This document shows, piece after piece, positions 1 to 45,732 of a stretch of 45,732 nucleotides of DNA. The stretch is taken from assembly GCA_025355385.1 (NCBI GenBank), contig JANXZS010000248.1, positions 1 through 45,732 of the forward strand. Reading direction: 5' to 3'. The notes beneath the pieces were generated by a model. The model made no database searches. It was not told the origin of the DNA and saw only the letters and a list, made by a program, of their open reading frames with translations. The DNA comes from Acidobacteriaceae bacterium. GTDB lineage: Bacteria > Acidobacteriota > Terriglobia > Terriglobales > Acidobacteriaceae. The stretch's first letter is position 1; each line of letters starts with the position of its first letter. A program made the translations under genes and the position numbers.

Positions 1-1
1 A

Positions 2-922
2 GTCGAGAACCTCCTTCGGGCTAAGTTTCCTTTTGACACGATTGAGCCAGTACCGAAGGGAGAGTTCGGTGGTGATGCCTTACATCGTGTGGTCAGCCCA
101 GGTGGCGTAATGTGTGGAACCATCCTATGGGAAGCCAAGCGTACGAAAAACTGGAATGCTGCTTGGCTCGTCAAGCTACGCGAAGATCAAAGATCAGCGA
201 AAGCTGAAATATCGGTTCTAGTCTCGCAAACGCTACCCGAGGGAATTACAACGTTTGACGTGGTTGATGGAGTATGGATTACTCATCCTCGCTGCCTTTT
301 GTCGGTTGCGACAATTCTGCGTCACAGCCTGCTTCAGGTAAGCGCGGCTCGGCTTATCAGCGAAGGACAGCAAACGAAGGCGGAGATGGTCTATCAGTAT
401 TTGACCGGCCCCCGTTTTCGCCATCGGGTTGAAGCAATCGTCGAGGCATTCTCTTGTATGCAGGACGACTTGGATAAGGAACGCAAAGCCATCATAAAGC
501 AATGGGCAAAGCGACAGGAGCAGATTGAGCGCGTAATGGAATCGACCGTTGGAATGTACGGTGATTTGCAGGGAATCGCCGGCAAGTCCATCCAAGAGAT
601 CGAAGGATTGAGTTTGTTAGCCCTGCCCGATGCAGTGGGATGCAATCTGCGCTGCTGTCCCATCAGTCACCTGGCTCCAGAGCTACGCTCTGGAGCCAGG
701 ACTCACGTCGAACCAGTTGAAGCTGCGGGAAGGCCTTGCGTCATCTATCCGCCTGTGGTTTCTAGGACCACCACAGCGCTGAAAAGTTCAAAGATGCTCA
801 GCCCCTCGCTAAGTGCCGCGAGACTAGCAGGTCCCACGGGATGTTTATTTGGTCCGGATCGCGCGGGTGAAGACGTTGGCGGAACGAGGTGCTCCTCTTT
901 CCATCCAAAAAGCCGAAGTTGA
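2..922 (+). CDS. DUF2130-family protein, 3' part (5' end outside window)
   Basis: The frame is open from the first complete codon at 2, so the gene begins upstream of the window. A GTG at 89 is only an internal codon. The motifs CGTILWEAKRTKNWN and KLREDQRSAKAEISVLVSQ, followed by a coiled-coil-like ERKAIIKQWAKRQEQIERV segment and the ending SIQEIEGLSLLALPDA, match the DUF2130 family, whose biochemical role is unknown. Family members normally stop a few residues after that last motif, at about position 650. Here the frame runs on for about 90 unrelated residues to a TGA at 920-922 and reads straight through a hairpin at 670-700. I infer loss of the native stop or joining to foreign sequence. 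The family assignment of the first ~215 visible residues is firm; the tail is probably not a genuine domain. Confidence 0.72.
   Translation, partial: VENLLRAKFPFDTIEPVPKGEFGGDALHRVVSPGGVMCGTILWEAKRTKNWNAAWLVKLREDQRSAKAEISVLVSQTLPEGITTFDVVDGVWITHPRCLLSVATILRHSLLQVSAARLISEGQQTKAEMVYQYLTGPRFRHRVEAIVEAFSCMQDDLDKERKAIIKQWAKRQEQIERVMESTVGMYGDLQGIAGKSIQEIEGLSLLALPDAVGCNLRCCPISHLAPELRSGARTHVEPVEAAGRPCVIYPPVVSRTTTALKSSKMLSPSLSAARLAGPTGCLFGPDRAGEDVGGTRCSSFHPKSRS
670..700. terminator. Perfect 13-bp hairpin after the DUF2130 homology
   Basis: Bases 670-682 pair perfectly with 688-700 around a 5-base CTACG loop. It lies about 20 bp beyond where DUF2130 proteins usually end, which is where a terminator would sit. 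No T-run follows, so it could instead be a short palindromic repeat. The open frame continues through it. Confidence 0.4.
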
Positions 923-1347
923 ACTGCTGTTACGGAGTTTCGAGGCCTTCCCGCCGGACGATCAAAACGCCGGATTCGGGCTCTAGTGACGCAGTGACCT
1001 AAGAGGAACATGATTGCGCCTGTTCGCCAAGATCGATCGGGAGCGAGTGTCAGTTGGTGATAACAGGCCAATGCACTCGTCGAGGTTCCATGGTTGAGCG
1101 ACTTTGCGTTCAGGTTAAATGGTCGGCATTCGGGACGATCTTTCACAAACGATCCGAAGTCGCAGTCATAGTGACACGAAAGCGGGCATTCCAGTAACTT
1201 CAACGTAGGGAACCAGTTTGTTACCGGCAAAGTTTCGGTGCATAGTTGAGATGCCTCGAGGTTTCCCCGCTGTGGAGCTTCCCATACGACGTCCTTCGGT
1301 GTCTTTCCATTCCGACAAATGCCCCAGGTAGTCTGGAGGCTCCTTAG
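923..1347. other. Gene-poor stretch, no gene recognised
   Basis: About 425 bp between the DUF2130 tail and the integrase remnant. Long frames exist on the minus strand (a 271-residue one spans 745-1560), but none gives recognisable protein motifs. A short plus frame ending near 987 (with AERGAPLSIQKAEVELLLRSFEAF-like composition, split here: AERGAPLSIQ then KAEVELLLRS) has a plausible protein look but no start codon and no family match I know. The stretch is most simply read as degraded sequence of an inserted element. Confidence 0.4.
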
Positions 1348-1686
1348 TATCAGCCGGACGACTGGATCTTCGCCAGTCCGAGGACAAAAGGGAAGCGACC
1401 GTATCAACCCGACATGATTCTGCAGCGCGGCATCCGCCCTGCGGCACTTCAAGCGGGTATCACCAAACACATCGGCTGGCATACCTTCAGGCATACTTTC
1501 TCTACTCTGCTCAAGGCCGGTGGTGCGGATGTGAAGGTGATGCAGGAGCTGCTGCGGCACGCCAACAGTCGCATCACACTGGACATTTACGCACAGGCTA
1601 TGAGCCCCGAAAAGCGAGAGGCCCAGACGCGTGTGGTGAAGATATTTTTGAAGGGAGGCGGAAGGGAATCTCTTATTGGACCCTAA
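1348..1686 (+). pseudogene. C-terminal remnant of a tyrosine (phage-type) integrase
   Basis: The translation from 1348 contains DDWIFASP, GKRPY, then GWHTFRHTFSTLL and ELLRHANSRITLDIYAQA. These are the catalytic C-terminal motifs of XerD/phage-type tyrosine recombinases: the H-x-x-R box and the region up to the active Tyr in DIYAQ. An in-frame TAG at 1345-1347 and the absence of any N-terminal or core-binding domain upstream show it is truncated. The first ATG, at 1414, lies inside the conserved domain and is not a real start. The fragment points at the 3' end of tRNA-Val only 46 bp away, the usual arrangement for an integrase whose element used the tRNA as its attachment site. That role is inferred; no second attachment site is visible. 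Confidence 0.85.
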
Positions 1687-1688
1687 AG

Positions 1689-1708
1689 GGCCCCAGTTTT
1701 TCTGGGCC
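1689..1708 (-). terminator. Hairpin just downstream of tRNA-Val
   Basis: GGCC-C-CAG at 1689-1696 pairs with CTGGGCC at 1702-1708, with one bulged C and a five-T loop. It lies 23 bp beyond the 3' end of the minus-strand tRNA and also just after the integrase stop, so it could end either transcript. The T-tract on the minus side is weak (CTTT). Confidence 0.4.
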
Positions 1709-1731
1709 GGTCCCGTAAGTTATTGATTAAA

Positions 1732-1808
1732 TGGTAGGCACGAGGAGACTCGAACTCCTGACCTCTACCGTGTCAAGGTAGCGCTCTAACCAACTGAGCT
1801 ACGCGCCT
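1732..1808 (-). tRNA. tRNA-Val (anticodon GAC)
   Basis: The minus strand folds into a full cloverleaf. The 7-bp acceptor stem is AGGCGCG with CGTGCCT (one G-T pair). The D-arm is GCTC/GAGC. The anticodon stem CTACC/GGTAG encloses the loop TTGACAC, giving anticodon GAC. The T-arm is AGGAG-TTCGAGT-CTCCT. The discriminator is A and the CCA end is encoded (TGG at 1732-1734 on the plus strand). It decodes GUC/GUU valine codons. The neighbouring integrase remnant suggests that this tRNA's 3' end served as an insertion site. Confidence 0.97.
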
Positions 1809-1999
1809 GTAGGCAAACTTTTCCTACCACGAGTAAGGATATCAATTTTCGGACGATCGTGCGCGAGGCCGAATGCGCCTCCATAATCGAGTTGCCGTGA
1901 TACAGGTGGCACAAAGGCTGCACCTGAGTTGGTGGAGTCCACGATGCGATACCATCGGGACTGGTCAATGCACACCAATCTCATCTCCGGCCTGATATC

Positions 2000-2563
2000 G
2001 TGCTGAAAGATCTTCGAACAGCACCTAACCAGCTCACGTTACTACGGCTCTGTATAGTGCCGTTTGTCGTGCTTGCAATCCTCGACGCACACTATAAAAC
2101 TGCCTTCGCATTGTTTGTGGTCGCCGGCATAACGGATGGCCTCGACGGCTTGGCGGCGCGCATGCTGCGGCAACAAACCATGCTAGGCCAGTACCTCGAT
2201 CCGGTGGCGGACAAATTGCTCCTCAGTACGCTTTTCCTGGTGCTGACGCACGTGGGGCTGATCTCGTGGAGAGTTACCGTGCTGGTATTTGGCCGCGATC
2301 TCGGCATCCTGGTGGTATCTGCCATTCTCTATGTGGGATTGGGGATGCGCGATTTCACTCCCAGCATTTATGGCAAAGCCAATACGCTTGCCCAGATCCT
2401 GGCCCTCATCAGCGTGCTGCTCGGCCTGTTTTTCTCGCCGGCATGGATCGTCGCTTTTAGCACATTCGCGCTCGACGCAACCGTCCTTCTGACCGTAGTT
2501 TCGGGCTTTCACTATGCGTGGAGAGTGGGCCACCGGCTCTCCACGCACTCAGTTAATCAATAG
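2000..2563 (+). CDS. pgsA: CDP-alcohol phosphatidyltransferase, PgsA type
   Basis: An inner-membrane enzyme of phospholipid synthesis, most likely transferring phosphatidyl from CDP-diacylglycerol to glycerol-3-phosphate. The family signature D-G-x2-A-R-x8-G-x3-D-x3-D is complete: D49, G50, A53, R54, G63, D67 and D71, within DGLDGLAARMLRQ and GQYLDPVADK. The 187 residues with about five to six hydrophobic segments are the usual size. The start is a GTG at 2000 with only a weak ribosome site; MLKDLRTAPNQLTLLRL is a typical family N-terminus. The gene ends 8 bp before the stop of the convergent small gene at 2572. A cardiolipin-synthase-like or other CDP-alcohol substrate cannot be excluded. 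Confidence 0.87.
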   Translation: MLKDLRTAPNQLTLLRLCIVPFVVLAILDAHYKTAFALFVVAGITDGLDGLAARMLRQQTMLGQYLDPVADKLLLSTLFLVLTHVGLISWRVTVLVFGRDLGILVVSAILYVGLGMRDFTPSIYGKANTLAQILALISVLLGLFFSPAWIVAFSTFALDATVLLTVVSGFHYAWRVGHRLSTHSVNQ

Positions 2564-2571
2564 AGTATAGC

Positions 2572-2814
2572 CTATTCCCCCTCCTCCAGATCGCTTGAAG
2601 CAGGAGTTGTTTTCGTAGGGATGTCGCGAAGCTCTTCGGAGTCAAAAACCTCGCTGCACTCTAGGCACTCGAGATATTCGACGTCGTCCTCGCGTGCCAC
2701 GATTCGCACTCTGGGATGCTTGCAGCCTGCATCCATGTCGGGTGTTTGGTCGAGGAATTTTGACAATATCGCCCCGATTCTATCCGCCGACGAGGCCTTG
2801 TCAAATGAATACAC
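2572..2814 (-). CDS. Small conserved-looking protein with a CxxC metal-ribbon motif
   Basis: An 80-residue acidic protein with no function that I recognise. The centre reads GCKHPRVRIV and then YLECLECSEVFDSEEL. The C-x-H pair followed about 20 residues later by CxxC resembles a minimal zinc-ribbon. The C-terminus is rich in Asp, Glu, Ser and Thr. It begins with ATG at 2814 and converges tail-to-tail with pgsA. Its upstream region is shared with the promoter region of the isc operon. A nucleic-acid or partner-protein adaptor role is only a guess from the ribbon-like motif. Confidence 0.6.
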   Translation of the reverse strand: MYSFDKASSADRIGAILSKFLDQTPDMDAGCKHPRVRIVAREDDVEYLECLECSEVFDSEELRDIPTKTTPASSDLEEGE

Positions 2815-2990
2815 AGTTTTCTTTATGGGCTTCTGATACGCCCACCATGCACTGTTATGATGCGAGGTGTCCGGGGCGTGAATTTCAGTGTCCCCTCGTT
2901 AAAAGCGACTACTGACACCCAAAGGTACGCGGGTCAGATCTGTTTTATCAATGTCTCAGCATCTGTAGCGCAAGATTTTACCTACTCAGT

Positions 2991-3045
2991 TTGTAATTCG
3001 GACGTAATTGGTCGTATACTTTTGTTATATAGGACCATATCGGTC
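2991..3045 (+). promoter_or_regulatory. Candidate isc promoter and IscR-type operator
   Basis: TTGTAA at 2991-2996 and TATACT at 3015-3020, 18 bp apart, make a reasonable sigma-70 promoter. Just downstream, GAC at 3033-3035 and GTC at 3043-3045 are separated by exactly 7 bases within GGACCATATCGGTC. That matches the GAC-N7-GTC core of the IscR type 1 site known from E. coli, and the GACC/GGTC arms are symmetric. It lies 40 bp before iscR, which fits autoregulation of the operon. Position and symmetry are seen; function is inferred. Confidence 0.5.
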
Positions 3046-3085
3046 GCTCTTAAAGAGGACCAGGCCCTCGCGGACGGGACCACCA

Positions 3086-3550
3086 TTGTTAAGGCTTACG
3101 AAAAAAGCGGATTACGGCCTGATGGCCCTCAAGTTTCTAGCGGAACACGTCGATACCGCGTCCTTGAGCGCTAAAGATATTGCGGAGGCATACGGCATTC
3201 CGCCGCCCCTGCTCGCCAAAATTCTGCAGCGACTCACGAAGGCTGGTCTTTTGCGTTCGCATGCCGGCATGAATGGCGGATATGCGTTGTCAAAGGACGC
3301 GCGCGACATATCCGCTTTCGAAGTGATTCGCGCCATAGACGGTTCGTTTTTTCTCACCTCCTGCGTTAAGGCGGCGGAATCTTGCGACCTTCACAACAGT
3401 TGCACGATCAAAGAGCCACTCGCCAAGCTGAACGAAAGCATCGCCGAAGTTCTTAAAAATGTTCGCATCTCGGATCTGGTTGACGCCGGGGTAGAATCGG
3501 CGGCCCGGCACAGCGCGCTCGAATCTCAATTGGTCACGCTCACGCATTAG
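3086..3550 (+). CDS. iscR: Rrf2-family iron-sulfur regulator, IscR-like
   Basis: Encodes a 154-residue winged-helix regulator that probably senses iron-sulfur status and controls the operon it heads. The Rrf2 signature is clear: [12 protein letters not shown] at the start, a helix-turn-helix around [13 protein letters not shown], and the wing MNGGYAL. Three cysteines, C93, C100 and C106, form the cluster-binding loop. I chose the TTG at 3086 because [12 protein letters not shown] is the normal family N-terminus; longer readings add about 26 unconserved residues. The loop is C-x6-C-x5-C, not the C-x5-C-x5-C of E. coli IscR, and the fourth ligand His (three residues after the last Cys) is replaced by Lys. 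Cluster ligation may therefore differ. It is followed after 43 bp by iscS. Confidence 0.9.
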
Positions 3551-3593
3551 ACAATTTTTTAGATTAACCGCTTTCTTAAGTAGGAGAAGAAGA

Positions 3594-4847
3594 ATGAGCA
3601 CAGTAGAAAATGCAGTTGCAGCGCCTGCAGACGTTCATCTCCCGATCTACATGGACTACCACTCTACGTCCCCAATGGATCCGCGCGTCCTCGACGCCAT
3701 GATGCCGTACTTCACGGTTAAGTTCGGGAATTCTGCCAGTCGCAACCACTCGTTTGGCTGGGAGGCGGAGCAGGCGGTCGAGGTGGCACGCGGGCAGATT
3801 GCGAAGCTGATCGGCGCCAGTTCCAAGGAGATCATTTTCACCTCGGGTGCGACCGAGAGCAACAACCTCGCCATCAAGGGAATTGCCGAGATGTACAAGG
3901 AGCGCGGTAATCACATCATCACCCAGGTGACGGAGCACAAAGCGGTGCTCGATACGTGCAAGCGCCTGGAAAAATATGGTTACCGAGTGACCTATCTGCC
4001 AGTGAAGGCGGATGGACTCATCGATTTAGACGATCTGAAACGTGCCATGGACGACAAGACGATTCTTGTCACCATCATGAGCGCCAATAACGAAATCGGC
4101 GTAATCCAGCCGATTGCGGAAATTGGCAAGCTCTGTCACGAGAGAGGGATTCTCTTCCACACGGATGCGGTGCAGGCGGTTGGCAAGATCCCTATGGACG
4201 TGCAGAAGATGAATATAGATGTGTTATCGGTGACCGCGCATAAGCTCTACGGGCCCAAAGGCGTTGGTGTGCTCTACGTGCGTCGTCGTAATCCGCGGGT
4301 GCAGATTGCGGCACAGATAGACGGCGGCGGTCATGAGCGTGGCATGCGTTCGGGGACGTTGAATGTTCCCGGTATTGTCGGGATGGGCAAGGCTTGCGAG
4401 ATAGCAGGGCAGGAGATGGAGACAGAGGCCGAGCGACTCACTCGACTGCGCGAGAAGCTTAAGACCAAGCTTGAAGGCGCTCTGGACTATGTCCACGTCA
4501 ACGGTTCCATGGAACACAGGTTGCCCGGCAACCTCAACATGAGTTTCGTCTATGTCGAAGGCGAATCGCTGTTGATGGGTATCAACGATATAGCGGTTTC
4601 CAGCGGATCTGCCTGCACCTCGGCGACGCTTGAGCCCTCCTATGTATTAAAGGCACTTGGTCTGGGCGATGACGTGGCGCACAGTTCTATTCGGTTTGGC
4701 CTCGGAAGGTTCAATCAGGAAGCCGAGGTAGATTACGTCGCGAACAAGGTAATCGATGTCGTACAAAAACTCCGCGAGCTTTCCCCGCTCTACGAGATGG
4801 TCAAAGAGGGCATCGATATTTCCAAAATCGAGTGGCAGGCGCACTAA
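3594..4847 (+). CDS. iscS: Cysteine desulfurase IscS
   Basis: A PLP enzyme that removes sulfur from L-cysteine, giving alanine and a persulfide, and passes it to IscU and other acceptors. Visible signatures are [15 protein letters not shown] at the N-terminus, TSGATESNN, the Schiff-base lysine K217 in [12 protein letters not shown], and the catalytic C341 in SSGSACTSA. The long mobile-loop form is that of group I (IscS/NifS), and the length of 417 fits, with about 17 extra N-terminal residues. The start ATG at 3594 has an AGGAGA site. The C-terminal EWQAH resembles the EWAHH tail that in E. coli helps contact IscU. It is the second gene of the isc operon. Confidence 0.97.
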
Positions 4848-4950
4848 AGCAGTTCCACTTCTGACAGCACACCGTCGACGTGAAATTGTGTTAAACATCT
4901 GCCGCTGATGCAAGAACGAAAGGGTTCATCAAGTCCGGAGGAAATTCGAA

Positions 4951-5376
4951 ATGTCATATAGCGATAAGGTAATCGACCATTACAACAATCCGCGCAACGT
5001 CGGCCAGATGGACAAGAGCAGCAGTGAAGTAGGCACTGGTCTTGTCGGCGCGCCGGAGTGTGGCGACGTCATGCGCCTGCAGATCAAGGTTAATCCCGAG
5101 ACGCAGGTGATTGAAGAAGCGAAGTTTAAAACCTTCGGTTGCGGATCCGCTATCGCCTCCTCCTCACTTGCTACCGAGTGGGTCAAGGGTAAGACGGTTG
5201 AAGAAGCACTCACCATCAAGAACACTGACATTGTGAAGGAACTGGCTCTACCGCCGGTGAAGATCCATTGCTCGGTACTCGCGGAAGATGCGATTCGCGC
5301 TGCCATCGGAGACTGGAAGAAGAAAAACGGCGTAGCTGAGACTGCAGACTACGTTAGTACTGTAGCGACGAACTAA
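4951..5376 (+). CDS. iscU: Iron-sulfur cluster scaffold IscU
   Basis: The scaffold on which a [2Fe-2S] cluster is built from IscS-derived sulfur and iron before chaperone-assisted transfer. All family residues are present: YSDKVIDHYNNPRNVG, C37 and D39 in APECGDV, C64 in FGCGSA, and C107 in HCSVL. The HscA recognition motif LPPVK stands at 100-104, consistent with the hscBA genes downstream. The length of 141 includes a short C-terminal extension (VAETADYVSTVATN). The ATG at 4951 is preceded by GGAGG at a good distance. The 103-bp gap after iscS holds no gene. Confidence 0.97.
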   Translation: MSYSDKVIDHYNNPRNVGQMDKSSSEVGTGLVGAPECGDVMRLQIKVNPETQVIEEAKFKTFGCGSAIASSSLATEWVKGKTVEEALTIKNTDIVKELALPPVKIHCSVLAEDAIRAAIGDWKKKNGVAETADYVSTVATN

Positions 5377-5438
5377 TTGGCGAAGGACAGGCGAGAGCCA
5401 TGGTGGCTCTCGCGGTCATTCCAGGGAGAAGTTACAAC

Positions 5439-5822
5439 ATGATTTCGGTAGAGGCTGTTGTAAATGGTGGGAGCGCGACTCCCAAACAGCAGGGACTGCA
5501 GTTAACGGATCGGGCGTTAAGCCATATTCGCGTCGCCATGGCGAAGGAAAATATATCGCCGGAAGAGGGCGGTCTTCGCCTCGGAATCCAGGGTGGTGGC
5601 TGTTCAGGGCTGTCATACAACATTCGGTTCGATACGCAGCCGAGAGAGCGCGACCGCGTATACAAGTTTCAGGACATTCGCATCTTTATCGATCCCAAGT
5701 CATTTATTTATCTCCACGGAATGATCTTGGATTATGAGGAGACACTGATGCGTCAGGGATTCAATTTCATCAATCCTAATTCGACCAAGTCGTGCGGTTG
5801 CGGCTCCTCGTTCTCGGCCTGA
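5439..5822 (+). CDS. iscA: A-type iron-sulfur carrier IscA
   Basis: A carrier that delivers iron or iron-sulfur clusters to target proteins. Using the ATG at 5439, the three invariant cysteines are C55 in GGGCSGLSY and C119 and C121 in KSCGCGSSF, the A-type signature. I prefer 5439 over the in-frame ATG at 5400 because an AGGGAGAAG site lies just upstream and the extra 13 residues are not family-like. The result, 127 residues, carries an N-terminal extension of about 18 residues compared with E. coli IscA. The gene lies between iscU and hscB, the canonical order. Confidence 0.94.
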   Translation: MISVEAVVNGGSATPKQQGLQLTDRALSHIRVAMAKENISPEEGGLRLGIQGGGCSGLSYNIRFDTQPRERDRVYKFQDIRIFIDPKSFIYLHGMILDYEETLMRQGFNFINPNSTKSCGCGSSFSA

Positions 5823-5835
5823 AGAGCTTTCCAAG

Positions 5836-6543
5836 ATGCCCACAGCAGAAGAGAAATTCGTCGACGTGGCATGCTGGTCCTGCGCCGCGCCGGTGGTTCA
5901 CGCCCAGCTGTTTTGTGCCAGCTGCGGTAAGGTGCAACCTGCGCACAGCGGCGCGGACTACTTCGAAGTATTCGGCCTGTCCCGCAAATTGGCGATCGAC
6001 ACTACATCGCTCGAACGGGAGTTCTATCGTCTGAGCCGCAGACTGCATCCGGATGTCTATACGCGAGCAAGCGAGCAGGAGCAGAATTGGAGCCTGCGCA
6101 ATGCATCCCTGCTCAACGACGCGTATCGCACGCTAAAGGAGCCCATAGCCCGCACGGAATATTTCCTGCGGCTGGAGGGTGTTGAGATTCAGGAGGAGGG
6201 CAAGCAGGCAAGCGATCGCAAGAACCCTTCTCGTGTCCCTGATGATCTGCTGGAAGAAGTATTTGAGTTGAACATGCAGCTTGAAGAGATGCGCATGACG
6301 CGTAAGACCGGTGACGACGACCCGGACTTGCGGCAAGACCTGCTAACAGCGAAGCAACAATTCGAAGCGCAGCTCGCTGAGACGGACAACTTCATTCAGC
6401 AACTTTGGCAGGAGCGGGACGAAGCACTTGCGAGCAATTTCGATTTTGGAGACCAGATAAAGCAACGCATGGTCGCCGCGTTGGACAGGCGTCGCTACAT
6501 CCGCAATCTGGTTCGCGATGTGAATGAGACACTCGATACGTAA
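5836..6543 (+). CDS. hscB: J-type co-chaperone HscB with N-terminal tetracysteine motif
   Basis: Recruits IscU to the Hsp70 HscA and stimulates its ATPase. The J domain spans about 40-115 with HPD at 71-73 in RRLHPDVY. The C-terminal three-helix IscU-binding part (EEVFELNMQLEEMR onward) is present. Unlike E. coli HscB, it begins with two CxxC pairs, C13/C16 in ACWSC and C27/C30 in FCASC. This is the arrangement known from human HSCB/HSC20, where it binds metal. That makes it 235 residues rather than about 171. The start is ATG 5836, 13 bp after iscA, with a weak site. The family call is firm; the metal role is inferred from eukaryotic relatives. Confidence 0.95.
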   Translation: MPTAEEKFVDVACWSCAAPVVHAQLFCASCGKVQPAHSGADYFEVFGLSRKLAIDTTSLEREFYRLSRRLHPDVYTRASEQEQNWSLRNASLLNDAYRTLKEPIARTEYFLRLEGVEIQEEGKQASDRKNPSRVPDDLLEEVFELNMQLEEMRMTRKTGDDDPDLRQDLLTAKQQFEAQLAETDNFIQQLWQERDEALASNFDFGDQIKQRMVAALDRRRYIRNLVRDVNETLDT

Positions 6544-6591
6544 CCGTCCCCAACCTGGAATGCAGCAGCAAATTTCCATATTAGAGAGATC

Positions 6592-8532
6592 ATGGCAGAA
6601 GAACGAGTTATAGGAATCGATCTGGGCACGACGAATTCTCTCGTCGCCTTTATGTACAACGAGCGTCCCATAGTTATTCCCGGCGAGGATGGTCTTAACC
6701 TTGTTCCCTCCGTCGTTGCGCTTGATGTGCAGACCGATCCGACCGCGCGGCCAACTGTGGTCGTAGGCAATGGAGCACACAAGTCCCTGATGTTGTTTCC
6801 CGATCGCGCCGTATATTCCGTAAAGCGTTTGATGGGTCGGGGCGCGGAGGATGTGCAGGACGAACTGAAGCTCTTTCCCTTTCGTCTCGCAGACAACATC
6901 CAGTCTGGCGAAGTGTTGCGTATTCGACTTGGTGAGATGGAGTTCACGCCTCCCGAAATTTCTGCCTATATTCTTCGGCAGTTAAAGCGCAACGCTGAGC
7001 GCTACTTTGGCGGCACGGTCACGAAGGCAGTCATCACGGTGCCCGCATATTTCAACGACGCGCAGCGTCAGGCAACCAAAGATGCTGGACGTATGGCGGG
7101 TCTGGACGTGCTCCGCCTGGTGAATGAGCCTACCGCGGCAGCACTTGCCTATGGACTCGACCGCGAAAAAGAAGGCATTATCGCCGTCTATGATCTGGGC
7201 GGCGGTACCTTCGATATTTCCATTCTGAAATTGCAGGACGGCATCTTCGAAGTGATAGCGACCAACGGCGATACCCACCTTGGAGGCGACGATATCGACA
7301 ACCTCCTCATCGCGCTTGCGATCGACGACATACGCGGCGACCTCGGTGTAGATGTTCGCTCGAGTGCTGAGGCAATCCAGGCAATACGCAAGGCCGTGAT
7401 TGAAGCCAAGATCGAGCTATCGTCTGCAGATAGTTCGCGCTTGGAGGTGGAGCTTCCCGAAGGGCACCACTATTGTCGTGAGATAACACGCGTTCAGCTC
7501 GAGGCCTTAATCAAGCCGGTGCTTGAGCGCACCATTGGTCCGGTGCGCCAGGCTCTAAGAGATTCGGGCTTGACCTCGGAGCAGATCGGCGAGGTGGTAC
7601 TGGTAGGTGGATCAACACGCATCCCCGCCGTGAGACATGTTGTGGACAACCTGTTCCAGCTTGCCGCTCGGGGAAAGAAGCCGCACACTGAGCTGAATCC
7701 TGACGAAGTTGTAGCGCTCGGGGCGGCAGTGCAGGCGAATATTCTTGCTGGCGGATCGAAGGCCACCGAAGACATGCTTCTGCTCGATGTTACGCCGCTC
7801 TCGCTCGGTATCGAGGCACTCGGCGGCGTTGTGGCAAAGATTATCGATCGCAACTCGACCATTCCGGCATCTTCCACTGAGCACTTTACTACTGGAGTGG
7901 ATGGGCAGACGAACGTTGCAATTCACGTGCTTCAGGGCGAGAGGGAACTGGCAAAGGACTGCCGTTCGCTCGCTCGCTTCGATTTGAAAGGCATTCCTCC
8001 GATGAGTGCGGGACTGCCCCGGATCGAAGTAAGATTTTTGATCGATGCCAACGGCATCCTGCACGTTTCCGCCCGTGAACAGCGCAGTGGCAAGCAGGCT
8101 GAAGTAGAAGTGAAGCCCACGTATGGGCTCACGGATGAACAAGTGGAGACCATGATTTTGGAATCGTTCGACTATGCCGAGGAAGACTTTCATGTGCGCC
8201 AGGTGATCGAGGCGCGCAATGAAGCGGATACCATCCTTGCTGCTGTTGAGAAGGCGCCTCAGCATCCAGCGTGGCAACAGTTGAGTGCGGAAGAGCGCAC
8301 GGAGATTGCGCGGCTGGACCGCGAACTGCTTGGGATAAAGCAGGGAGACAATTTGCCTGCGATTCGACAAGCGACCGAGGCGCTCGACAAAGCGACCCGC
8401 CGCTTCGCAGAGCTAATGATGGATCAGGCCGTGTCGAGTGCCATCCAGGGTGAGACGATGGAGTCTGCGAGTACGAAGCTCGGCCAAGGGCCTACCGCTC
8501 CGCATGAGATTGCACCGGCGGAGTTCAAGTAA
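6592..8532 (+). CDS. hscA: Hsp70-class chaperone HscA
   Basis: The dedicated ATP-driven chaperone that releases clusters from IscU. Hsp70 signatures are complete: [12 protein letters not shown] (phosphate 1), [32 protein letters not shown] and [14 protein letters not shown]. The substrate domain begins near [13 protein letters not shown] and ends in a helical lid rich in Ala and Glu. At 646 residues it is slightly longer than E. coli HscA (616). The start ATG 6592 has a GAGAG site 48 bp after hscB. The operon position between hscB and fdx, together with the LPPVK motif in IscU, identifies it as HscA rather than DnaK. Confidence 0.95.
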
Positions 8533-8577
8533 TCGTTCCACGCATTCCATAAGCCAGACCACAGCGAGAGAAGAACG

Positions 8578-9006
8578 ATGTCAGACGAGAAGACCATGAT
8601 GGTAGATCTAAGCATTCCGCCCGCGGAAGAAATGGTTCGCGTTACATTTCTGCCTGAGGGCAAGACCGTTGAGTTTGCGTACGGGAGCTTGCCTTACGAC
8701 CATCATGGCAGGCCAATGTCATTCCTGGATGTAGCGGAAAACTACGGCATCTTTCTTGATCACGCATGCGGTGGAGCCTGTGCCTGCACCACCTGTCACA
8801 TTTGGGTGAAGGCAGGCGGAGATGGCATTAGCGAAGCCGACGACGAAGAACTGGACCGCCTCGATATGGCTGCCGATCAGCAGTTGACTTCGCGCCTCGG
8901 TTGCCAGGCAGTGATCACTGGACCCGGTACCTATGTGGTAGAAATTCCAAGCTGGAATCGCAACTATGTGTCGGAAGGGAAGCCGCTGACGCTGAGTCAG
9001 AGCTAA
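8578..9006 (+). CDS. fdx: [2Fe-2S] ferredoxin, adrenodoxin type
   Basis: An electron donor for cluster assembly on IscU. The four ligands follow the C-x5-C-x2-C-x35-C pattern of vertebrate/ISC-type ferredoxins: C64, C70, C73 and C109, in DHACGGACACTTCHIWV and RLGCQA. C68 is an extra, non-ligand cysteine. The 142 residues include an N-terminal extension of about 20 relative to E. coli Fdx. The ATG at 8578 follows AGAGAAG. The downstream neighbour iscX begins 13 bp later with a strong AGGAGGGG site. Confidence 0.95.
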   Translation: MSDEKTMMVDLSIPPAEEMVRVTFLPEGKTVEFAYGSLPYDHHGRPMSFLDVAENYGIFLDHACGGACACTTCHIWVKAGGDGISEADDEELDRLDMAADQQLTSRLGCQAVITGPGTYVVEIPSWNRNYVSEGKPLTLSQS

Positions 9007-9019
9007 GCAGGAGGGGATC

Positions 9020-9235
9020 ATGGCCAAAGATTTGACCTGGACGAATGTGGAAGAGATCGGAATCCAATTGCAGGAAAAATTTCCAGCAGTTGACCCCTTG
9101 ACGGTACGCTTCACTGACCTGCGCCAATACGTCGTCGAGTTGGAAGGCTTTTCTGACGATCCCGCAAAGTCCAACGAGTCCCGGCTTGAGGCTATCCAGA
9201 TAGCCTGGCACGAAGAATACCTCGACGCGCAGTAG
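9020..9235 (+). CDS. iscX: IscX, small acidic isc protein
   Basis: The last gene of the isc operon. In E. coli the product binds IscS and iron and tunes the rate of cluster formation. The family pattern is plain: LTWTNVEEIGIQL near the start, VRFTDLRQYVVEL in the middle, the FSDDP acidic patch, and the ending AIQIAWHEEYLD. The 71 residues are close to the usual 66. The AGGAGGGG site 7 bp before ATG 9020 is the strongest in the operon. It ends 30 bp before the convergent yraN stop; I see no hairpin terminator in that gap. Confidence 0.95.
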   Translation: MAKDLTWTNVEEIGIQLQEKFPAVDPLTVRFTDLRQYVVELEGFSDDPAKSNESRLEAIQIAWHEEYLDAQ

Positions 9236-9265
9236 GGCTATGATCCCGTTTGTATTGATCGGAGT

Positions 9266-9724
9266 TTAGTACCAGTCGAAGGCACCGCGAAAGAGTTCAA
9301 ATTCTGGGGCATTTTGCCGGGAGTAGTACAGGGAAAGAATGTCAAAGCGGGTGGCAGGAGCGGGGTCAATTTGGCGTAGGTAGACTCTGGCGAGCCTGCG
9401 CAGCGTGCGGCGCTTATCACCATCGACAGAAGATTCGGCGCTGGCGACTTTGCGGCTGGAACGTGTCTTAACCTCGAGAAAGCAGAGCGTGTCGCGATCC
9501 CAGGCGATAAGGTCGATGTCGCCTCGGCACAATGCGGAACGAAAGCGGCGTGCCACCACGACGTAGCCCTGGCGGCGGAGATGAAAGAATGCATCCTCTT
9601 CGCCACGCTCGCCAGTTTTAAGGTGGGGAGCGACGTTAGAAGGCTTCAGCCGCGTGGTAAGCCAGTCGGCGGCATGCAGTACGCCTTCAAAGAAACGAAG
9701 ATGGGATTGAGTTACCAGGGACAT
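9266..9724 (-). CDS. yraN: YraN/UPF0102 endonuclease-like protein
   Basis: A member of the UPF0102 family, with a PD-(D/E)XK-like nuclease fold and unproven function in most bacteria. The core is visible: GERGEEDAFFHLRRQGY, then GDIDLIAWD and LEVKTRS, giving D71, E84 and K86 as the candidate catalytic set. I start at ATG 9724 (152 residues). The frame is open to 9874, but that extension would overlap the divergent gene at 9797 and does not look like the family. The gene converges with iscX. In many bacteria yraN sits near rRNA methylase or division genes; that is not the case here. Confidence 0.85.
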   Translation of the reverse strand: MSLVTQSHLRFFEGVLHAADWLTTRLKPSNVAPHLKTGERGEEDAFFHLRRQGYVVVARRFRSALCRGDIDLIAWDRDTLCFLEVKTRSSRKVASAESSVDGDKRRTLRRLARVYLRQIDPAPATRFDILSLYYSRQNAPEFELFRGAFDWY

Positions 9725-9796
9725 TGAGAGTATTGTCTGCCTCAGCGCTACGGTAGGCCAAGCAAATACCGCTAAAGCCAGAAAGAGAAGCTTTTT

Positions 9797-10450
9797 TTGC
9801 GAACGAAGACGATCGCCATAGATTCCACCCCTGCCGCAGGTACGTGCCCGTTGGCTGCATGTGGCGGTGAACATGCCAGTGCGATTGGCTGGCTGCAGGG
9901 CGTTACCATCGTCTGGATGCTAGTAGAGTGCGCAGTCTCGCTCATTGCGGCGGCGCGCGCGCATAGTCCTGCATTGCTGGCGTTTGGATCAGACAGCCTG
10001 GTGGAACTGCTCTCTGCCTCTATTGTCGTTCTGCAGTTCACGCCGACCTTCCGTATTGACGCGAACAAGGCCTCGCGTATCGCCGGCGGGCTTCTTTTCG
10101 TCCTTGCTGGCCTCGTTGTTGTCACGTCGATTGGGTCTCTTGCCTTGCACGTCGAGCCAGATCGCAGTTGGATGGGTATCGGCATTACGGTCGTAGCGCT
10201 GATTGTGATGCCTGTCCTGAGCGCTCTCAAGCATCACATGGCGGAGAAGACGGGCAACGTCGCGTTGGCCGCGGACTCTATTCAGTCCGCCACTTGCGCG
10301 TATCTTGCTCTTATCACGCTCGTTGGGCTTGCAGCCAATGCGATGTTCCACCTGCCGTGGGTCGATGCGGTTGCCGCATTAGGGGCAGTTCCAATTCTCG
10401 TGATCGAAGGGAAACGTGCGATGCGCGGGGAAGTCTGCGGTCGCTGCTGA
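9797..10450 (+). CDS. Cation-transporter-like membrane protein (CDF-type transmembrane part only)
   Basis: 217 residues with about five to six hydrophobic segments. The second and fifth segments carry polar residues in the pattern of cation diffusion facilitators (GSDSLVELLSA and AADSIQSATCAYLAL), and D, S and E replace the more usual H and D. No cytosolic dimerisation domain follows. The termini are cysteine-containing: CPLAAC near residue 17 and CGRC at the very end, possible metal ligands. The start is a TTG at 9797, supported by AGAGAAG 7 bp upstream; ORF-internal alternatives would remove the CPLAAC segment. It is probably an inner-membrane metal transporter, but the substrate is unknown. 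It is followed by a 58-residue membrane gene. Confidence 0.7.
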   Translation: MRTKTIAIDSTPAAGTCPLAACGGEHASAIGWLQGVTIVWMLVECAVSLIAAARAHSPALLAFGSDSLVELLSASIVVLQFTPTFRIDANKASRIAGGLLFVLAGLVVVTSIGSLALHVEPDRSWMGIGITVVALIVMPVLSALKHHMAEKTGNVALAADSIQSATCAYLALITLVGLAANAMFHLPWVDAVAALGAVPILVIEGKRAMRGEVCGRC

Positions 10451-10497
10451 CGATATAGGCTCCACTATTGCGTGACCGGCACGAAGGAAGGGTTTGA

Positions 10498-10674
10498 ATG
10501 AAGCCGTCAACCATCTACTGGATCTGGCTGGTGGGATCATTGGTGTGGCTGGTGAATACCGTGATCGCGTGGTACGCGGGGCGGAGTGGTCACGCGACGA
10601 TCTCGCTTGTGGTCGCGTTACTTTTTTTCGCAGCCGCATTACAGACAAGACGCAATGGGAAGTTGCCGGAGTAG
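10498..10674 (+). CDS. 58-residue two-helix membrane protein
   Basis: A short open frame starting with ATG 10498 and an excellent GGAAGGG site. The protein has two strongly hydrophobic segments: IYWIWLVGSLVWLVNTVIAW at about 6-25, and ISLVVALLFFAAALQ at about 36-50. They are joined by a YAGRSGHAT turn, with a basic tail QTRRNGKLPE. It looks translated rather than random because of the site, the composition and the clean topology. It follows the transporter-like gene by 47 bp on the same strand and ends just before a strong hairpin. The function is unknown; a small partner subunit is possible. Confidence 0.6.
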   Translation: MKPSTIYWIWLVGSLVWLVNTVIAWYAGRSGHATISLVVALLFFAAALQTRRNGKLPE

Positions 10675-10679
10675 AGATG

Positions 10680-10717
10680 TTCCACTCCCAACGCCGTGAT
10701 GGGCGTCGGGAGTGGAA
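10680..10717. terminator. Bidirectional 16-bp hairpin between convergent genes
   Basis: Bases 10680-10695 pair with 10702-10717 (TTCCACTCCCAACGCC with GGCGTCGGGAGTGGAA) with one non-Watson-Crick position and a 6-base loop. It sits between the stop of the small membrane gene at 10674 and the stop of the minus-strand aminotransferase at 10744, and can serve both. Confidence 0.75.
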
Positions 10718-10743
10718 TCTGTTCTTCGCGCAGCAAACGGCGC

Positions 10744-12174
10744 TTACTTAGTAGCACTCGCAAGCGCGGCAGTGCGGCCTTGTTCCTGCTCGACAGCGGC
10801 GATGCAGTCCTCCAGTATGTCGAGTGCGATGTTTGCCTCGTGTTCATTCACGATGAGCGGCGGAGCCAGCCGGAACGATGTCTCACCGCATCCCAGAATG
10901 AGTAGCCCGCGTTCGAATGCATGTTCCACAATGGAGTCGCGCCAGGGGCCGGCTACTTCTCGCGTGGCCTGATCCTTGACAATCTCGACTCCGATCATCA
11001 AGCCGCGCCCGCGCACTTCTCCGACGATGGAGAAGCGCTGTGGCCAGTCCTTCATTCTTACCATCAGCTTTTCGCCGATGCTCGCGGCATTGGCAATGCC
11101 TTCACGCTCCAGCACATCCATCGTCGCCAGCGCCGCTGCAATCGAGACGGGATTGCCGCCGAACGTGGACGCGTGCGAACCTGGCTTCCAGTCCATGATT
11201 TCCGCCCGCGTCATGCAAATGCCAAGAGGCATTCCCGATGCAATGCCTTTGGCGATGCAGACAATGTCCGGCTGCACACCGGTATGTTCCACTGCCCACC
11301 ACTTGCCGGTGCGGCCGGCGCCGGATTGCACTTCATCCACGACCAGTAGAATGCCGTACTTGTCGCAGATGCGGCGTAGTTCCTGCATGAACACTGTTGG
11401 CGCAACCACGTAGCCGCCCTCGCCCTGGATTGGCTCGACGAAGATCGCGGCGACCTCCTCCGGAGCGAGCGTGGTGTGGAAGAGCTTCTCCTCGATATAA
11501 CGAGCGCATCCCAGAGCGAACGCCTCCTCCGCCTGGGGGCCACCAGAGCAGCCGCGATACGCATACGGATACCGCACATGGGTGACTCCGGGAAGCATTG
11601 GTGAAAAGCGGCGTTTTTGCTGGGGCTTTGAGGCAGTGAGCGACAGAGCGCCCATGGTGCGACCGTGGAATGCACCGAAGAACGCGATCACATTCTGGCG
11701 TTGCGTGTGATAGCGGGCAAGCTTCAGTGCGCACTCTACTGCCTCCGCACCGGAGTTGCCATAGAAGAAGCGGTGCGGTCCGGGCATGGGCGCAACAGCA
11801 GAAAGACGCTCCGCCAGAGTGACCATGTTCTCGTAGTAGAAGTCAGTCCCCGACATGTGAATGAGTTCTGCGGCCTGCTCCTGAATGGCTGCTACGACCT
11901 CAGGGTGACAATGCCCGGTCGATGTGACGGCGATTCCGGCCGCAAAGTCGAGAAATACGTTGCCGTCTACATCCTCGACGCGTATCCCGCGGCCGCGCTT
12001 CGCCACCATTGGATAGGAGCGCGTATAGCTGGGAGAGATGAGGCGGTCGTCGGCCTCGACAATGGCGCGTGCCTTGGGACCAGGCAAGGCTCCCAGTAGA
12101 CGGGGGCCATATTGCGCCCGCAATTCGGGCGTTACTGCTTCTGCCTTGAAATTAGAATAAGTGTTGTTCTGCAT
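10744..12174 (-). CDS. gabT: Class III aminotransferase, 4-aminobutyrate/acetylornithine type
   Basis: A PLP enzyme of 476 residues. The class III pattern is complete: VDGNVFLDFAAGIAVTSTGHCHP, GNSGAEAVECALKLAR, AFFGAFHGRTMGAL, VEPIQGEGGYV, DEVQSGAGRTGKWWA, and the PLP lysine in CIAKGIASGMPLG. The SGAEA and GAFHGRT motifs place it with GABA or lysine omega-aminotransferases rather than ArgD alone. The ATG at 12174 has an AGGAGA site, and a TACAAT-like -10 lies near 12240 on the minus strand. It stands alone between convergent genes. The exact amino donor cannot be told from sequence, so the symbol is tentative. Expected role: conversion of an omega-amino acid and 2-oxoglutarate to a semialdehyde and glutamate. 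Confidence 0.82.
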   Translation of the reverse strand: MQNNTYSNFKAEAVTPELRAQYGPRLLGALPGPKARAIVEADDRLISPSYTRSYPMVAKRGRGIRVEDVDGNVFLDFAAGIAVTSTGHCHPEVVAAIQEQAAELIHMSGTDFYYENMVTLAERLSAVAPMPGPHRFFYGNSGAEAVECALKLARYHTQRQNVIAFFGAFHGRTMGALSLTASKPQQKRRFSPMLPGVTHVRYPYAYRGCSGGPQAEEAFALGCARYIEEKLFHTTLAPEEVAAIFVEPIQGEGGYVVAPTVFMQELRRICDKYGILLVVDEVQSGAGRTGKWWAVEHTGVQPDIVCIAKGIASGMPLGICMTRAEIMDWKPGSHASTFGGNPVSIAAALATMDVLEREGIANAASIGEKLMVRMKDWPQRFSIVGEVRGRGLMIGVEIVKDQATREVAGPWRDSIVEHAFERGLLILGCGETSFRLAPPLIVNEHEANIALDILEDCIAAVEQEQGRTAALASATK

Positions 12175-12738
12175 GGGTTTCTCCTCGCGGGGCCGTGAGT
12201 GTTGCTGCGGAGGTGAACCGCTCGCCGCATCCAGATTGTATCGGGACGGGGGTCGCGCAAATAGGAGGCCGGCCCGGAGGAGTTAGTCGCCAGCGAAAAG
12301 GCTTGGCCGGGTGCGCATTGGCAGCACGCGAAGGTGCTTACGAGGAGATAGCATGCGCGCCAGGGATCGCGACCAGCGATGATCGCTGATTGATGCCGCA
12401 ATCGAGTCAGGCTGCACAGGACGATGCATGCGCTCAGATCCTTCAGTTCCCAGAGCATAGCACGCCAGCTGTGCTCTGCAAAAGATGCTTATTCACCGTT
12501 TCACGAATGGCAGCCCCGGATTCCTCGCCGAGCTGGCAAAGGTCTACAGGAAGTACAACTCGGAATTGCTCGGCCCGCCTCCCCTAGGCTAAAGTCGCGA
12601 CTTACTGCCCCCTGTCCCCGCGTTGCGAAACCGATATCTGCCTCTGGCGGAAGCGGCGTCGCATGGTGGCTGCGTAGCCAGCTATCCGGCGCTGGCAACT
12701 GCTATCGCCCCTACGGCGTTGTACGATAGTGACAGCCC
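12175..12738. other. 564-bp divergent intergenic region
   Basis: Lies between the minus-strand aminotransferase and the plus-strand EamA gene, so it carries both promoters. A TACAAT-like -10 at 12240-12235 (minus) is a candidate for the aminotransferase, and TACGAT at 12722-12727 (plus) for eamA. A 15-bp palindrome, CAGCGAT-G-ATCGCTG at 12374-12388, could be an operator. I see no convincing gene. The stretch 12270-12390 is rich in short complementary segments, but I could not match it to a known riboswitch. Confidence 0.4.
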
Positions 12739-13677
12739 ATGACCGCCGTTTCCCCTGCATTGAAGACCAGTTCACTGGCCATCCCTTCCGCCTTCGCTTG
12801 CGTGTACTTCTTCTGGGGTTCCACCTATGTCGCGATCAAGATCGGCTCGGAACATCTTCCGGCGCTGGTGCTGGCGGGGGTTCGCTTTCTTATCGCGGGT
12901 ACGCTCACGCTGGGCTATTGCCGGGCGCGCGGGCTCCGAGTGTTCTGGGGACGAAGGCAAATGGCGTGGCTTGCGCTCTTCGGAATCCTGATGCTTGGCG
13001 GAGGCAATGTAGGACTGGTGTGGAGTGAGAGGTTCCTCCCCAGCGGCCTCGCCTCTCTGCTTATCGCGGTGGTTCCTCTCTACGTCGCCCTCATCGAGTT
13101 CTTCCTGCCCAGCGGTGAGCCTCTTCCCTGGCGCGGATGGCTCGGCTTGCTCATAGGCTCTCTCGGCCTTGCTGCGCTTTTGTGGCCCAGCATCCACAAG
13201 GGCCTTACCGGCGAAATGCAGCGCGTGCTCGCTGCTGCAGCAGTGCTCGGCGGAGCACTCTGCTGGACGATTGCCTCGATCCTGTCGCGCCACATTCGTC
13301 TGCCGGTAAACGCCTTTGTAGCCGCAGGCTGGGAGATGCTGTTCGCTGGAATCTTCAACACTACCCTCGCAACCCTCTTCGGCGACTGGGGCGCGGTACA
13401 TTGGACGCGGCCTGCGGTCGGCTCCATCGCGTACCTGGTCACGTTTGGGTCCCTTGTAGGATTCACTGCCTACATCTGGTTGCTTGAACGCGTCCCGGTA
13501 GCAAAGGTGGCCACGTATGCCTACGTCAACCCGGTGGTTGCGGTTATCCTCGGGGCGCTTTTTCTGGGAGAACGGATGGAGCGGACAGAGTACATCGGTA
13601 TGATTGCGGTGGTGCTGGCTGTTTTTCTGGTCACATCCTCGCAACTGGGCGGGGCGGCCACGCCGGCGCAGCAGTAG
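12739..13677 (+). CDS. EamA/DMT-family permease
   Basis: An inner-membrane transporter of the drug/metabolite superfamily, usually an exporter of amino acids or related metabolites. The 312 residues form about ten hydrophobic helices in two EamA repeats. The first begins with [16 protein letters not shown] and the second near [15 protein letters not shown] and ends with [21 protein letters not shown], a hallmark of the family. ATG 12739 is the start; a TACGAT box only 12 bp upstream implies a very short leader. It precedes aroB by about 100 bp on the same strand, but a shared function is not evident. The substrate cannot be predicted. Confidence 0.88.
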
Positions 13678-13783
13678 GAGTGAGCCCTGGAGAGCAATCT
13701 CTCGACGTGGGTCAGGGCGGGAGACGGGGTTGCCAGTGCAACGTCCAAGAGATATTCCACCTTGCCGGGGCAGAGCCGTCGGT

Positions 13784-14902
13784 GTGCGATACGATAACAG
13801 CAACGTGGCGAACATCCCGGTCAAGACAATCTCGGCAAGCTACAACGTCCTGACGGGCGATGGACTGCTGCAATCGCTACTCCCGCGCATCACGCGCATG
13901 CTCGGCCGCAAACCGCAGCGGATATTCGTGCTCACCTCGCCCGGGATCTGGGCGTTGTGGTCGGAGAGCTTTCTGGTTTCGTTCAAGCAGGATGCGCCGA
14001 CCATCCTGTTTCTGACCGCCGGGGAAACGCACAAGCACATGCGCAGCGTCGAAGCTCTCGCCCGCGCAATGGCGAGCGCTGGGGCTGACCGATCTTCGCT
14101 GCTGATCGCTTTCGGTGGCGGAATCATTGGCGATCTGGGCGGTTTTCTGGCCGCTATATACATGCGCGGCATCGACTACATACAGGTACCCACCACGCTC
14201 CTGGCCCAGGTGGATTCGTCCATTGGCGGCAAGACCGGTGCGAATCTGCCGGAAGGCAAGAATCTGGTTGGTTGCTTCCACCAGCCCCGTGCCGTCTTCG
14301 CTGATGTTCGACCACTGCAGACGCTGCCGGAGCGCGAACTGCGTGCCGGGCTGTTCGAGAGCATCAAGGCGGGCATAATCCGCGACGCGCGCCTGTTTGC
14401 ATACCTGGAGCGCAACTCAACAGCGTTGCTGTGTCGCGATCCAGAGGCGCTGGAGTATGTAATCGCGGCATCGATCCGCATCAAGGCTGCAGTAGTCAGT
14501 GAGGATGAACGCGAATCGGGCGTTCGCATGCTTTTGAATCTGGGGCACACCCTTGGGCATGCACTAGAGGCAGCCACTTCCTACCGCAAGTTTCTGCACG
14601 GAGAGGCTGTGGGCCTGGGCATGATCGCCGCAGTTGAGCTTGGCTTGGCGCGCAAAACCCTGACCGCTGCGGAGGCTGCACGCATCTCATGCCTGATCGA
14701 CCTCTACGGGCCGTTTCCGCACGCTTCGATCAGCCCGGAAAAGCTCATTACCGCCTCCGATCATGATAAAAAGAATTCCGCTGGAATTCGCCGCTTTGTG
14801 CTTCCCGTGGGCATCGGCGACGCAGTGGTGGTGGAGGATGTCACTATCAGCGAGTTGATCCTCGCTGCGCAAGCCATGCTTCGTAAGAGGAAGACACGGT
14901 GA
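13784..14902 (+). CDS. aroB: 3-dehydroquinate synthase
   Basis: The second step of the shikimate pathway: NAD-dependent cyclisation of DAHP to 3-dehydroquinate. Signatures are [12 protein letters not shown], the NAD site [33 protein letters not shown], and the metal ligand segment [23 protein letters not shown] carries another ligand. The frame is open from 13604, but that part overlaps eamA and is not family-like. I choose the GTG at 13784 (372 residues); a second GTG at 13805 is equally possible. The stop overlaps the start of ubiE (GTGATG), so the two are translationally coupled. aroC lies some 7 kb away on the other strand. Confidence 0.93.
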
Positions 14903-15642
14903 TGGCTGCCCCCGGAGCTCAGCCTGAGGGGACCAGGGATGAGCAGGGCGCGGCTACCGCGGTCCGCGAAATGTTCGACACCATCGCGCCCCGGTACGAC
15001 CTGCTCAATCACGTTCTGTCGCTCAATATAGACCGGTTTTGGTGGTGGCGGACGGCGCGGCGCTTTCGCACGATTCTCGGTCACCCGGATGCTATCATTC
15101 TGGACATATGTTGCGGGACCGGGGATATGACTCTCGCCCTGCTTCGTCGCCGCCCGAAGAAATCGAGGCCCATCCTCGCAGCGGACTTTGCCCACCAGAT
15201 GCTGGTTCGCGGGGCGGCCAAGTTTATAGCTCGGGGCGCCGAAGCCGTTGAAGCGGATGCGCTGCATCTTCCCCTGGCTTCTTCGTCCCTCGACCTGATC
15301 GTGTCGGCCTTCGGATTCCGTAACCTCGCGAACTATCAAGCGGGGCTTGGGGAGTTTCAGCGCGCGCTCAAGTCCGGCGGGGAAGTGGGAATCCTCGACT
15401 TCAACGAACCCAGCGGGGTGATGGGAAAGCTCTACGCGCTCTACTTCCGCCACGTTCTGCCCGCCATTGGAGCAGTAATTTCAGGGGTTTCCGGTCCTTA
15501 TACCTATCTCCCCACCTCGGTACATCGCTTCCCGCCAGCCCCTGAAATGCTCGAAATCATGCGGCGCGCAGGCTTCCATGATGTTTCATGGACCCCGTAT
15601 AGTCTGGGGATTGCCGGGCTATATCGCGGAGTGAAAAGCTAG
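14899..15642 (+). CDS. ubiE: Demethylmenaquinone/ubiquinone methyltransferase
   Basis: A SAM-dependent C-methyltransferase for the last step of menaquinone synthesis (menG role, expected for Acidobacteriota) or for ubiquinone. The UbiE pattern is present: [20 protein letters not shown], the SAM site [38 protein letters not shown], and the tail [11 protein letters not shown]. It has 247 residues. The start is the GTG at 14899 or the ATG at 14902, both overlapping the aroB stop. The link to aroB is sensible because chorismate from the shikimate pathway feeds menaquinone. Confidence 0.93.
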
Positions 15643-15773
15643 GGGCAGCACCGCATTAGCCCCATGCATCAACCCAGATTTTGAGACCGTAACGCTAGCC
15701 CCCCCACTCGCGGGTAACTCCGATTGCGACGCTGCTCTAGCCCTTAGAGTGTCAGGGCTGTAGGCTTATCGTA

Positions 15774-17207
15774 ATGTCGGCGACCGTAATTGAAACAACC
15801 GCTCAGCGGCACAGCAAAGAGAAGCGCACTGTCGCGCTGATGTCGGTTGCTGCCGCCTCCGGCATGACGATCCTCAAATTAATCACTGGCCTGTTGACCG
15901 GATCGCTGGGCATGCTGTCAGACGCGGCGCACTCCGGGCTGGACTTGCTCGGAGCGGGCCTCACCTTTTTCTCGGTGCGCGTCTCGGACCGGCCGGCGGA
16001 TGAGGCCTACACATACGGACGCGGCAAGATTGAAAACATTTCGGCATTCACCGAGACATTTCTCATGGCCGTCTCGTGCATCTGGATTGTCAGCGAGGCG
16101 ATCTCGCGTATCTTTCTGCACCCGGTCGATATCAAGCCTTCGCTGTGGCCCTTCGCGGTACTTCTGGTTTCGATTGGGGTGGATTACTGGCGGTCGCATC
16201 AGCTTATGGCGGTTGCGCGACGGACGGGCAGCCAGGCGCTGGAAGCAGACGGACTGCATTTTGCATCGGACATCTGGGCGAGCGTTGCGGTATTCCTCGG
16301 GCTTGCTGCCTCCACGATCGGCATCCGTTATCACCTGCCGTGGCTGCGGTTTGCCGACCCGATTGCCGCGGTTACAGTCTCCCTGCTGATTCTGAACTTC
16401 AGCTGGAAACTGGCCAGCAAGACAATCGCCGTGCTCATGGATGCGGTTCCTGCGGAAACCCGTTACCGCATGCTGGCAGAAGTGCAGCGCACGGATGGCG
16501 TACTGTCGGTGGAACAGGCCCGGGTGCGCCGTTCGGGCAACTCCTATTTCGCGGATCTTACACTAGCCCTCCCCCGCAATCTCACCTTTCAACGCACGGA
16601 GCAGCTTGTCAGCGAAGCGACCCTGGCAGTGAATCGTATCCTGCCCAATGCAGACGTGGTCATCCATACCGTGCCGCGCGCCGGATTTGCCGAGAGCATC
16701 TTCGATCGGGTACGCGCCGTCGCCTCGCGCAACAATGTATCGATCCACGATGTAAGCGTGCAGTCCTTTCATGGAGAGCTGCGCGTGGAGCAACACGTTG
16801 AGGTAGCAGAGCGCTTGTCTCTACGCGATGCCCACGACTTTGTTTGCCGTCTGGAGTCGGAGATTCGCAGCGAAGTTCCCGAGTTGCAGTCCGTGCTGAC
16901 GCACATTGAAAGCGAGCCGGCGACGATCGAAGAACCCGTAAGCATGGACCGCGACGATCAGATCCTCGAAATGAACTTGCGAGAAGCTGGGTCGCACTTT
17001 TCGGAGATCGTCGACATTCATGACGTCGTAGTTGGACGCACCGGAGAAAGAATCCAGGTATCCTGCCACTGCACTCTTCCCGACGACCTCACCATGCAAC
17101 GCGTGCATGAAGTCATCACATCGCTAGAGGCCCATTTCCGGGTAAAGAGTCCCGAGGTCTATCGCGTGCTCGTCCACCCGGAACCCGTTACCGACAACAC
17201 GCACTGA
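15774..17207 (+). CDS. Cation diffusion facilitator with three tandem C-terminal domains
   Basis: An inner-membrane proton/metal antiporter. The six-helix part (about 20-205) has the two metal motifs: SDAAHSGLDLLG with H-x-x-x-D in helix 2, and ADGLHFASDIWAS with H-x-x-x-D in helix 5. After it come three consecutive segments of roughly 75-85 residues (about 215-300, 305-380, 390-470), each resembling the ferredoxin-like cytosolic dimerisation domain of the family. They share patterns such as VLSVEQARVRRSG, VSIHDVSVQSFHG and VVDIHDVVV-like starts followed by a beta strand. Typical members have one copy and about 300 residues; this has 477. The ATG at 15774 lies after a small leader hairpin (15737-15763). 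The ion may be Zn, Fe, Mn or Co; it is not determinable here. Confidence 0.9.
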   Translation: MSATVIETTAQRHSKEKRTVALMSVAAASGMTILKLITGLLTGSLGMLSDAAHSGLDLLGAGLTFFSVRVSDRPADEAYTYGRGKIENISAFTETFLMAVSCIWIVSEAISRIFLHPVDIKPSLWPFAVLLVSIGVDYWRSHQLMAVARRTGSQALEADGLHFASDIWASVAVFLGLAASTIGIRYHLPWLRFADPIAAVTVSLLILNFSWKLASKTIAVLMDAVPAETRYRMLAEVQRTDGVLSVEQARVRRSGNSYFADLTLALPRNLTFQRTEQLVSEATLAVNRILPNADVVIHTVPRAGFAESIFDRVRAVASRNNVSIHDVSVQSFHGELRVEQHVEVAERLSLRDAHDFVCRLESEIRSEVPELQSVLTHIESEPATIEEPVSMDRDDQILEMNLREAGSHFSEIVDIHDVVVGRTGERIQVSCHCTLPDDLTMQRVHEVITSLEAHFRVKSPEVYRVLVHPEPVTDNTH

Positions 17208-17233
17208 TGCGCGTGCATGCGCAGGAGGCAGCC

Positions 17234-17671
17234 ATGATCGCAAGCGCCGTGTGGAAGAAGGAGAGCAAGTACGAGACTTTTTCAGAGAATGGGCATTCTG
17301 TGCTCTTCGAAGCCAGCCCCGGAGATACTGCTGGCCCCAGCCCCATGGAAGCCGCTCTGATGGCCCTCTGCGGGTGCACGTCTGTCAATGTGGTGTCTAT
17401 CCTTGAAAAGAAGCCTGAGCCCCTCACGGGCCTGACCGTCTCCGCTACTGCCGAACAGTCTGGCGCGCCGCCCCGCGTCTTCAAGCACATCCACCTCGTC
17501 TATCGCGTCAGTGTGAAGGTATCGCGCAAGGCGATGGAAGACGCCGTCTCACTGTCGAAGAACAAGTATTGCTCGGTCTCCAAAATGCTCGAGAAAGCAG
17601 CGGAAATTGACTTCGCCATCGAGTATGAAGACCAGCCCAACGTCGCGGAAGACAGCGCACAGCAGGCATAA
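17234..17671 (+). CDS. OsmC/Ohr-superfamily protein (YhfA-like)
   Basis: 145 residues of the OsmC fold, whose members reduce organic peroxides or bind small ligands using two cysteines. Visible motifs are GPSPMEAALMALCGCTSVNVVSIL (C46 and C48) and KYCSVSKML (C113). This is the YhfA-type pattern rather than Ohr itself. I start at ATG 17234 because a perfect AGGAGG stands 7 bp upstream; an in-frame ATG at 17207 overlaps the transporter stop and lacks a site. The stop codon TAA shares one base with the ATG of the next gene (TAATG). It is probably co-transcribed with the cation transporter upstream, 26 bp away. Confidence 0.88.
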   Translation: MIASAVWKKESKYETFSENGHSVLFEASPGDTAGPSPMEAALMALCGCTSVNVVSILEKKPEPLTGLTVSATAEQSGAPPRVFKHIHLVYRVSVKVSRKAMEDAVSLSKNKYCSVSKMLEKAAEIDFAIEYEDQPNVAEDSAQQA

Positions 17672-18429
17672 TGATTCGTTTCTTTCAATTCGCTTCAGCC
17701 GTCCTTCTATTGGCCCTGGTCGCTCTTCTTGCTGCCATCACGACGATGCACTTCGCCATCCATGGCGCCGAAGTGAACATCCCCGATTTTCGCGGAATGA
17801 CCGTGCCCGAAGCCACTCACAGGGCGATCATCCTTGGCGTTAACCTGAGCGTGGACAACCGCTTCTACTCAGCAGAGGTTCCAGCAGACCGCGTCCTGAG
17901 CCAGTCGCCAGGGCCGGGTACCGTAGTTCGCCGCGAATGGCACGTACGGATCGCGCAAAGCCTTGGGCCGCAACGGGTTTCCATACCGAACGTCGTGGGA
18001 CAAGAGGAGCGGCTGGCAACAATCCAGATTCGCCGCCTCGGCCTTGACATTGGCACCCTGGCACACCTGCCCGTGGACAGCGCTGCACCGGGAACTGTGA
18101 TCGCGCAAACTCCTCCGCCAGATGCTGCCGGAGTGGAACGCCCAACCGTCAGCCTACTGATTGCGGCGGTACCCACCGCGCCACCGGTGGGATTCGTAAT
18201 GCCCGATCTGACGGGCCAGACTGCCGCCGCTGCCAGCTATGCCGTAACCCGCGCCGGGCTGAAACTGGCTGCGTGGAAAGATCTTTCGCTGCCAATCGAA
18301 CCGCCGTCGCTGACTCTCAGCCAACCCATGGCACCGCTGGTCGCGCCGGGGACAGTGGTTGCGCAGAGTCCCTCTCCGGGCCACCGCGTGGATCCGACAA
18401 TGGGAGTGGAACTCACCATCGCGCGATAA
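17671..18429 (+). CDS. Membrane-anchored protein with three PASTA domains
   Basis: One N-terminal transmembrane helix (about 5-29, FASAVLLLALVALLAAITT) is followed by three PASTA repeats outside the membrane. These are about 35-100 (VNIPDFRGMTVPEA), 103-165 (VSIPNVVGQEE) and 178-252 (FVMPDLTGQTAAAA), and each ends with the usual V-I/V-x-Q-x-P-x-P-G-type turn. PASTA domains bind peptidoglycan fragments in Ser/Thr kinases and penicillin-binding proteins, but no kinase or transpeptidase domain is attached here (252 residues). Translation is coupled to the OsmC gene by TAATG. A cell-wall sensing or anchoring role is inferred. Confidence 0.85.
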   Translation: MIRFFQFASAVLLLALVALLAAITTMHFAIHGAEVNIPDFRGMTVPEATHRAIILGVNLSVDNRFYSAEVPADRVLSQSPGPGTVVRREWHVRIAQSLGPQRVSIPNVVGQEERLATIQIRRLGLDIGTLAHLPVDSAAPGTVIAQTPPPDAAGVERPTVSLLIAAVPTAPPVGFVMPDLTGQTAAAASYAVTRAGLKLAAWKDLSLPIEPPSLTLSQPMAPLVAPGTVVAQSPSPGHRVDPTMGVELTIAR

Positions 18430-18438
18430 GGACACGTG

Positions 18439-18556
18439 CTAGAGCAGAAGCAGGGTTACTGTAAGGTGAGCCACAGATCTCTGCAGGCATTTTCATCAAG
18501 AAAATGCCTACATCGCTGTAGATAGATACATCACTCTATCCCTGCTTCTGCTCTAG
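18439..18556. repeat. Nested inverted-repeat element between convergent genes
   Basis: A perfect 17-bp inverted repeat (18439-18455 with 18540-18556) encloses further stems: a 10-bp perfect hairpin 18485-18494/18500-18509 with loop ATCAA, CTGT/ACAG at 18459-18476, and GATAG/CTATC at 18521-18540. A 5-bp stem at 18508-18521 is an alternative to the inner hairpin. The right arm covers the rsmB stop codon (18553-18555). It lies between the PASTA gene and rsmB and may be a bidirectional terminator, a MITE-like repeat or a structured RNA. The pairing is seen; the function is open. Confidence 0.8.
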
Positions 18557-19905
18557 TCACGAACCAACATCGCAGCGAAGAAGCCGTCGCAGGCATGAAC
18601 GCCGGGAAGCGTGCGCAGATAGCCATTGCGGACGCCAGTTAGCGCGAGAGCGGCAGCGCCTTCCACGTTGCATGCTCCACTCTCGACCAGCCTGGCCAGT
18701 CGGTCCTTCACGCTCACTAGTCGATAGCCGGGGGAGGATTGCAAGCACTCCGCAATCACCTGCTCATTTTCCTCGGGCTCGAGTGAGCAAGTTGAATACA
18801 GCAAGTGCCCATGCGGCTTCAGCGTCGCCATGGCGGACTTGAGGATAATCAACTGCCGCGCCTTGTGGCGCACAATATCCTCGACCTTCAGGCGATGGCG
18901 GATCTCGGGATTGCGCGCAATCGTTCCTGTCCCACTGCAGGGAACGTCGCACAGCACTAGATCGAATTCATCTTTGAAAAGCAACTTGGCCGCATCCGCA
19001 ACTTGGAAACGTACCTGAGTCTTCTCCGGAAGTGCCCGCAGCAGGCCCTTCATCTGCTCCAGTCGTCGCATGCTGACATCGCAGGCGACGATGGACGACG
19101 CGGGATTATTCTCCGCGAGGATTGTCGTTTTGCCTCCGGGTGCAGCGCAACAATCCAGAATCAGAGTTCCCTCTCCGGCCAGTTCAGCCACAAGTTGGGA
19201 GCCCTCGTCCTGAATGCGCACCAAACCTTTGCGATATGCAACCGTGGCTGTTACATCTCCCTTGATGACCTTGCGCGCGCGTGTGAGATAACTGGCTGCA
19301 GCAATCTCAATGCCTTCCTGCTGCAGCGCTTCTTCGGCATCGGTTGAAACAATCCGCACGTGCAGAGGAGGCTGTTCCTGATCGAAAGCGCAGATCGATG
19401 CTGCAGCTTCCAGCCCATAGTTTTCCGCCCATCGCTCTACCAGCCACGCAGGATGGGCCGTGGCGCTGGCGACTCCGGCAGGCGTAGAGGACTCGTGGGT
19501 CGAGCGTGCTCCGCCGGTAGCTACCTTCCGCAGGACGGCATTGACCATGCCCGCGGCGAATTTATTCTCCGCCCGTTTAGCCAGTTCCACGCTCTCAGAG
19601 ATGGCAGCGTGCGCCGGAATCCGATCCAGATGCAGTAGCTGAAAAGCTCCCAATCGCAGGGCAATGCGTACCTCGTCACTCAGTCGGTTATCAGGCCGTT
19701 TGAGAGACGCGTCTACCTGTGCGTCCAAGGCGATCTGCCAGCGCAGTGTTCCCATCACCAGATTGGTGCAGAGATTTCGATCGACAGATGCCAACACTTC
19801 TACCTGCCGCGTGCGCAGTAGTTCATCGCAGTGCCCCTGATTTCTTTCTATCTTCAGCAGAATGTCAAATGCGGCCACACGTGTGGGCGTAATCGTAACA
19901 GCCAT
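18553..19905 (-). CDS. rsmB: 16S rRNA m5C967 methyltransferase RsmB
   Basis: Methylates C967 of 16S rRNA using SAM. The N-terminal NusB-like RNA-binding part (about 1-140, with ALRLGAFQLLHLDRIPAHAAISESV) precedes a Rossmann methyltransferase. Motifs are LILDCCAAPGGKTTILAE, the first catalytic cysteine in CDVPCSGTGTIARNPE, and the second in YSTCSLEPEENE, the two-Cys arrangement of m5C enzymes. It has 450 residues. The ATG at 19905 begins 2 bp after the fmt stop with an AAGG site, so the genes are coupled. The stop codon is inside the right arm of the inverted repeat at 18540-18556. Confidence 0.95.
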   Translation of the reverse strand: MAVTITPTRVAAFDILLKIERNQGHCDELLRTRQVEVLASVDRNLCTNLVMGTLRWQIALDAQVDASLKRPDNRLSDEVRIALRLGAFQLLHLDRIPAHAAISESVELAKRAENKFAAGMVNAVLRKVATGGARSTHESSTPAGVASATAHPAWLVERWAENYGLEAAASICAFDQEQPPLHVRIVSTDAEEALQQEGIEIAAASYLTRARKVIKGDVTATVAYRKGLVRIQDEGSQLVAELAGEGTLILDCCAAPGGKTTILAENNPASSIVACDVSMRRLEQMKGLLRALPEKTQVRFQVADAAKLLFKDEFDLVLCDVPCSGTGTIARNPEIRHRLKVEDIVRHKARQLIILKSAMATLKPHGHLLYSTCSLEPEENEQVIAECLQSSPGYRLVSVKDRLARLVESGACNVEGAAALALTGVRNGYLRTLPGVHACDGFFAAMLVRD

Positions 19906-19907
19906 GG

Positions 19908-20843
19908 TTACCTTAGCTTCTCGCCACTTGTCAGGGCGTGCCCGCGGAGGAAGTCTGCGGCCAGCATCCGCTTTTTACCTTCGAGTTGGACTTCCAATAC
20001 TTCCAGCCAGGTGCCTTCGCCACAAGCGGCGAACCAGTGTCCCTGTTCCACAACAACCTCGCCCGGTTCCGTCGTGCGCTCTGGGCGCTCAGCGACCTGA
20101 ATGCGGGAGAGAACAGTCTTTTTTCCCTGGAGTGTCGTGTAAACTCCGGGCCATGGCTGAAAGCCTCTCCAACGATTGAATATTTCATGTGCGCTGCGAT
20201 GGAAATCGATCACGCCCTCCTCTCGCTTCAGAATGGGTGCGAGGGTTGCCAGGCTTTCGTCCTGCATCGTGGGAGCGATAGTCCCCGCTTCAAGTCCTGC
20301 CAGCGTCTCCACCATCAGTAGGGCACCCCTTTGCGCCAACAATGGAAACAGATCGACAGAGGTCTGGTTGGGCAGAATAGACAATCTGGCCTGAAGCAGC
20401 ATCTCGCCCGTGTCCAAGCCCTCGTCGATACGCATGGTGGTCGCTCCCGTCTCCGTCTCGCCCATCGCCACGGCCCACTGTATAGGAGCAGCGCCGCGAT
20501 ACTTCGGCAGCAGGGAAGCGTGCAGATTCAGGTTTCCGTGCGGCGGCAGATCGAGCATCCACCTCGGAACAATACGGCCATACGCGACAACAAGAATCGC
20601 GTCAGGATGGATTGCCTCCAGTTGCGCGCGGAACTCCAGGTTGCTCTTGAGCTTCTCCGGTTGCACCACCGGCAATCCGCGGGCAAGTGATATCTGCTTT
20701 AGGGGGGGCGCTGTCAATTGCATGCCGCGGCCACTGGGCCGGTCCGGTTGCGTCACCACTAATTCGACGCGATGACCGGCCTTCAGCACTGCTTCCAAAG
20801 TGGGCACGGCAAATTGCGGCGTTCCGCAAAAGACCAGCTTCAC
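19908..20843 (-). CDS. fmt: Methionyl-tRNA formyltransferase
   Basis: Formylates initiator Met-tRNA with 10-formyl-tetrahydrofolate. Signatures are VFCGTPQFAVPTLEAV at the start, VVAYGRIVPRWMLD, the catalytic NLHASLLPKYRGAAPIQWA (Asn and His), and the Asp in DEGLDTGEML. I take the GTG at 20843 (311 residues), which has GGAGGGA 5 bp upstream; the frame stays open to 20891, just after the def stop, but those 16 residues are not family-like. It lies between def and rsmB, the classical def-fmt-rsmB order, linking formylation, deformylation and ribosome maturation. Confidence 0.96.
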   Translation of the reverse strand: MKLVFCGTPQFAVPTLEAVLKAGHRVELVVTQPDRPSGRGMQLTAPPLKQISLARGLPVVQPEKLKSNLEFRAQLEAIHPDAILVVAYGRIVPRWMLDLPPHGNLNLHASLLPKYRGAAPIQWAVAMGETETGATTMRIDEGLDTGEMLLQARLSILPNQTSVDLFPLLAQRGALLMVETLAGLEAGTIAPTMQDESLATLAPILKREEGVIDFHRSAHEIFNRWRGFQPWPGVYTTLQGKKTVLSRIQVAERPERTTEPGEVVVEQGHWFAACGEGTWLEVLEVQLEGKKRMLAADFLRGHALTSGEKLR

Positions 20844-20892
20844 ATCTCCCTCCGCACTGGAAATAGTGGCGCGGCAGGCATCGGCCAGCACG

Positions 20893-21402
20893 CTACCACT
20901 CGCCCGCCCTTTGCAGCTTGCGAATCTGGCGCAGTGCCAGATCGCGCTTCAGCATGCTGATGCGAAAGATAAACAGTATCCCGTCCAGATGATCGATCTC
21001 ATGCTGGATACATCGCGACAGAAGCGTCTCCACATCCTTTTCGAACCACTTGCCCTCCAGGTCCTGCGCGCGTACCACCACTCTGGCGGCACGAGAAACC
21101 TTTGCGCGAATTTCGGGCAGACTTAGGCAGCCTTCGTCCTCATGCTGCTTTCCCTCCTGCAAAATGATTTCGGGATTGACGAGGACGAGCCTGTCCTCGC
21201 GGTTCTTCTTGAAACTCAGATCGACAACCGTCAGGCGTTTCGACACGCCGACTTGCGGTGCTGCCAGCCCAATGCCTTCCGCCGCGTACATCGACTCAAA
21301 CATATCGTTCGCCAGCGCATGCAGTTCTTCATTGAAATCCGTTACTGGCTGCGCGAGTCGCTGCAGGATCGGGTCGGGATACTTAACTATAGGAAGAACC
21401 AT
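20893..21402 (-). CDS. def: Peptide deformylase
   Basis: Removes the formyl group from new proteins. All three metalloprotease motifs are present: GIGLAAPQVG, EGCLSLPE (Cys ligand) and QHEIDHLDG (two His ligands and the catalytic Glu). With ATG 21402 the protein begins MVLPIVKYPDPIL, the standard family start, at 169 residues. A further ATG at 21441 would add 13 residues and overlap the aroC stop by about 12 bp; it has no better site. The next gene, fmt, follows within 50 bp. Confidence 0.95.
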   Translation of the reverse strand: MVLPIVKYPDPILQRLAQPVTDFNEELHALANDMFESMYAAEGIGLAAPQVGVSKRLTVVDLSFKKNREDRLVLVNPEIILQEGKQHEDEGCLSLPEIRAKVSRAARVVVRAQDLEGKWFEKDVETLLSRCIQHEIDHLDGILFIFRISMLKRDLALRQIRKLQRAGEW

Positions 21403-21428
21403 GGGTGAACTCTCTCGCGCCTTCAATC

Positions 21429-22607
21429 TTAGTAGCGACATATCTGCTCAAGATACCCCTTGTAATTGCGCAGGAGCTCTTGGGCGGAATCGCCACCGAA
21501 TTTTTCCAACACCAGCTTGGCCATCGCGAATGCCACCATTGCCTCAGCGGCCACACCAGCGGCTGGGACCACGCAGATATCACTCCGCTCATAGGCGGCC
21601 TTGGTAACTTCTCGGGTTTCAAATGCAACCGACGTTAGTGGTCGGCGCAGTGTCGAGATAGGTTTCAGATACCCTCGCACCACGATATCTTCGCCGTTTG
21701 AGATGCCGCCCTCAATGCCTCCCGCGTTGTTGTGATCGCGCGTAAACCGCGTGTGCCCCACCTGCTCCTCGTCGCTGTAGGCGATAGCATCATGTACCTC
21801 GGAGCCAAACGACTGCGAGGCTGTCACGCCACGGCCAATCTCCACTGCTTTGACGGCCTGCAGCGACATAACGGTCCAGGCAAGGATGCCGTCCAGGCGC
21901 TCGTCCCAGTTCGCATACGTGCCGATGCCAGCCGGTGCCCCATGTACGACTACCTCAAAGACCCCGCCGATGGTGTCCCCGGTTTTTACTGCGTGGTCAA
22001 CCTCTGCCTTCATGCGCTGTTCGGTCTCATGGTCAGCGCAATTCAGCAATACTTCTTCGCGATTCGAAAGCGCTGCGATCTCGTCCCACCCCGGGTTGCG
22101 TTCCAGTTCCACCCTTCCAACGCGAACCACATGACTAGTCACCTCAATGTTCAAGGCACGCAGGAGAATCTTGGCAAAGGCTCCGCCTGCTACGCGCGCC
22201 GTCGATTCACGAGCAGACGCCCGCTCCAGCACATAGCGCGCATCCGTGAAGCCATACTTCAGAGCACCCGCCAGATCCGCGTGACCGGGTCGCGGCGAAG
22301 CGACTGCTTTGTGCTTTTCAGGGTCGCCCGCCTCAACCGGCAGAATCTCTTCCCAGTTTTTCCAGTCGTGGTTGGCAATCTCTATCGCTATTGGGGAGCC
22401 GATTGTCTTACCGTGCCGCACCCCGGAAAGCACGTGTGCCTGGTCCCTCTCGATCCGCATGCGTCCGCCACGGCCGTAGCCTTGCTGGCGGCGCCAAAGT
22501 TCGCGGTTCACGAAGTCGAGACTCACTTCGAGACCGGCCGGAAGTCCTGATACAAGAGCAATCAAGCTCTCGCCGTGCGATTCACCTGCAGTAGAAAAAC
22601 GGATCAT
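21429..22607 (-). CDS. aroC: Chorismate synthase
   Basis: The last step of the shikimate pathway, converting EPSP to chorismate with reduced FMN. The family signatures are clear: FSTAGESHGESL at the N-terminus, GRGGRMRIERDQ, RPGHADLAGALKYG, RASARESTARVAGGA, and near the end GGIEGGISNGEDIVVRGYLKPI. The 392 residues are typical of the long form. The start is ATG 22607 with a weak ribosome site, 66 bp after the EVE gene. It sits at the head of def-fmt-rsmB; the pairing of shikimate and translation genes is unusual but the array is tight. The product feeds the menaquinone methyltransferase step encoded elsewhere in the window. Confidence 0.96.
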   Translation of the reverse strand: MIRFSTAGESHGESLIALVSGLPAGLEVSLDFVNRELWRRQQGYGRGGRMRIERDQAHVLSGVRHGKTIGSPIAIEIANHDWKNWEEILPVEAGDPEKHKAVASPRPGHADLAGALKYGFTDARYVLERASARESTARVAGGAFAKILLRALNIEVTSHVVRVGRVELERNPGWDEIAALSNREEVLLNCADHETEQRMKAEVDHAVKTGDTIGGVFEVVVHGAPAGIGTYANWDERLDGILAWTVMSLQAVKAVEIGRGVTASQSFGSEVHDAIAYSDEEQVGHTRFTRDHNNAGGIEGGISNGEDIVVRGYLKPISTLRRPLTSVAFETREVTKAAYERSDICVVPAAGVAAEAMVAFAMAKLVLEKFGGDSAQELLRNYKGYLEQICRY

Positions 22608-22673
22608 GGGCGTGAGAAACCAGCATCGATTGTAACGCAGCTCAGGGCGATCCTTGACTTGGGGGAAGGACCG

Positions 22674-23051
22674 CTATGCGATCAGCCAACCATACTGCTC
22701 ATCCGTCAATGGGACCACGGAGAGCCGTCCCTGCTTCAGGAGGGGAGATGCCGCAAAGAGCTTTTCGTTCTTAATATCCGCCAGGGCCTTTGGATTTTTT
22801 AGCGGCTTGCCGGCTTGGATGCGCACCAGCGGAGCCTTTGCATCGGTAGTATCCACCGACAGCACCTTCGCGGTCCCAATCGCCACCCGCACACCACCGG
22901 TGTGGTAGAGAATGAGCCGGTCTCCGGGCCTCATTGCAGCTAGGAAGATAAGCGCCTGCGGATTTGAAACGCCATCCCAGATGGTTTTTTTGTCGCGCTC
23001 CAGGTCCGCGAACGAGTACGAGTCGGGCTCCGTTTTCAGCAGGTAGGGCAT
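22674..23051 (-). CDS. EVE-domain protein
   Basis: A 125-residue single EVE domain (PUA-like fold related to YTH), a fold that recognises modified nucleotides. Seen in the sequence are MPYLLKTEPDSYSFADL, the WDGVSNPQA segment with its conserved W-D-G-V-x-N, and MRPGDRLILYHTGG. These are the typical strands around the base-binding pocket. It starts 2 bp after the yhaM-like stop, so translation is coupled. EVE proteins often lie near RNA or DNA metabolism genes, which fits its neighbours. The ligand is unknown. Confidence 0.88.
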   Translation of the reverse strand: MPYLLKTEPDSYSFADLERDKKTIWDGVSNPQALIFLAAMRPGDRLILYHTGGVRVAIGTAKVLSVDTTDAKAPLVRIQAGKPLKNPKALADIKNEKLFAASPLLKQGRLSVVPLTDEQYGWLIA

Positions 23052-23053
23052 TG

Positions 23054-24067
23054 CTAGACCTCCCCGGATCCGCTTCTGGATCCGCTTGCCGCATCGGCGA
23101 GAAAGCCGGTCGTATTCAATAGCGAGCGCTCCATCGCCCGAATCCAGTCAGTAAACTGATCTGCAGGTCGCCCCTGAGCCAAGCTCCGTTCTAGCTCGCT
23201 TCGGATGGTCTGCATTTTGGCGTCCATATCATCCAGGTAGTGCAGCAGCACCGCCTCTGGAATCATGGGAAGTTTCGGCGAGCCAAATGCGTACTGGCCA
23301 TGGTGACTCAAGATCATGTGCTCGACCAGCAGCCGCAAATTCGGGGGGAAATCCGGCAAGGACTCCAGTTTTTTCTCCACCATGCCGATGCCTATGGTGA
23401 TATGGCCGAGCAACTGGCCCTCCATTGTGTAGCTGAAGCCGGTCGTCCAGGCCAGCTCGCGTAGCTTTCCGATGTCGTGCAGTACCACGCCGGTCAGCAA
23501 CAGATCCCGGTTGATATCCGGATAATGGCCCGCAGCCAGGTGGGCAATGCCCAGGAGAGAGACAATGTGCTCCAGCAAGCCGCCAATCCACGCGTGATGC
23601 ATTCCCTTGGCCGCTGGAGCATCGCGCAAAGCCGAGGAGATCTGCTTGTCGTCAAGAAAACCTGTGAGCAGCGCTTTCAGATGCGGATCGTGGAAGCTGG
23701 AGACATACTTCGTCAACTCCAGCCACAGGGCATCGATGTCCTTCGTGGTCTTGGGTAGAAAGTCTCCGAGATCAAACTCGCCCAGAGGCGCGCGTTTGAT
23801 GCGATCCACTTTAAGCTGCAGCCGACCGTCGAAGCGGCAGACAGTGGCGCGAACCTTGACCACCTCGCCTTGCTCGAAAAGCGGAATGCACTCAGTAACG
23901 TTGTCCCACATTCGCCCCTCCACCTGCCCGGTCTTATCGGTCAGGATGAGCGCCAGATACGGGGTGGCATCTTTCTTGGTGCGGACCTGCTTTTGAGTCG
24001 CCACAAAAAAAGAGGTGATCGCTTTATCTTCGTGTGCAGCAAAGTCCGCTATATATAGGTCTTTCAT
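23054..24067 (-). CDS. YhaM-like 3'-5' exoribonuclease (OB fold + HD domain)
   Basis: 337 residues. An N-terminal OB-fold (about 15-95, with LTDKTGQVEGRMWD) precedes an HD phosphohydrolase domain, with the metal ligands in MHHAWIGGLLEHIV and VLHDIGKLREL and a further His pair in ILSHHGQYAFGSP. The architecture matches Bacillus YhaM and Staphylococcus CbfI, which degrade RNA from the 3' end. In this genome it is probably also a cytosolic nuclease. It begins 17 bp after the surA-like stop and runs directly into the EVE gene, suggesting a joint role in RNA handling. Confidence 0.86.
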   Translation of the reverse strand: MKDLYIADFAAHEDKAITSFFVATQKQVRTKKDATPYLALILTDKTGQVEGRMWDNVTECIPLFEQGEVVKVRATVCRFDGRLQLKVDRIKRAPLGEFDLGDFLPKTTKDIDALWLELTKYVSSFHDPHLKALLTGFLDDKQISSALRDAPAAKGMHHAWIGGLLEHIVSLLGIAHLAAGHYPDINRDLLLTGVVLHDIGKLRELAWTTGFSYTMEGQLLGHITIGIGMVEKKLESLPDFPPNLRLLVEHMILSHHGQYAFGSPKLPMIPEAVLLHYLDDMDAKMQTIRSELERSLAQGRPADQFTDWIRAMERSLLNTTGFLADAASGSRSGSGEV

Positions 24068-24084
24068 CTCTTGCCTGAGCAGTC

Positions 24085-25851
24085 TTACTGTGGTGGTGCC
24101 GGAGTGGGTTGCGCCTCGGGTGGTGGAGGAGGTGTGGCAGCAGGCGGCGTGGAAGCGGCCGGAACATTGGGCGGCGCCTCAGCCGGTTGCGGCGGTTTCA
24201 CCGTCTCGGAATAGCGAACCTTGTCGCCTGTACGCTTTGGTTTTTTTGTCTTTTTTGAAGTGTCGCCGTCCAGCCCGAGCGGGGCTGCCTGCGTATTCTG
24301 CGTAGCTGTCTCGTCGTCGCTCGGAGGCGCTGGCGCAAATGGATCCGCCTTCGGACCCTTCGGCTGCTTCACCTTCGGTAGTTTAGCTCGATCGCTGAAG
24401 CGCTTTTTAGCCGGTACTGGCGCCGCGCTCTCCAGCGGGTTGGTTGGTTCTTCTACAGCGGCCTGCTCGACTGGCGCGGCGGGAGCGGCCCCCGCGTCCT
24501 GATGCTCCGTCTCCCCCGCGACAACCGGCAAGGTCTCCCGGGGAGATTGGCCGTAGCGAATCTTTTCTCTTTTCCCTACCTTCATGGCCAGCGGCTTGCT
24601 AACGGCAGCCTGCTTCTTAGTCGGGGCAACTGCTGCTTCACCGGTAACAGCCGCAGGTGTGGCAGAGTCTGACGGCGCGGCAGCCGCCGCAGCCTGCACC
24701 GCGCGACCACGCGCCGTCTGCCGGTAGCGAACCACGGTGGTCTTCTTTTTCTTCTTCGCAGCCGGAGGTGTGTAAGCACTGTATATCGGCTTTGTCTGGT
24801 GAGGACTGGCGCCAGTGTCTACGTAACCCGGCGTGATATCGATGAAGGCATCTACCCGCATCTTCGTCATGTATTGCCGCAGGGCAGGCTGCATGCGTTC
24901 CATGTACGCCGCTTCCTCCACCTGTTGTGCAACCGCCTGCATGGGGGCGGCACCTCCACGCGGATGCTCAACTACCTTCAGGATTACAAAGCCCTGCTTG
25001 GTGCGAATGGCATCCGTGGTCTGACCCGCGTCCAGCGCGAACGTCTTGTCCTCAAGCGCCTTTGCCAGAGAGCCCCGGCGAAAACTTCCCAGATCGCCAC
25101 CTTGCTGCGCCGTGGGCCCACTCGAAGAGCTCTTTGCCAGTGTGCCAAATTCGGCTCCCGCCTTGATCTTGGCGACTATTTCATTCGCTTTGGTCTCTGC
25201 TGCTGCAACCTTAGCCGCGTCGTCGGTCTCTGTCGTCGGTATCAGGATCTCGCTCAGGCGGACCGATTCCGGTTGATCGAATTCTGCCTTGTGAGCTTGG
25301 TAGTAACGCTGCGTGTCGCTCTGCGATAGTTGAATGTGCCGCCCAACCTCTTCCCGTACCACCGACTGGGTGATGATGGCGTTGCGCTGGCTCTGCTTGA
25401 AGTCCTCGAAGGAAACCCCTTGCGACTGTGCAGCCTTTTCGAGGTCTTCCATCGAATCCAGGTGGTTCTGTTTACGGATCTCGTCGAGTTGCTTGATGAG
25501 CTCGGTTTCGCCCGTAATGCCCAGTTCCTTGCCTTTCGAGAGCAGGAGCTGTTGGTCAATCAGGTCGCGCAGCAGATCCTTGCGCCGCGCTTCCATGTCT
25601 CCGTTGCTGCGACGCACCTCGGACTGCAACTGCTGATCGGCGCGTTCATAATCCGATCGGCTGATGATCTGGTCGTTGACGCGAGCAAGGATATTCTCAA
25701 CCACGACGCCCTGGGTGGGGGCCTGAGGCTGGGGCTGCTGCGCCTGCGCGGGGGCAGGCATCGGAAGGGTGGATTGGCTGAGTGCCGAGGTGGCCACAAG
25801 GGCGGTGCTCAGAAGCAGCATGGCCGGTGAGTACGGGAATCGAAGAATCAT
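24085..25851 (-). CDS. SurA-like peptidylprolyl isomerase with a long repetitive tail
   Basis: A periplasmic folding factor of 588 residues. Signal-like start MILRFPYSPAMLLLSTALVA with a likely cut after SALS; a SurA N-terminal domain (about 50-190, ILARVNDQIISRSDYER); then one parvulin domain (about 195-300, with VRLSEILIP, AEFGTLAKSSSSG, GGDLGSFRRG and TKQGFVILKV). After about residue 345 comes a 240-residue Lys/Ala/Pro tail holding four similar nine-residue motifs: VVRYRQTAR (373), KIRYGQSPR (430), KKRFSDRAK-like (482-490) and KVRYSETVK (544). I chose ATG 25851 because it gives the signal peptide; the frame is open to 25911. It heads the seven-gene minus-strand array. The tail has no function I recognise; surface or cell-wall binding is a guess. 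Confidence 0.85.
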   Translation of the reverse strand: MILRFPYSPAMLLLSTALVATSALSQSTLPMPAPAQAQQPQPQAPTQGVVVENILARVNDQIISRSDYERADQQLQSEVRRSNGDMEARRKDLLRDLIDQQLLLSKGKELGITGETELIKQLDEIRKQNHLDSMEDLEKAAQSQGVSFEDFKQSQRNAIITQSVVREEVGRHIQLSQSDTQRYYQAHKAEFDQPESVRLSEILIPTTETDDAAKVAAAETKANEIVAKIKAGAEFGTLAKSSSSGPTAQQGGDLGSFRRGSLAKALEDKTFALDAGQTTDAIRTKQGFVILKVVEHPRGGAAPMQAVAQQVEEAAYMERMQPALRQYMTKMRVDAFIDITPGYVDTGASPHQTKPIYSAYTPPAAKKKKKTTVVRYRQTARGRAVQAAAAAAPSDSATPAAVTGEAAVAPTKKQAAVSKPLAMKVGKREKIRYGQSPRETLPVVAGETEHQDAGAAPAAPVEQAAVEEPTNPLESAAPVPAKKRFSDRAKLPKVKQPKGPKADPFAPAPPSDDETATQNTQAAPLGLDGDTSKKTKKPKRTGDKVRYSETVKPPQPAEAPPNVPAASTPPAATPPPPPEAQPTPAPPQ

Positions 25852-26071
25852 GTGTCTTAACGTCTCGATGAGGACAACCTGGCGGCGGTTTACCGGGTAT
25901 GCATCCCTCAAGGAACGCGCTCCCGGTCTGACCGTAATGACTTGCGATTGCTGACAGGCTCCGCTTAAGCCATTCTAAACGCCCGTAGCCCTAAATCCAA
26001 TTCGACGGCTGCGAACGCCGCAAATCGCTCCCCTCGACTACCGCCTGTTTGATTGGAGGCAGCAGCAGAAG

Positions 26072-26728
26072 TCACTCGTTCTCGCACCCATACGCAGCTA
26101 AAAACACATCGACAGCCGCCTTAACCCTGCTCCTTTTGTCTTTCGCGGGAGGCTTGGGCGCCAGGCCCAGAGCAGCGCGCATCAACAGCCTGCCGCTAAT
26201 CATATCCAGAAATTGCTCAGCCGCGATCGCCGTGTCCGCCACCCGCAGCCGGCCCATCCCTCGCTGCTGCCGGATGTACTGCTCCATCAGAACTAAACCT
26301 CGCCCGGCACCCTGGTCATACAGCAATTTGCCCAGCTGCGGAAAGCGCCCAGACTCCATGTACACCAGTCGGAGAACGCCTACTGCGCTGGCATCGAGCA
26401 CCATCTCAAGAAGGCCCGTCCCGAAAGCCGTGAGTGCTTTTCTCGGTGGATCGCCAGAGACAAGCAGGCTTGAGAGGCGGCGATAGTTCACATCCGCACG
26501 CCAGGCAATCACGGCTTGGAACAACTCTGCCTTGCTGGGGTAATGCAGATAGATGGTTTGCTTGGAGGCCTTTGCCCTGCGGGCAATTTCGCCGACACTC
26601 GCGGCCTCGTACCCCTCCGCTACAAAGACTTCCGCGGCAGTGTCCAGCAGAAAGCCAAGTCTCACATCGGGTTCGTCTTTCAGTTCGCTCTCAAGAGGCG
26701 AGGATATTAGAGATTTGGGTTTAGGCAT
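26072..26728 (-). CDS. TetR-family transcriptional regulator
   Basis: 218 residues with a TetR DNA-binding domain at about 22-75: LLDTAAEVFVAEGYEAASVGEIARRAKASKQTIYLHYPSKAELF-like, shown here as VGEIARRAKASKQTIYLHYP for the helix-turn-helix. The C-terminal ligand domain is of the AcrR C-terminal type (LEMVLDASAVGVLRLVYMES, QFLDMISGRLL). No transporter or enzyme gene lies beside it to reveal the ligand; the divergent neighbour is an ECF sigma factor. A perfect palindrome 97 bp upstream at 26825-26838 is the best candidate for its operator, implying autoregulation and perhaps control of the sigma gene. Confidence 0.9.
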   Translation of the reverse strand: MPKPKSLISSPLESELKDEPDVRLGFLLDTAAEVFVAEGYEAASVGEIARRAKASKQTIYLHYPSKAELFQAVIAWRADVNYRRLSSLLVSGDPPRKALTAFGTGLLEMVLDASAVGVLRLVYMESGRFPQLGKLLYDQGAGRGLVLMEQYIRQQRGMGRLRVADTAIAAEQFLDMISGRLLMRAALGLAPKPPAKDKRSRVKAAVDVFLAAYGCENE

Positions 26729-26824
26729 CTGGTATTTCTCGGAATACGCAACGAGTTTAACGAATCATTGGACCATCGGTGCTGGAACTTTCTCTCAATT
26801 CATTCATACTCATTGCATTGTACC

Positions 26825-26838
26825 GTACCGTACGGTAC
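26825..26838. promoter_or_regulatory. Perfect 14-bp palindrome, probable TetR operator
   Basis: GTACCGTACGGTAC is a perfect palindrome in a TACCGTACCGTACGGTACAG context, where an extra overlapping TACCG half-site precedes it. It lies in the 211-bp gap between the divergent tetR (start 26728) and the ECF sigma gene (start 26940). The length and symmetry suit a TetR dimer. Binding by this TetR is inferred. Confidence 0.65.
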
Positions 26839-26939
26839 AGTATGGACGATGGTATTGATCCCTGCTCGTACATGCAGCGAACAATCGCGACGCGAATCCA
26901 CCAGACAGCCCGCGAGAAATAGTCAAGAAGAGGAACGAA

Positions 26940-27584
26940 ATGGGTACATTGCAGGCAGCCTTTGCTCGCCAGGGGAATATTGATCGTGAGATCGTCTCTC
27001 GGGTACAGCGCGGGGATAACGCAGCTTTCGACGAACTCGTGGTGCGCCACGAAGGGAAGCTGCGCAGCATCGCTTTGCGAATTACGGGAAGTGTTTCCGA
27101 CGCCGAAGATGTTGTGCAGCAGTCACTCATGAAGGCATTTCAGAAGTTCATAAACTTTCGCGGAGACTCCCAATTTTCCACCTGGGTTACCCGCATCGTG
27201 ATTAATGAAAGCCTGATGTTTCTGAGGCGCGAGCGCCGCGAATCGAGGTGTCTTCATCCCTTGCGCGATGAAGACGGCGAGATACTGCCGGAGGTAGAGG
27301 CAACCGCAATCGGGTTGGATCCAGAGTGCACCGCGGAGCGGGATGAACTGGCAGTCCTGTTGTGGAATGCGATTCGCGGATTGCCCAAGACCTGGAGTTC
27401 GGTTATTTTTCTCCATGACATTGAGTCGCGAACTATTGAAGACACAGCTTCCGCACTAGGAATCAGCGTTGCCGCAGCCAAGAGTCGCCGGCTGCGGGCT
27501 CGCCTGGAGTTGAAACGCCGATTGGAGCGGATTTCCTATAGGGGTACCGTGGGAACAACCAGGTTTGCGCCCATCATCCGTTAA
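26940..27584 (+). CDS. ECF-type RNA polymerase sigma factor
   Basis: A 214-residue alternative sigma factor with regions 2 and 4 only. Region 2 spans about 20-85 (AFDELVVRHEGKLRSIALRI, DAEDVVQQSLMKAF, FSTWVTRIVINESLM). Region 4 spans about 135-190 (LPKTWSSVIFLHDIESRTIE, ALGISVAAAKSRRLRAR). The ATG at 26940 has an AGAGGAAC site. No anti-sigma gene follows; the next gene is a methyltransferase 83 bp downstream. This departs from the usual sigma/anti-sigma pair, so its activity may be set at transcription by the neighbouring TetR through the shared palindrome. Target promoters are unknown. Confidence 0.9.
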   Translation: MGTLQAAFARQGNIDREIVSRVQRGDNAAFDELVVRHEGKLRSIALRITGSVSDAEDVVQQSLMKAFQKFINFRGDSQFSTWVTRIVINESLMFLRRERRESRCLHPLRDEDGEILPEVEATAIGLDPECTAERDELAVLLWNAIRGLPKTWSSVIFLHDIESRTIEDTASALGISVAAAKSRRLRARLELKRRLERISYRGTVGTTRFAPIIR

Positions 27585-27667
27585 AGAGGGATAACTGTGC
27601 GTAAGAGCACTCTGTCATGCATAGCAATACGAAATCACCTGTACCATTGCCGTAGGTCGGGGGTCGT

Positions 27668-28309
27668 ATGCAATCCATCATGCCGCACTGCGCAAAGCGG
27701 AAGATCCACTGGGACAGCGTGTATGGGAGTCACGCCGAGCAGGATGTGAGCTGGTTCGAACTCGCGCCCAATGTTTCCTTTGATCTGGTTCGGCTGAACT
27801 CGAACGGCCTGACAGGTTCCATTATGGATGTAGGAGGTGGAAACTCCCACCTGGTGGATCTTCTACTCGAAGCCGGTTTCTCAAATGTTCGTGTACTGGA
27901 TGTTTCCTCTCGGGCCATTCAGATGGCGCAGGCGCGGCTGGGGCAGCGAGCGCGGGAAATCACGTGGATTGAGAGTGATGTGCTCGAGTGGAATGGACCC
28001 CGGGACGTCGACATCTGGCATGACCGTGCAACTTATCATTTCCTCACGGATTTGGCTGATCGAGCACTGTATGCGAAGGTCGCTGCCCGTACCATCGTCC
28101 CTTCCGGCACATTGATCGTGGAGACGTTTGCTCTGGAGGGTCCGCGCTCGTGCAGCGGATTGCCCGTGCAGCGTGCCAGTGCCGAAACAATACAGAACGA
28201 TTTTGCAAGTGACTTTAACTTACTTGAAAGCTTTGTGCGCGAGCACATCACCCCCACCGGAGCAAGGCAACTTTTTCAAGTGTGCAGGCTACAGCGCAAA
28301 TCAAGCTGA
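27668..28309 (+). CDS. Class I SAM-dependent methyltransferase
   Basis: 213 residues with a Rossmann methyltransferase fold. HWDSVYGSHAEQDVSWFE is the characteristic N-terminus of a small-molecule methyltransferase family. The SAM site is IMDVGGGNSHLVDLLL, then VRVLDVSSRAIQMAQ with the acidic residue, and SDVLEWNGPRDVDIWHDRA. A second ATG at 27680 is possible. The substrate is unknown. It lies downstream of the ECF sigma gene and could be part of its transcript, although the 83-bp gap and a GTGC-GTAAGA-GCAC mini-hairpin leave this open. Tellurite/thiopurine-type methylation is one option. Confidence 0.82.
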   Translation: MQSIMPHCAKRKIHWDSVYGSHAEQDVSWFELAPNVSFDLVRLNSNGLTGSIMDVGGGNSHLVDLLLEAGFSNVRVLDVSSRAIQMAQARLGQRAREITWIESDVLEWNGPRDVDIWHDRATYHFLTDLADRALYAKVAARTIVPSGTLIVETFALEGPRSCSGLPVQRASAETIQNDFASDFNLLESFVREHITPTGARQLFQVCRLQRKSS

Positions 28310-28366
28310 AAAGGCTACAGCCCTTGTTCCGCCTGCTTCTATCGGATACCCCGAAGTGGGAGTGTC

Positions 28367-28708
28367 CTACCCGACCAACAAGGACGTGGCTTCGCGATCA
28401 AGAGCCGAGAAAGTGGAGTGTCCACGACGCTCGCCCCGGACTGGGCCGGTCGATAGGGAGTCGACATGTTGGAAAAGACTTTTCGCTGGCTGACCGCGCA
28501 GTTTCATCCATTCTTCCATCAACGCGCGAAGATATTCACGATCCTCGGGACGCACCTTCTCCTGCCATCCGTCGGACGCTACCGCCTTGAGCGGCGTGGC
28601 CGCGTTATCGATGCTCCTAGCGAGAACCAGCCATGCAAAGCCTGTTTCTTGATCCGGGAAAGGCACGTAGTGGATCACCAGGTATTCGCAAGGATTCTGA
28701 GCAGTCAT
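28367..28708 (-). CDS. Unknown small protein overlapping the HipA-like kinase gene
   Basis: 113 residues from ATG 28708 (an in-frame start at 28768 would add 20). It begins MTAQNPCEYLVIHYVPFPDQ, a strand-rich start similar in style to DUF3037 proteins that often accompany HipA-like kinases, followed by PEDREYLRALMEEWMKLRG and the tail STGPVRGERRG. I cannot assign it to a family with confidence. It overlaps the 3' end of the kinase gene by about 92 bp in another frame, on the same strand, so translation is probably linked. The role could be a kinase partner or substrate. Confidence 0.5.
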   Translation of the reverse strand: MTAQNPCEYLVIHYVPFPDQETGFAWLVLARSIDNAATPLKAVASDGWQEKVRPEDREYLRALMEEWMKLRGQPAKSLFQHVDSLSTGPVRGERRGHSTFSALDREATSLLVG

Positions 28709-29573
28709 AAGCCCTTTGTATTGGCTTCCGCATCGGCAAAGGAGCTTTGAATTGGGCTCGCAATCCAATGAGAAGCTGTTGCAGAGTGTGACGTCGTTCG
28801 AGGATGGTTGCCACCACCAACTCCAAGGGAGTCGAACTCCACTCAGGCGGAATCGACGATACGAAAGTGTAAGCCGCCTCCGCGGGAATGGACCAGATTT
28901 TTCTCATCCATTCGCCTACCTGACCGTCTAACCACAGGCCGTCATACATGGTGCGATCGAGGAAAAATGAGACGGCGGGATGAAGATCCCAGCTCCCGCC
29001 ATGCCCGGGACCTCCAAACATGTGTCCATGGTCAAGAAATACTGCACTCAGGGCCCGCTCGTCCGCTTCCTGAATGAAGCACGCTTGTCGGTTATCTGCG
29101 TGCCCACACCACAAATCCAGCAAAAGCATGCCGAGAAAGTCTTCGCGATTCTTGATATGGGCAAACCAGGTTCGCGGCAGAATCTCGTATACCGACCCAG
29201 TGCCCGCCGCTTCCTGCAACCGGGATGCGAAGTGGAGCCCAGCCTTGGGCCGCACCCGGCCGGATTGTGTCTCAAACCACATCTGCTGATTCTGATCCAG
29301 GAAGGCATCGTCGATGGCAACCCGGCTCCACTCAGGAGTTTTCAGGCCGAGCCGTGCCGTCAGCCAGGATCCCAGCGCTTCATTGCCAAGCACGTTCGGT
29401 CCCTGCGGATTACCCTGTAGCTTCACCGCGTACAGCTTTCCGTCGGAGGCGCGCAGGAGAGAGCTTTGAGCACCCCCTCGCATGCGGCGAACAAAGGCGG
29501 CGGCGCTTAGAGTCTGGCCGGAAAAGGACCGGCGATCGGTTACCACTTGCGAAATGCAACGAGCCAGCATCAT
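28617..29573 (-). CDS. HipA-like kinase family protein
   Basis: 318 residues. Catalytic features of a HipA-type kinase are visible: VRRMRGGAQSSLL as a glycine-rich loop, K51 in YAVKLQGNPQGP, E65 in GNEALGSWL, a catalytic loop HADNRQ at 158-163 (D160, N161), and a metal-binding LDHGHMFGG at 180-188 (D181). The kinase should therefore be active, phosphorylating an unknown target. It lacks the full N-terminal domain and the HipB antitoxin of classical hipBA. The frame is open for 40 codons upstream of ATG 29573 without a start codon. The C-terminal 30 residues overlap the small gene at 28708 and may be degenerate. The family assignment is from motif memory. Confidence 0.78.
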   Translation of the reverse strand: MMLARCISQVVTDRRSFSGQTLSAAAFVRRMRGGAQSSLLRASDGKLYAVKLQGNPQGPNVLGNEALGSWLTARLGLKTPEWSRVAIDDAFLDQNQQMWFETQSGRVRPKAGLHFASRLQEAAGTGSVYEILPRTWFAHIKNREDFLGMLLLDLWCGHADNRQACFIQEADERALSAVFLDHGHMFGGPGHGGSWDLHPAVSFFLDRTMYDGLWLDGQVGEWMRKIWSIPAEAAYTFVSSIPPEWSSTPLELVVATILERRHTLQQLLIGLRAQFKAPLPMRKPIQRAYDCSESLRIPGDPLRAFPGSRNRLCMAGSR

Positions 29574-30103
29574 GACGTTGTCCCAGGCAGTAAAGAATCG
29601 TACAAAGTAGAGCAGGCAGTGCGCAGGTGGTGTGAAGACGTGGAATTTCCGGTAACGCTTTTTCAGGATGGATTCGATGTCTTGTTCACCGCGAAATCAG
29701 ATTAGGGCGAATAAAAAGAGAAAGCGAATAAATTGCGAAGACATTGTGGTCGCAGGCCCATAATGGGAATGCGGTCGGAGGCGTGGCCTCCGCATCAGGG
29801 ATAGCCAATTGCACCACCCCAACATCTAGCGGTCCTGTTCCATTTACTAGTTTTAGTGGACTAATTTCCTCGTCAGGCGCGTTGCTGTTTGCGGTAATTC
29901 CGGAGCTTGATACTCGACTTGCCTGCCACCGCGTGAGTTCGTATTTTCGCTATCTGACGCATCCACAGGGCGAAAGCCAACAGAGGTCTGGAGCAAGCTG
30001 GGGAGGGGCGCCCAATGCTACAATTCGATGTGAGCGCTCGCGATGAGTCGAGGGTATTACCTGCCTCCTCGTGGATCGTCACCCTCTAGAGGACTTCCCC
30101 CTT
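29574..30103. other. 530-bp region between the kinase gene and ctpA
   Basis: The first 123 bp continue the kinase frame on the minus strand (29574-29696) with a protein-like composition (ILKKRYRKFHVFTPPAHC, LLYFVRFFTAWDNV), but with no start codon before a stop at 29697-29699. A 7-bp hairpin CGGAGGC-GTG-GCCTCCG lies at 29776-29792. A plus-strand frame at 29744-30046 exists but looks non-coding. A TACAAT at 30018-30023 may be a -10 for ctpA. Confidence 0.4.
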
Positions 30104-31717
30104 ATGCCTTCCCGCACCCGCCGTACGCTATTCTCGTTGGCAGTCTTCTTTGTCGCTTGCGGCCTACTAGGCTCGGTCATCAATAAGAAGGTCGACGCTC
30201 AGTCGGAGGCGGACGAATCCAACCTTCGCGATAGCCTGCGCTCGTTCACCAGCGTGTATGAAGTAGTGGAGCAGAACTACGCTGAGCCGATCGAGGGCGA
30301 TAAGCCGGGCAAAGTCGTGTATGACGGCGCGATTCCCGGCATGTTGCGCGTGCTTGATCCCCACTCTAATTTCTACGACCCCAAGGCCTACGCGAAGATG
30401 CGCGAGGACCAGCACGGCAGGTACTACGGTGTCGGCATGCTGATCCAACCGCAGAACAGCAAAATAGTGGTGGTTACGCCGTTTGAGGGTACGCCATCCT
30501 TCAAAGCTGGCATTCGTCCCGGCGACGTTATTGCGTCCATCGACGGCAAAATCACTGACAACATGAGTTCCGAGGACGTGGCGAACCTGCTCAAAGGGCC
30601 CAAAGGAACGCACGTCCAGGTGACCATGGTTCGCGAGGGCGCCGCCAAGCCACTCGTCTTCGATCTGATCCGCGACGAAATTCCGCACAACAGCATTGAT
30701 TTGAAGTATGAGGTTCGGCCGGGAATCGGGTACATCCACATCACGAATTTTCAGGAGACCACCGGAAGGGAATTGAATGATTCCCTGGACAACTTCGGCG
30801 ACCTGAAGGGGCTGATACTGGATCTGCGCGGCAATCCCGGCGGTCTACTGTCAGAAGCGGTTTCAGTCAGCGACAAGTTCCTGCACAAGGGGCAAGTGAT
30901 CGTCTCGCAGCGTGGCCGCGCCTTCCCGGAGCAGGTCTATCGCGCCTCGCATGGCAACAGTGGTCGGGAATACCCCGTGGTGGTACTGGTAAATCGCGGA
31001 ACGGCCTCCGCAGCAGAGATCGTCTCCGGTGCTCTGCAGGATCATGACCGCGCGCTGATCGTCGGCGAAACGACGTTTGGCAAGGGCCTGGTGCAGACCG
31101 TTTATCAACTGTCCGAGAATACCGGTCTTGCTCTGACGACGTACCACTACTACACGCCCAGTGGCAGGCTGATTCAGCGCAACTACAATGGCGTCTCACT
31201 CTACGACTATTACTACAACCACGACGGCACACCGCAGCAGCAAGATAACTCCAATCGGGAAGTGAAGTTGACCGACTCAGGCAGGACCGTCTATGGCGGC
31301 GGCGGAATCACTCCCGATGTCAAGATTGACACTCCGAAGTCCACGCACCTGCAGGACGTTCTGCTGGAGCATTACAGCTTCTTCAACTTTGCCAAGCATT
31401 ATCTCGCCAACCGCACGGTGGAGAAAAACTTCGTGGTGGACGATACCGTGTTGACAGAGTTCAAGCAGTTCCTCACCGGCCAGCAAATCACCTACAGCGC
31501 TCAGGATTTGACTGCTGTGACGGACTGGGTAAAAGCCAACATCAAGGCTGAGATCTTCACCTCGCAATTCGGTCAGCTAGAGGGTTTGAGGGTCCGCGCC
31601 GACTGGGATCCCATGGTCAACAAGGCGATCGGCTTCCTGCCACAAGCGCAGGCGCTCGAGGAGAATGCCCGCAAAGTGGTCACGCAGAAAGCGAGCATTC
31701 GCAGCAGTGTCAATTAG
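30104..31717 (+). CDS. ctpA: S41-family carboxy-terminal processing protease
   Basis: A periplasmic serine protease of the CtpA/Prc family, 537 residues from ATG 30104. A signal anchor (TLFSLAVFFVACGLLGSVI) is followed by an N-terminal helical part and a PDZ domain (about 100-180, YYGVGMLIQ, AGIRPGDVIASIDGK). The S41 core follows, with ITNFQETTGRELND, LDLRGNPGG, the nucleophile Ser in RGTASAAEIVSGALQD, and the Lys in GETTFGKGLVQT. The long C-terminal region ends in a helical stretch. I prefer 30104 (AGAGGA upstream) over a GTG at 30071 because it places the signal peptide at the start. A role in trimming cell-envelope proteins is expected. Confidence 0.92.
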   Translation: MPSRTRRTLFSLAVFFVACGLLGSVINKKVDAQSEADESNLRDSLRSFTSVYEVVEQNYAEPIEGDKPGKVVYDGAIPGMLRVLDPHSNFYDPKAYAKMREDQHGRYYGVGMLIQPQNSKIVVVTPFEGTPSFKAGIRPGDVIASIDGKITDNMSSEDVANLLKGPKGTHVQVTMVREGAAKPLVFDLIRDEIPHNSIDLKYEVRPGIGYIHITNFQETTGRELNDSLDNFGDLKGLILDLRGNPGGLLSEAVSVSDKFLHKGQVIVSQRGRAFPEQVYRASHGNSGREYPVVVLVNRGTASAAEIVSGALQDHDRALIVGETTFGKGLVQTVYQLSENTGLALTTYHYYTPSGRLIQRNYNGVSLYDYYYNHDGTPQQQDNSNREVKLTDSGRTVYGGGGITPDVKIDTPKSTHLQDVLLEHYSFFNFAKHYLANRTVEKNFVVDDTVLTEFKQFLTGQQITYSAQDLTAVTDWVKANIKAEIFTSQFGQLEGLRVRADWDPMVNKAIGFLPQAQALEENARKVVTQKASIRSSVN

Positions 31718-32132
31718 CTTCTCGGCAACGCTCAAAGCCGGGGGAAGGCCGATGGCTGCTGGGTACAACGGAATGCTGCCACCCATTGGAACATTACTCC
31801 GCCACCTGGGTCCGTGCCGGTACACTGCTGATCTACCGCTCTGGTACAGAGGTTCCTGCCCGCCTGGGGCATATTTAACAGAGAGTTACTGACGATTCGC
31901 CGACCTCCATGTAAGTCTTTGTCAATAGAAGAGCACAGATGTCCTGGGCGCGCTGCGGAGAGCGCGCGTTCCTAATATTTTAGAATTCCAACTACGCAAA
32001 TAAGCCTCTCGGCTGATGGTTCCTGCTTTCGCAGAATCAGACATCCATTTGCTGCCTCAAGCTCCGAAGAGCTATCGCAGAAGATTGAGTTTGTGTTCTT
32101 GGTGTTCTCTGCCAGTCCCGAAACAATCCGAG
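31718..32132. other. 415-bp region with a terminator-like hairpin
   Basis: No gene is recognised between ctpA and the IS66 remnant. A hairpin GCGCGCT-GCGGAG-AGCGCGC at 31948-31967 (7-bp stem) is followed by TTCCTAATATTTTA and could end a transcript from ctpA or an unannotated small RNA. An arrangement of CGGTACACTG and TGGTACAGAG at about 31818-31855 looks like an imperfect direct repeat. Confidence 0.4.
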
Positions 32133-32279
32133 CTGGAACTATCGAACAACCTCGCTGAAAACTCCATGCGCCCCATCGCGCTTGGCCGCCGCAACTGGAC
32201 GCACGTGGGACATGTAAAAGCCGGACCACGCGTGGCCGCCATCCTGTCCATCGTCGGAACCTCCAGACGGCTTAACCTT
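32133..32279 (+). mobile_element. IS66-family transposase remnant (C-terminal piece)
   Basis: The translation ELSNNLAENSMRPIALGRRN followed by WTHVGHVKAGPRVAAILSIV and TSRRLN is the highly conserved C-terminal end of the DDE domain of IS66 transposases (N-N-x-x-E-N-x-x-R-P-x-x-x-G-R-x-N-W). Only about 49 residues survive, inside a longer meaningless frame (32016-32342). No inverted terminal repeats or accessory tnpA/tnpB genes are visible. It marks the left edge of the decayed region that runs to 38223. Confidence 0.85.
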
Positions 32280-32387
32280 TTTCAATCCCAACTGCTTCGG
32301 ATTCCAGTTGGATGTCGCCTCCTAATTCACGAGTGCGTTTGACGAGCTGGTCGACCAGGTCAGGGTCAAAGAGAGGAAGCGGACGAG

Positions 32388-32400
32388 GTACGGAGTCAAG
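32388..32400. promoter_or_regulatory. Half of a mercury-type (mer) operator/promoter
   Basis: GTACGGAGTCAAG directly before the merR start is identical, as I recall it, to the right half of the Tn501/Tn21 mer operator together with the -35 of the divergent mer structural promoter (TTGACTCCGTAC read on the other strand). The left half (expected TTCCGTAC) is eroded to GAAGCGGAC. Its position next to merR agrees with the native layout. Confidence 0.5.
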
Positions 32401-32401
32401 T

Positions 32402-32822
32402 ATGAGAGTTAGACTGACGATCGGGAGATTAGCGGAAGCAGCCGGAGTGGGCGTAGAGACGGTGCGGTTTTATCAGCGTTCCAAGTTGCTGACTGAGCCA
32501 AAGCGGCCTCCTTCAGGCTACCGAGAGTACAGTCAGGCAGATGTACAGCGGATTCGCTTCATCAAGCGGGCGCAAACGCTGGGATTCAATTTGGATGACA
32601 CTGTAGGCCTGCTGAAGCTGGATGGCCCCCAGACCTGTGACCTGCCATGATCTTGCCCTGAACAAACTCCATCTTGTGGAAGACAAGATGGCTGCTCTCG
32701 GACTAATCCGGGACGCCTTGAAGCATATGGTCCGGCAATGTGAACTCAAGCATAAGCGCGGAATTTGCCCAATTATTCAGTCTTTAGTTGACGAGCGCAC
32801 TTTGGTTCACGATGAACGATAA
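32402..32822 (+). pseudogene. merR: Frameshifted mercury-type MerR regulator
   Basis: From ATG 32402 the frame gives a MerR DNA-binding domain (LTIGRLAEAAGVGVETVRFY, GYREYSQADVQRIRFIKRAQ, LGFNLDDTVGLL). The reading then shifts at about 32640 to a second frame (HDLALNKLHLVEDKMAAL to KRGICPIIQSL). The break is a 7-bp near-tandem duplication, ACCTGTG-ACCTG at 32633-32644; removing 7 bp restores the protein. The three metal-binding cysteines of mercury MerR are all kept: the first at the break (PQTC-HD), and then C-x8-C in QCELKHKRGIC. So the ancestor sensed Hg(II), or a similar metal. As it stands, only the DNA-binding half would be made. Confidence 0.85.
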
Positions 32823-32995
32823 CGACACTGTCTCCAGCAATAAGCTCGACCCTCTTCAAAAGCGCGGCGGTCACGTTCGGACTTTTCTCCTCCAGCCCTA
32901 TCAGCGGACAAAGGGGTTATCTTCCTAGCAGCAAAATAACGTCCACGCTTAGTAGGCCAGCAGCGCACAGCGTGAAAGCTAGTGAAGATGTCCAA

Positions 32996-33627
32996 TTATG
33001 AGGCCGGCGAGAATCGATTCGCTGCATCGCAGATCCTAAGTCGAAGAGACGCAGCAACAGGCTGTGCCATTGCCGCTTCCGAGTGGAGCGCGCCGCAATC
33101 GTCCTGGTCCTCGATGCAAATGCAGTCTGCTGCCATATCGGCAGCGAATGCTCGCCAGAGTTTGAGAAGACCGACTGTCAGGCCGAAAGCGAGTATCGGG
33201 CCCAGCAGCATGGGGATGGCGATCTTTCGAGTCAAGACAACCCAGTTGACCTGGAGCAATCCGCCATTGAATAGCGCAACACCTGTGAGTGACCCCACGA
33301 TTGCATGGGTGGTAGACACGGGTAAACTCGCGTAGGTCGCCACGGCGATCCAAAGAACCGTACCGATGATCGCGGCGACCGCAGTTGAGAGAGGCAGGAT
33401 GCTGCTCTATCGAGAGAAGTTGCCAAATGTCTGGAGCATGGCATGTGTGACAAACGCGGCGATCACCGCGCCGACTGCGGTCCAAAGTGTACCCCGCGCT
33501 ATAGCGCGTCTGTAGTCGGCGATACCACATCCACGAGCGTCGCCATGCTCTTCGAGACATCGTTCGCGCCATTGGCAAAAGACACGCAGAAGCCGATCAC
33601 AAATACCAGCACGAGAATTTCTAACAT
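32996..33627 (-). pseudogene. Broken PiT-family inorganic phosphate transporter
   Basis: The minus strand from ATG 33627 gives the PiT start MLEILVLVFVIGFCVSFANG-ANDVSKSMATLV, the family's GANDV signature, and continues to SPTTDAL. The frame then shifts near 33500 to RGTLWTAVGAVIAAFVTHAM, meets a TAG at 33407-33409, and resumes as STTHAIVGSLTGVALFNGG and WVVLTRKIAIPMLLGPILAF. The second half, with the second GAND motif, is missing beyond 32996. So there is one frameshift, one nonsense codon and a 3' truncation. The original protein would have moved phosphate, or a metal-phosphate complex, across the inner membrane. Confidence 0.85.
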
Positions 33628-33859
33628 TTGGGCGATTTCTCCGGTCAATCCTAGGGAACTGATGCTCAACCTATGACGCGTATCGACTTTCCAAAGCCTT
33701 GCAAAACGGACATCGATCTGTATTTTCCTAATGCTGTCAAACGGTTTTGCCACCATTTTTTTGGTCAGCTGCGCTCCTCCTCGATCGAGGAAAGCGAGGT
33801 TGCGAAATCTTTACCAGTCCAAAGAGCTTTCCGTATATATCGTGCGACATGTCAAAAGG

Positions 33860-34435
33860 TTAGAGTTCGGCCTGCCACGCGTATTTCTGAAATGGCGTAT
33901 CCACTTCGGTGTGGAAGAGGTGATTGCTGTAGTTACTTAGTGTCTTGACGGAAATTGCCAGAATAATCTCGAGCACGTGTCGGTCGGTATAACCAGCAGC
34001 CTTGAAGTCATTCAATTGGATGGTCGTCGGGTTTCTGCGCTGCTCCAGGAGAATATGAGTGAAGGCCGACAAAGCGGTGAGCTTCGCATCGGGAATCGGA
34101 TCTCCCGTTCGCAGCGCCTCCAATATCTCGGCAGGTACTTTGGACATCTTGTCTGCGATCATACTGTGGGCTGCCATGCAGTAGGTGCAGACGTTAAAGC
34201 GGCTGATCGTCAGCAGCACGACCTCCTGTTCAACCGGCGTAAACCCGCTTTCTTCACGGAACCGCCTATATCCGAGCAGGTAAGTCTCCAGCATGCCTGG
34301 CGAATTGACCATGTTGCCATACATGTTGGGTACGGATCCCATCTGGGCTTTGGCCGCTTCGAGCATTGTCTTTGCGGAGCCGTGGGTGCTTTCAATTGTC
34401 TGGACGGGTAGTGTCAGCTTTGCAGTGTTGCTCAT
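33860..34435 (-). CDS. AhpD-like carboxymuconolactone decarboxylase family protein
   Basis: 191 residues of the AhpD/CMD fold, containing the redox pair C83 and C86 in NVCTYCMAAHSM with the nearby H90, the AhpD active-site arrangement. Upstream, EQEVVLLTISRFN supplies the conserved Glu. Members act as alkylhydroperoxidases or thiol-dependent reductases. The ATG at 34435 has an AAGGAG site whose leader (TTCCAAGGAGATAT) is nearly identical to that of katG 2.7 kb upstream. It is intact although flanked by pseudogenes, suggesting selection for oxidative-stress defence. No AhpC gene is near. Confidence 0.88.
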   Translation of the reverse strand: MSNTAKLTLPVQTIESTHGSAKTMLEAAKAQMGSVPNMYGNMVNSPGMLETYLLGYRRFREESGFTPVEQEVVLLTISRFNVCTYCMAAHSMIADKMSKVPAEILEALRTGDPIPDAKLTALSAFTHILLEQRRNPTTIQLNDFKAAGYTDRHVLEIILAISVKTLSNYSNHLFHTEVDTPFQKYAWQAEL

Positions 34436-34535
34436 TTCATATCTCCTTGGAACCGGCTGCTGGACGAAGCCAGTTGCCCTGTTGTTTGCTGTGAAGTGGA
34501 CCTACGGTGCACAGCTTCCAGAGTCACGAAAGTGG

Positions 34536-34733
34536 CTACCGCGTGAATTGTGAGGCGTCCCGAAGCACCTTTCCCGAAAGACCGGCAAGTGCGTGTTCGA
34601 CTGACATCTCCGTGGCAAGCAATTGCACGCCTGTGGAGTACGTGGGGTAGGGATGTATTGTGCTGACGATATCGCTTAAGCCGTGTGTCAACCACGAGGT
34701 CCATTTCGTAAATAAACCGTTCGACATCTTCAC
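34536..34733 (-). pseudogene. C-terminal remnant of a mercuric-reductase-like flavoprotein
   Basis: The frame reads WTSWLTHGLSDIVSTIHPYP, then TYSTGVQLLATEMSVEHALA and GLSGKVLRDA. This matches the C-terminal dimerisation domain of pyridine nucleotide-disulfide oxidoreductases of the mercuric-reductase-like group, whose members carry I-x-V-Y-P-T-Y-S and a terminal G-K-x-x-R. FAD and NAD domains are absent, and the upstream sequence to the katG terminator holds no more of it. Only about 50 residues survive. The true mercury enzyme would need a C-terminal vicinal Cys pair, which is not here, so it may be the non-mercury branch. Confidence 0.7.
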
Positions 34734-34831
34734 GGTCTCCGCCTAAGCCACCACAGTGATACGGTTAAGCTGCGCTCAGCAAAGTTAATGCAACAGAGCC
34801 GCTACTGGCTGGCAATCGACTCCAACAGAAA

Positions 34832-34862
34832 AGGTGCTGACCAAACTTACTGGTCAGCACCT
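34832..34862 (-). terminator. Rho-independent terminator of katG
   Basis: Bases 34832-34843 pair perfectly with 34851-34862 (AGGTGCTGACCA with TGGTCAGCACCT) around a 7-base loop. On the minus strand it is 20 bp after the katG stop and is followed by TTTTCTGTT, a standard intrinsic terminator. Confidence 0.85.
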
Positions 34863-34882
34863 GTCAGCGAAATGACCTCTAC

Positions 34883-37186
34883 TTATTTGTTTAGGTCGTA
34901 GCGATCCAGCATCATCACCTTGTCCCACACCCTCGCGAAGTCCTTTGCAAGGCGTTGCTCGCCGTCGCTACTTGCATAGGCCTCGGAGACCGAACGGAGT
35001 TGCTGATTCGATCCAAAGATAAGGTCACAGCGAGTCGCGGTGAATTTGATCTCGCCCGTGTCGCGAGAATTGACGGTAAAGGTCATGCCCTTTTCATCTG
35101 CCTTACGCCACTCATACTCCATGCTTGTGATGTGCTTGAAGTAATCGTTTGAAAGGACTCCGACCCGATCGGTAAAGACGCCGTGCTTGGACCCATCATG
35201 GTTCAACCCAAGAACGCGCAGACCACCGACCAGTGCCACCCATTCGGGTGCGGTAAGCGAAAGCAGATGGGCCTTATCGAGGAACAGCTCCTCCGGCGAA
35301 ACGCCGAGTGAGATCTCCTGAAAATCCTCAACGACGAAGTTGCGGAAGCCATCGACGACAGGCTTGAGCCAATTGGACATTTCCAGATCGGTCAATTCCT
35401 GCGTTGTGTCGACGCGGCCCGGCGTGAAGGGCACGGTGACGTTGTGTCCCGCGTCCGCCAGGGCCTTCTCGACGGCCGCGCAGCCAGCGAGCACGATCAG
35501 GTCAGCGAGCGAAACCTGCTTGCCGCCACCCTTGCCGTTGAAGTCCGCCGCAACCTGCTGGAGTGCCGCAACCACCGGCACCGTGCGCTGATTAACCGTC
35601 CAGTCCTTCTGTGGCGCAAGCGCGAGACGACCACCGTTGGCACCTCCACGCTTGTCACTGCCGCGATACGTCGCCGCAGCCGAAAAGGCCGTAAAGGCGA
35701 GATTGGAGACCGACTGCCCCGTCGCCATGACCACCTTCTTAAGCGAAGCGATGTCGGCTTCGTCGATCAGGTCATAGTTGCGCGCCGGGATGGGATCCTG
35801 CCACAACAGATCATTTTCGATCGTCTTTTCCGGACCCAGATATCGCTCCTTCGGACCCATGTCGCGGTGCGTCAGCTTGTACCAGGCTTTGGAGAAGGCG
35901 AGCGTGAACGCGTCGAAGTCGTTGAGGAACTTCTCGCAGACCTTGCGGTATTCAGGATCGGTCTTCAGGGCGATGTCGCTGGTCATCATCATCAGCGCAT
36001 GCGTTTCGCCCTTGATGTGTGCGTCCGGCGTCCTGGGGGCATCGGGCGTAGCCGGAGTCCACTGCAGAGCGCCCGCGGGGCTCTTGGTCTGCACCCATTC
36101 GAACTTGAAGAGGTTCTCAAGGTAGCTGTTATCCCACTGCGTGGGATTCGGCGTCCAGCTCCCCTCGATGCCGTTGGTCATCGTGTCCTCGGCATTGCCT
36201 TTGCCGCGCGGATTGTGCCAGCCAAGCCCCATCGCTTCGATTGGCGCAATTTCAGGCTGAGGACCAATCTCTTTAGGATTGGTCATGCCGTGGCTCTTGC
36301 CGAAGGCGTGCCCACCCGCGATCAGCGCAACGGTCTCTTCGTTGTTCATCGCCATGCGCGTGAAGGTGATGCGGATGTCGCGCGCTGAACCCATCGGATC
36401 GCCGTTGGAGTAAGGGCCTTCGGGATTGACGTAGATCAGGGCCTGGTGCGAGGCTGCGAGCGGGTTTTCGAGGTCGTAATCCGCATCGCCATTCTTGCCG
36501 CGCCAACGCTTGTCGCGCGTCACCATGCTGTCAGGTGAATTCACGTTCTTCGCATCCCAGACTTCCGGGCCCCAGTAGGTCAGGTTGTCGGCTTCCCAGG
36601 CATCGCGACGACCGCCGCCAAACCCGTAGGTGGGGAAGCCCATGATCTCGAGCGCGCAGTTGCCAGTGAGCACCATCAGGTCAGACCAGGACAGCGCATT
36701 GCCGTACTTCTGCTTGATCGGCCACAGCAGGCGGCGTGACTTGTCCGTGTTGCCGTTATCCCACCAGCTGTTGATCGGCGCAAACCGCTGCATGCCTTCG
36801 CCCGCGCCACCACGTCCGTCGGCGATGCGATACGTACCCGCTGAATGCCAGGCCATGCGAATCATCTGGGGGCCGTAGTTGCCGTAATCGGATGGCCACC
36901 ACGCGACCGACGTCGTCAGAAAGGCCTTGATGTCCTGCTTGAGCGCGGCAAAGTCGAGCTTCTCAAACTCGGCCTTGTAATCAAAGTCAGGGCCAAGCGG
37001 GTCGGCCTGCGGGCCATTCTGGTGAAGCAGCTCAACCTTGAGGCGATTGGGGTACCAGTCTGACAGCGCGGGCGGTGTCCCGAGCGCACCACCAATTCGG
37101 TCGCCGCCAAAGGGACACTTCCCCTCCATGACGAATGTTTGGGTGTTGACGTTCGCGTCCTTGTTGAGGGGCTTATTCTGGGTCAA
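34883..37186 (-). CDS. katG: Catalase-peroxidase KatG
   Basis: A 767-residue haem enzyme that removes hydrogen peroxide by catalase and peroxidase reactions. Both peroxidase-like domains are present. In the N-terminal one the distal triad is R110, W113 and H114 ([11 protein letters not shown]) and the proximal haem ligand is H293 in [11 protein letters not shown]. The residues of the Met-Tyr-Trp adduct needed for catalase activity are all there: W113, Y252 (LIYVNPEGP) and M278 ([10 protein letters not shown]). The start is a TTG at 37186, decided by an AAGGAG site 6 bp upstream; no ATG precedes the family's N-terminus. It is followed by a strong terminator and flanked on both sides by broken genes. 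Confidence 0.97.
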
Positions 37187-37522
37187 GATATTCTCCTTGG
37201 AAGACGAAGCGCTCCATATTTAGGTGGCGTCGCAGCATCGAAAGGGCAGGAGGGGTAGGTTTGTTTCACCTCTGCCAGCGACCGGCCAACGCACTCAAAC
37301 TTCGACCTTTTGATTAGACGCTACAAGGGAGTCAAAGGGCAGATGTTATATCGGCAGGGAGCGAGCCCCCGAATTTGCCCAGCGCTCCGGCAGTCAGTGG
37401 TGCCGCGAGATCCACCAGAAGTCCGCCACCTAAGCCAAGAAGAAGCTGAGCGATCATCGTAAGGCCACGCGGAAGACTGACGATTCTGCGTTCCAGCAGA
37501 AGCATGACAGCATGACCTGACT
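37187..37522. other. katG upstream region and unrecognised open stretch
   Basis: About 335 bp. The first part presumably carries the katG promoter, but I cannot point to a clear -10/-35 or an OxyR/PerR box. A minus-strand frame at 37332-37511 reads as hydrophobic, with LTMIAQLLLGLGGGLLVDLA and a C-terminal LPADITSAL. It has a protein look but no start codon of its own and no family that I recognise; it may be another fragment. Confidence 0.35.
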
Positions 37523-37862
37523 CTACATCTGCGTTCCAAACAGAGCTCCTACCCCGGACGTGACAGCCATGGCAAGCGCGCCCCAGCACATCACTTTTCG
37601 AGCCCCCGGGACCACAGGAGCACCGCCCACTCACGCCGCAACACCCCCAAGGATTGCGAGGCAAACCAAGGAAACCGCAGCAACTGCGTACAGAAGTGAT
37701 TGTTCCGGGGATAGCCAAGACCCCACGAGGGGCACCGCAGCTCCAATCGCGAAGCTGGCTGCGGAGGTCAGTGCCGCGTGAACGGGGCTTCGCGCTCAGG
37801 CCATCGGTGACGCTAAGTTCATCGCGAGCATGCGCTCCCAAAGCGGCTCTCGTGCAAATATT
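37523..37862 (-). pseudogene. Broken VIT1/CCC1-family iron/manganese transporter
   Basis: On the minus strand, GAHARDELSVTDGLSAKP in one frame is followed, after a one-base shift in a run of C near 37775, by VHAALTSAASFAIGAAVPLV and SWLSPEQSLLYAVAAVSLVC. An in-frame TGA (37631-37633) interrupts it before VGGAPVV and ALAMAVTSGVGALFGTQM, which ends at a TAG (37523-37525). The E-L-G/S-I/V-T loop, the A-A-x-x-S-A-x-S-F-x-x-G-A motif and the C-terminal AMAVT-x-G-x-G-x-LFG are those of VIT1/CCC1 transporters. The 5' half is missing. One frameshift and one stop make it non-functional. Confidence 0.75.
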
Positions 37863-37942
37863 GTGACCGGCAGGAAAGACGGCGAGACTGGAGTCGACGA
37901 TTATGCAGCGAGCACTGCGTTCCCGATCTGAGGCGCGGCTTT

Positions 37943-38223
37943 GTGCGCCGTCGAGCAGGTGGACTATGCTCGCTACCTGCTGCGGACGTCTTTCGTGGCT
38001 TCACCATGTTAGGGATCGTTGGCAGCACAATGTTGATGACCGGCCTGGCGGCTTTGGGTCACAACGTCATTCTGGATGCGCTTGTAAAGCAGCTCGACCG
38101 TATGCCGTGGGTCGGGCTGCGCTTTTACGATTGCATTTGGCCAAGCTTCTGCTTTAGGCCCTCGGCGTCGAGTGGCTCATCGTGTATTGGATGATGAAGC
38201 GAAAAATTATCCTTAAGGCGTAA
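37943..38223 (+). pseudogene. Internally deleted membrane acyltransferase (HGSNAT/DUF5009-like)
   Basis: The 5' part reads ADVFRGFTMLGIVGSTMLM and RMPWVGLRFYDCIWPSFCF, which resembles the first helices of the heparan-alpha-glucosaminide N-acetyltransferase-like family (D-x-x-R-G-F-T, then H/W-x-G-x-x-F-x-D-x-I-x-P). In the next frame, from about 38157, ALGVEWLIVYWMMKRKIILKA ends at TAA 38221-38223, which looks like the family's C-terminus (E-W-L-x-x-Y-W-x-x-x-K-I). So the two ends are joined and roughly 300 central residues are missing. The identification rests on short motifs. Confidence 0.55.
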
Positions 38224-38225
38224 AG

Positions 38226-39068
38226 TTACGCGGGAAGTGCGGTGCCAGCTTCCGGCGCGTGCTTGCCCTTAGGGGGCTCACATATATCGAGTTCGGGGCT
38301 ACACCCCAGCCGAGCAGAGATCTGGGCGGCTGCGGCCTTCAGCTCGGCAGCCAGCTTCTTTATGCGTTCGTCGGAGATCTGACAGACTGTGCCGGCAACG
38401 CTGATAGCCGCAATGACGCGATCAGCAGTGTCGTAGAGTGGAACCCCGATACAACGGAAGCCGATCTCACCTTCCTCGTCTTCAAAGGCATATCCCAGTT
38501 CACGAGCTCTCATCAGCTCCCGAACGAGCCGCCCTGGTGAGGTGATGGTATTTCGATTATGCCTGGCAAGCGGACGCGCGGCAATGCGGCGGGCGCTGGT
38601 CTCATCTGCTCCAAACGCCAGGAGCGCCTTGCCTACGCCGGAGCTGTTTGCATCCAGCCGCCTTCCTATCCACGTGGCGAGACGCAGCGTTCCCGGTGCC
38701 TCCATCTTGTCGATGATCACGGCCTCAACACCCTCGAGGATTGCCAGATGGACGGTGAGTCCGGTACGCAGCATCAATTCCTGCAGAAAGGGCCTCGCCT
38801 GCTCGCGGAGGTCCAGGTTCTCAAGCGCCATATTGCTGAGGCTAATGAGCCTCAGGCCGAAAAAGTATCTGCCATGGAGCTTGCTGTTCTTGAGATAGCC
38901 GGTGAGTTCAAGAGTCTTGATCAGTACATGAGTCGAGCTCTTTGGGATCCCGAGCTTTCTGCTGATGTCCGAAAGCGTGAGTCCTCTTTGAGACTGTGCG
39001 AGAAGCTCGAGGATTCGCATCGCACGGCTGACGGAAGGAACTGCGTATGCATTTGGCATGACATTCAC
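38226..39068 (-). CDS. IclR-family transcriptional regulator
   Basis: 280 residues. The winged-helix domain is at about 10-70 (VSRAMRILELLAQSQRGLTL, SDISRKLGIPKSSTHVLIKT), followed by the IclR effector domain (LREQARPFLQELMLRTGLTV, then VEAVIIDKMEAPGTLRL, and RRLDANSSGVGKALLAF near the ligand site). The ending includes GFRCIGVPLYD and ISVAGTV, the usual pocket strands. The start is a GTG at 39068 with AGAGGTGG before it; an ATG lies 9 bp inside. It lies 89 bp downstream of a dehydrogenase and an aminotransferase in the same direction, so it probably regulates them in response to a metabolite of that pathway. Confidence 0.93.
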   Translation of the reverse strand: MNVMPNAYAVPSVSRAMRILELLAQSQRGLTLSDISRKLGIPKSSTHVLIKTLELTGYLKNSKLHGRYFFGLRLISLSNMALENLDLREQARPFLQELMLRTGLTVHLAILEGVEAVIIDKMEAPGTLRLATWIGRRLDANSSGVGKALLAFGADETSARRIAARPLARHNRNTITSPGRLVRELMRARELGYAFEDEEGEIGFRCIGVPLYDTADRVIAAISVAGTVCQISDERIKKLAAELKAAAAQISARLGCSPELDICEPPKGKHAPEAGTALPA

Positions 39069-39157
39069 CCCACCTCTGATCCAGTGTATTGGCGCATGGT
39101 CCTTGCGTTAGCAGAGTGTGGCCCGAATCTCAGAAATTCGCAAGTCGTCGCTACCCG

Positions 39158-40228
39158 TCACCGCTGCGTTTTCGCTATCTTGGCATCGCCGGCGTCTTCG
39201 GGATACTTCTCCGCCAGTCTGCGGATTTCGTGACTGAAGTCGATGAAGAGCTTTTCCCACCGCTTTGCCTGGGCGGGCGTGTAACGATAAAACCCCTTTG
39301 CGTTGGATACGCCGCGTGCGCCAGACTTGATGACTTCCTGCATCAATGCCGGGACTTCGCTGGAACAGTTGAGATCCGACAGGAGATCTTTCATCACGGC
39401 AGCGTATGCAGGAATTCCGGTCAGGTCCATGAAGCGGAACGGACCGGCAAACGTAATCCAGTACCCAAGGTCGTTCCGCAAAGAGCGGTCTACGTCGGCG
39501 ACCGTAGCGTAGCCATTCTCCACTAGGTAGAAAGCCTCTCGGAGCATCGCGTACATAATCCGATTGGTGATGAAGCCACGAATATCCTTCCGGAGGAGCG
39601 AGGGCTCCTTGCCCCAGGAGCAGGCGAAGCGAACCGCACGTTTTGCATTTGCCATAGACGTAGCCCCACCGCAAATAATCTCCATGAATCTGGTGATGTT
39701 CGCTGGTTCGGCCCAATGCAGCCCCAGGATGCGCTCGGGATGCTTTGCCCCCTGCTGCAGATCCGTTACCGGAATAGCGGAGGTGTTGCTTCCGATCAGT
39801 GCCTTGCTTGAGACAACTTCCTCGACACCACGGATCACTTCGCGCTTAACAGCAAGATCTTCTACGGTAGACTCGACGACGATTTCAGCCCTGACAAGAG
39901 AGGCGAGGTCGCCGGAGATCGAAGCCCGCTTCATGAGACTCAAGGGCGACGCGGAGAACAGCTTCTTGCTCGACGCGTCCTGAAGAATAGCGAGAAGCCT
40001 CCGGGGCGCACTTCGCAACTTTCCGGGGTCAGACTCGACGCAAGTGACCCGATGGCCGGCCCCGAGGAGACACGCTGCGATGCTGGTGCCCATCAGACCC
40101 ATGCCGACTACCCCCGCTTCAGAGCCGGGGATCGGCCTGGCCACCTTACGGGTGGTTCTGCTCGTCGGTTTCCGAGCTGACGACCTTGTCTCTCCGGATT
40201 GCGGAACCTGTCCTTCAGATTGCGCCAT
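39158..40228 (-). CDS. 3-hydroxyacyl-CoA dehydrogenase-family protein
   Basis: 356 residues. The NAD-binding domain begins after a basic 35-residue leader: GVVGMGLMGTSIAACLLGAG, then VVESTVEDLAVKREVI and SNTSAIPVTDL. The catalytic His lies in GLHWAEPANITRFMEII, where bona fide hydroxyacyl-CoA enzymes have H-F-F/H-N-P. The C-terminal domain (ITNRIMYAMLREAFYLVENG, FRFMDLTGIPAYAAVM) completes the fold. The H-W-x-E-P variant suggests that the substrate may not be a fatty acyl-CoA; carnitine- or other hydroxy-acid dehydrogenases share this fold. The ATG at 40228 follows GGAGGAG. It lies 24 bp after the aminotransferase gene. Confidence 0.87.
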   Translation of the reverse strand: MAQSEGQVPQSGETRSSARKPTSRTTRKVARPIPGSEAGVVGMGLMGTSIAACLLGAGHRVTCVESDPGKLRSAPRRLLAILQDASSKKLFSASPLSLMKRASISGDLASLVRAEIVVESTVEDLAVKREVIRGVEEVVSSKALIGSNTSAIPVTDLQQGAKHPERILGLHWAEPANITRFMEIICGGATSMANAKRAVRFACSWGKEPSLLRKDIRGFITNRIMYAMLREAFYLVENGYATVADVDRSLRNDLGYWITFAGPFRFMDLTGIPAYAAVMKDLLSDLNCSSEVPALMQEVIKSGARGVSNAKGFYRYTPAQAKRWEKLFIDFSHEIRRLAEKYPEDAGDAKIAKTQR

Positions 40229-40252
40229 TGCTTCTGTCTCCTCCCCCCCCGA

Positions 40253-41602
40253 CTACGAGACTTGATCCTGCAGTGATGCGAAGGCAACTGCGAGCGCATT
40301 CTCGATCTGCTCAAGGGTCACTTCGACATCGGCCATGGTGTGCGCGCTAGAAAGAGACCATTGCTTCGTGGCGAGCGGGAATGCATAGACACCATGCTCG
40401 ATCAGAATTCTTCGGAAGATGACATCGGTCGTGAAGTCGTGATGTCTGGCAAGATCGTGCCAATCCGTCGGACAGTGGTCCATGAAGTACGGGCAGAATG
40501 CCGAGCCTTGTCGGGCCACAACACCAGTGATGTCAAGTTTGGAAAATATCTCCTCAATTCCTTTCTGCATCGCAACTCCCAGCGCTTCCACATGGCGGTA
40601 TACCTCTCCATCGTTCATGAGCAAGCGCTTGATAGTGGCGATAGCGGCGACTGTAGGGACCGGGTGCGCGTTGTAAGTCCCGGCAAGCAGAACACGGCGG
40701 GAAGCGGATGGGTCAACGAAGCGGTTCATCATGTCCGCGCGGCCGGCAAGAACGGCGATCGGATAACCATTGGCGAGGGCCTTACCAAAGACCACCAGAT
40801 CGGGAGCGACGCCGGCGAGGCTTGAGTACCCGCCTACCGCATGGCGAAATCCTGTCTTTACCTCATCGAAGATGAGGACGAAGCCGAATTCGTCAGCCAG
40901 TTCCCTTAGGCCGCTTAGAAATCCCGGTTCCGGCTTTACGATCCCGATGTTCTGGAGAATAGGCTCAGTAATAAGCGCGGCGATTGGATACTTCTCGCAG
41001 ACGTAGCGGACGGATTCCAGATCATTGAAATTGACGCTGTGGACCAGAGCCTGATGCTCGAGCGGTATGCCGGCGCTGATAGCCTTGAAGGGGTATTCGC
41101 CGGGCGAGACTCTGGGGCCCAGGTCGTTCAATGGCGTCATCAGATTGCAAGCTACGTCGTTGTGCCATCCGTTGTAGCCGCCCTGCATTTTTATGATGTG
41201 ATCTCGTCCGGTAACCGCACGGCCGAGACGAATGGCCTGATAGGTAGCCTCGCTCCCTGTGTTCAGCAACTGCACTGAATGTGCGGAGGGAACGTGCTTG
41301 CAGATTAGCTCCGCAAGCTCACCTTCCAACGCAGTTGTGCCGGCTCCAAAGAGGCTGGCATTTTCCCGCAAGGTGGTAATGACCGTCTCAGTGACATAGG
41401 GATCGTTGTGACCGAGAAAATGAGGACCGAAGGCTGCGTGGTAATCGAGATACTGATTGCCGTCGACATCCCAGATGTGCGCCCCTTCACCTCGCGCGAA
41501 GGCAATCTCCGGCTGAGTCGCACGGTTGACCGAAACAACCCCGCCGGGAATGTATTTCTTATTGTGATCGAGAAGCTTCTTGGATTGTGATCGGCTCTGC
41601 AT
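40253..41602 (-). CDS. Class III aminotransferase, glutamate-1-semialdehyde-aminomutase-like
   Basis: 449 residues from ATG 41602, decided by GGAGAG just upstream; the frame is open to 41650. Class III signatures are DVDGNQYLDYHAAFGPHFLG, LLNTGSEATYQAIRLGRAVT, KMQGGYNGWHND, FDEVKTGFRHAVGGYSS, and the PLP lysine in VVFGKALANGYPIAVLAG. The GSEATYQAIRLGR and GGYNGWHD-like motifs place it with the HemL-like group, but context argues against haem synthesis: it is followed by a dehydrogenase and an IclR regulator and preceded by a TonB receptor. A role as beta-amino-acid or similar aminotransferase in a catabolic pathway is inferred. Confidence 0.85.
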   Translation of the reverse strand: MQSRSQSKKLLDHNKKYIPGGVVSVNRATQPEIAFARGEGAHIWDVDGNQYLDYHAAFGPHFLGHNDPYVTETVITTLRENASLFGAGTTALEGELAELICKHVPSAHSVQLLNTGSEATYQAIRLGRAVTGRDHIIKMQGGYNGWHNDVACNLMTPLNDLGPRVSPGEYPFKAISAGIPLEHQALVHSVNFNDLESVRYVCEKYPIAALITEPILQNIGIVKPEPGFLSGLRELADEFGFVLIFDEVKTGFRHAVGGYSSLAGVAPDLVVFGKALANGYPIAVLAGRADMMNRFVDPSASRRVLLAGTYNAHPVPTVAAIATIKRLLMNDGEVYRHVEALGVAMQKGIEEIFSKLDITGVVARQGSAFCPYFMDHCPTDWHDLARHHDFTTDVIFRRILIEHGVYAFPLATKQWSLSSAHTMADVEVTLEQIENALAVAFASLQDQVS

Positions 41603-41877
41603 GCCCTCTCCAATGCTCCAAAAAGCTGGAGGAAAATTGCCCCACAGCAATTCGCGAGCTCCTTACGTTGCTGGCTGGCTCGCAGCGTTCAGCAGTTCTG
41701 GTCTCTCAACCGTCGCCGTGCCAGAACTCCGCGCGCGCTCTACAGGAGGACTTACGCTCACGAGGGATGAGGAGTGTGGTTGCATGCACCAGTTGCGGTA
41801 ATGCTACGCCTACTTGCTCCGCAGATGGCTGCGGTGGCCGTAGGCGAAAGAGGGCGTCCTTCCGTTATGCACATGGC

Positions 41878-41913
41878 GGGAGCAGGCCTTGTATGCCGAT
41901 CTGGCCCGCTCCC
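41878..41913 (-). terminator. Hairpin between the TonB receptor and the aminotransferase
   Basis: GGGAGCAGGCC at 41878-41888 pairs with GGCCCGCTCCC at 41903-41913 with one mismatch and a 14-base loop. It lies 68 bp after the receptor stop and 276 bp before the aminotransferase start. With no T-tract it could act as a weak terminator, or as a processing or attenuation site lowering downstream expression. The rest of the 378-bp gap (41603-41980) shows no gene. Confidence 0.4.
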
Positions 41914-41980
41914 CCCTGTTGAGTGGGTTCGCGCGGCTCAACTTTTGTCGTTGCGACTGAACCTGCGTCTGAGCCCATGA

Positions 41981-44900
41981 TCAGAAATCCAGCTTTATGG
42001 CCAATTGAACATCCCTAGAAGGGCCGCTGGATGAGATCACCCCGGCCGTATCCGTTCCAATCACCGACCCGGGTGCCCCCAGGTTCGTGTGGTTGAACGC
42101 ATTGAAAAGCTCGGCCTTGAATTCGGCCGCAAACGGACCTCGGAGAGTGGTCTTTTTGATAAAGGCCAGATCCCAATTCTGCACTCCCGGAAGCAGCAGG
42201 ATGTTGCGTCCCGCAGTGCCAAACCGTGGTGTTCCATTGGCCAGCGCTTGTCCCAGGGCAGTCGTGGTGAAACAACTGTTGTTGAACCATTTCGATATCT
42301 TGTTAGGCCCGGACCCGTTGCAGACACGATCGGGGCGTGGCGAAGAAGAGCCGGTGTTCGAGTAATCCTGGGCGGAGGTCACAGTAAACGGCTGGCCACT
42401 GTGAGCGCTCACAATCGCGCTGACCTGCCAACCTCCAGCAAGGAGATTTTCATAATGCCCACTAGAGAGGAACTGCTTCCCCGAACCAAATGGCAGCTCG
42501 TAAACGGCACTTATGACGAGGGTGTGTTTCGCGTTGAAATCGGAGACACTATACTCCGCGTTCGGATTGTTGTCGTTTTGCGTAGCCGACTGATTGTCGA
42601 TGTTGCCGCCCTCGTTATCGAGACTCTTCGAGAAGGTGTAAGAGATTAGAGCCGCGAGTCCGTTAGTCGCCTTCTTCTCAAGCTTTGCGTAAATGGATTG
42701 GTACTTTGAGGATGCCTGATAGTCGTCGTATAGAAGTGTGTTGAAATCAGGGTATGGCCTGCGTGGCTGAAGGTCGCCAACACCTGGCTGCGGCTGGTTG
42801 CCAAGATTATGCATGTAATCGAGGTGCAGACCGCGATTGCCAACGTACGCCACCTCCGCGCCCCACTGCTTTGCAATCTGCGACTGGAGACTGAGGCTCC
42901 ATTCGTAGGTCTCAGGTGTCTTGTAGAAGGGACTGGGCATGAGCTGCGAGGTGATGCCGGAGAGCGAGACCAAGGGCGCATTGACGAACGTCTGTTGTGT
43001 CTTCGTCGGAACCCCGTTTGTTAGCGGCGGGGGTGCCCCGAACGCAGTCACAAAGTTGGGCGTCTGTGTGAAGACTGGGTTGTTATTCGCAAAGGAACCC
43101 ATGCGGTTTGTGTCGGGAAGATCCATAAAGATACCGGCGCCCGCATGCACGACCAACCTGTCGGAGCCCATGGGTTGCCACGAAACACCAAAACGCGGCG
43201 CGAAGTAGCCGGCACCGGGCCCGAAACTCACCTGCCTGACCTTATTCCCCGTCAGACCCTTGGCCTTTCTCATGCCGGAGGTCATGATCAGACACTGACC
43301 TGAAGCGGAACGGAAGTAGGGATTCGAACACAGGTCATCGTTAGCCGCATCCGGCAAAGCCGTAATCAGCAGTGCATCTCCCGGTTGGAAGGTCTTCGAG
43401 AGCGGATAGAACGCGGCCAGCTTGTTCTGCGTGTCCGTCGGCTGGCGGCGATACTCCCATCTAAGGCCAGCCTGCACATTGAGTCTTGGTGTGGCGCGGA
43501 AGTTGTCCTGGGAAAAAAGGCTTATCCAGTTTCCGCCGGTCAGATTGGTGACAATCGCATTCTTCGTGAACTGCCCCGCGGAGGGATAGCCAAGTTCCAA
43601 ATCAGCCAGATCCGATATCGGATTTACTCCAGAAATTTCACCAGCCAGGGACGAGTACTGGCCATTGAAAACGAAACGGCCGTTCGCCTGCAGGGGATCC
43701 GTGACGCCCTTGGTCTGCCAGAAGTCGACATTCGCCCCTAAAGTAAGCGTGTGACGGCCGGCTACCTTCGTGAAGGTATCTTCAAACTGTTCGATGGCAT
43801 CCGGTGCCGTCACTGGGAAGTATCCAGGAAACCCATCACCCCAAAGCGGAAAATTGTTGAGCAGAATATTGGGATACTCATTGAACTGCGGTAGCGGGTT
43901 GAGAAGCCCTGCGATCTCGAAGCCCGCTAACGTTCCCGGTGGCCGCGGGCATCCGGAGCACGCATATGTGAGATTGTCTCGCTGATATCCAATGCGCACA
44001 TCGTTAATTGCGGAGGGACCAAGCACGCGCGTCCAGCCACCGACGAGGTTCTGCCCCAGGAAGTGCTGATACCCATTGAACGCTGGAAGCGCACCCGGGA
44101 AAAGAATATTGGAGTTGCCAACCAGGTAGCGAACAAACAGCGTGTTGACCTTCGAGAGGGAAGCATCTACACGTACATCGAACTGGTCGTTCTGCTGCTT
44201 TTGAGGTGTCTCGTTTGTGTAATTCACTACCCCTTGCCTATTCGGGTTCGGGAAAAGCGCCAAAACCTTTTGCGCCACAGGATCCAGCGCGGTGAGGCGG
44301 TTTCCCGGTATGGGGTTGCCGACAACGATGGAAGTTGTGCCGGCACTCGGATTCTGTGGATCCGCGGGGCAGGTAAAGTTTGCCTCGGAAGCAGGGTCGA
44401 AAAGTTGGCCAGTATCGAACTTCAGATTGGCAGGTGCTGCTGCCCCGCTGGCCGTACAGAGGTTCGCGGTAGTGCCGGTCAGAAAGGAGCTGAAGTCTCC
44501 AGTTTTTTCACTCGCGGTAGGGACCACACTGGCGGACACAATTCCCTGGGTGAGCCGCAGTCCCTCATAACTGCCGAAGTAGAAAATCTTATTCTTGACG
44601 AACGGACCACCTATGGACCCGCCAAACTGGTTGCGCGACAGGTTGGGGCGCGTGAGCGCAAAATACCCGGTCGCGTCCATCACGCCGTTACGCGCATACT
44701 CCCATGCCGACCCGTGAACCCCGTTCGTGCCCGAGTTCGTAATCAGATTCATTACCGTGCCTGACGCAAGACCGAAGGAGGCGTCATAGACGTTATTCTG
44801 GATCTTGAACTCTTGAACCATCTCAGGTGGCGGATCAAGGGCGAAGCTGCTGTTGTTCAGCGCCCTTGAAATCATGCCGTCGATCAACAGCACGTTCCCT

Positions 44901-45568
44901 CCAGATCCTCCTCCGGAACCGCTATACCCGATATCGTTAAAACCCGACCCGTTTGCCGCGCCTGTGGCCAACGACCGGCCGGTCGTATTCACGGTTCCCG
45001 GGACGAGCAACGCCAGGGAGCCCACCTCTCTAAGGTTCAGGGGCATGCTCAGGATTTGCGCCTGACCTACAACCGTGCCCAGACTGGCGTTCGTGGTATC
45101 AACCAGGGTCGGAGTGGCTTCTACCGACACACTCTGAGTTTCGGCGCCCACCTTCAGCTCGAAATTCTGCGTCAGTTGTTGGTACAGGCTTAATGAAACG
45201 CCCGAGAGAGTTGTCTTGCCGAAGCCGGAATGGACGACGGTTTCCGTGTAGGTGCCGGCCGGCAGCGATAGAAACTCATAGTGGCCGGATGCATCGGATG
45301 TCGTAGTGCTCGGCACGCCGGTACTGCTATTGATGACGGTGATCTCCGCCTGGGGAAGCACTGCGTGCGTAGGGTCCGTCACCGTACCCACGATGCTGCC
45401 GGTCGTGGCCTGGCTCCACCCTGGCGTCGCGATCCAAACTGACGATGCCGCGAGCACCAACAGCATCGAGCGAAGACACACCCGTTCCGCCACAATCCCG
45501 GCCCGAGATCGCATCCCTGCCGTTTCCGCACATTGATCTGTCAAGGTTTGTCTAGGAATAAATCTCAT
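41981..45568 (-). CDS. Oar-like TonB-dependent receptor with N-terminal regulatory-like domain
   Basis: An outer-membrane active transporter of 1195 residues. The start, ATG 45568, has GGGAGAG 6 bp upstream; the frame is open to 45697. A signal peptide (LRSMLLVLAASSVWIATPGW, cut near SQA) is followed by a carboxypeptidase-regulatory-like Ig domain (about 55-140, GSIVGTVTDPTHAVLPQAEI, GHYEFLSLPAGTYTETV). Next come a plug (about 150-290, with LNLREVGSLALLVPGTVNTT, SGTVMNLITNSGTN), and a long barrel ending in LAIKLDF with the terminal Phe. No separate TonB-box is obvious. This domain order and size are typical of Acidobacteriota. The substrate is unknown; the co-directional aminotransferase, dehydrogenase and regulator suggest a linked catabolic substrate. 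Confidence 0.92.
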   Translation of the reverse strand: MRFIPRQTLTDQCAETAGMRSRAGIVAERVCLRSMLLVLAASSVWIATPGWSQATTGSIVGTVTDPTHAVLPQAEITVINSSTGVPSTTTSDASGHYEFLSLPAGTYTETVVHSGFGKTTLSGVSLSLYQQLTQNFELKVGAETQSVSVEATPTLVDTTNASLGTVVGQAQILSMPLNLREVGSLALLVPGTVNTTGRSLATGAANGSGFNDIGYSGSGGGSGGNVLLIDGMISRALNNSSFALDPPPEMVQEFKIQNNVYDASFGLASGTVMNLITNSGTNGVHGSAWEYARNGVMDATGYFALTRPNLSRNQFGGSIGGPFVKNKIFYFGSYEGLRLTQGIVSASVVPTASEKTGDFSSFLTGTTANLCTASGAAAPANLKFDTGQLFDPASEANFTCPADPQNPSAGTTSIVVGNPIPGNRLTALDPVAQKVLALFPNPNRQGVVNYTNETPQKQQNDQFDVRVDASLSKVNTLFVRYLVGNSNILFPGALPAFNGYQHFLGQNLVGGWTRVLGPSAINDVRIGYQRDNLTYACSGCPRPPGTLAGFEIAGLLNPLPQFNEYPNILLNNFPLWGDGFPGYFPVTAPDAIEQFEDTFTKVAGRHTLTLGANVDFWQTKGVTDPLQANGRFVFNGQYSSLAGEISGVNPISDLADLELGYPSAGQFTKNAIVTNLTGGNWISLFSQDNFRATPRLNVQAGLRWEYRRQPTDTQNKLAAFYPLSKTFQPGDALLITALPDAANDDLCSNPYFRSASGQCLIMTSGMRKAKGLTGNKVRQVSFGPGAGYFAPRFGVSWQPMGSDRLVVHAGAGIFMDLPDTNRMGSFANNNPVFTQTPNFVTAFGAPPPLTNGVPTKTQQTFVNAPLVSLSGITSQLMPSPFYKTPETYEWSLSLQSQIAKQWGAEVAYVGNRGLHLDYMHNLGNQPQPGVGDLQPRRPYPDFNTLLYDDYQASSKYQSIYAKLEKKATNGLAALISYTFSKSLDNEGGNIDNQSATQNDNNPNAEYSVSDFNAKHTLVISAVYELPFGSGKQFLSSGHYENLLAGGWQVSAIVSAHSGQPFTVTSAQDYSNTGSSSPRPDRVCNGSGPNKISKWFNNSCFTTTALGQALANGTPRFGTAGRNILLLPGVQNWDLAFIKKTTLRGPFAAEFKAELFNAFNHTNLGAPGSVIGTDTAGVISSSGPSRDVQLAIKLDF

Positions 45569-45732
45569 CGTGTCTCTCCCAAGTAGTGCCGCGAGGCGTT
45601 TTGGTATGAGAAACGTTAGCCCAGTTTTGATTGGCCGTCGATGAGCGTTGCGGGCCTTAAACAGAAGCCGTCCAGCATATTGAACAGATACGCTCACGTT
45701 GTAGATTGTCTGGCGCCTGGCTTAGGTGGTGC

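Follow-up and report, generated by a model that had tools for sequence, protein, structure and literature searches.

A compact HipA_2-type kinase and mini-DUF3037 gene pair with a two-frame overlap, a candidate variant of the HipAD toxin-antitoxin system, in an Acidobacteriaceae genome

Two overlapping genes of the window (the whole 45,732-nucleotide stretch of Acidobacteriaceae DNA that was analyzed) encode a HipA_2-type kinase, the putative toxin, and a 113-aa partner, the putative antitoxin. We read the pair as a compact, HipAD-type toxin-antitoxin module of two genes, a reading to which we give a probability of roughly 60% and in which toxicity, neutralization, and phage defense are extrapolated from published HipAD. 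Kinase/DUF3037 pairs as such have already been published, as HipAD, DS-6, and PDC-M66; because the partner in the window has no second domain, the module is a variant of HipAD and not a plain member. The evidence lies in the conserved active site of the kinase, in a family of short partner genes related to DUF3037, in the linkage of the two genes across genomes, and in the kinase phylogeny.

The kinase and its active site

The kinase gene (28617 to 29573, minus strand) is an intact open reading frame of 318 aa from its ATG, which settles the question left by the earlier note of whether the frame truly extends to 28617. Pfam HipA_2 (PF20613) matches residues 28 to 123 with 29.5 bits against a cutoff of 27 (E value, 5.7e-7), and the PADLOC model PDC-M66A matches weakly (E value, 0.0016). 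The AlphaFold2 model (mean pLDDT, 84.8; pTM, 0.83) has a kinase domain at about residues 17 to 280 followed by a C-terminal tail, residues 286 to 318, that is of low confidence and predicted to be disordered. Structural matches are consistent with the assignment: the model aligns with CtkA, CotH, PI4KII, HipT, and HipA (VIA Z scores from 14.1 to about 11), with root mean square deviations of about 3.4 to 4.6 Å over 200 to 216 residues for folds such as CtkA, HipT, and HipA, and Fam20 kinases are the top Foldseek rows. A sequence search of the PDB gave no match and a search with the kinase profile gave weak rows only (HipA 4pu3 and 4pu5 at an E value of 0.65); no relative was found on plasmids or in viral_contigs and genome_contigs, the two contig searches being designed to detect close relatives only.

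The earlier note listed K51, D160, N161, and D181 as retained catalytic residues, which is correct for three of the four. K51 (codon at 29421 to 29423, minus strand), D160 in the motif HADNRQ (29094 to 29096, minus strand), and D181 (29031 to 29033, minus strand) fall in invariant or near-invariant columns among relatives and align with HipA of phage PhiR5_1, whereas position 161 is variable and holds G, N, R, S, H, D, or A. The ATP-binding lysine (K51) and the aspartate at the metal-binding position (D181) are each kept in 103 of 104 aligned kinases. At the catalytic position, D160, aspartate is present in 19 of the 20 kinases associated with the short partner family described below, the remaining one being a partial sequence with neither Asp nor Asn, and also in the HipAD kinases of phage PhiR5_1 and Pantoea. 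We equate D160 with the catalytic aspartate of HipA, D309, on the basis of the HADNRQ motif and the alignment with HipAD proteins, because a direct comparison of the kinase profile with HipA proteins covered the lysine region alone.

The classical hipBA system shares the kinase fold and the catalytic residues with the window kinase but differs from the window in its second gene, since a Pfam scan of the kinase, the small protein, and the neighboring genes found no HipB-like gene next to the kinase, in agreement with the earlier note. Couple_hipA (PF13657) is not among the Pfam matches of the kinase at an E value of ≤1. True HipA homologues (two Couple_hipA matches) are encoded elsewhere in the same genome (C145 and C244), and the kinase profile aligned with two HipA proteins of this genome in the lysine region alone (probability, 43). 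The hipBST system and the short-kinase families HipG, HipI, HipJ, and HipM resemble the window pair in that a kinase core without N-subdomain-1 is combined with a small separate partner, as far as the available part of PMC8262856 describes them. The partners given in that part of the source are HipS, HipS-HIRAN, resolvase-like, or Stl-like proteins, and DUF3037 is not named in it. The small protein of the window has no Pfam match, and no HipS chain is present among its VIA rows, which comprise Foldseek-ranked chains only.

The mini-DUF3037 family

The partner gene (28367 to 28708, minus strand) had been described as being of unknown family, with a first segment reminiscent of DUF3037 partners; the family can now be named, and the suspected relationship is borne out by profile-profile comparison, by linkage in relatives, and by the kinase phylogeny, which also set the module apart from hipBA. 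Scans of the small protein against Pfam, NCBIfam, and PADLOC gave nothing convincing. Its AlphaFold2 model (pLDDT, 88.5; pTM, 0.81) is a single compact domain across the whole length. Foldseek returned no match to this model at an E value of ≤0.001 and VIA-align no row above a Z score of 4.2, and we therefore claim no fold name for it.

The starting point for the family was a weak match in genome G018 (E value, 2e-5 in a single comparison), located directly upstream of a homologous kinase. A two-sequence profile (A2) built from the window and G018 proteins gave matches in 31 of 397 genomes, which were then sorted by neighborhood and profile. Five genomes with long DUF3037 partners (G040, G261, G266, G272, and G319), one with a canonical short partner (G191), and four with unclassified or chance matches (G116, G122, G133, and G281) were dropped. 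The resulting family comprises 24 short, distinct genes from 21 of the 397 genomes of the order (three genes in G125 and two in G283), counts from nonexhaustive searches in which no more than 11 first-look candidates were scored in any genome. In the 24-member alignment G88 is invariant, L85 and P89 are nearly so, and the motif LSVGPLRT near the C terminus is the hallmark of the family; the window partner has it as LSTGPVR (28436 to 28456, minus strand).

Pfam DUF3037 (PF11236) recognized none of the 24 members at an E value of ≤0.1, and no PADLOC model matched the short partner convincingly. When the profile of the short family (23 sequences, with five canonical DUF3037 proteins excluded beforehand) was compared by hhalign with 60 DUF3037 partners of relatives, the two aligned in register over 107 columns with a probability of 97.3 and an E value of 2.1e-11, against probabilities of 0.2 to 0.7 for six controls, one reversed and five with shuffled columns. 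The DUF3037 profile of the relatives in turn matches HipD of phage PhiR5_1 (E value, 8.6e-16) and its Pantoea homologue (E value, ~1e-15), both in a 5-protein set, and the profile of the short family matches the same two proteins weakly (E values, 0.005 to 0.012). A later search with the latter profile matched 7 of 396 genomes, four with the short type (G000, which is the genome of the window, G103, G125, and G131), one with a canonical short DUF3037 (G007), one with a long DUF3037 (G127), and one, G720, with an unrelated zf-HC2 protein (L155) at an E value of 2e-5. Given this false match, weak single-sequence matches to long partners (E value, ~1e-3) carry little weight by themselves, and because the profile can raise such matches, the case for DUF3037 is built on the profile-profile alignment and its register, together with the linkage. 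Judged by these sequence relationships, the family is a divergent, minimal form of DUF3037 that PF11236 misses, and we name it mini-DUF3037.

Nine of 11 pairs of mini-DUF3037 relatives have dN/dS ratios of 0.28 to 0.68, the other two pairs being saturated; the window gene has no close relative and is in none of the pairs. The associated kinases have ratios of 0.13 to 0.34 in seven pairs, and from the higher ratios of the mini genes it follows that the partner changes faster than the kinase. The 23 other family members, the dN/dS ratios, and the confident AlphaFold2 fold argue that the small gene is more than a chance open reading frame. The empty library searches and the 27% of the frame that overlaps the kinase gene are what one would expect if the small frame were not a gene and its similarity to relatives a by-product of the kinase coding sequence, but we regard this as highly improbable, since the LSTGPVR motif lies outside the overlap, the family also exists without any overlap, the predicted fold is confident, and dN/dS is below 1.

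Gene order and overlap

A same-strand HipA_2-type kinase adjoins 21 of the 24 mini genes, with the kinase first in 18 pairs and the mini gene first in three (L140, L133, and L134). The mini genes without a paired kinase are L131 and L132, which have none within 4 kb, and L130, which lies close to a contig end. L131 (4036 to 4392) and L132 (minus strand, ~4001 to 4354) are orphan genes that are 70% identical and have a dN/dS ratio of 0.28.

In the window the ATG of the partner at 28708 lies inside the kinase gene in a different frame, and the partner stop codon ends at 28367. The kinase frame ends at 28617, and the two genes thus share 92 bp (28617 to 28708, minus strand), exactly as the earlier note had it. 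The shared DNA encodes kinase residues 288 to 318 plus the stop codon and partner residues 1 to 30; it makes up 27% of the small gene and covers the first strand of the partner and the start of the second. Residues 6 to 14 form the first strand of the confidently predicted partner fold and are encoded by the same DNA as the kinase's predicted-disordered tail, which is probably not needed for catalysis. Promoter-like sites were not found in 27500 to 30150, and scans for terminators and repeats gave nothing useful.

The earlier note asked whether the overlap is kept in relatives. Judged by start codons, it is in 14 of the 18 kinase-first pairs, and the other four have a gap; the choice of start is uncertain in several. 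The gapped pairs keep the small gene, and within the family the situation that the note saw as contrary to its proposal, a kinase ending early with the small gene absent, was not seen. As a measure independent of the start codon, we took how far the kinase stop lies from the first conserved aromatic residue in the partner domain. In 13 of the 18 kinase-first mini pairs, one of which, L137, has its kinase in two pieces, the kinase frame extends beyond this residue by 30 bp or more (74 bp in the window), and the same holds for 1 of 61 canonical DUF3037 pairs (L094, with a split kinase). The long overlap is therefore characteristic of the mini group and no general feature of DUF3037 pairs. The exact length of 92 bp is common to the window and three loci of one other genus; since partner N termini vary in length, we do not argue that it is ancestral. 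The overlap changes no more slowly than the rest in three close pairs, which hold too few changes to speak for or against dual-frame constraint.

Two short canonical DUF3037 genes lie on the strand opposite to their kinase, a 144-aa gene upstream and divergent (L013) and a 127-aa gene downstream and convergent (L028). Of the five partners assigned to the canonical short class, L032 and L045 are incomplete, being truncated at contig ends.

Kinase phylogeny

A quick maximum-likelihood tree was computed from 104 kinases, from which the two-piece kinase of L137 was omitted for its length. Nineteen of the 20 mini-associated kinases in it, that of the window included, lie on one side of a branch with an SH-aLRT support of 100; the kinase of G018 lies elsewhere. 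The 19 include the L135 kinase, which is partial and has a very long branch. The kinase closest to that of the window by identity is L134, at 40%.

Accessory segment and genomic neighborhood

Genome G001, from the same genus, matches the gene order of the window collinearly between 16668 and ~27524 and again from ~29944, and has ~85 bp in place of the intervening ~2.4 kb (27525 to 29943). The segment carrying a methyltransferase-fold gene, the mini gene, and the kinase gene is thus accessory. The search with the two-sequence profile found no mini gene in G001 at its threshold. The methyltransferase gene (27668 to 28309, plus strand; Pfam Methyltransf_25 E value, 1.1e-7) is convergent with the kinase/mini module. 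It was considered as a third component, but a search of 19 other wide loci found no convincing relative (best E value, 0.53), and it is probably a passenger. The nearest scanned genes are this methyltransferase, an ECF-like sigma factor, and an S41 peptidase. Near 16 mini loci, comprising 101 open reading frames, no clear defense-island signal was found; PADLOC gave single matches to 19 other models, and the kinase's own PDC-M66A was the commonest model.

The genome G125 has three mini modules within ~80 kb (C2, ~5.03 to 5.11 Mb; L136, L137, L139, L159, and L160) together with a broken mini copy.

If the module were in decay or a selfish addiction element, without any current part in defense, this would explain the patchy distribution, the three pairs and the broken copy in G125, the split kinase of L137, and the isolated position between unrelated genes. 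The window copy is nevertheless intact in both frames and has all its catalytic residues, and the mini genes of relatives are under purifying selection, so that we consider decay or selfishness quite unlikely as an account of the pair.

Comparison with HipAD and proposed mechanism

HipAD (DS-6; PADLOC candidate PDC-M66) has the same design as the window module, namely, a kinase-first bicistron with a DUF3037-domain partner and a kinase that keeps the catalytic aspartate, and both kinases are of the HipA_2 type and without the HipA N-terminal subdomain. The record of phage PhiR5_1 names such a pair HipA toxin and HipD antitoxin, with an overlap of 4 bp, compared with 92 bp in the window. The window partner differs from HipD in having 113 aa and not ~275 aa, without the C-terminal half, which in the DS-6B partner is a DUF1829 domain according to the accessible text of PMC13092281. 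It is also unrecognized by Pfam DUF3037, and its kinase matches PDC-M66A only weakly. The available portion of PMC12548924 reports for the Retron-Sda1 operon that deletion of the DUF3037 gene was toxic and that deletion of the kinase gene abolished defense. Likewise, the available sections of PMC13092281, which cite Brenes and Laub 2025, state that DS-6, renamed HipAD, defends against phage and that a kinase mutant in a predicted catalytic residue loses this ability. Short DUF3037 partners are not described in the accessible parts of the literature on DUF3037 and HipAD, in which PMC12548924 and PMC13092281 are the relevant sources.

Most likely, the window pair works like HipAD using the DUF3037 core alone. 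By analogy with the published system, free kinase would inhibit growth, and the DUF3037 protein would bind and silence it. Upon a trigger, which for HipAD is phage infection, silencing would fail, and the kinase would phosphorylate a host target and stop growth. As the partner is without the C-terminal half of HipD, we predict that the DUF3037 core alone suffices to neutralize the kinase and that the regulation exerted through that half is missing; the overlap would tie the two genes together. If so, the module would be the most compact natural version of a HipAD-like system, and the part of HipD that silences the kinase would be predicted to be the DUF3037 core and not the C-terminal half. 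The mini family is an additional group that escapes the DUF3037 and PADLOC models applied here, and the long overlap of its two frames would exemplify natural overprinting of a putative toxin and its antitoxin.

Asn-type kinases with long DUF3037 partners

Homologues of the window kinase are present in 72 of 100 relatives. HipA_2/DUF3037 pairs with a long partner, including one in the window's own genome, occur in the same phylum and have a homologous kinase and a homologous partner, usually with the kinase first. They differ from the window pair in a partner of ~270 aa, in little or no overlap, and in asparagine at the catalytic position in 48 of 57 kinases. Overall, asparagine takes the place of D160 in 54 of the 104 related kinases (NANGRQ for NADGRQ; for example, L043, L010, L120, and L127). 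These proportions do not come from a random sample, as the kinases were collected by their similarity to the window kinase and from the surroundings of mini matches, and the sequences are related and nonindependent, with nine changes on the tree. All 54 Asn-type kinases retain K51, D153, and D181, and six Asn-type pairs have kinase dN/dS ratios of 0.09 to 0.12, indicative of strong purifying selection. Aspartate is found at this position in the HipAD kinases of PhiR5_1 and Pantoea and in a Peribacillus relative. From these sequence patterns, the Asn-type protein may be a pseudokinase that is under constraint and has a long DUF3037 protein as its partner.

The wide occurrence of HipA_2/DUF3037 pairs in the phylum, the strong constraint on the six Asn-type pairs, which suggests a resident function, and the mini type's lack of defense-island context all fit a nontoxic regulatory kinase, with the DUF3037 core as a small modulator that tunes housekeeping phosphorylation. 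For the window pair we think this unlikely, given that the mini type is patchy (21/397), is part of an accessory segment in the window, keeps the catalytic aspartate, and evolves faster, and that it is homologous to HipAD, which becomes toxic after deletion of the DUF3037 gene (PMC12548924, in its available part).

The HipAD-type reading can be extended, tentatively and with considerable doubt, to a scheme with two arms: in the compact family the DUF3037 core would be the sole antitoxin, its N-terminal strand overprinted in the 3' end of the kinase gene so that toxin and antitoxin are hardly separable, and the same-phylum relatives would be a widespread, constrained, and nontoxic pseudokinase/DUF3037 pair with a resident role. 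If the reading holds, the contrast with the Asn-type relatives would make it testable whether HipA-like kinases became resident pseudokinases. The genome of the window itself encodes an Asn-type kinase that is followed, at a contig end, by the start of a DUF3037 gene (G000:C266:1-1137), and the rest of a DUF3037 gene lies at another contig end (G000:C148:5-235), perhaps the same gene split by the assembly.
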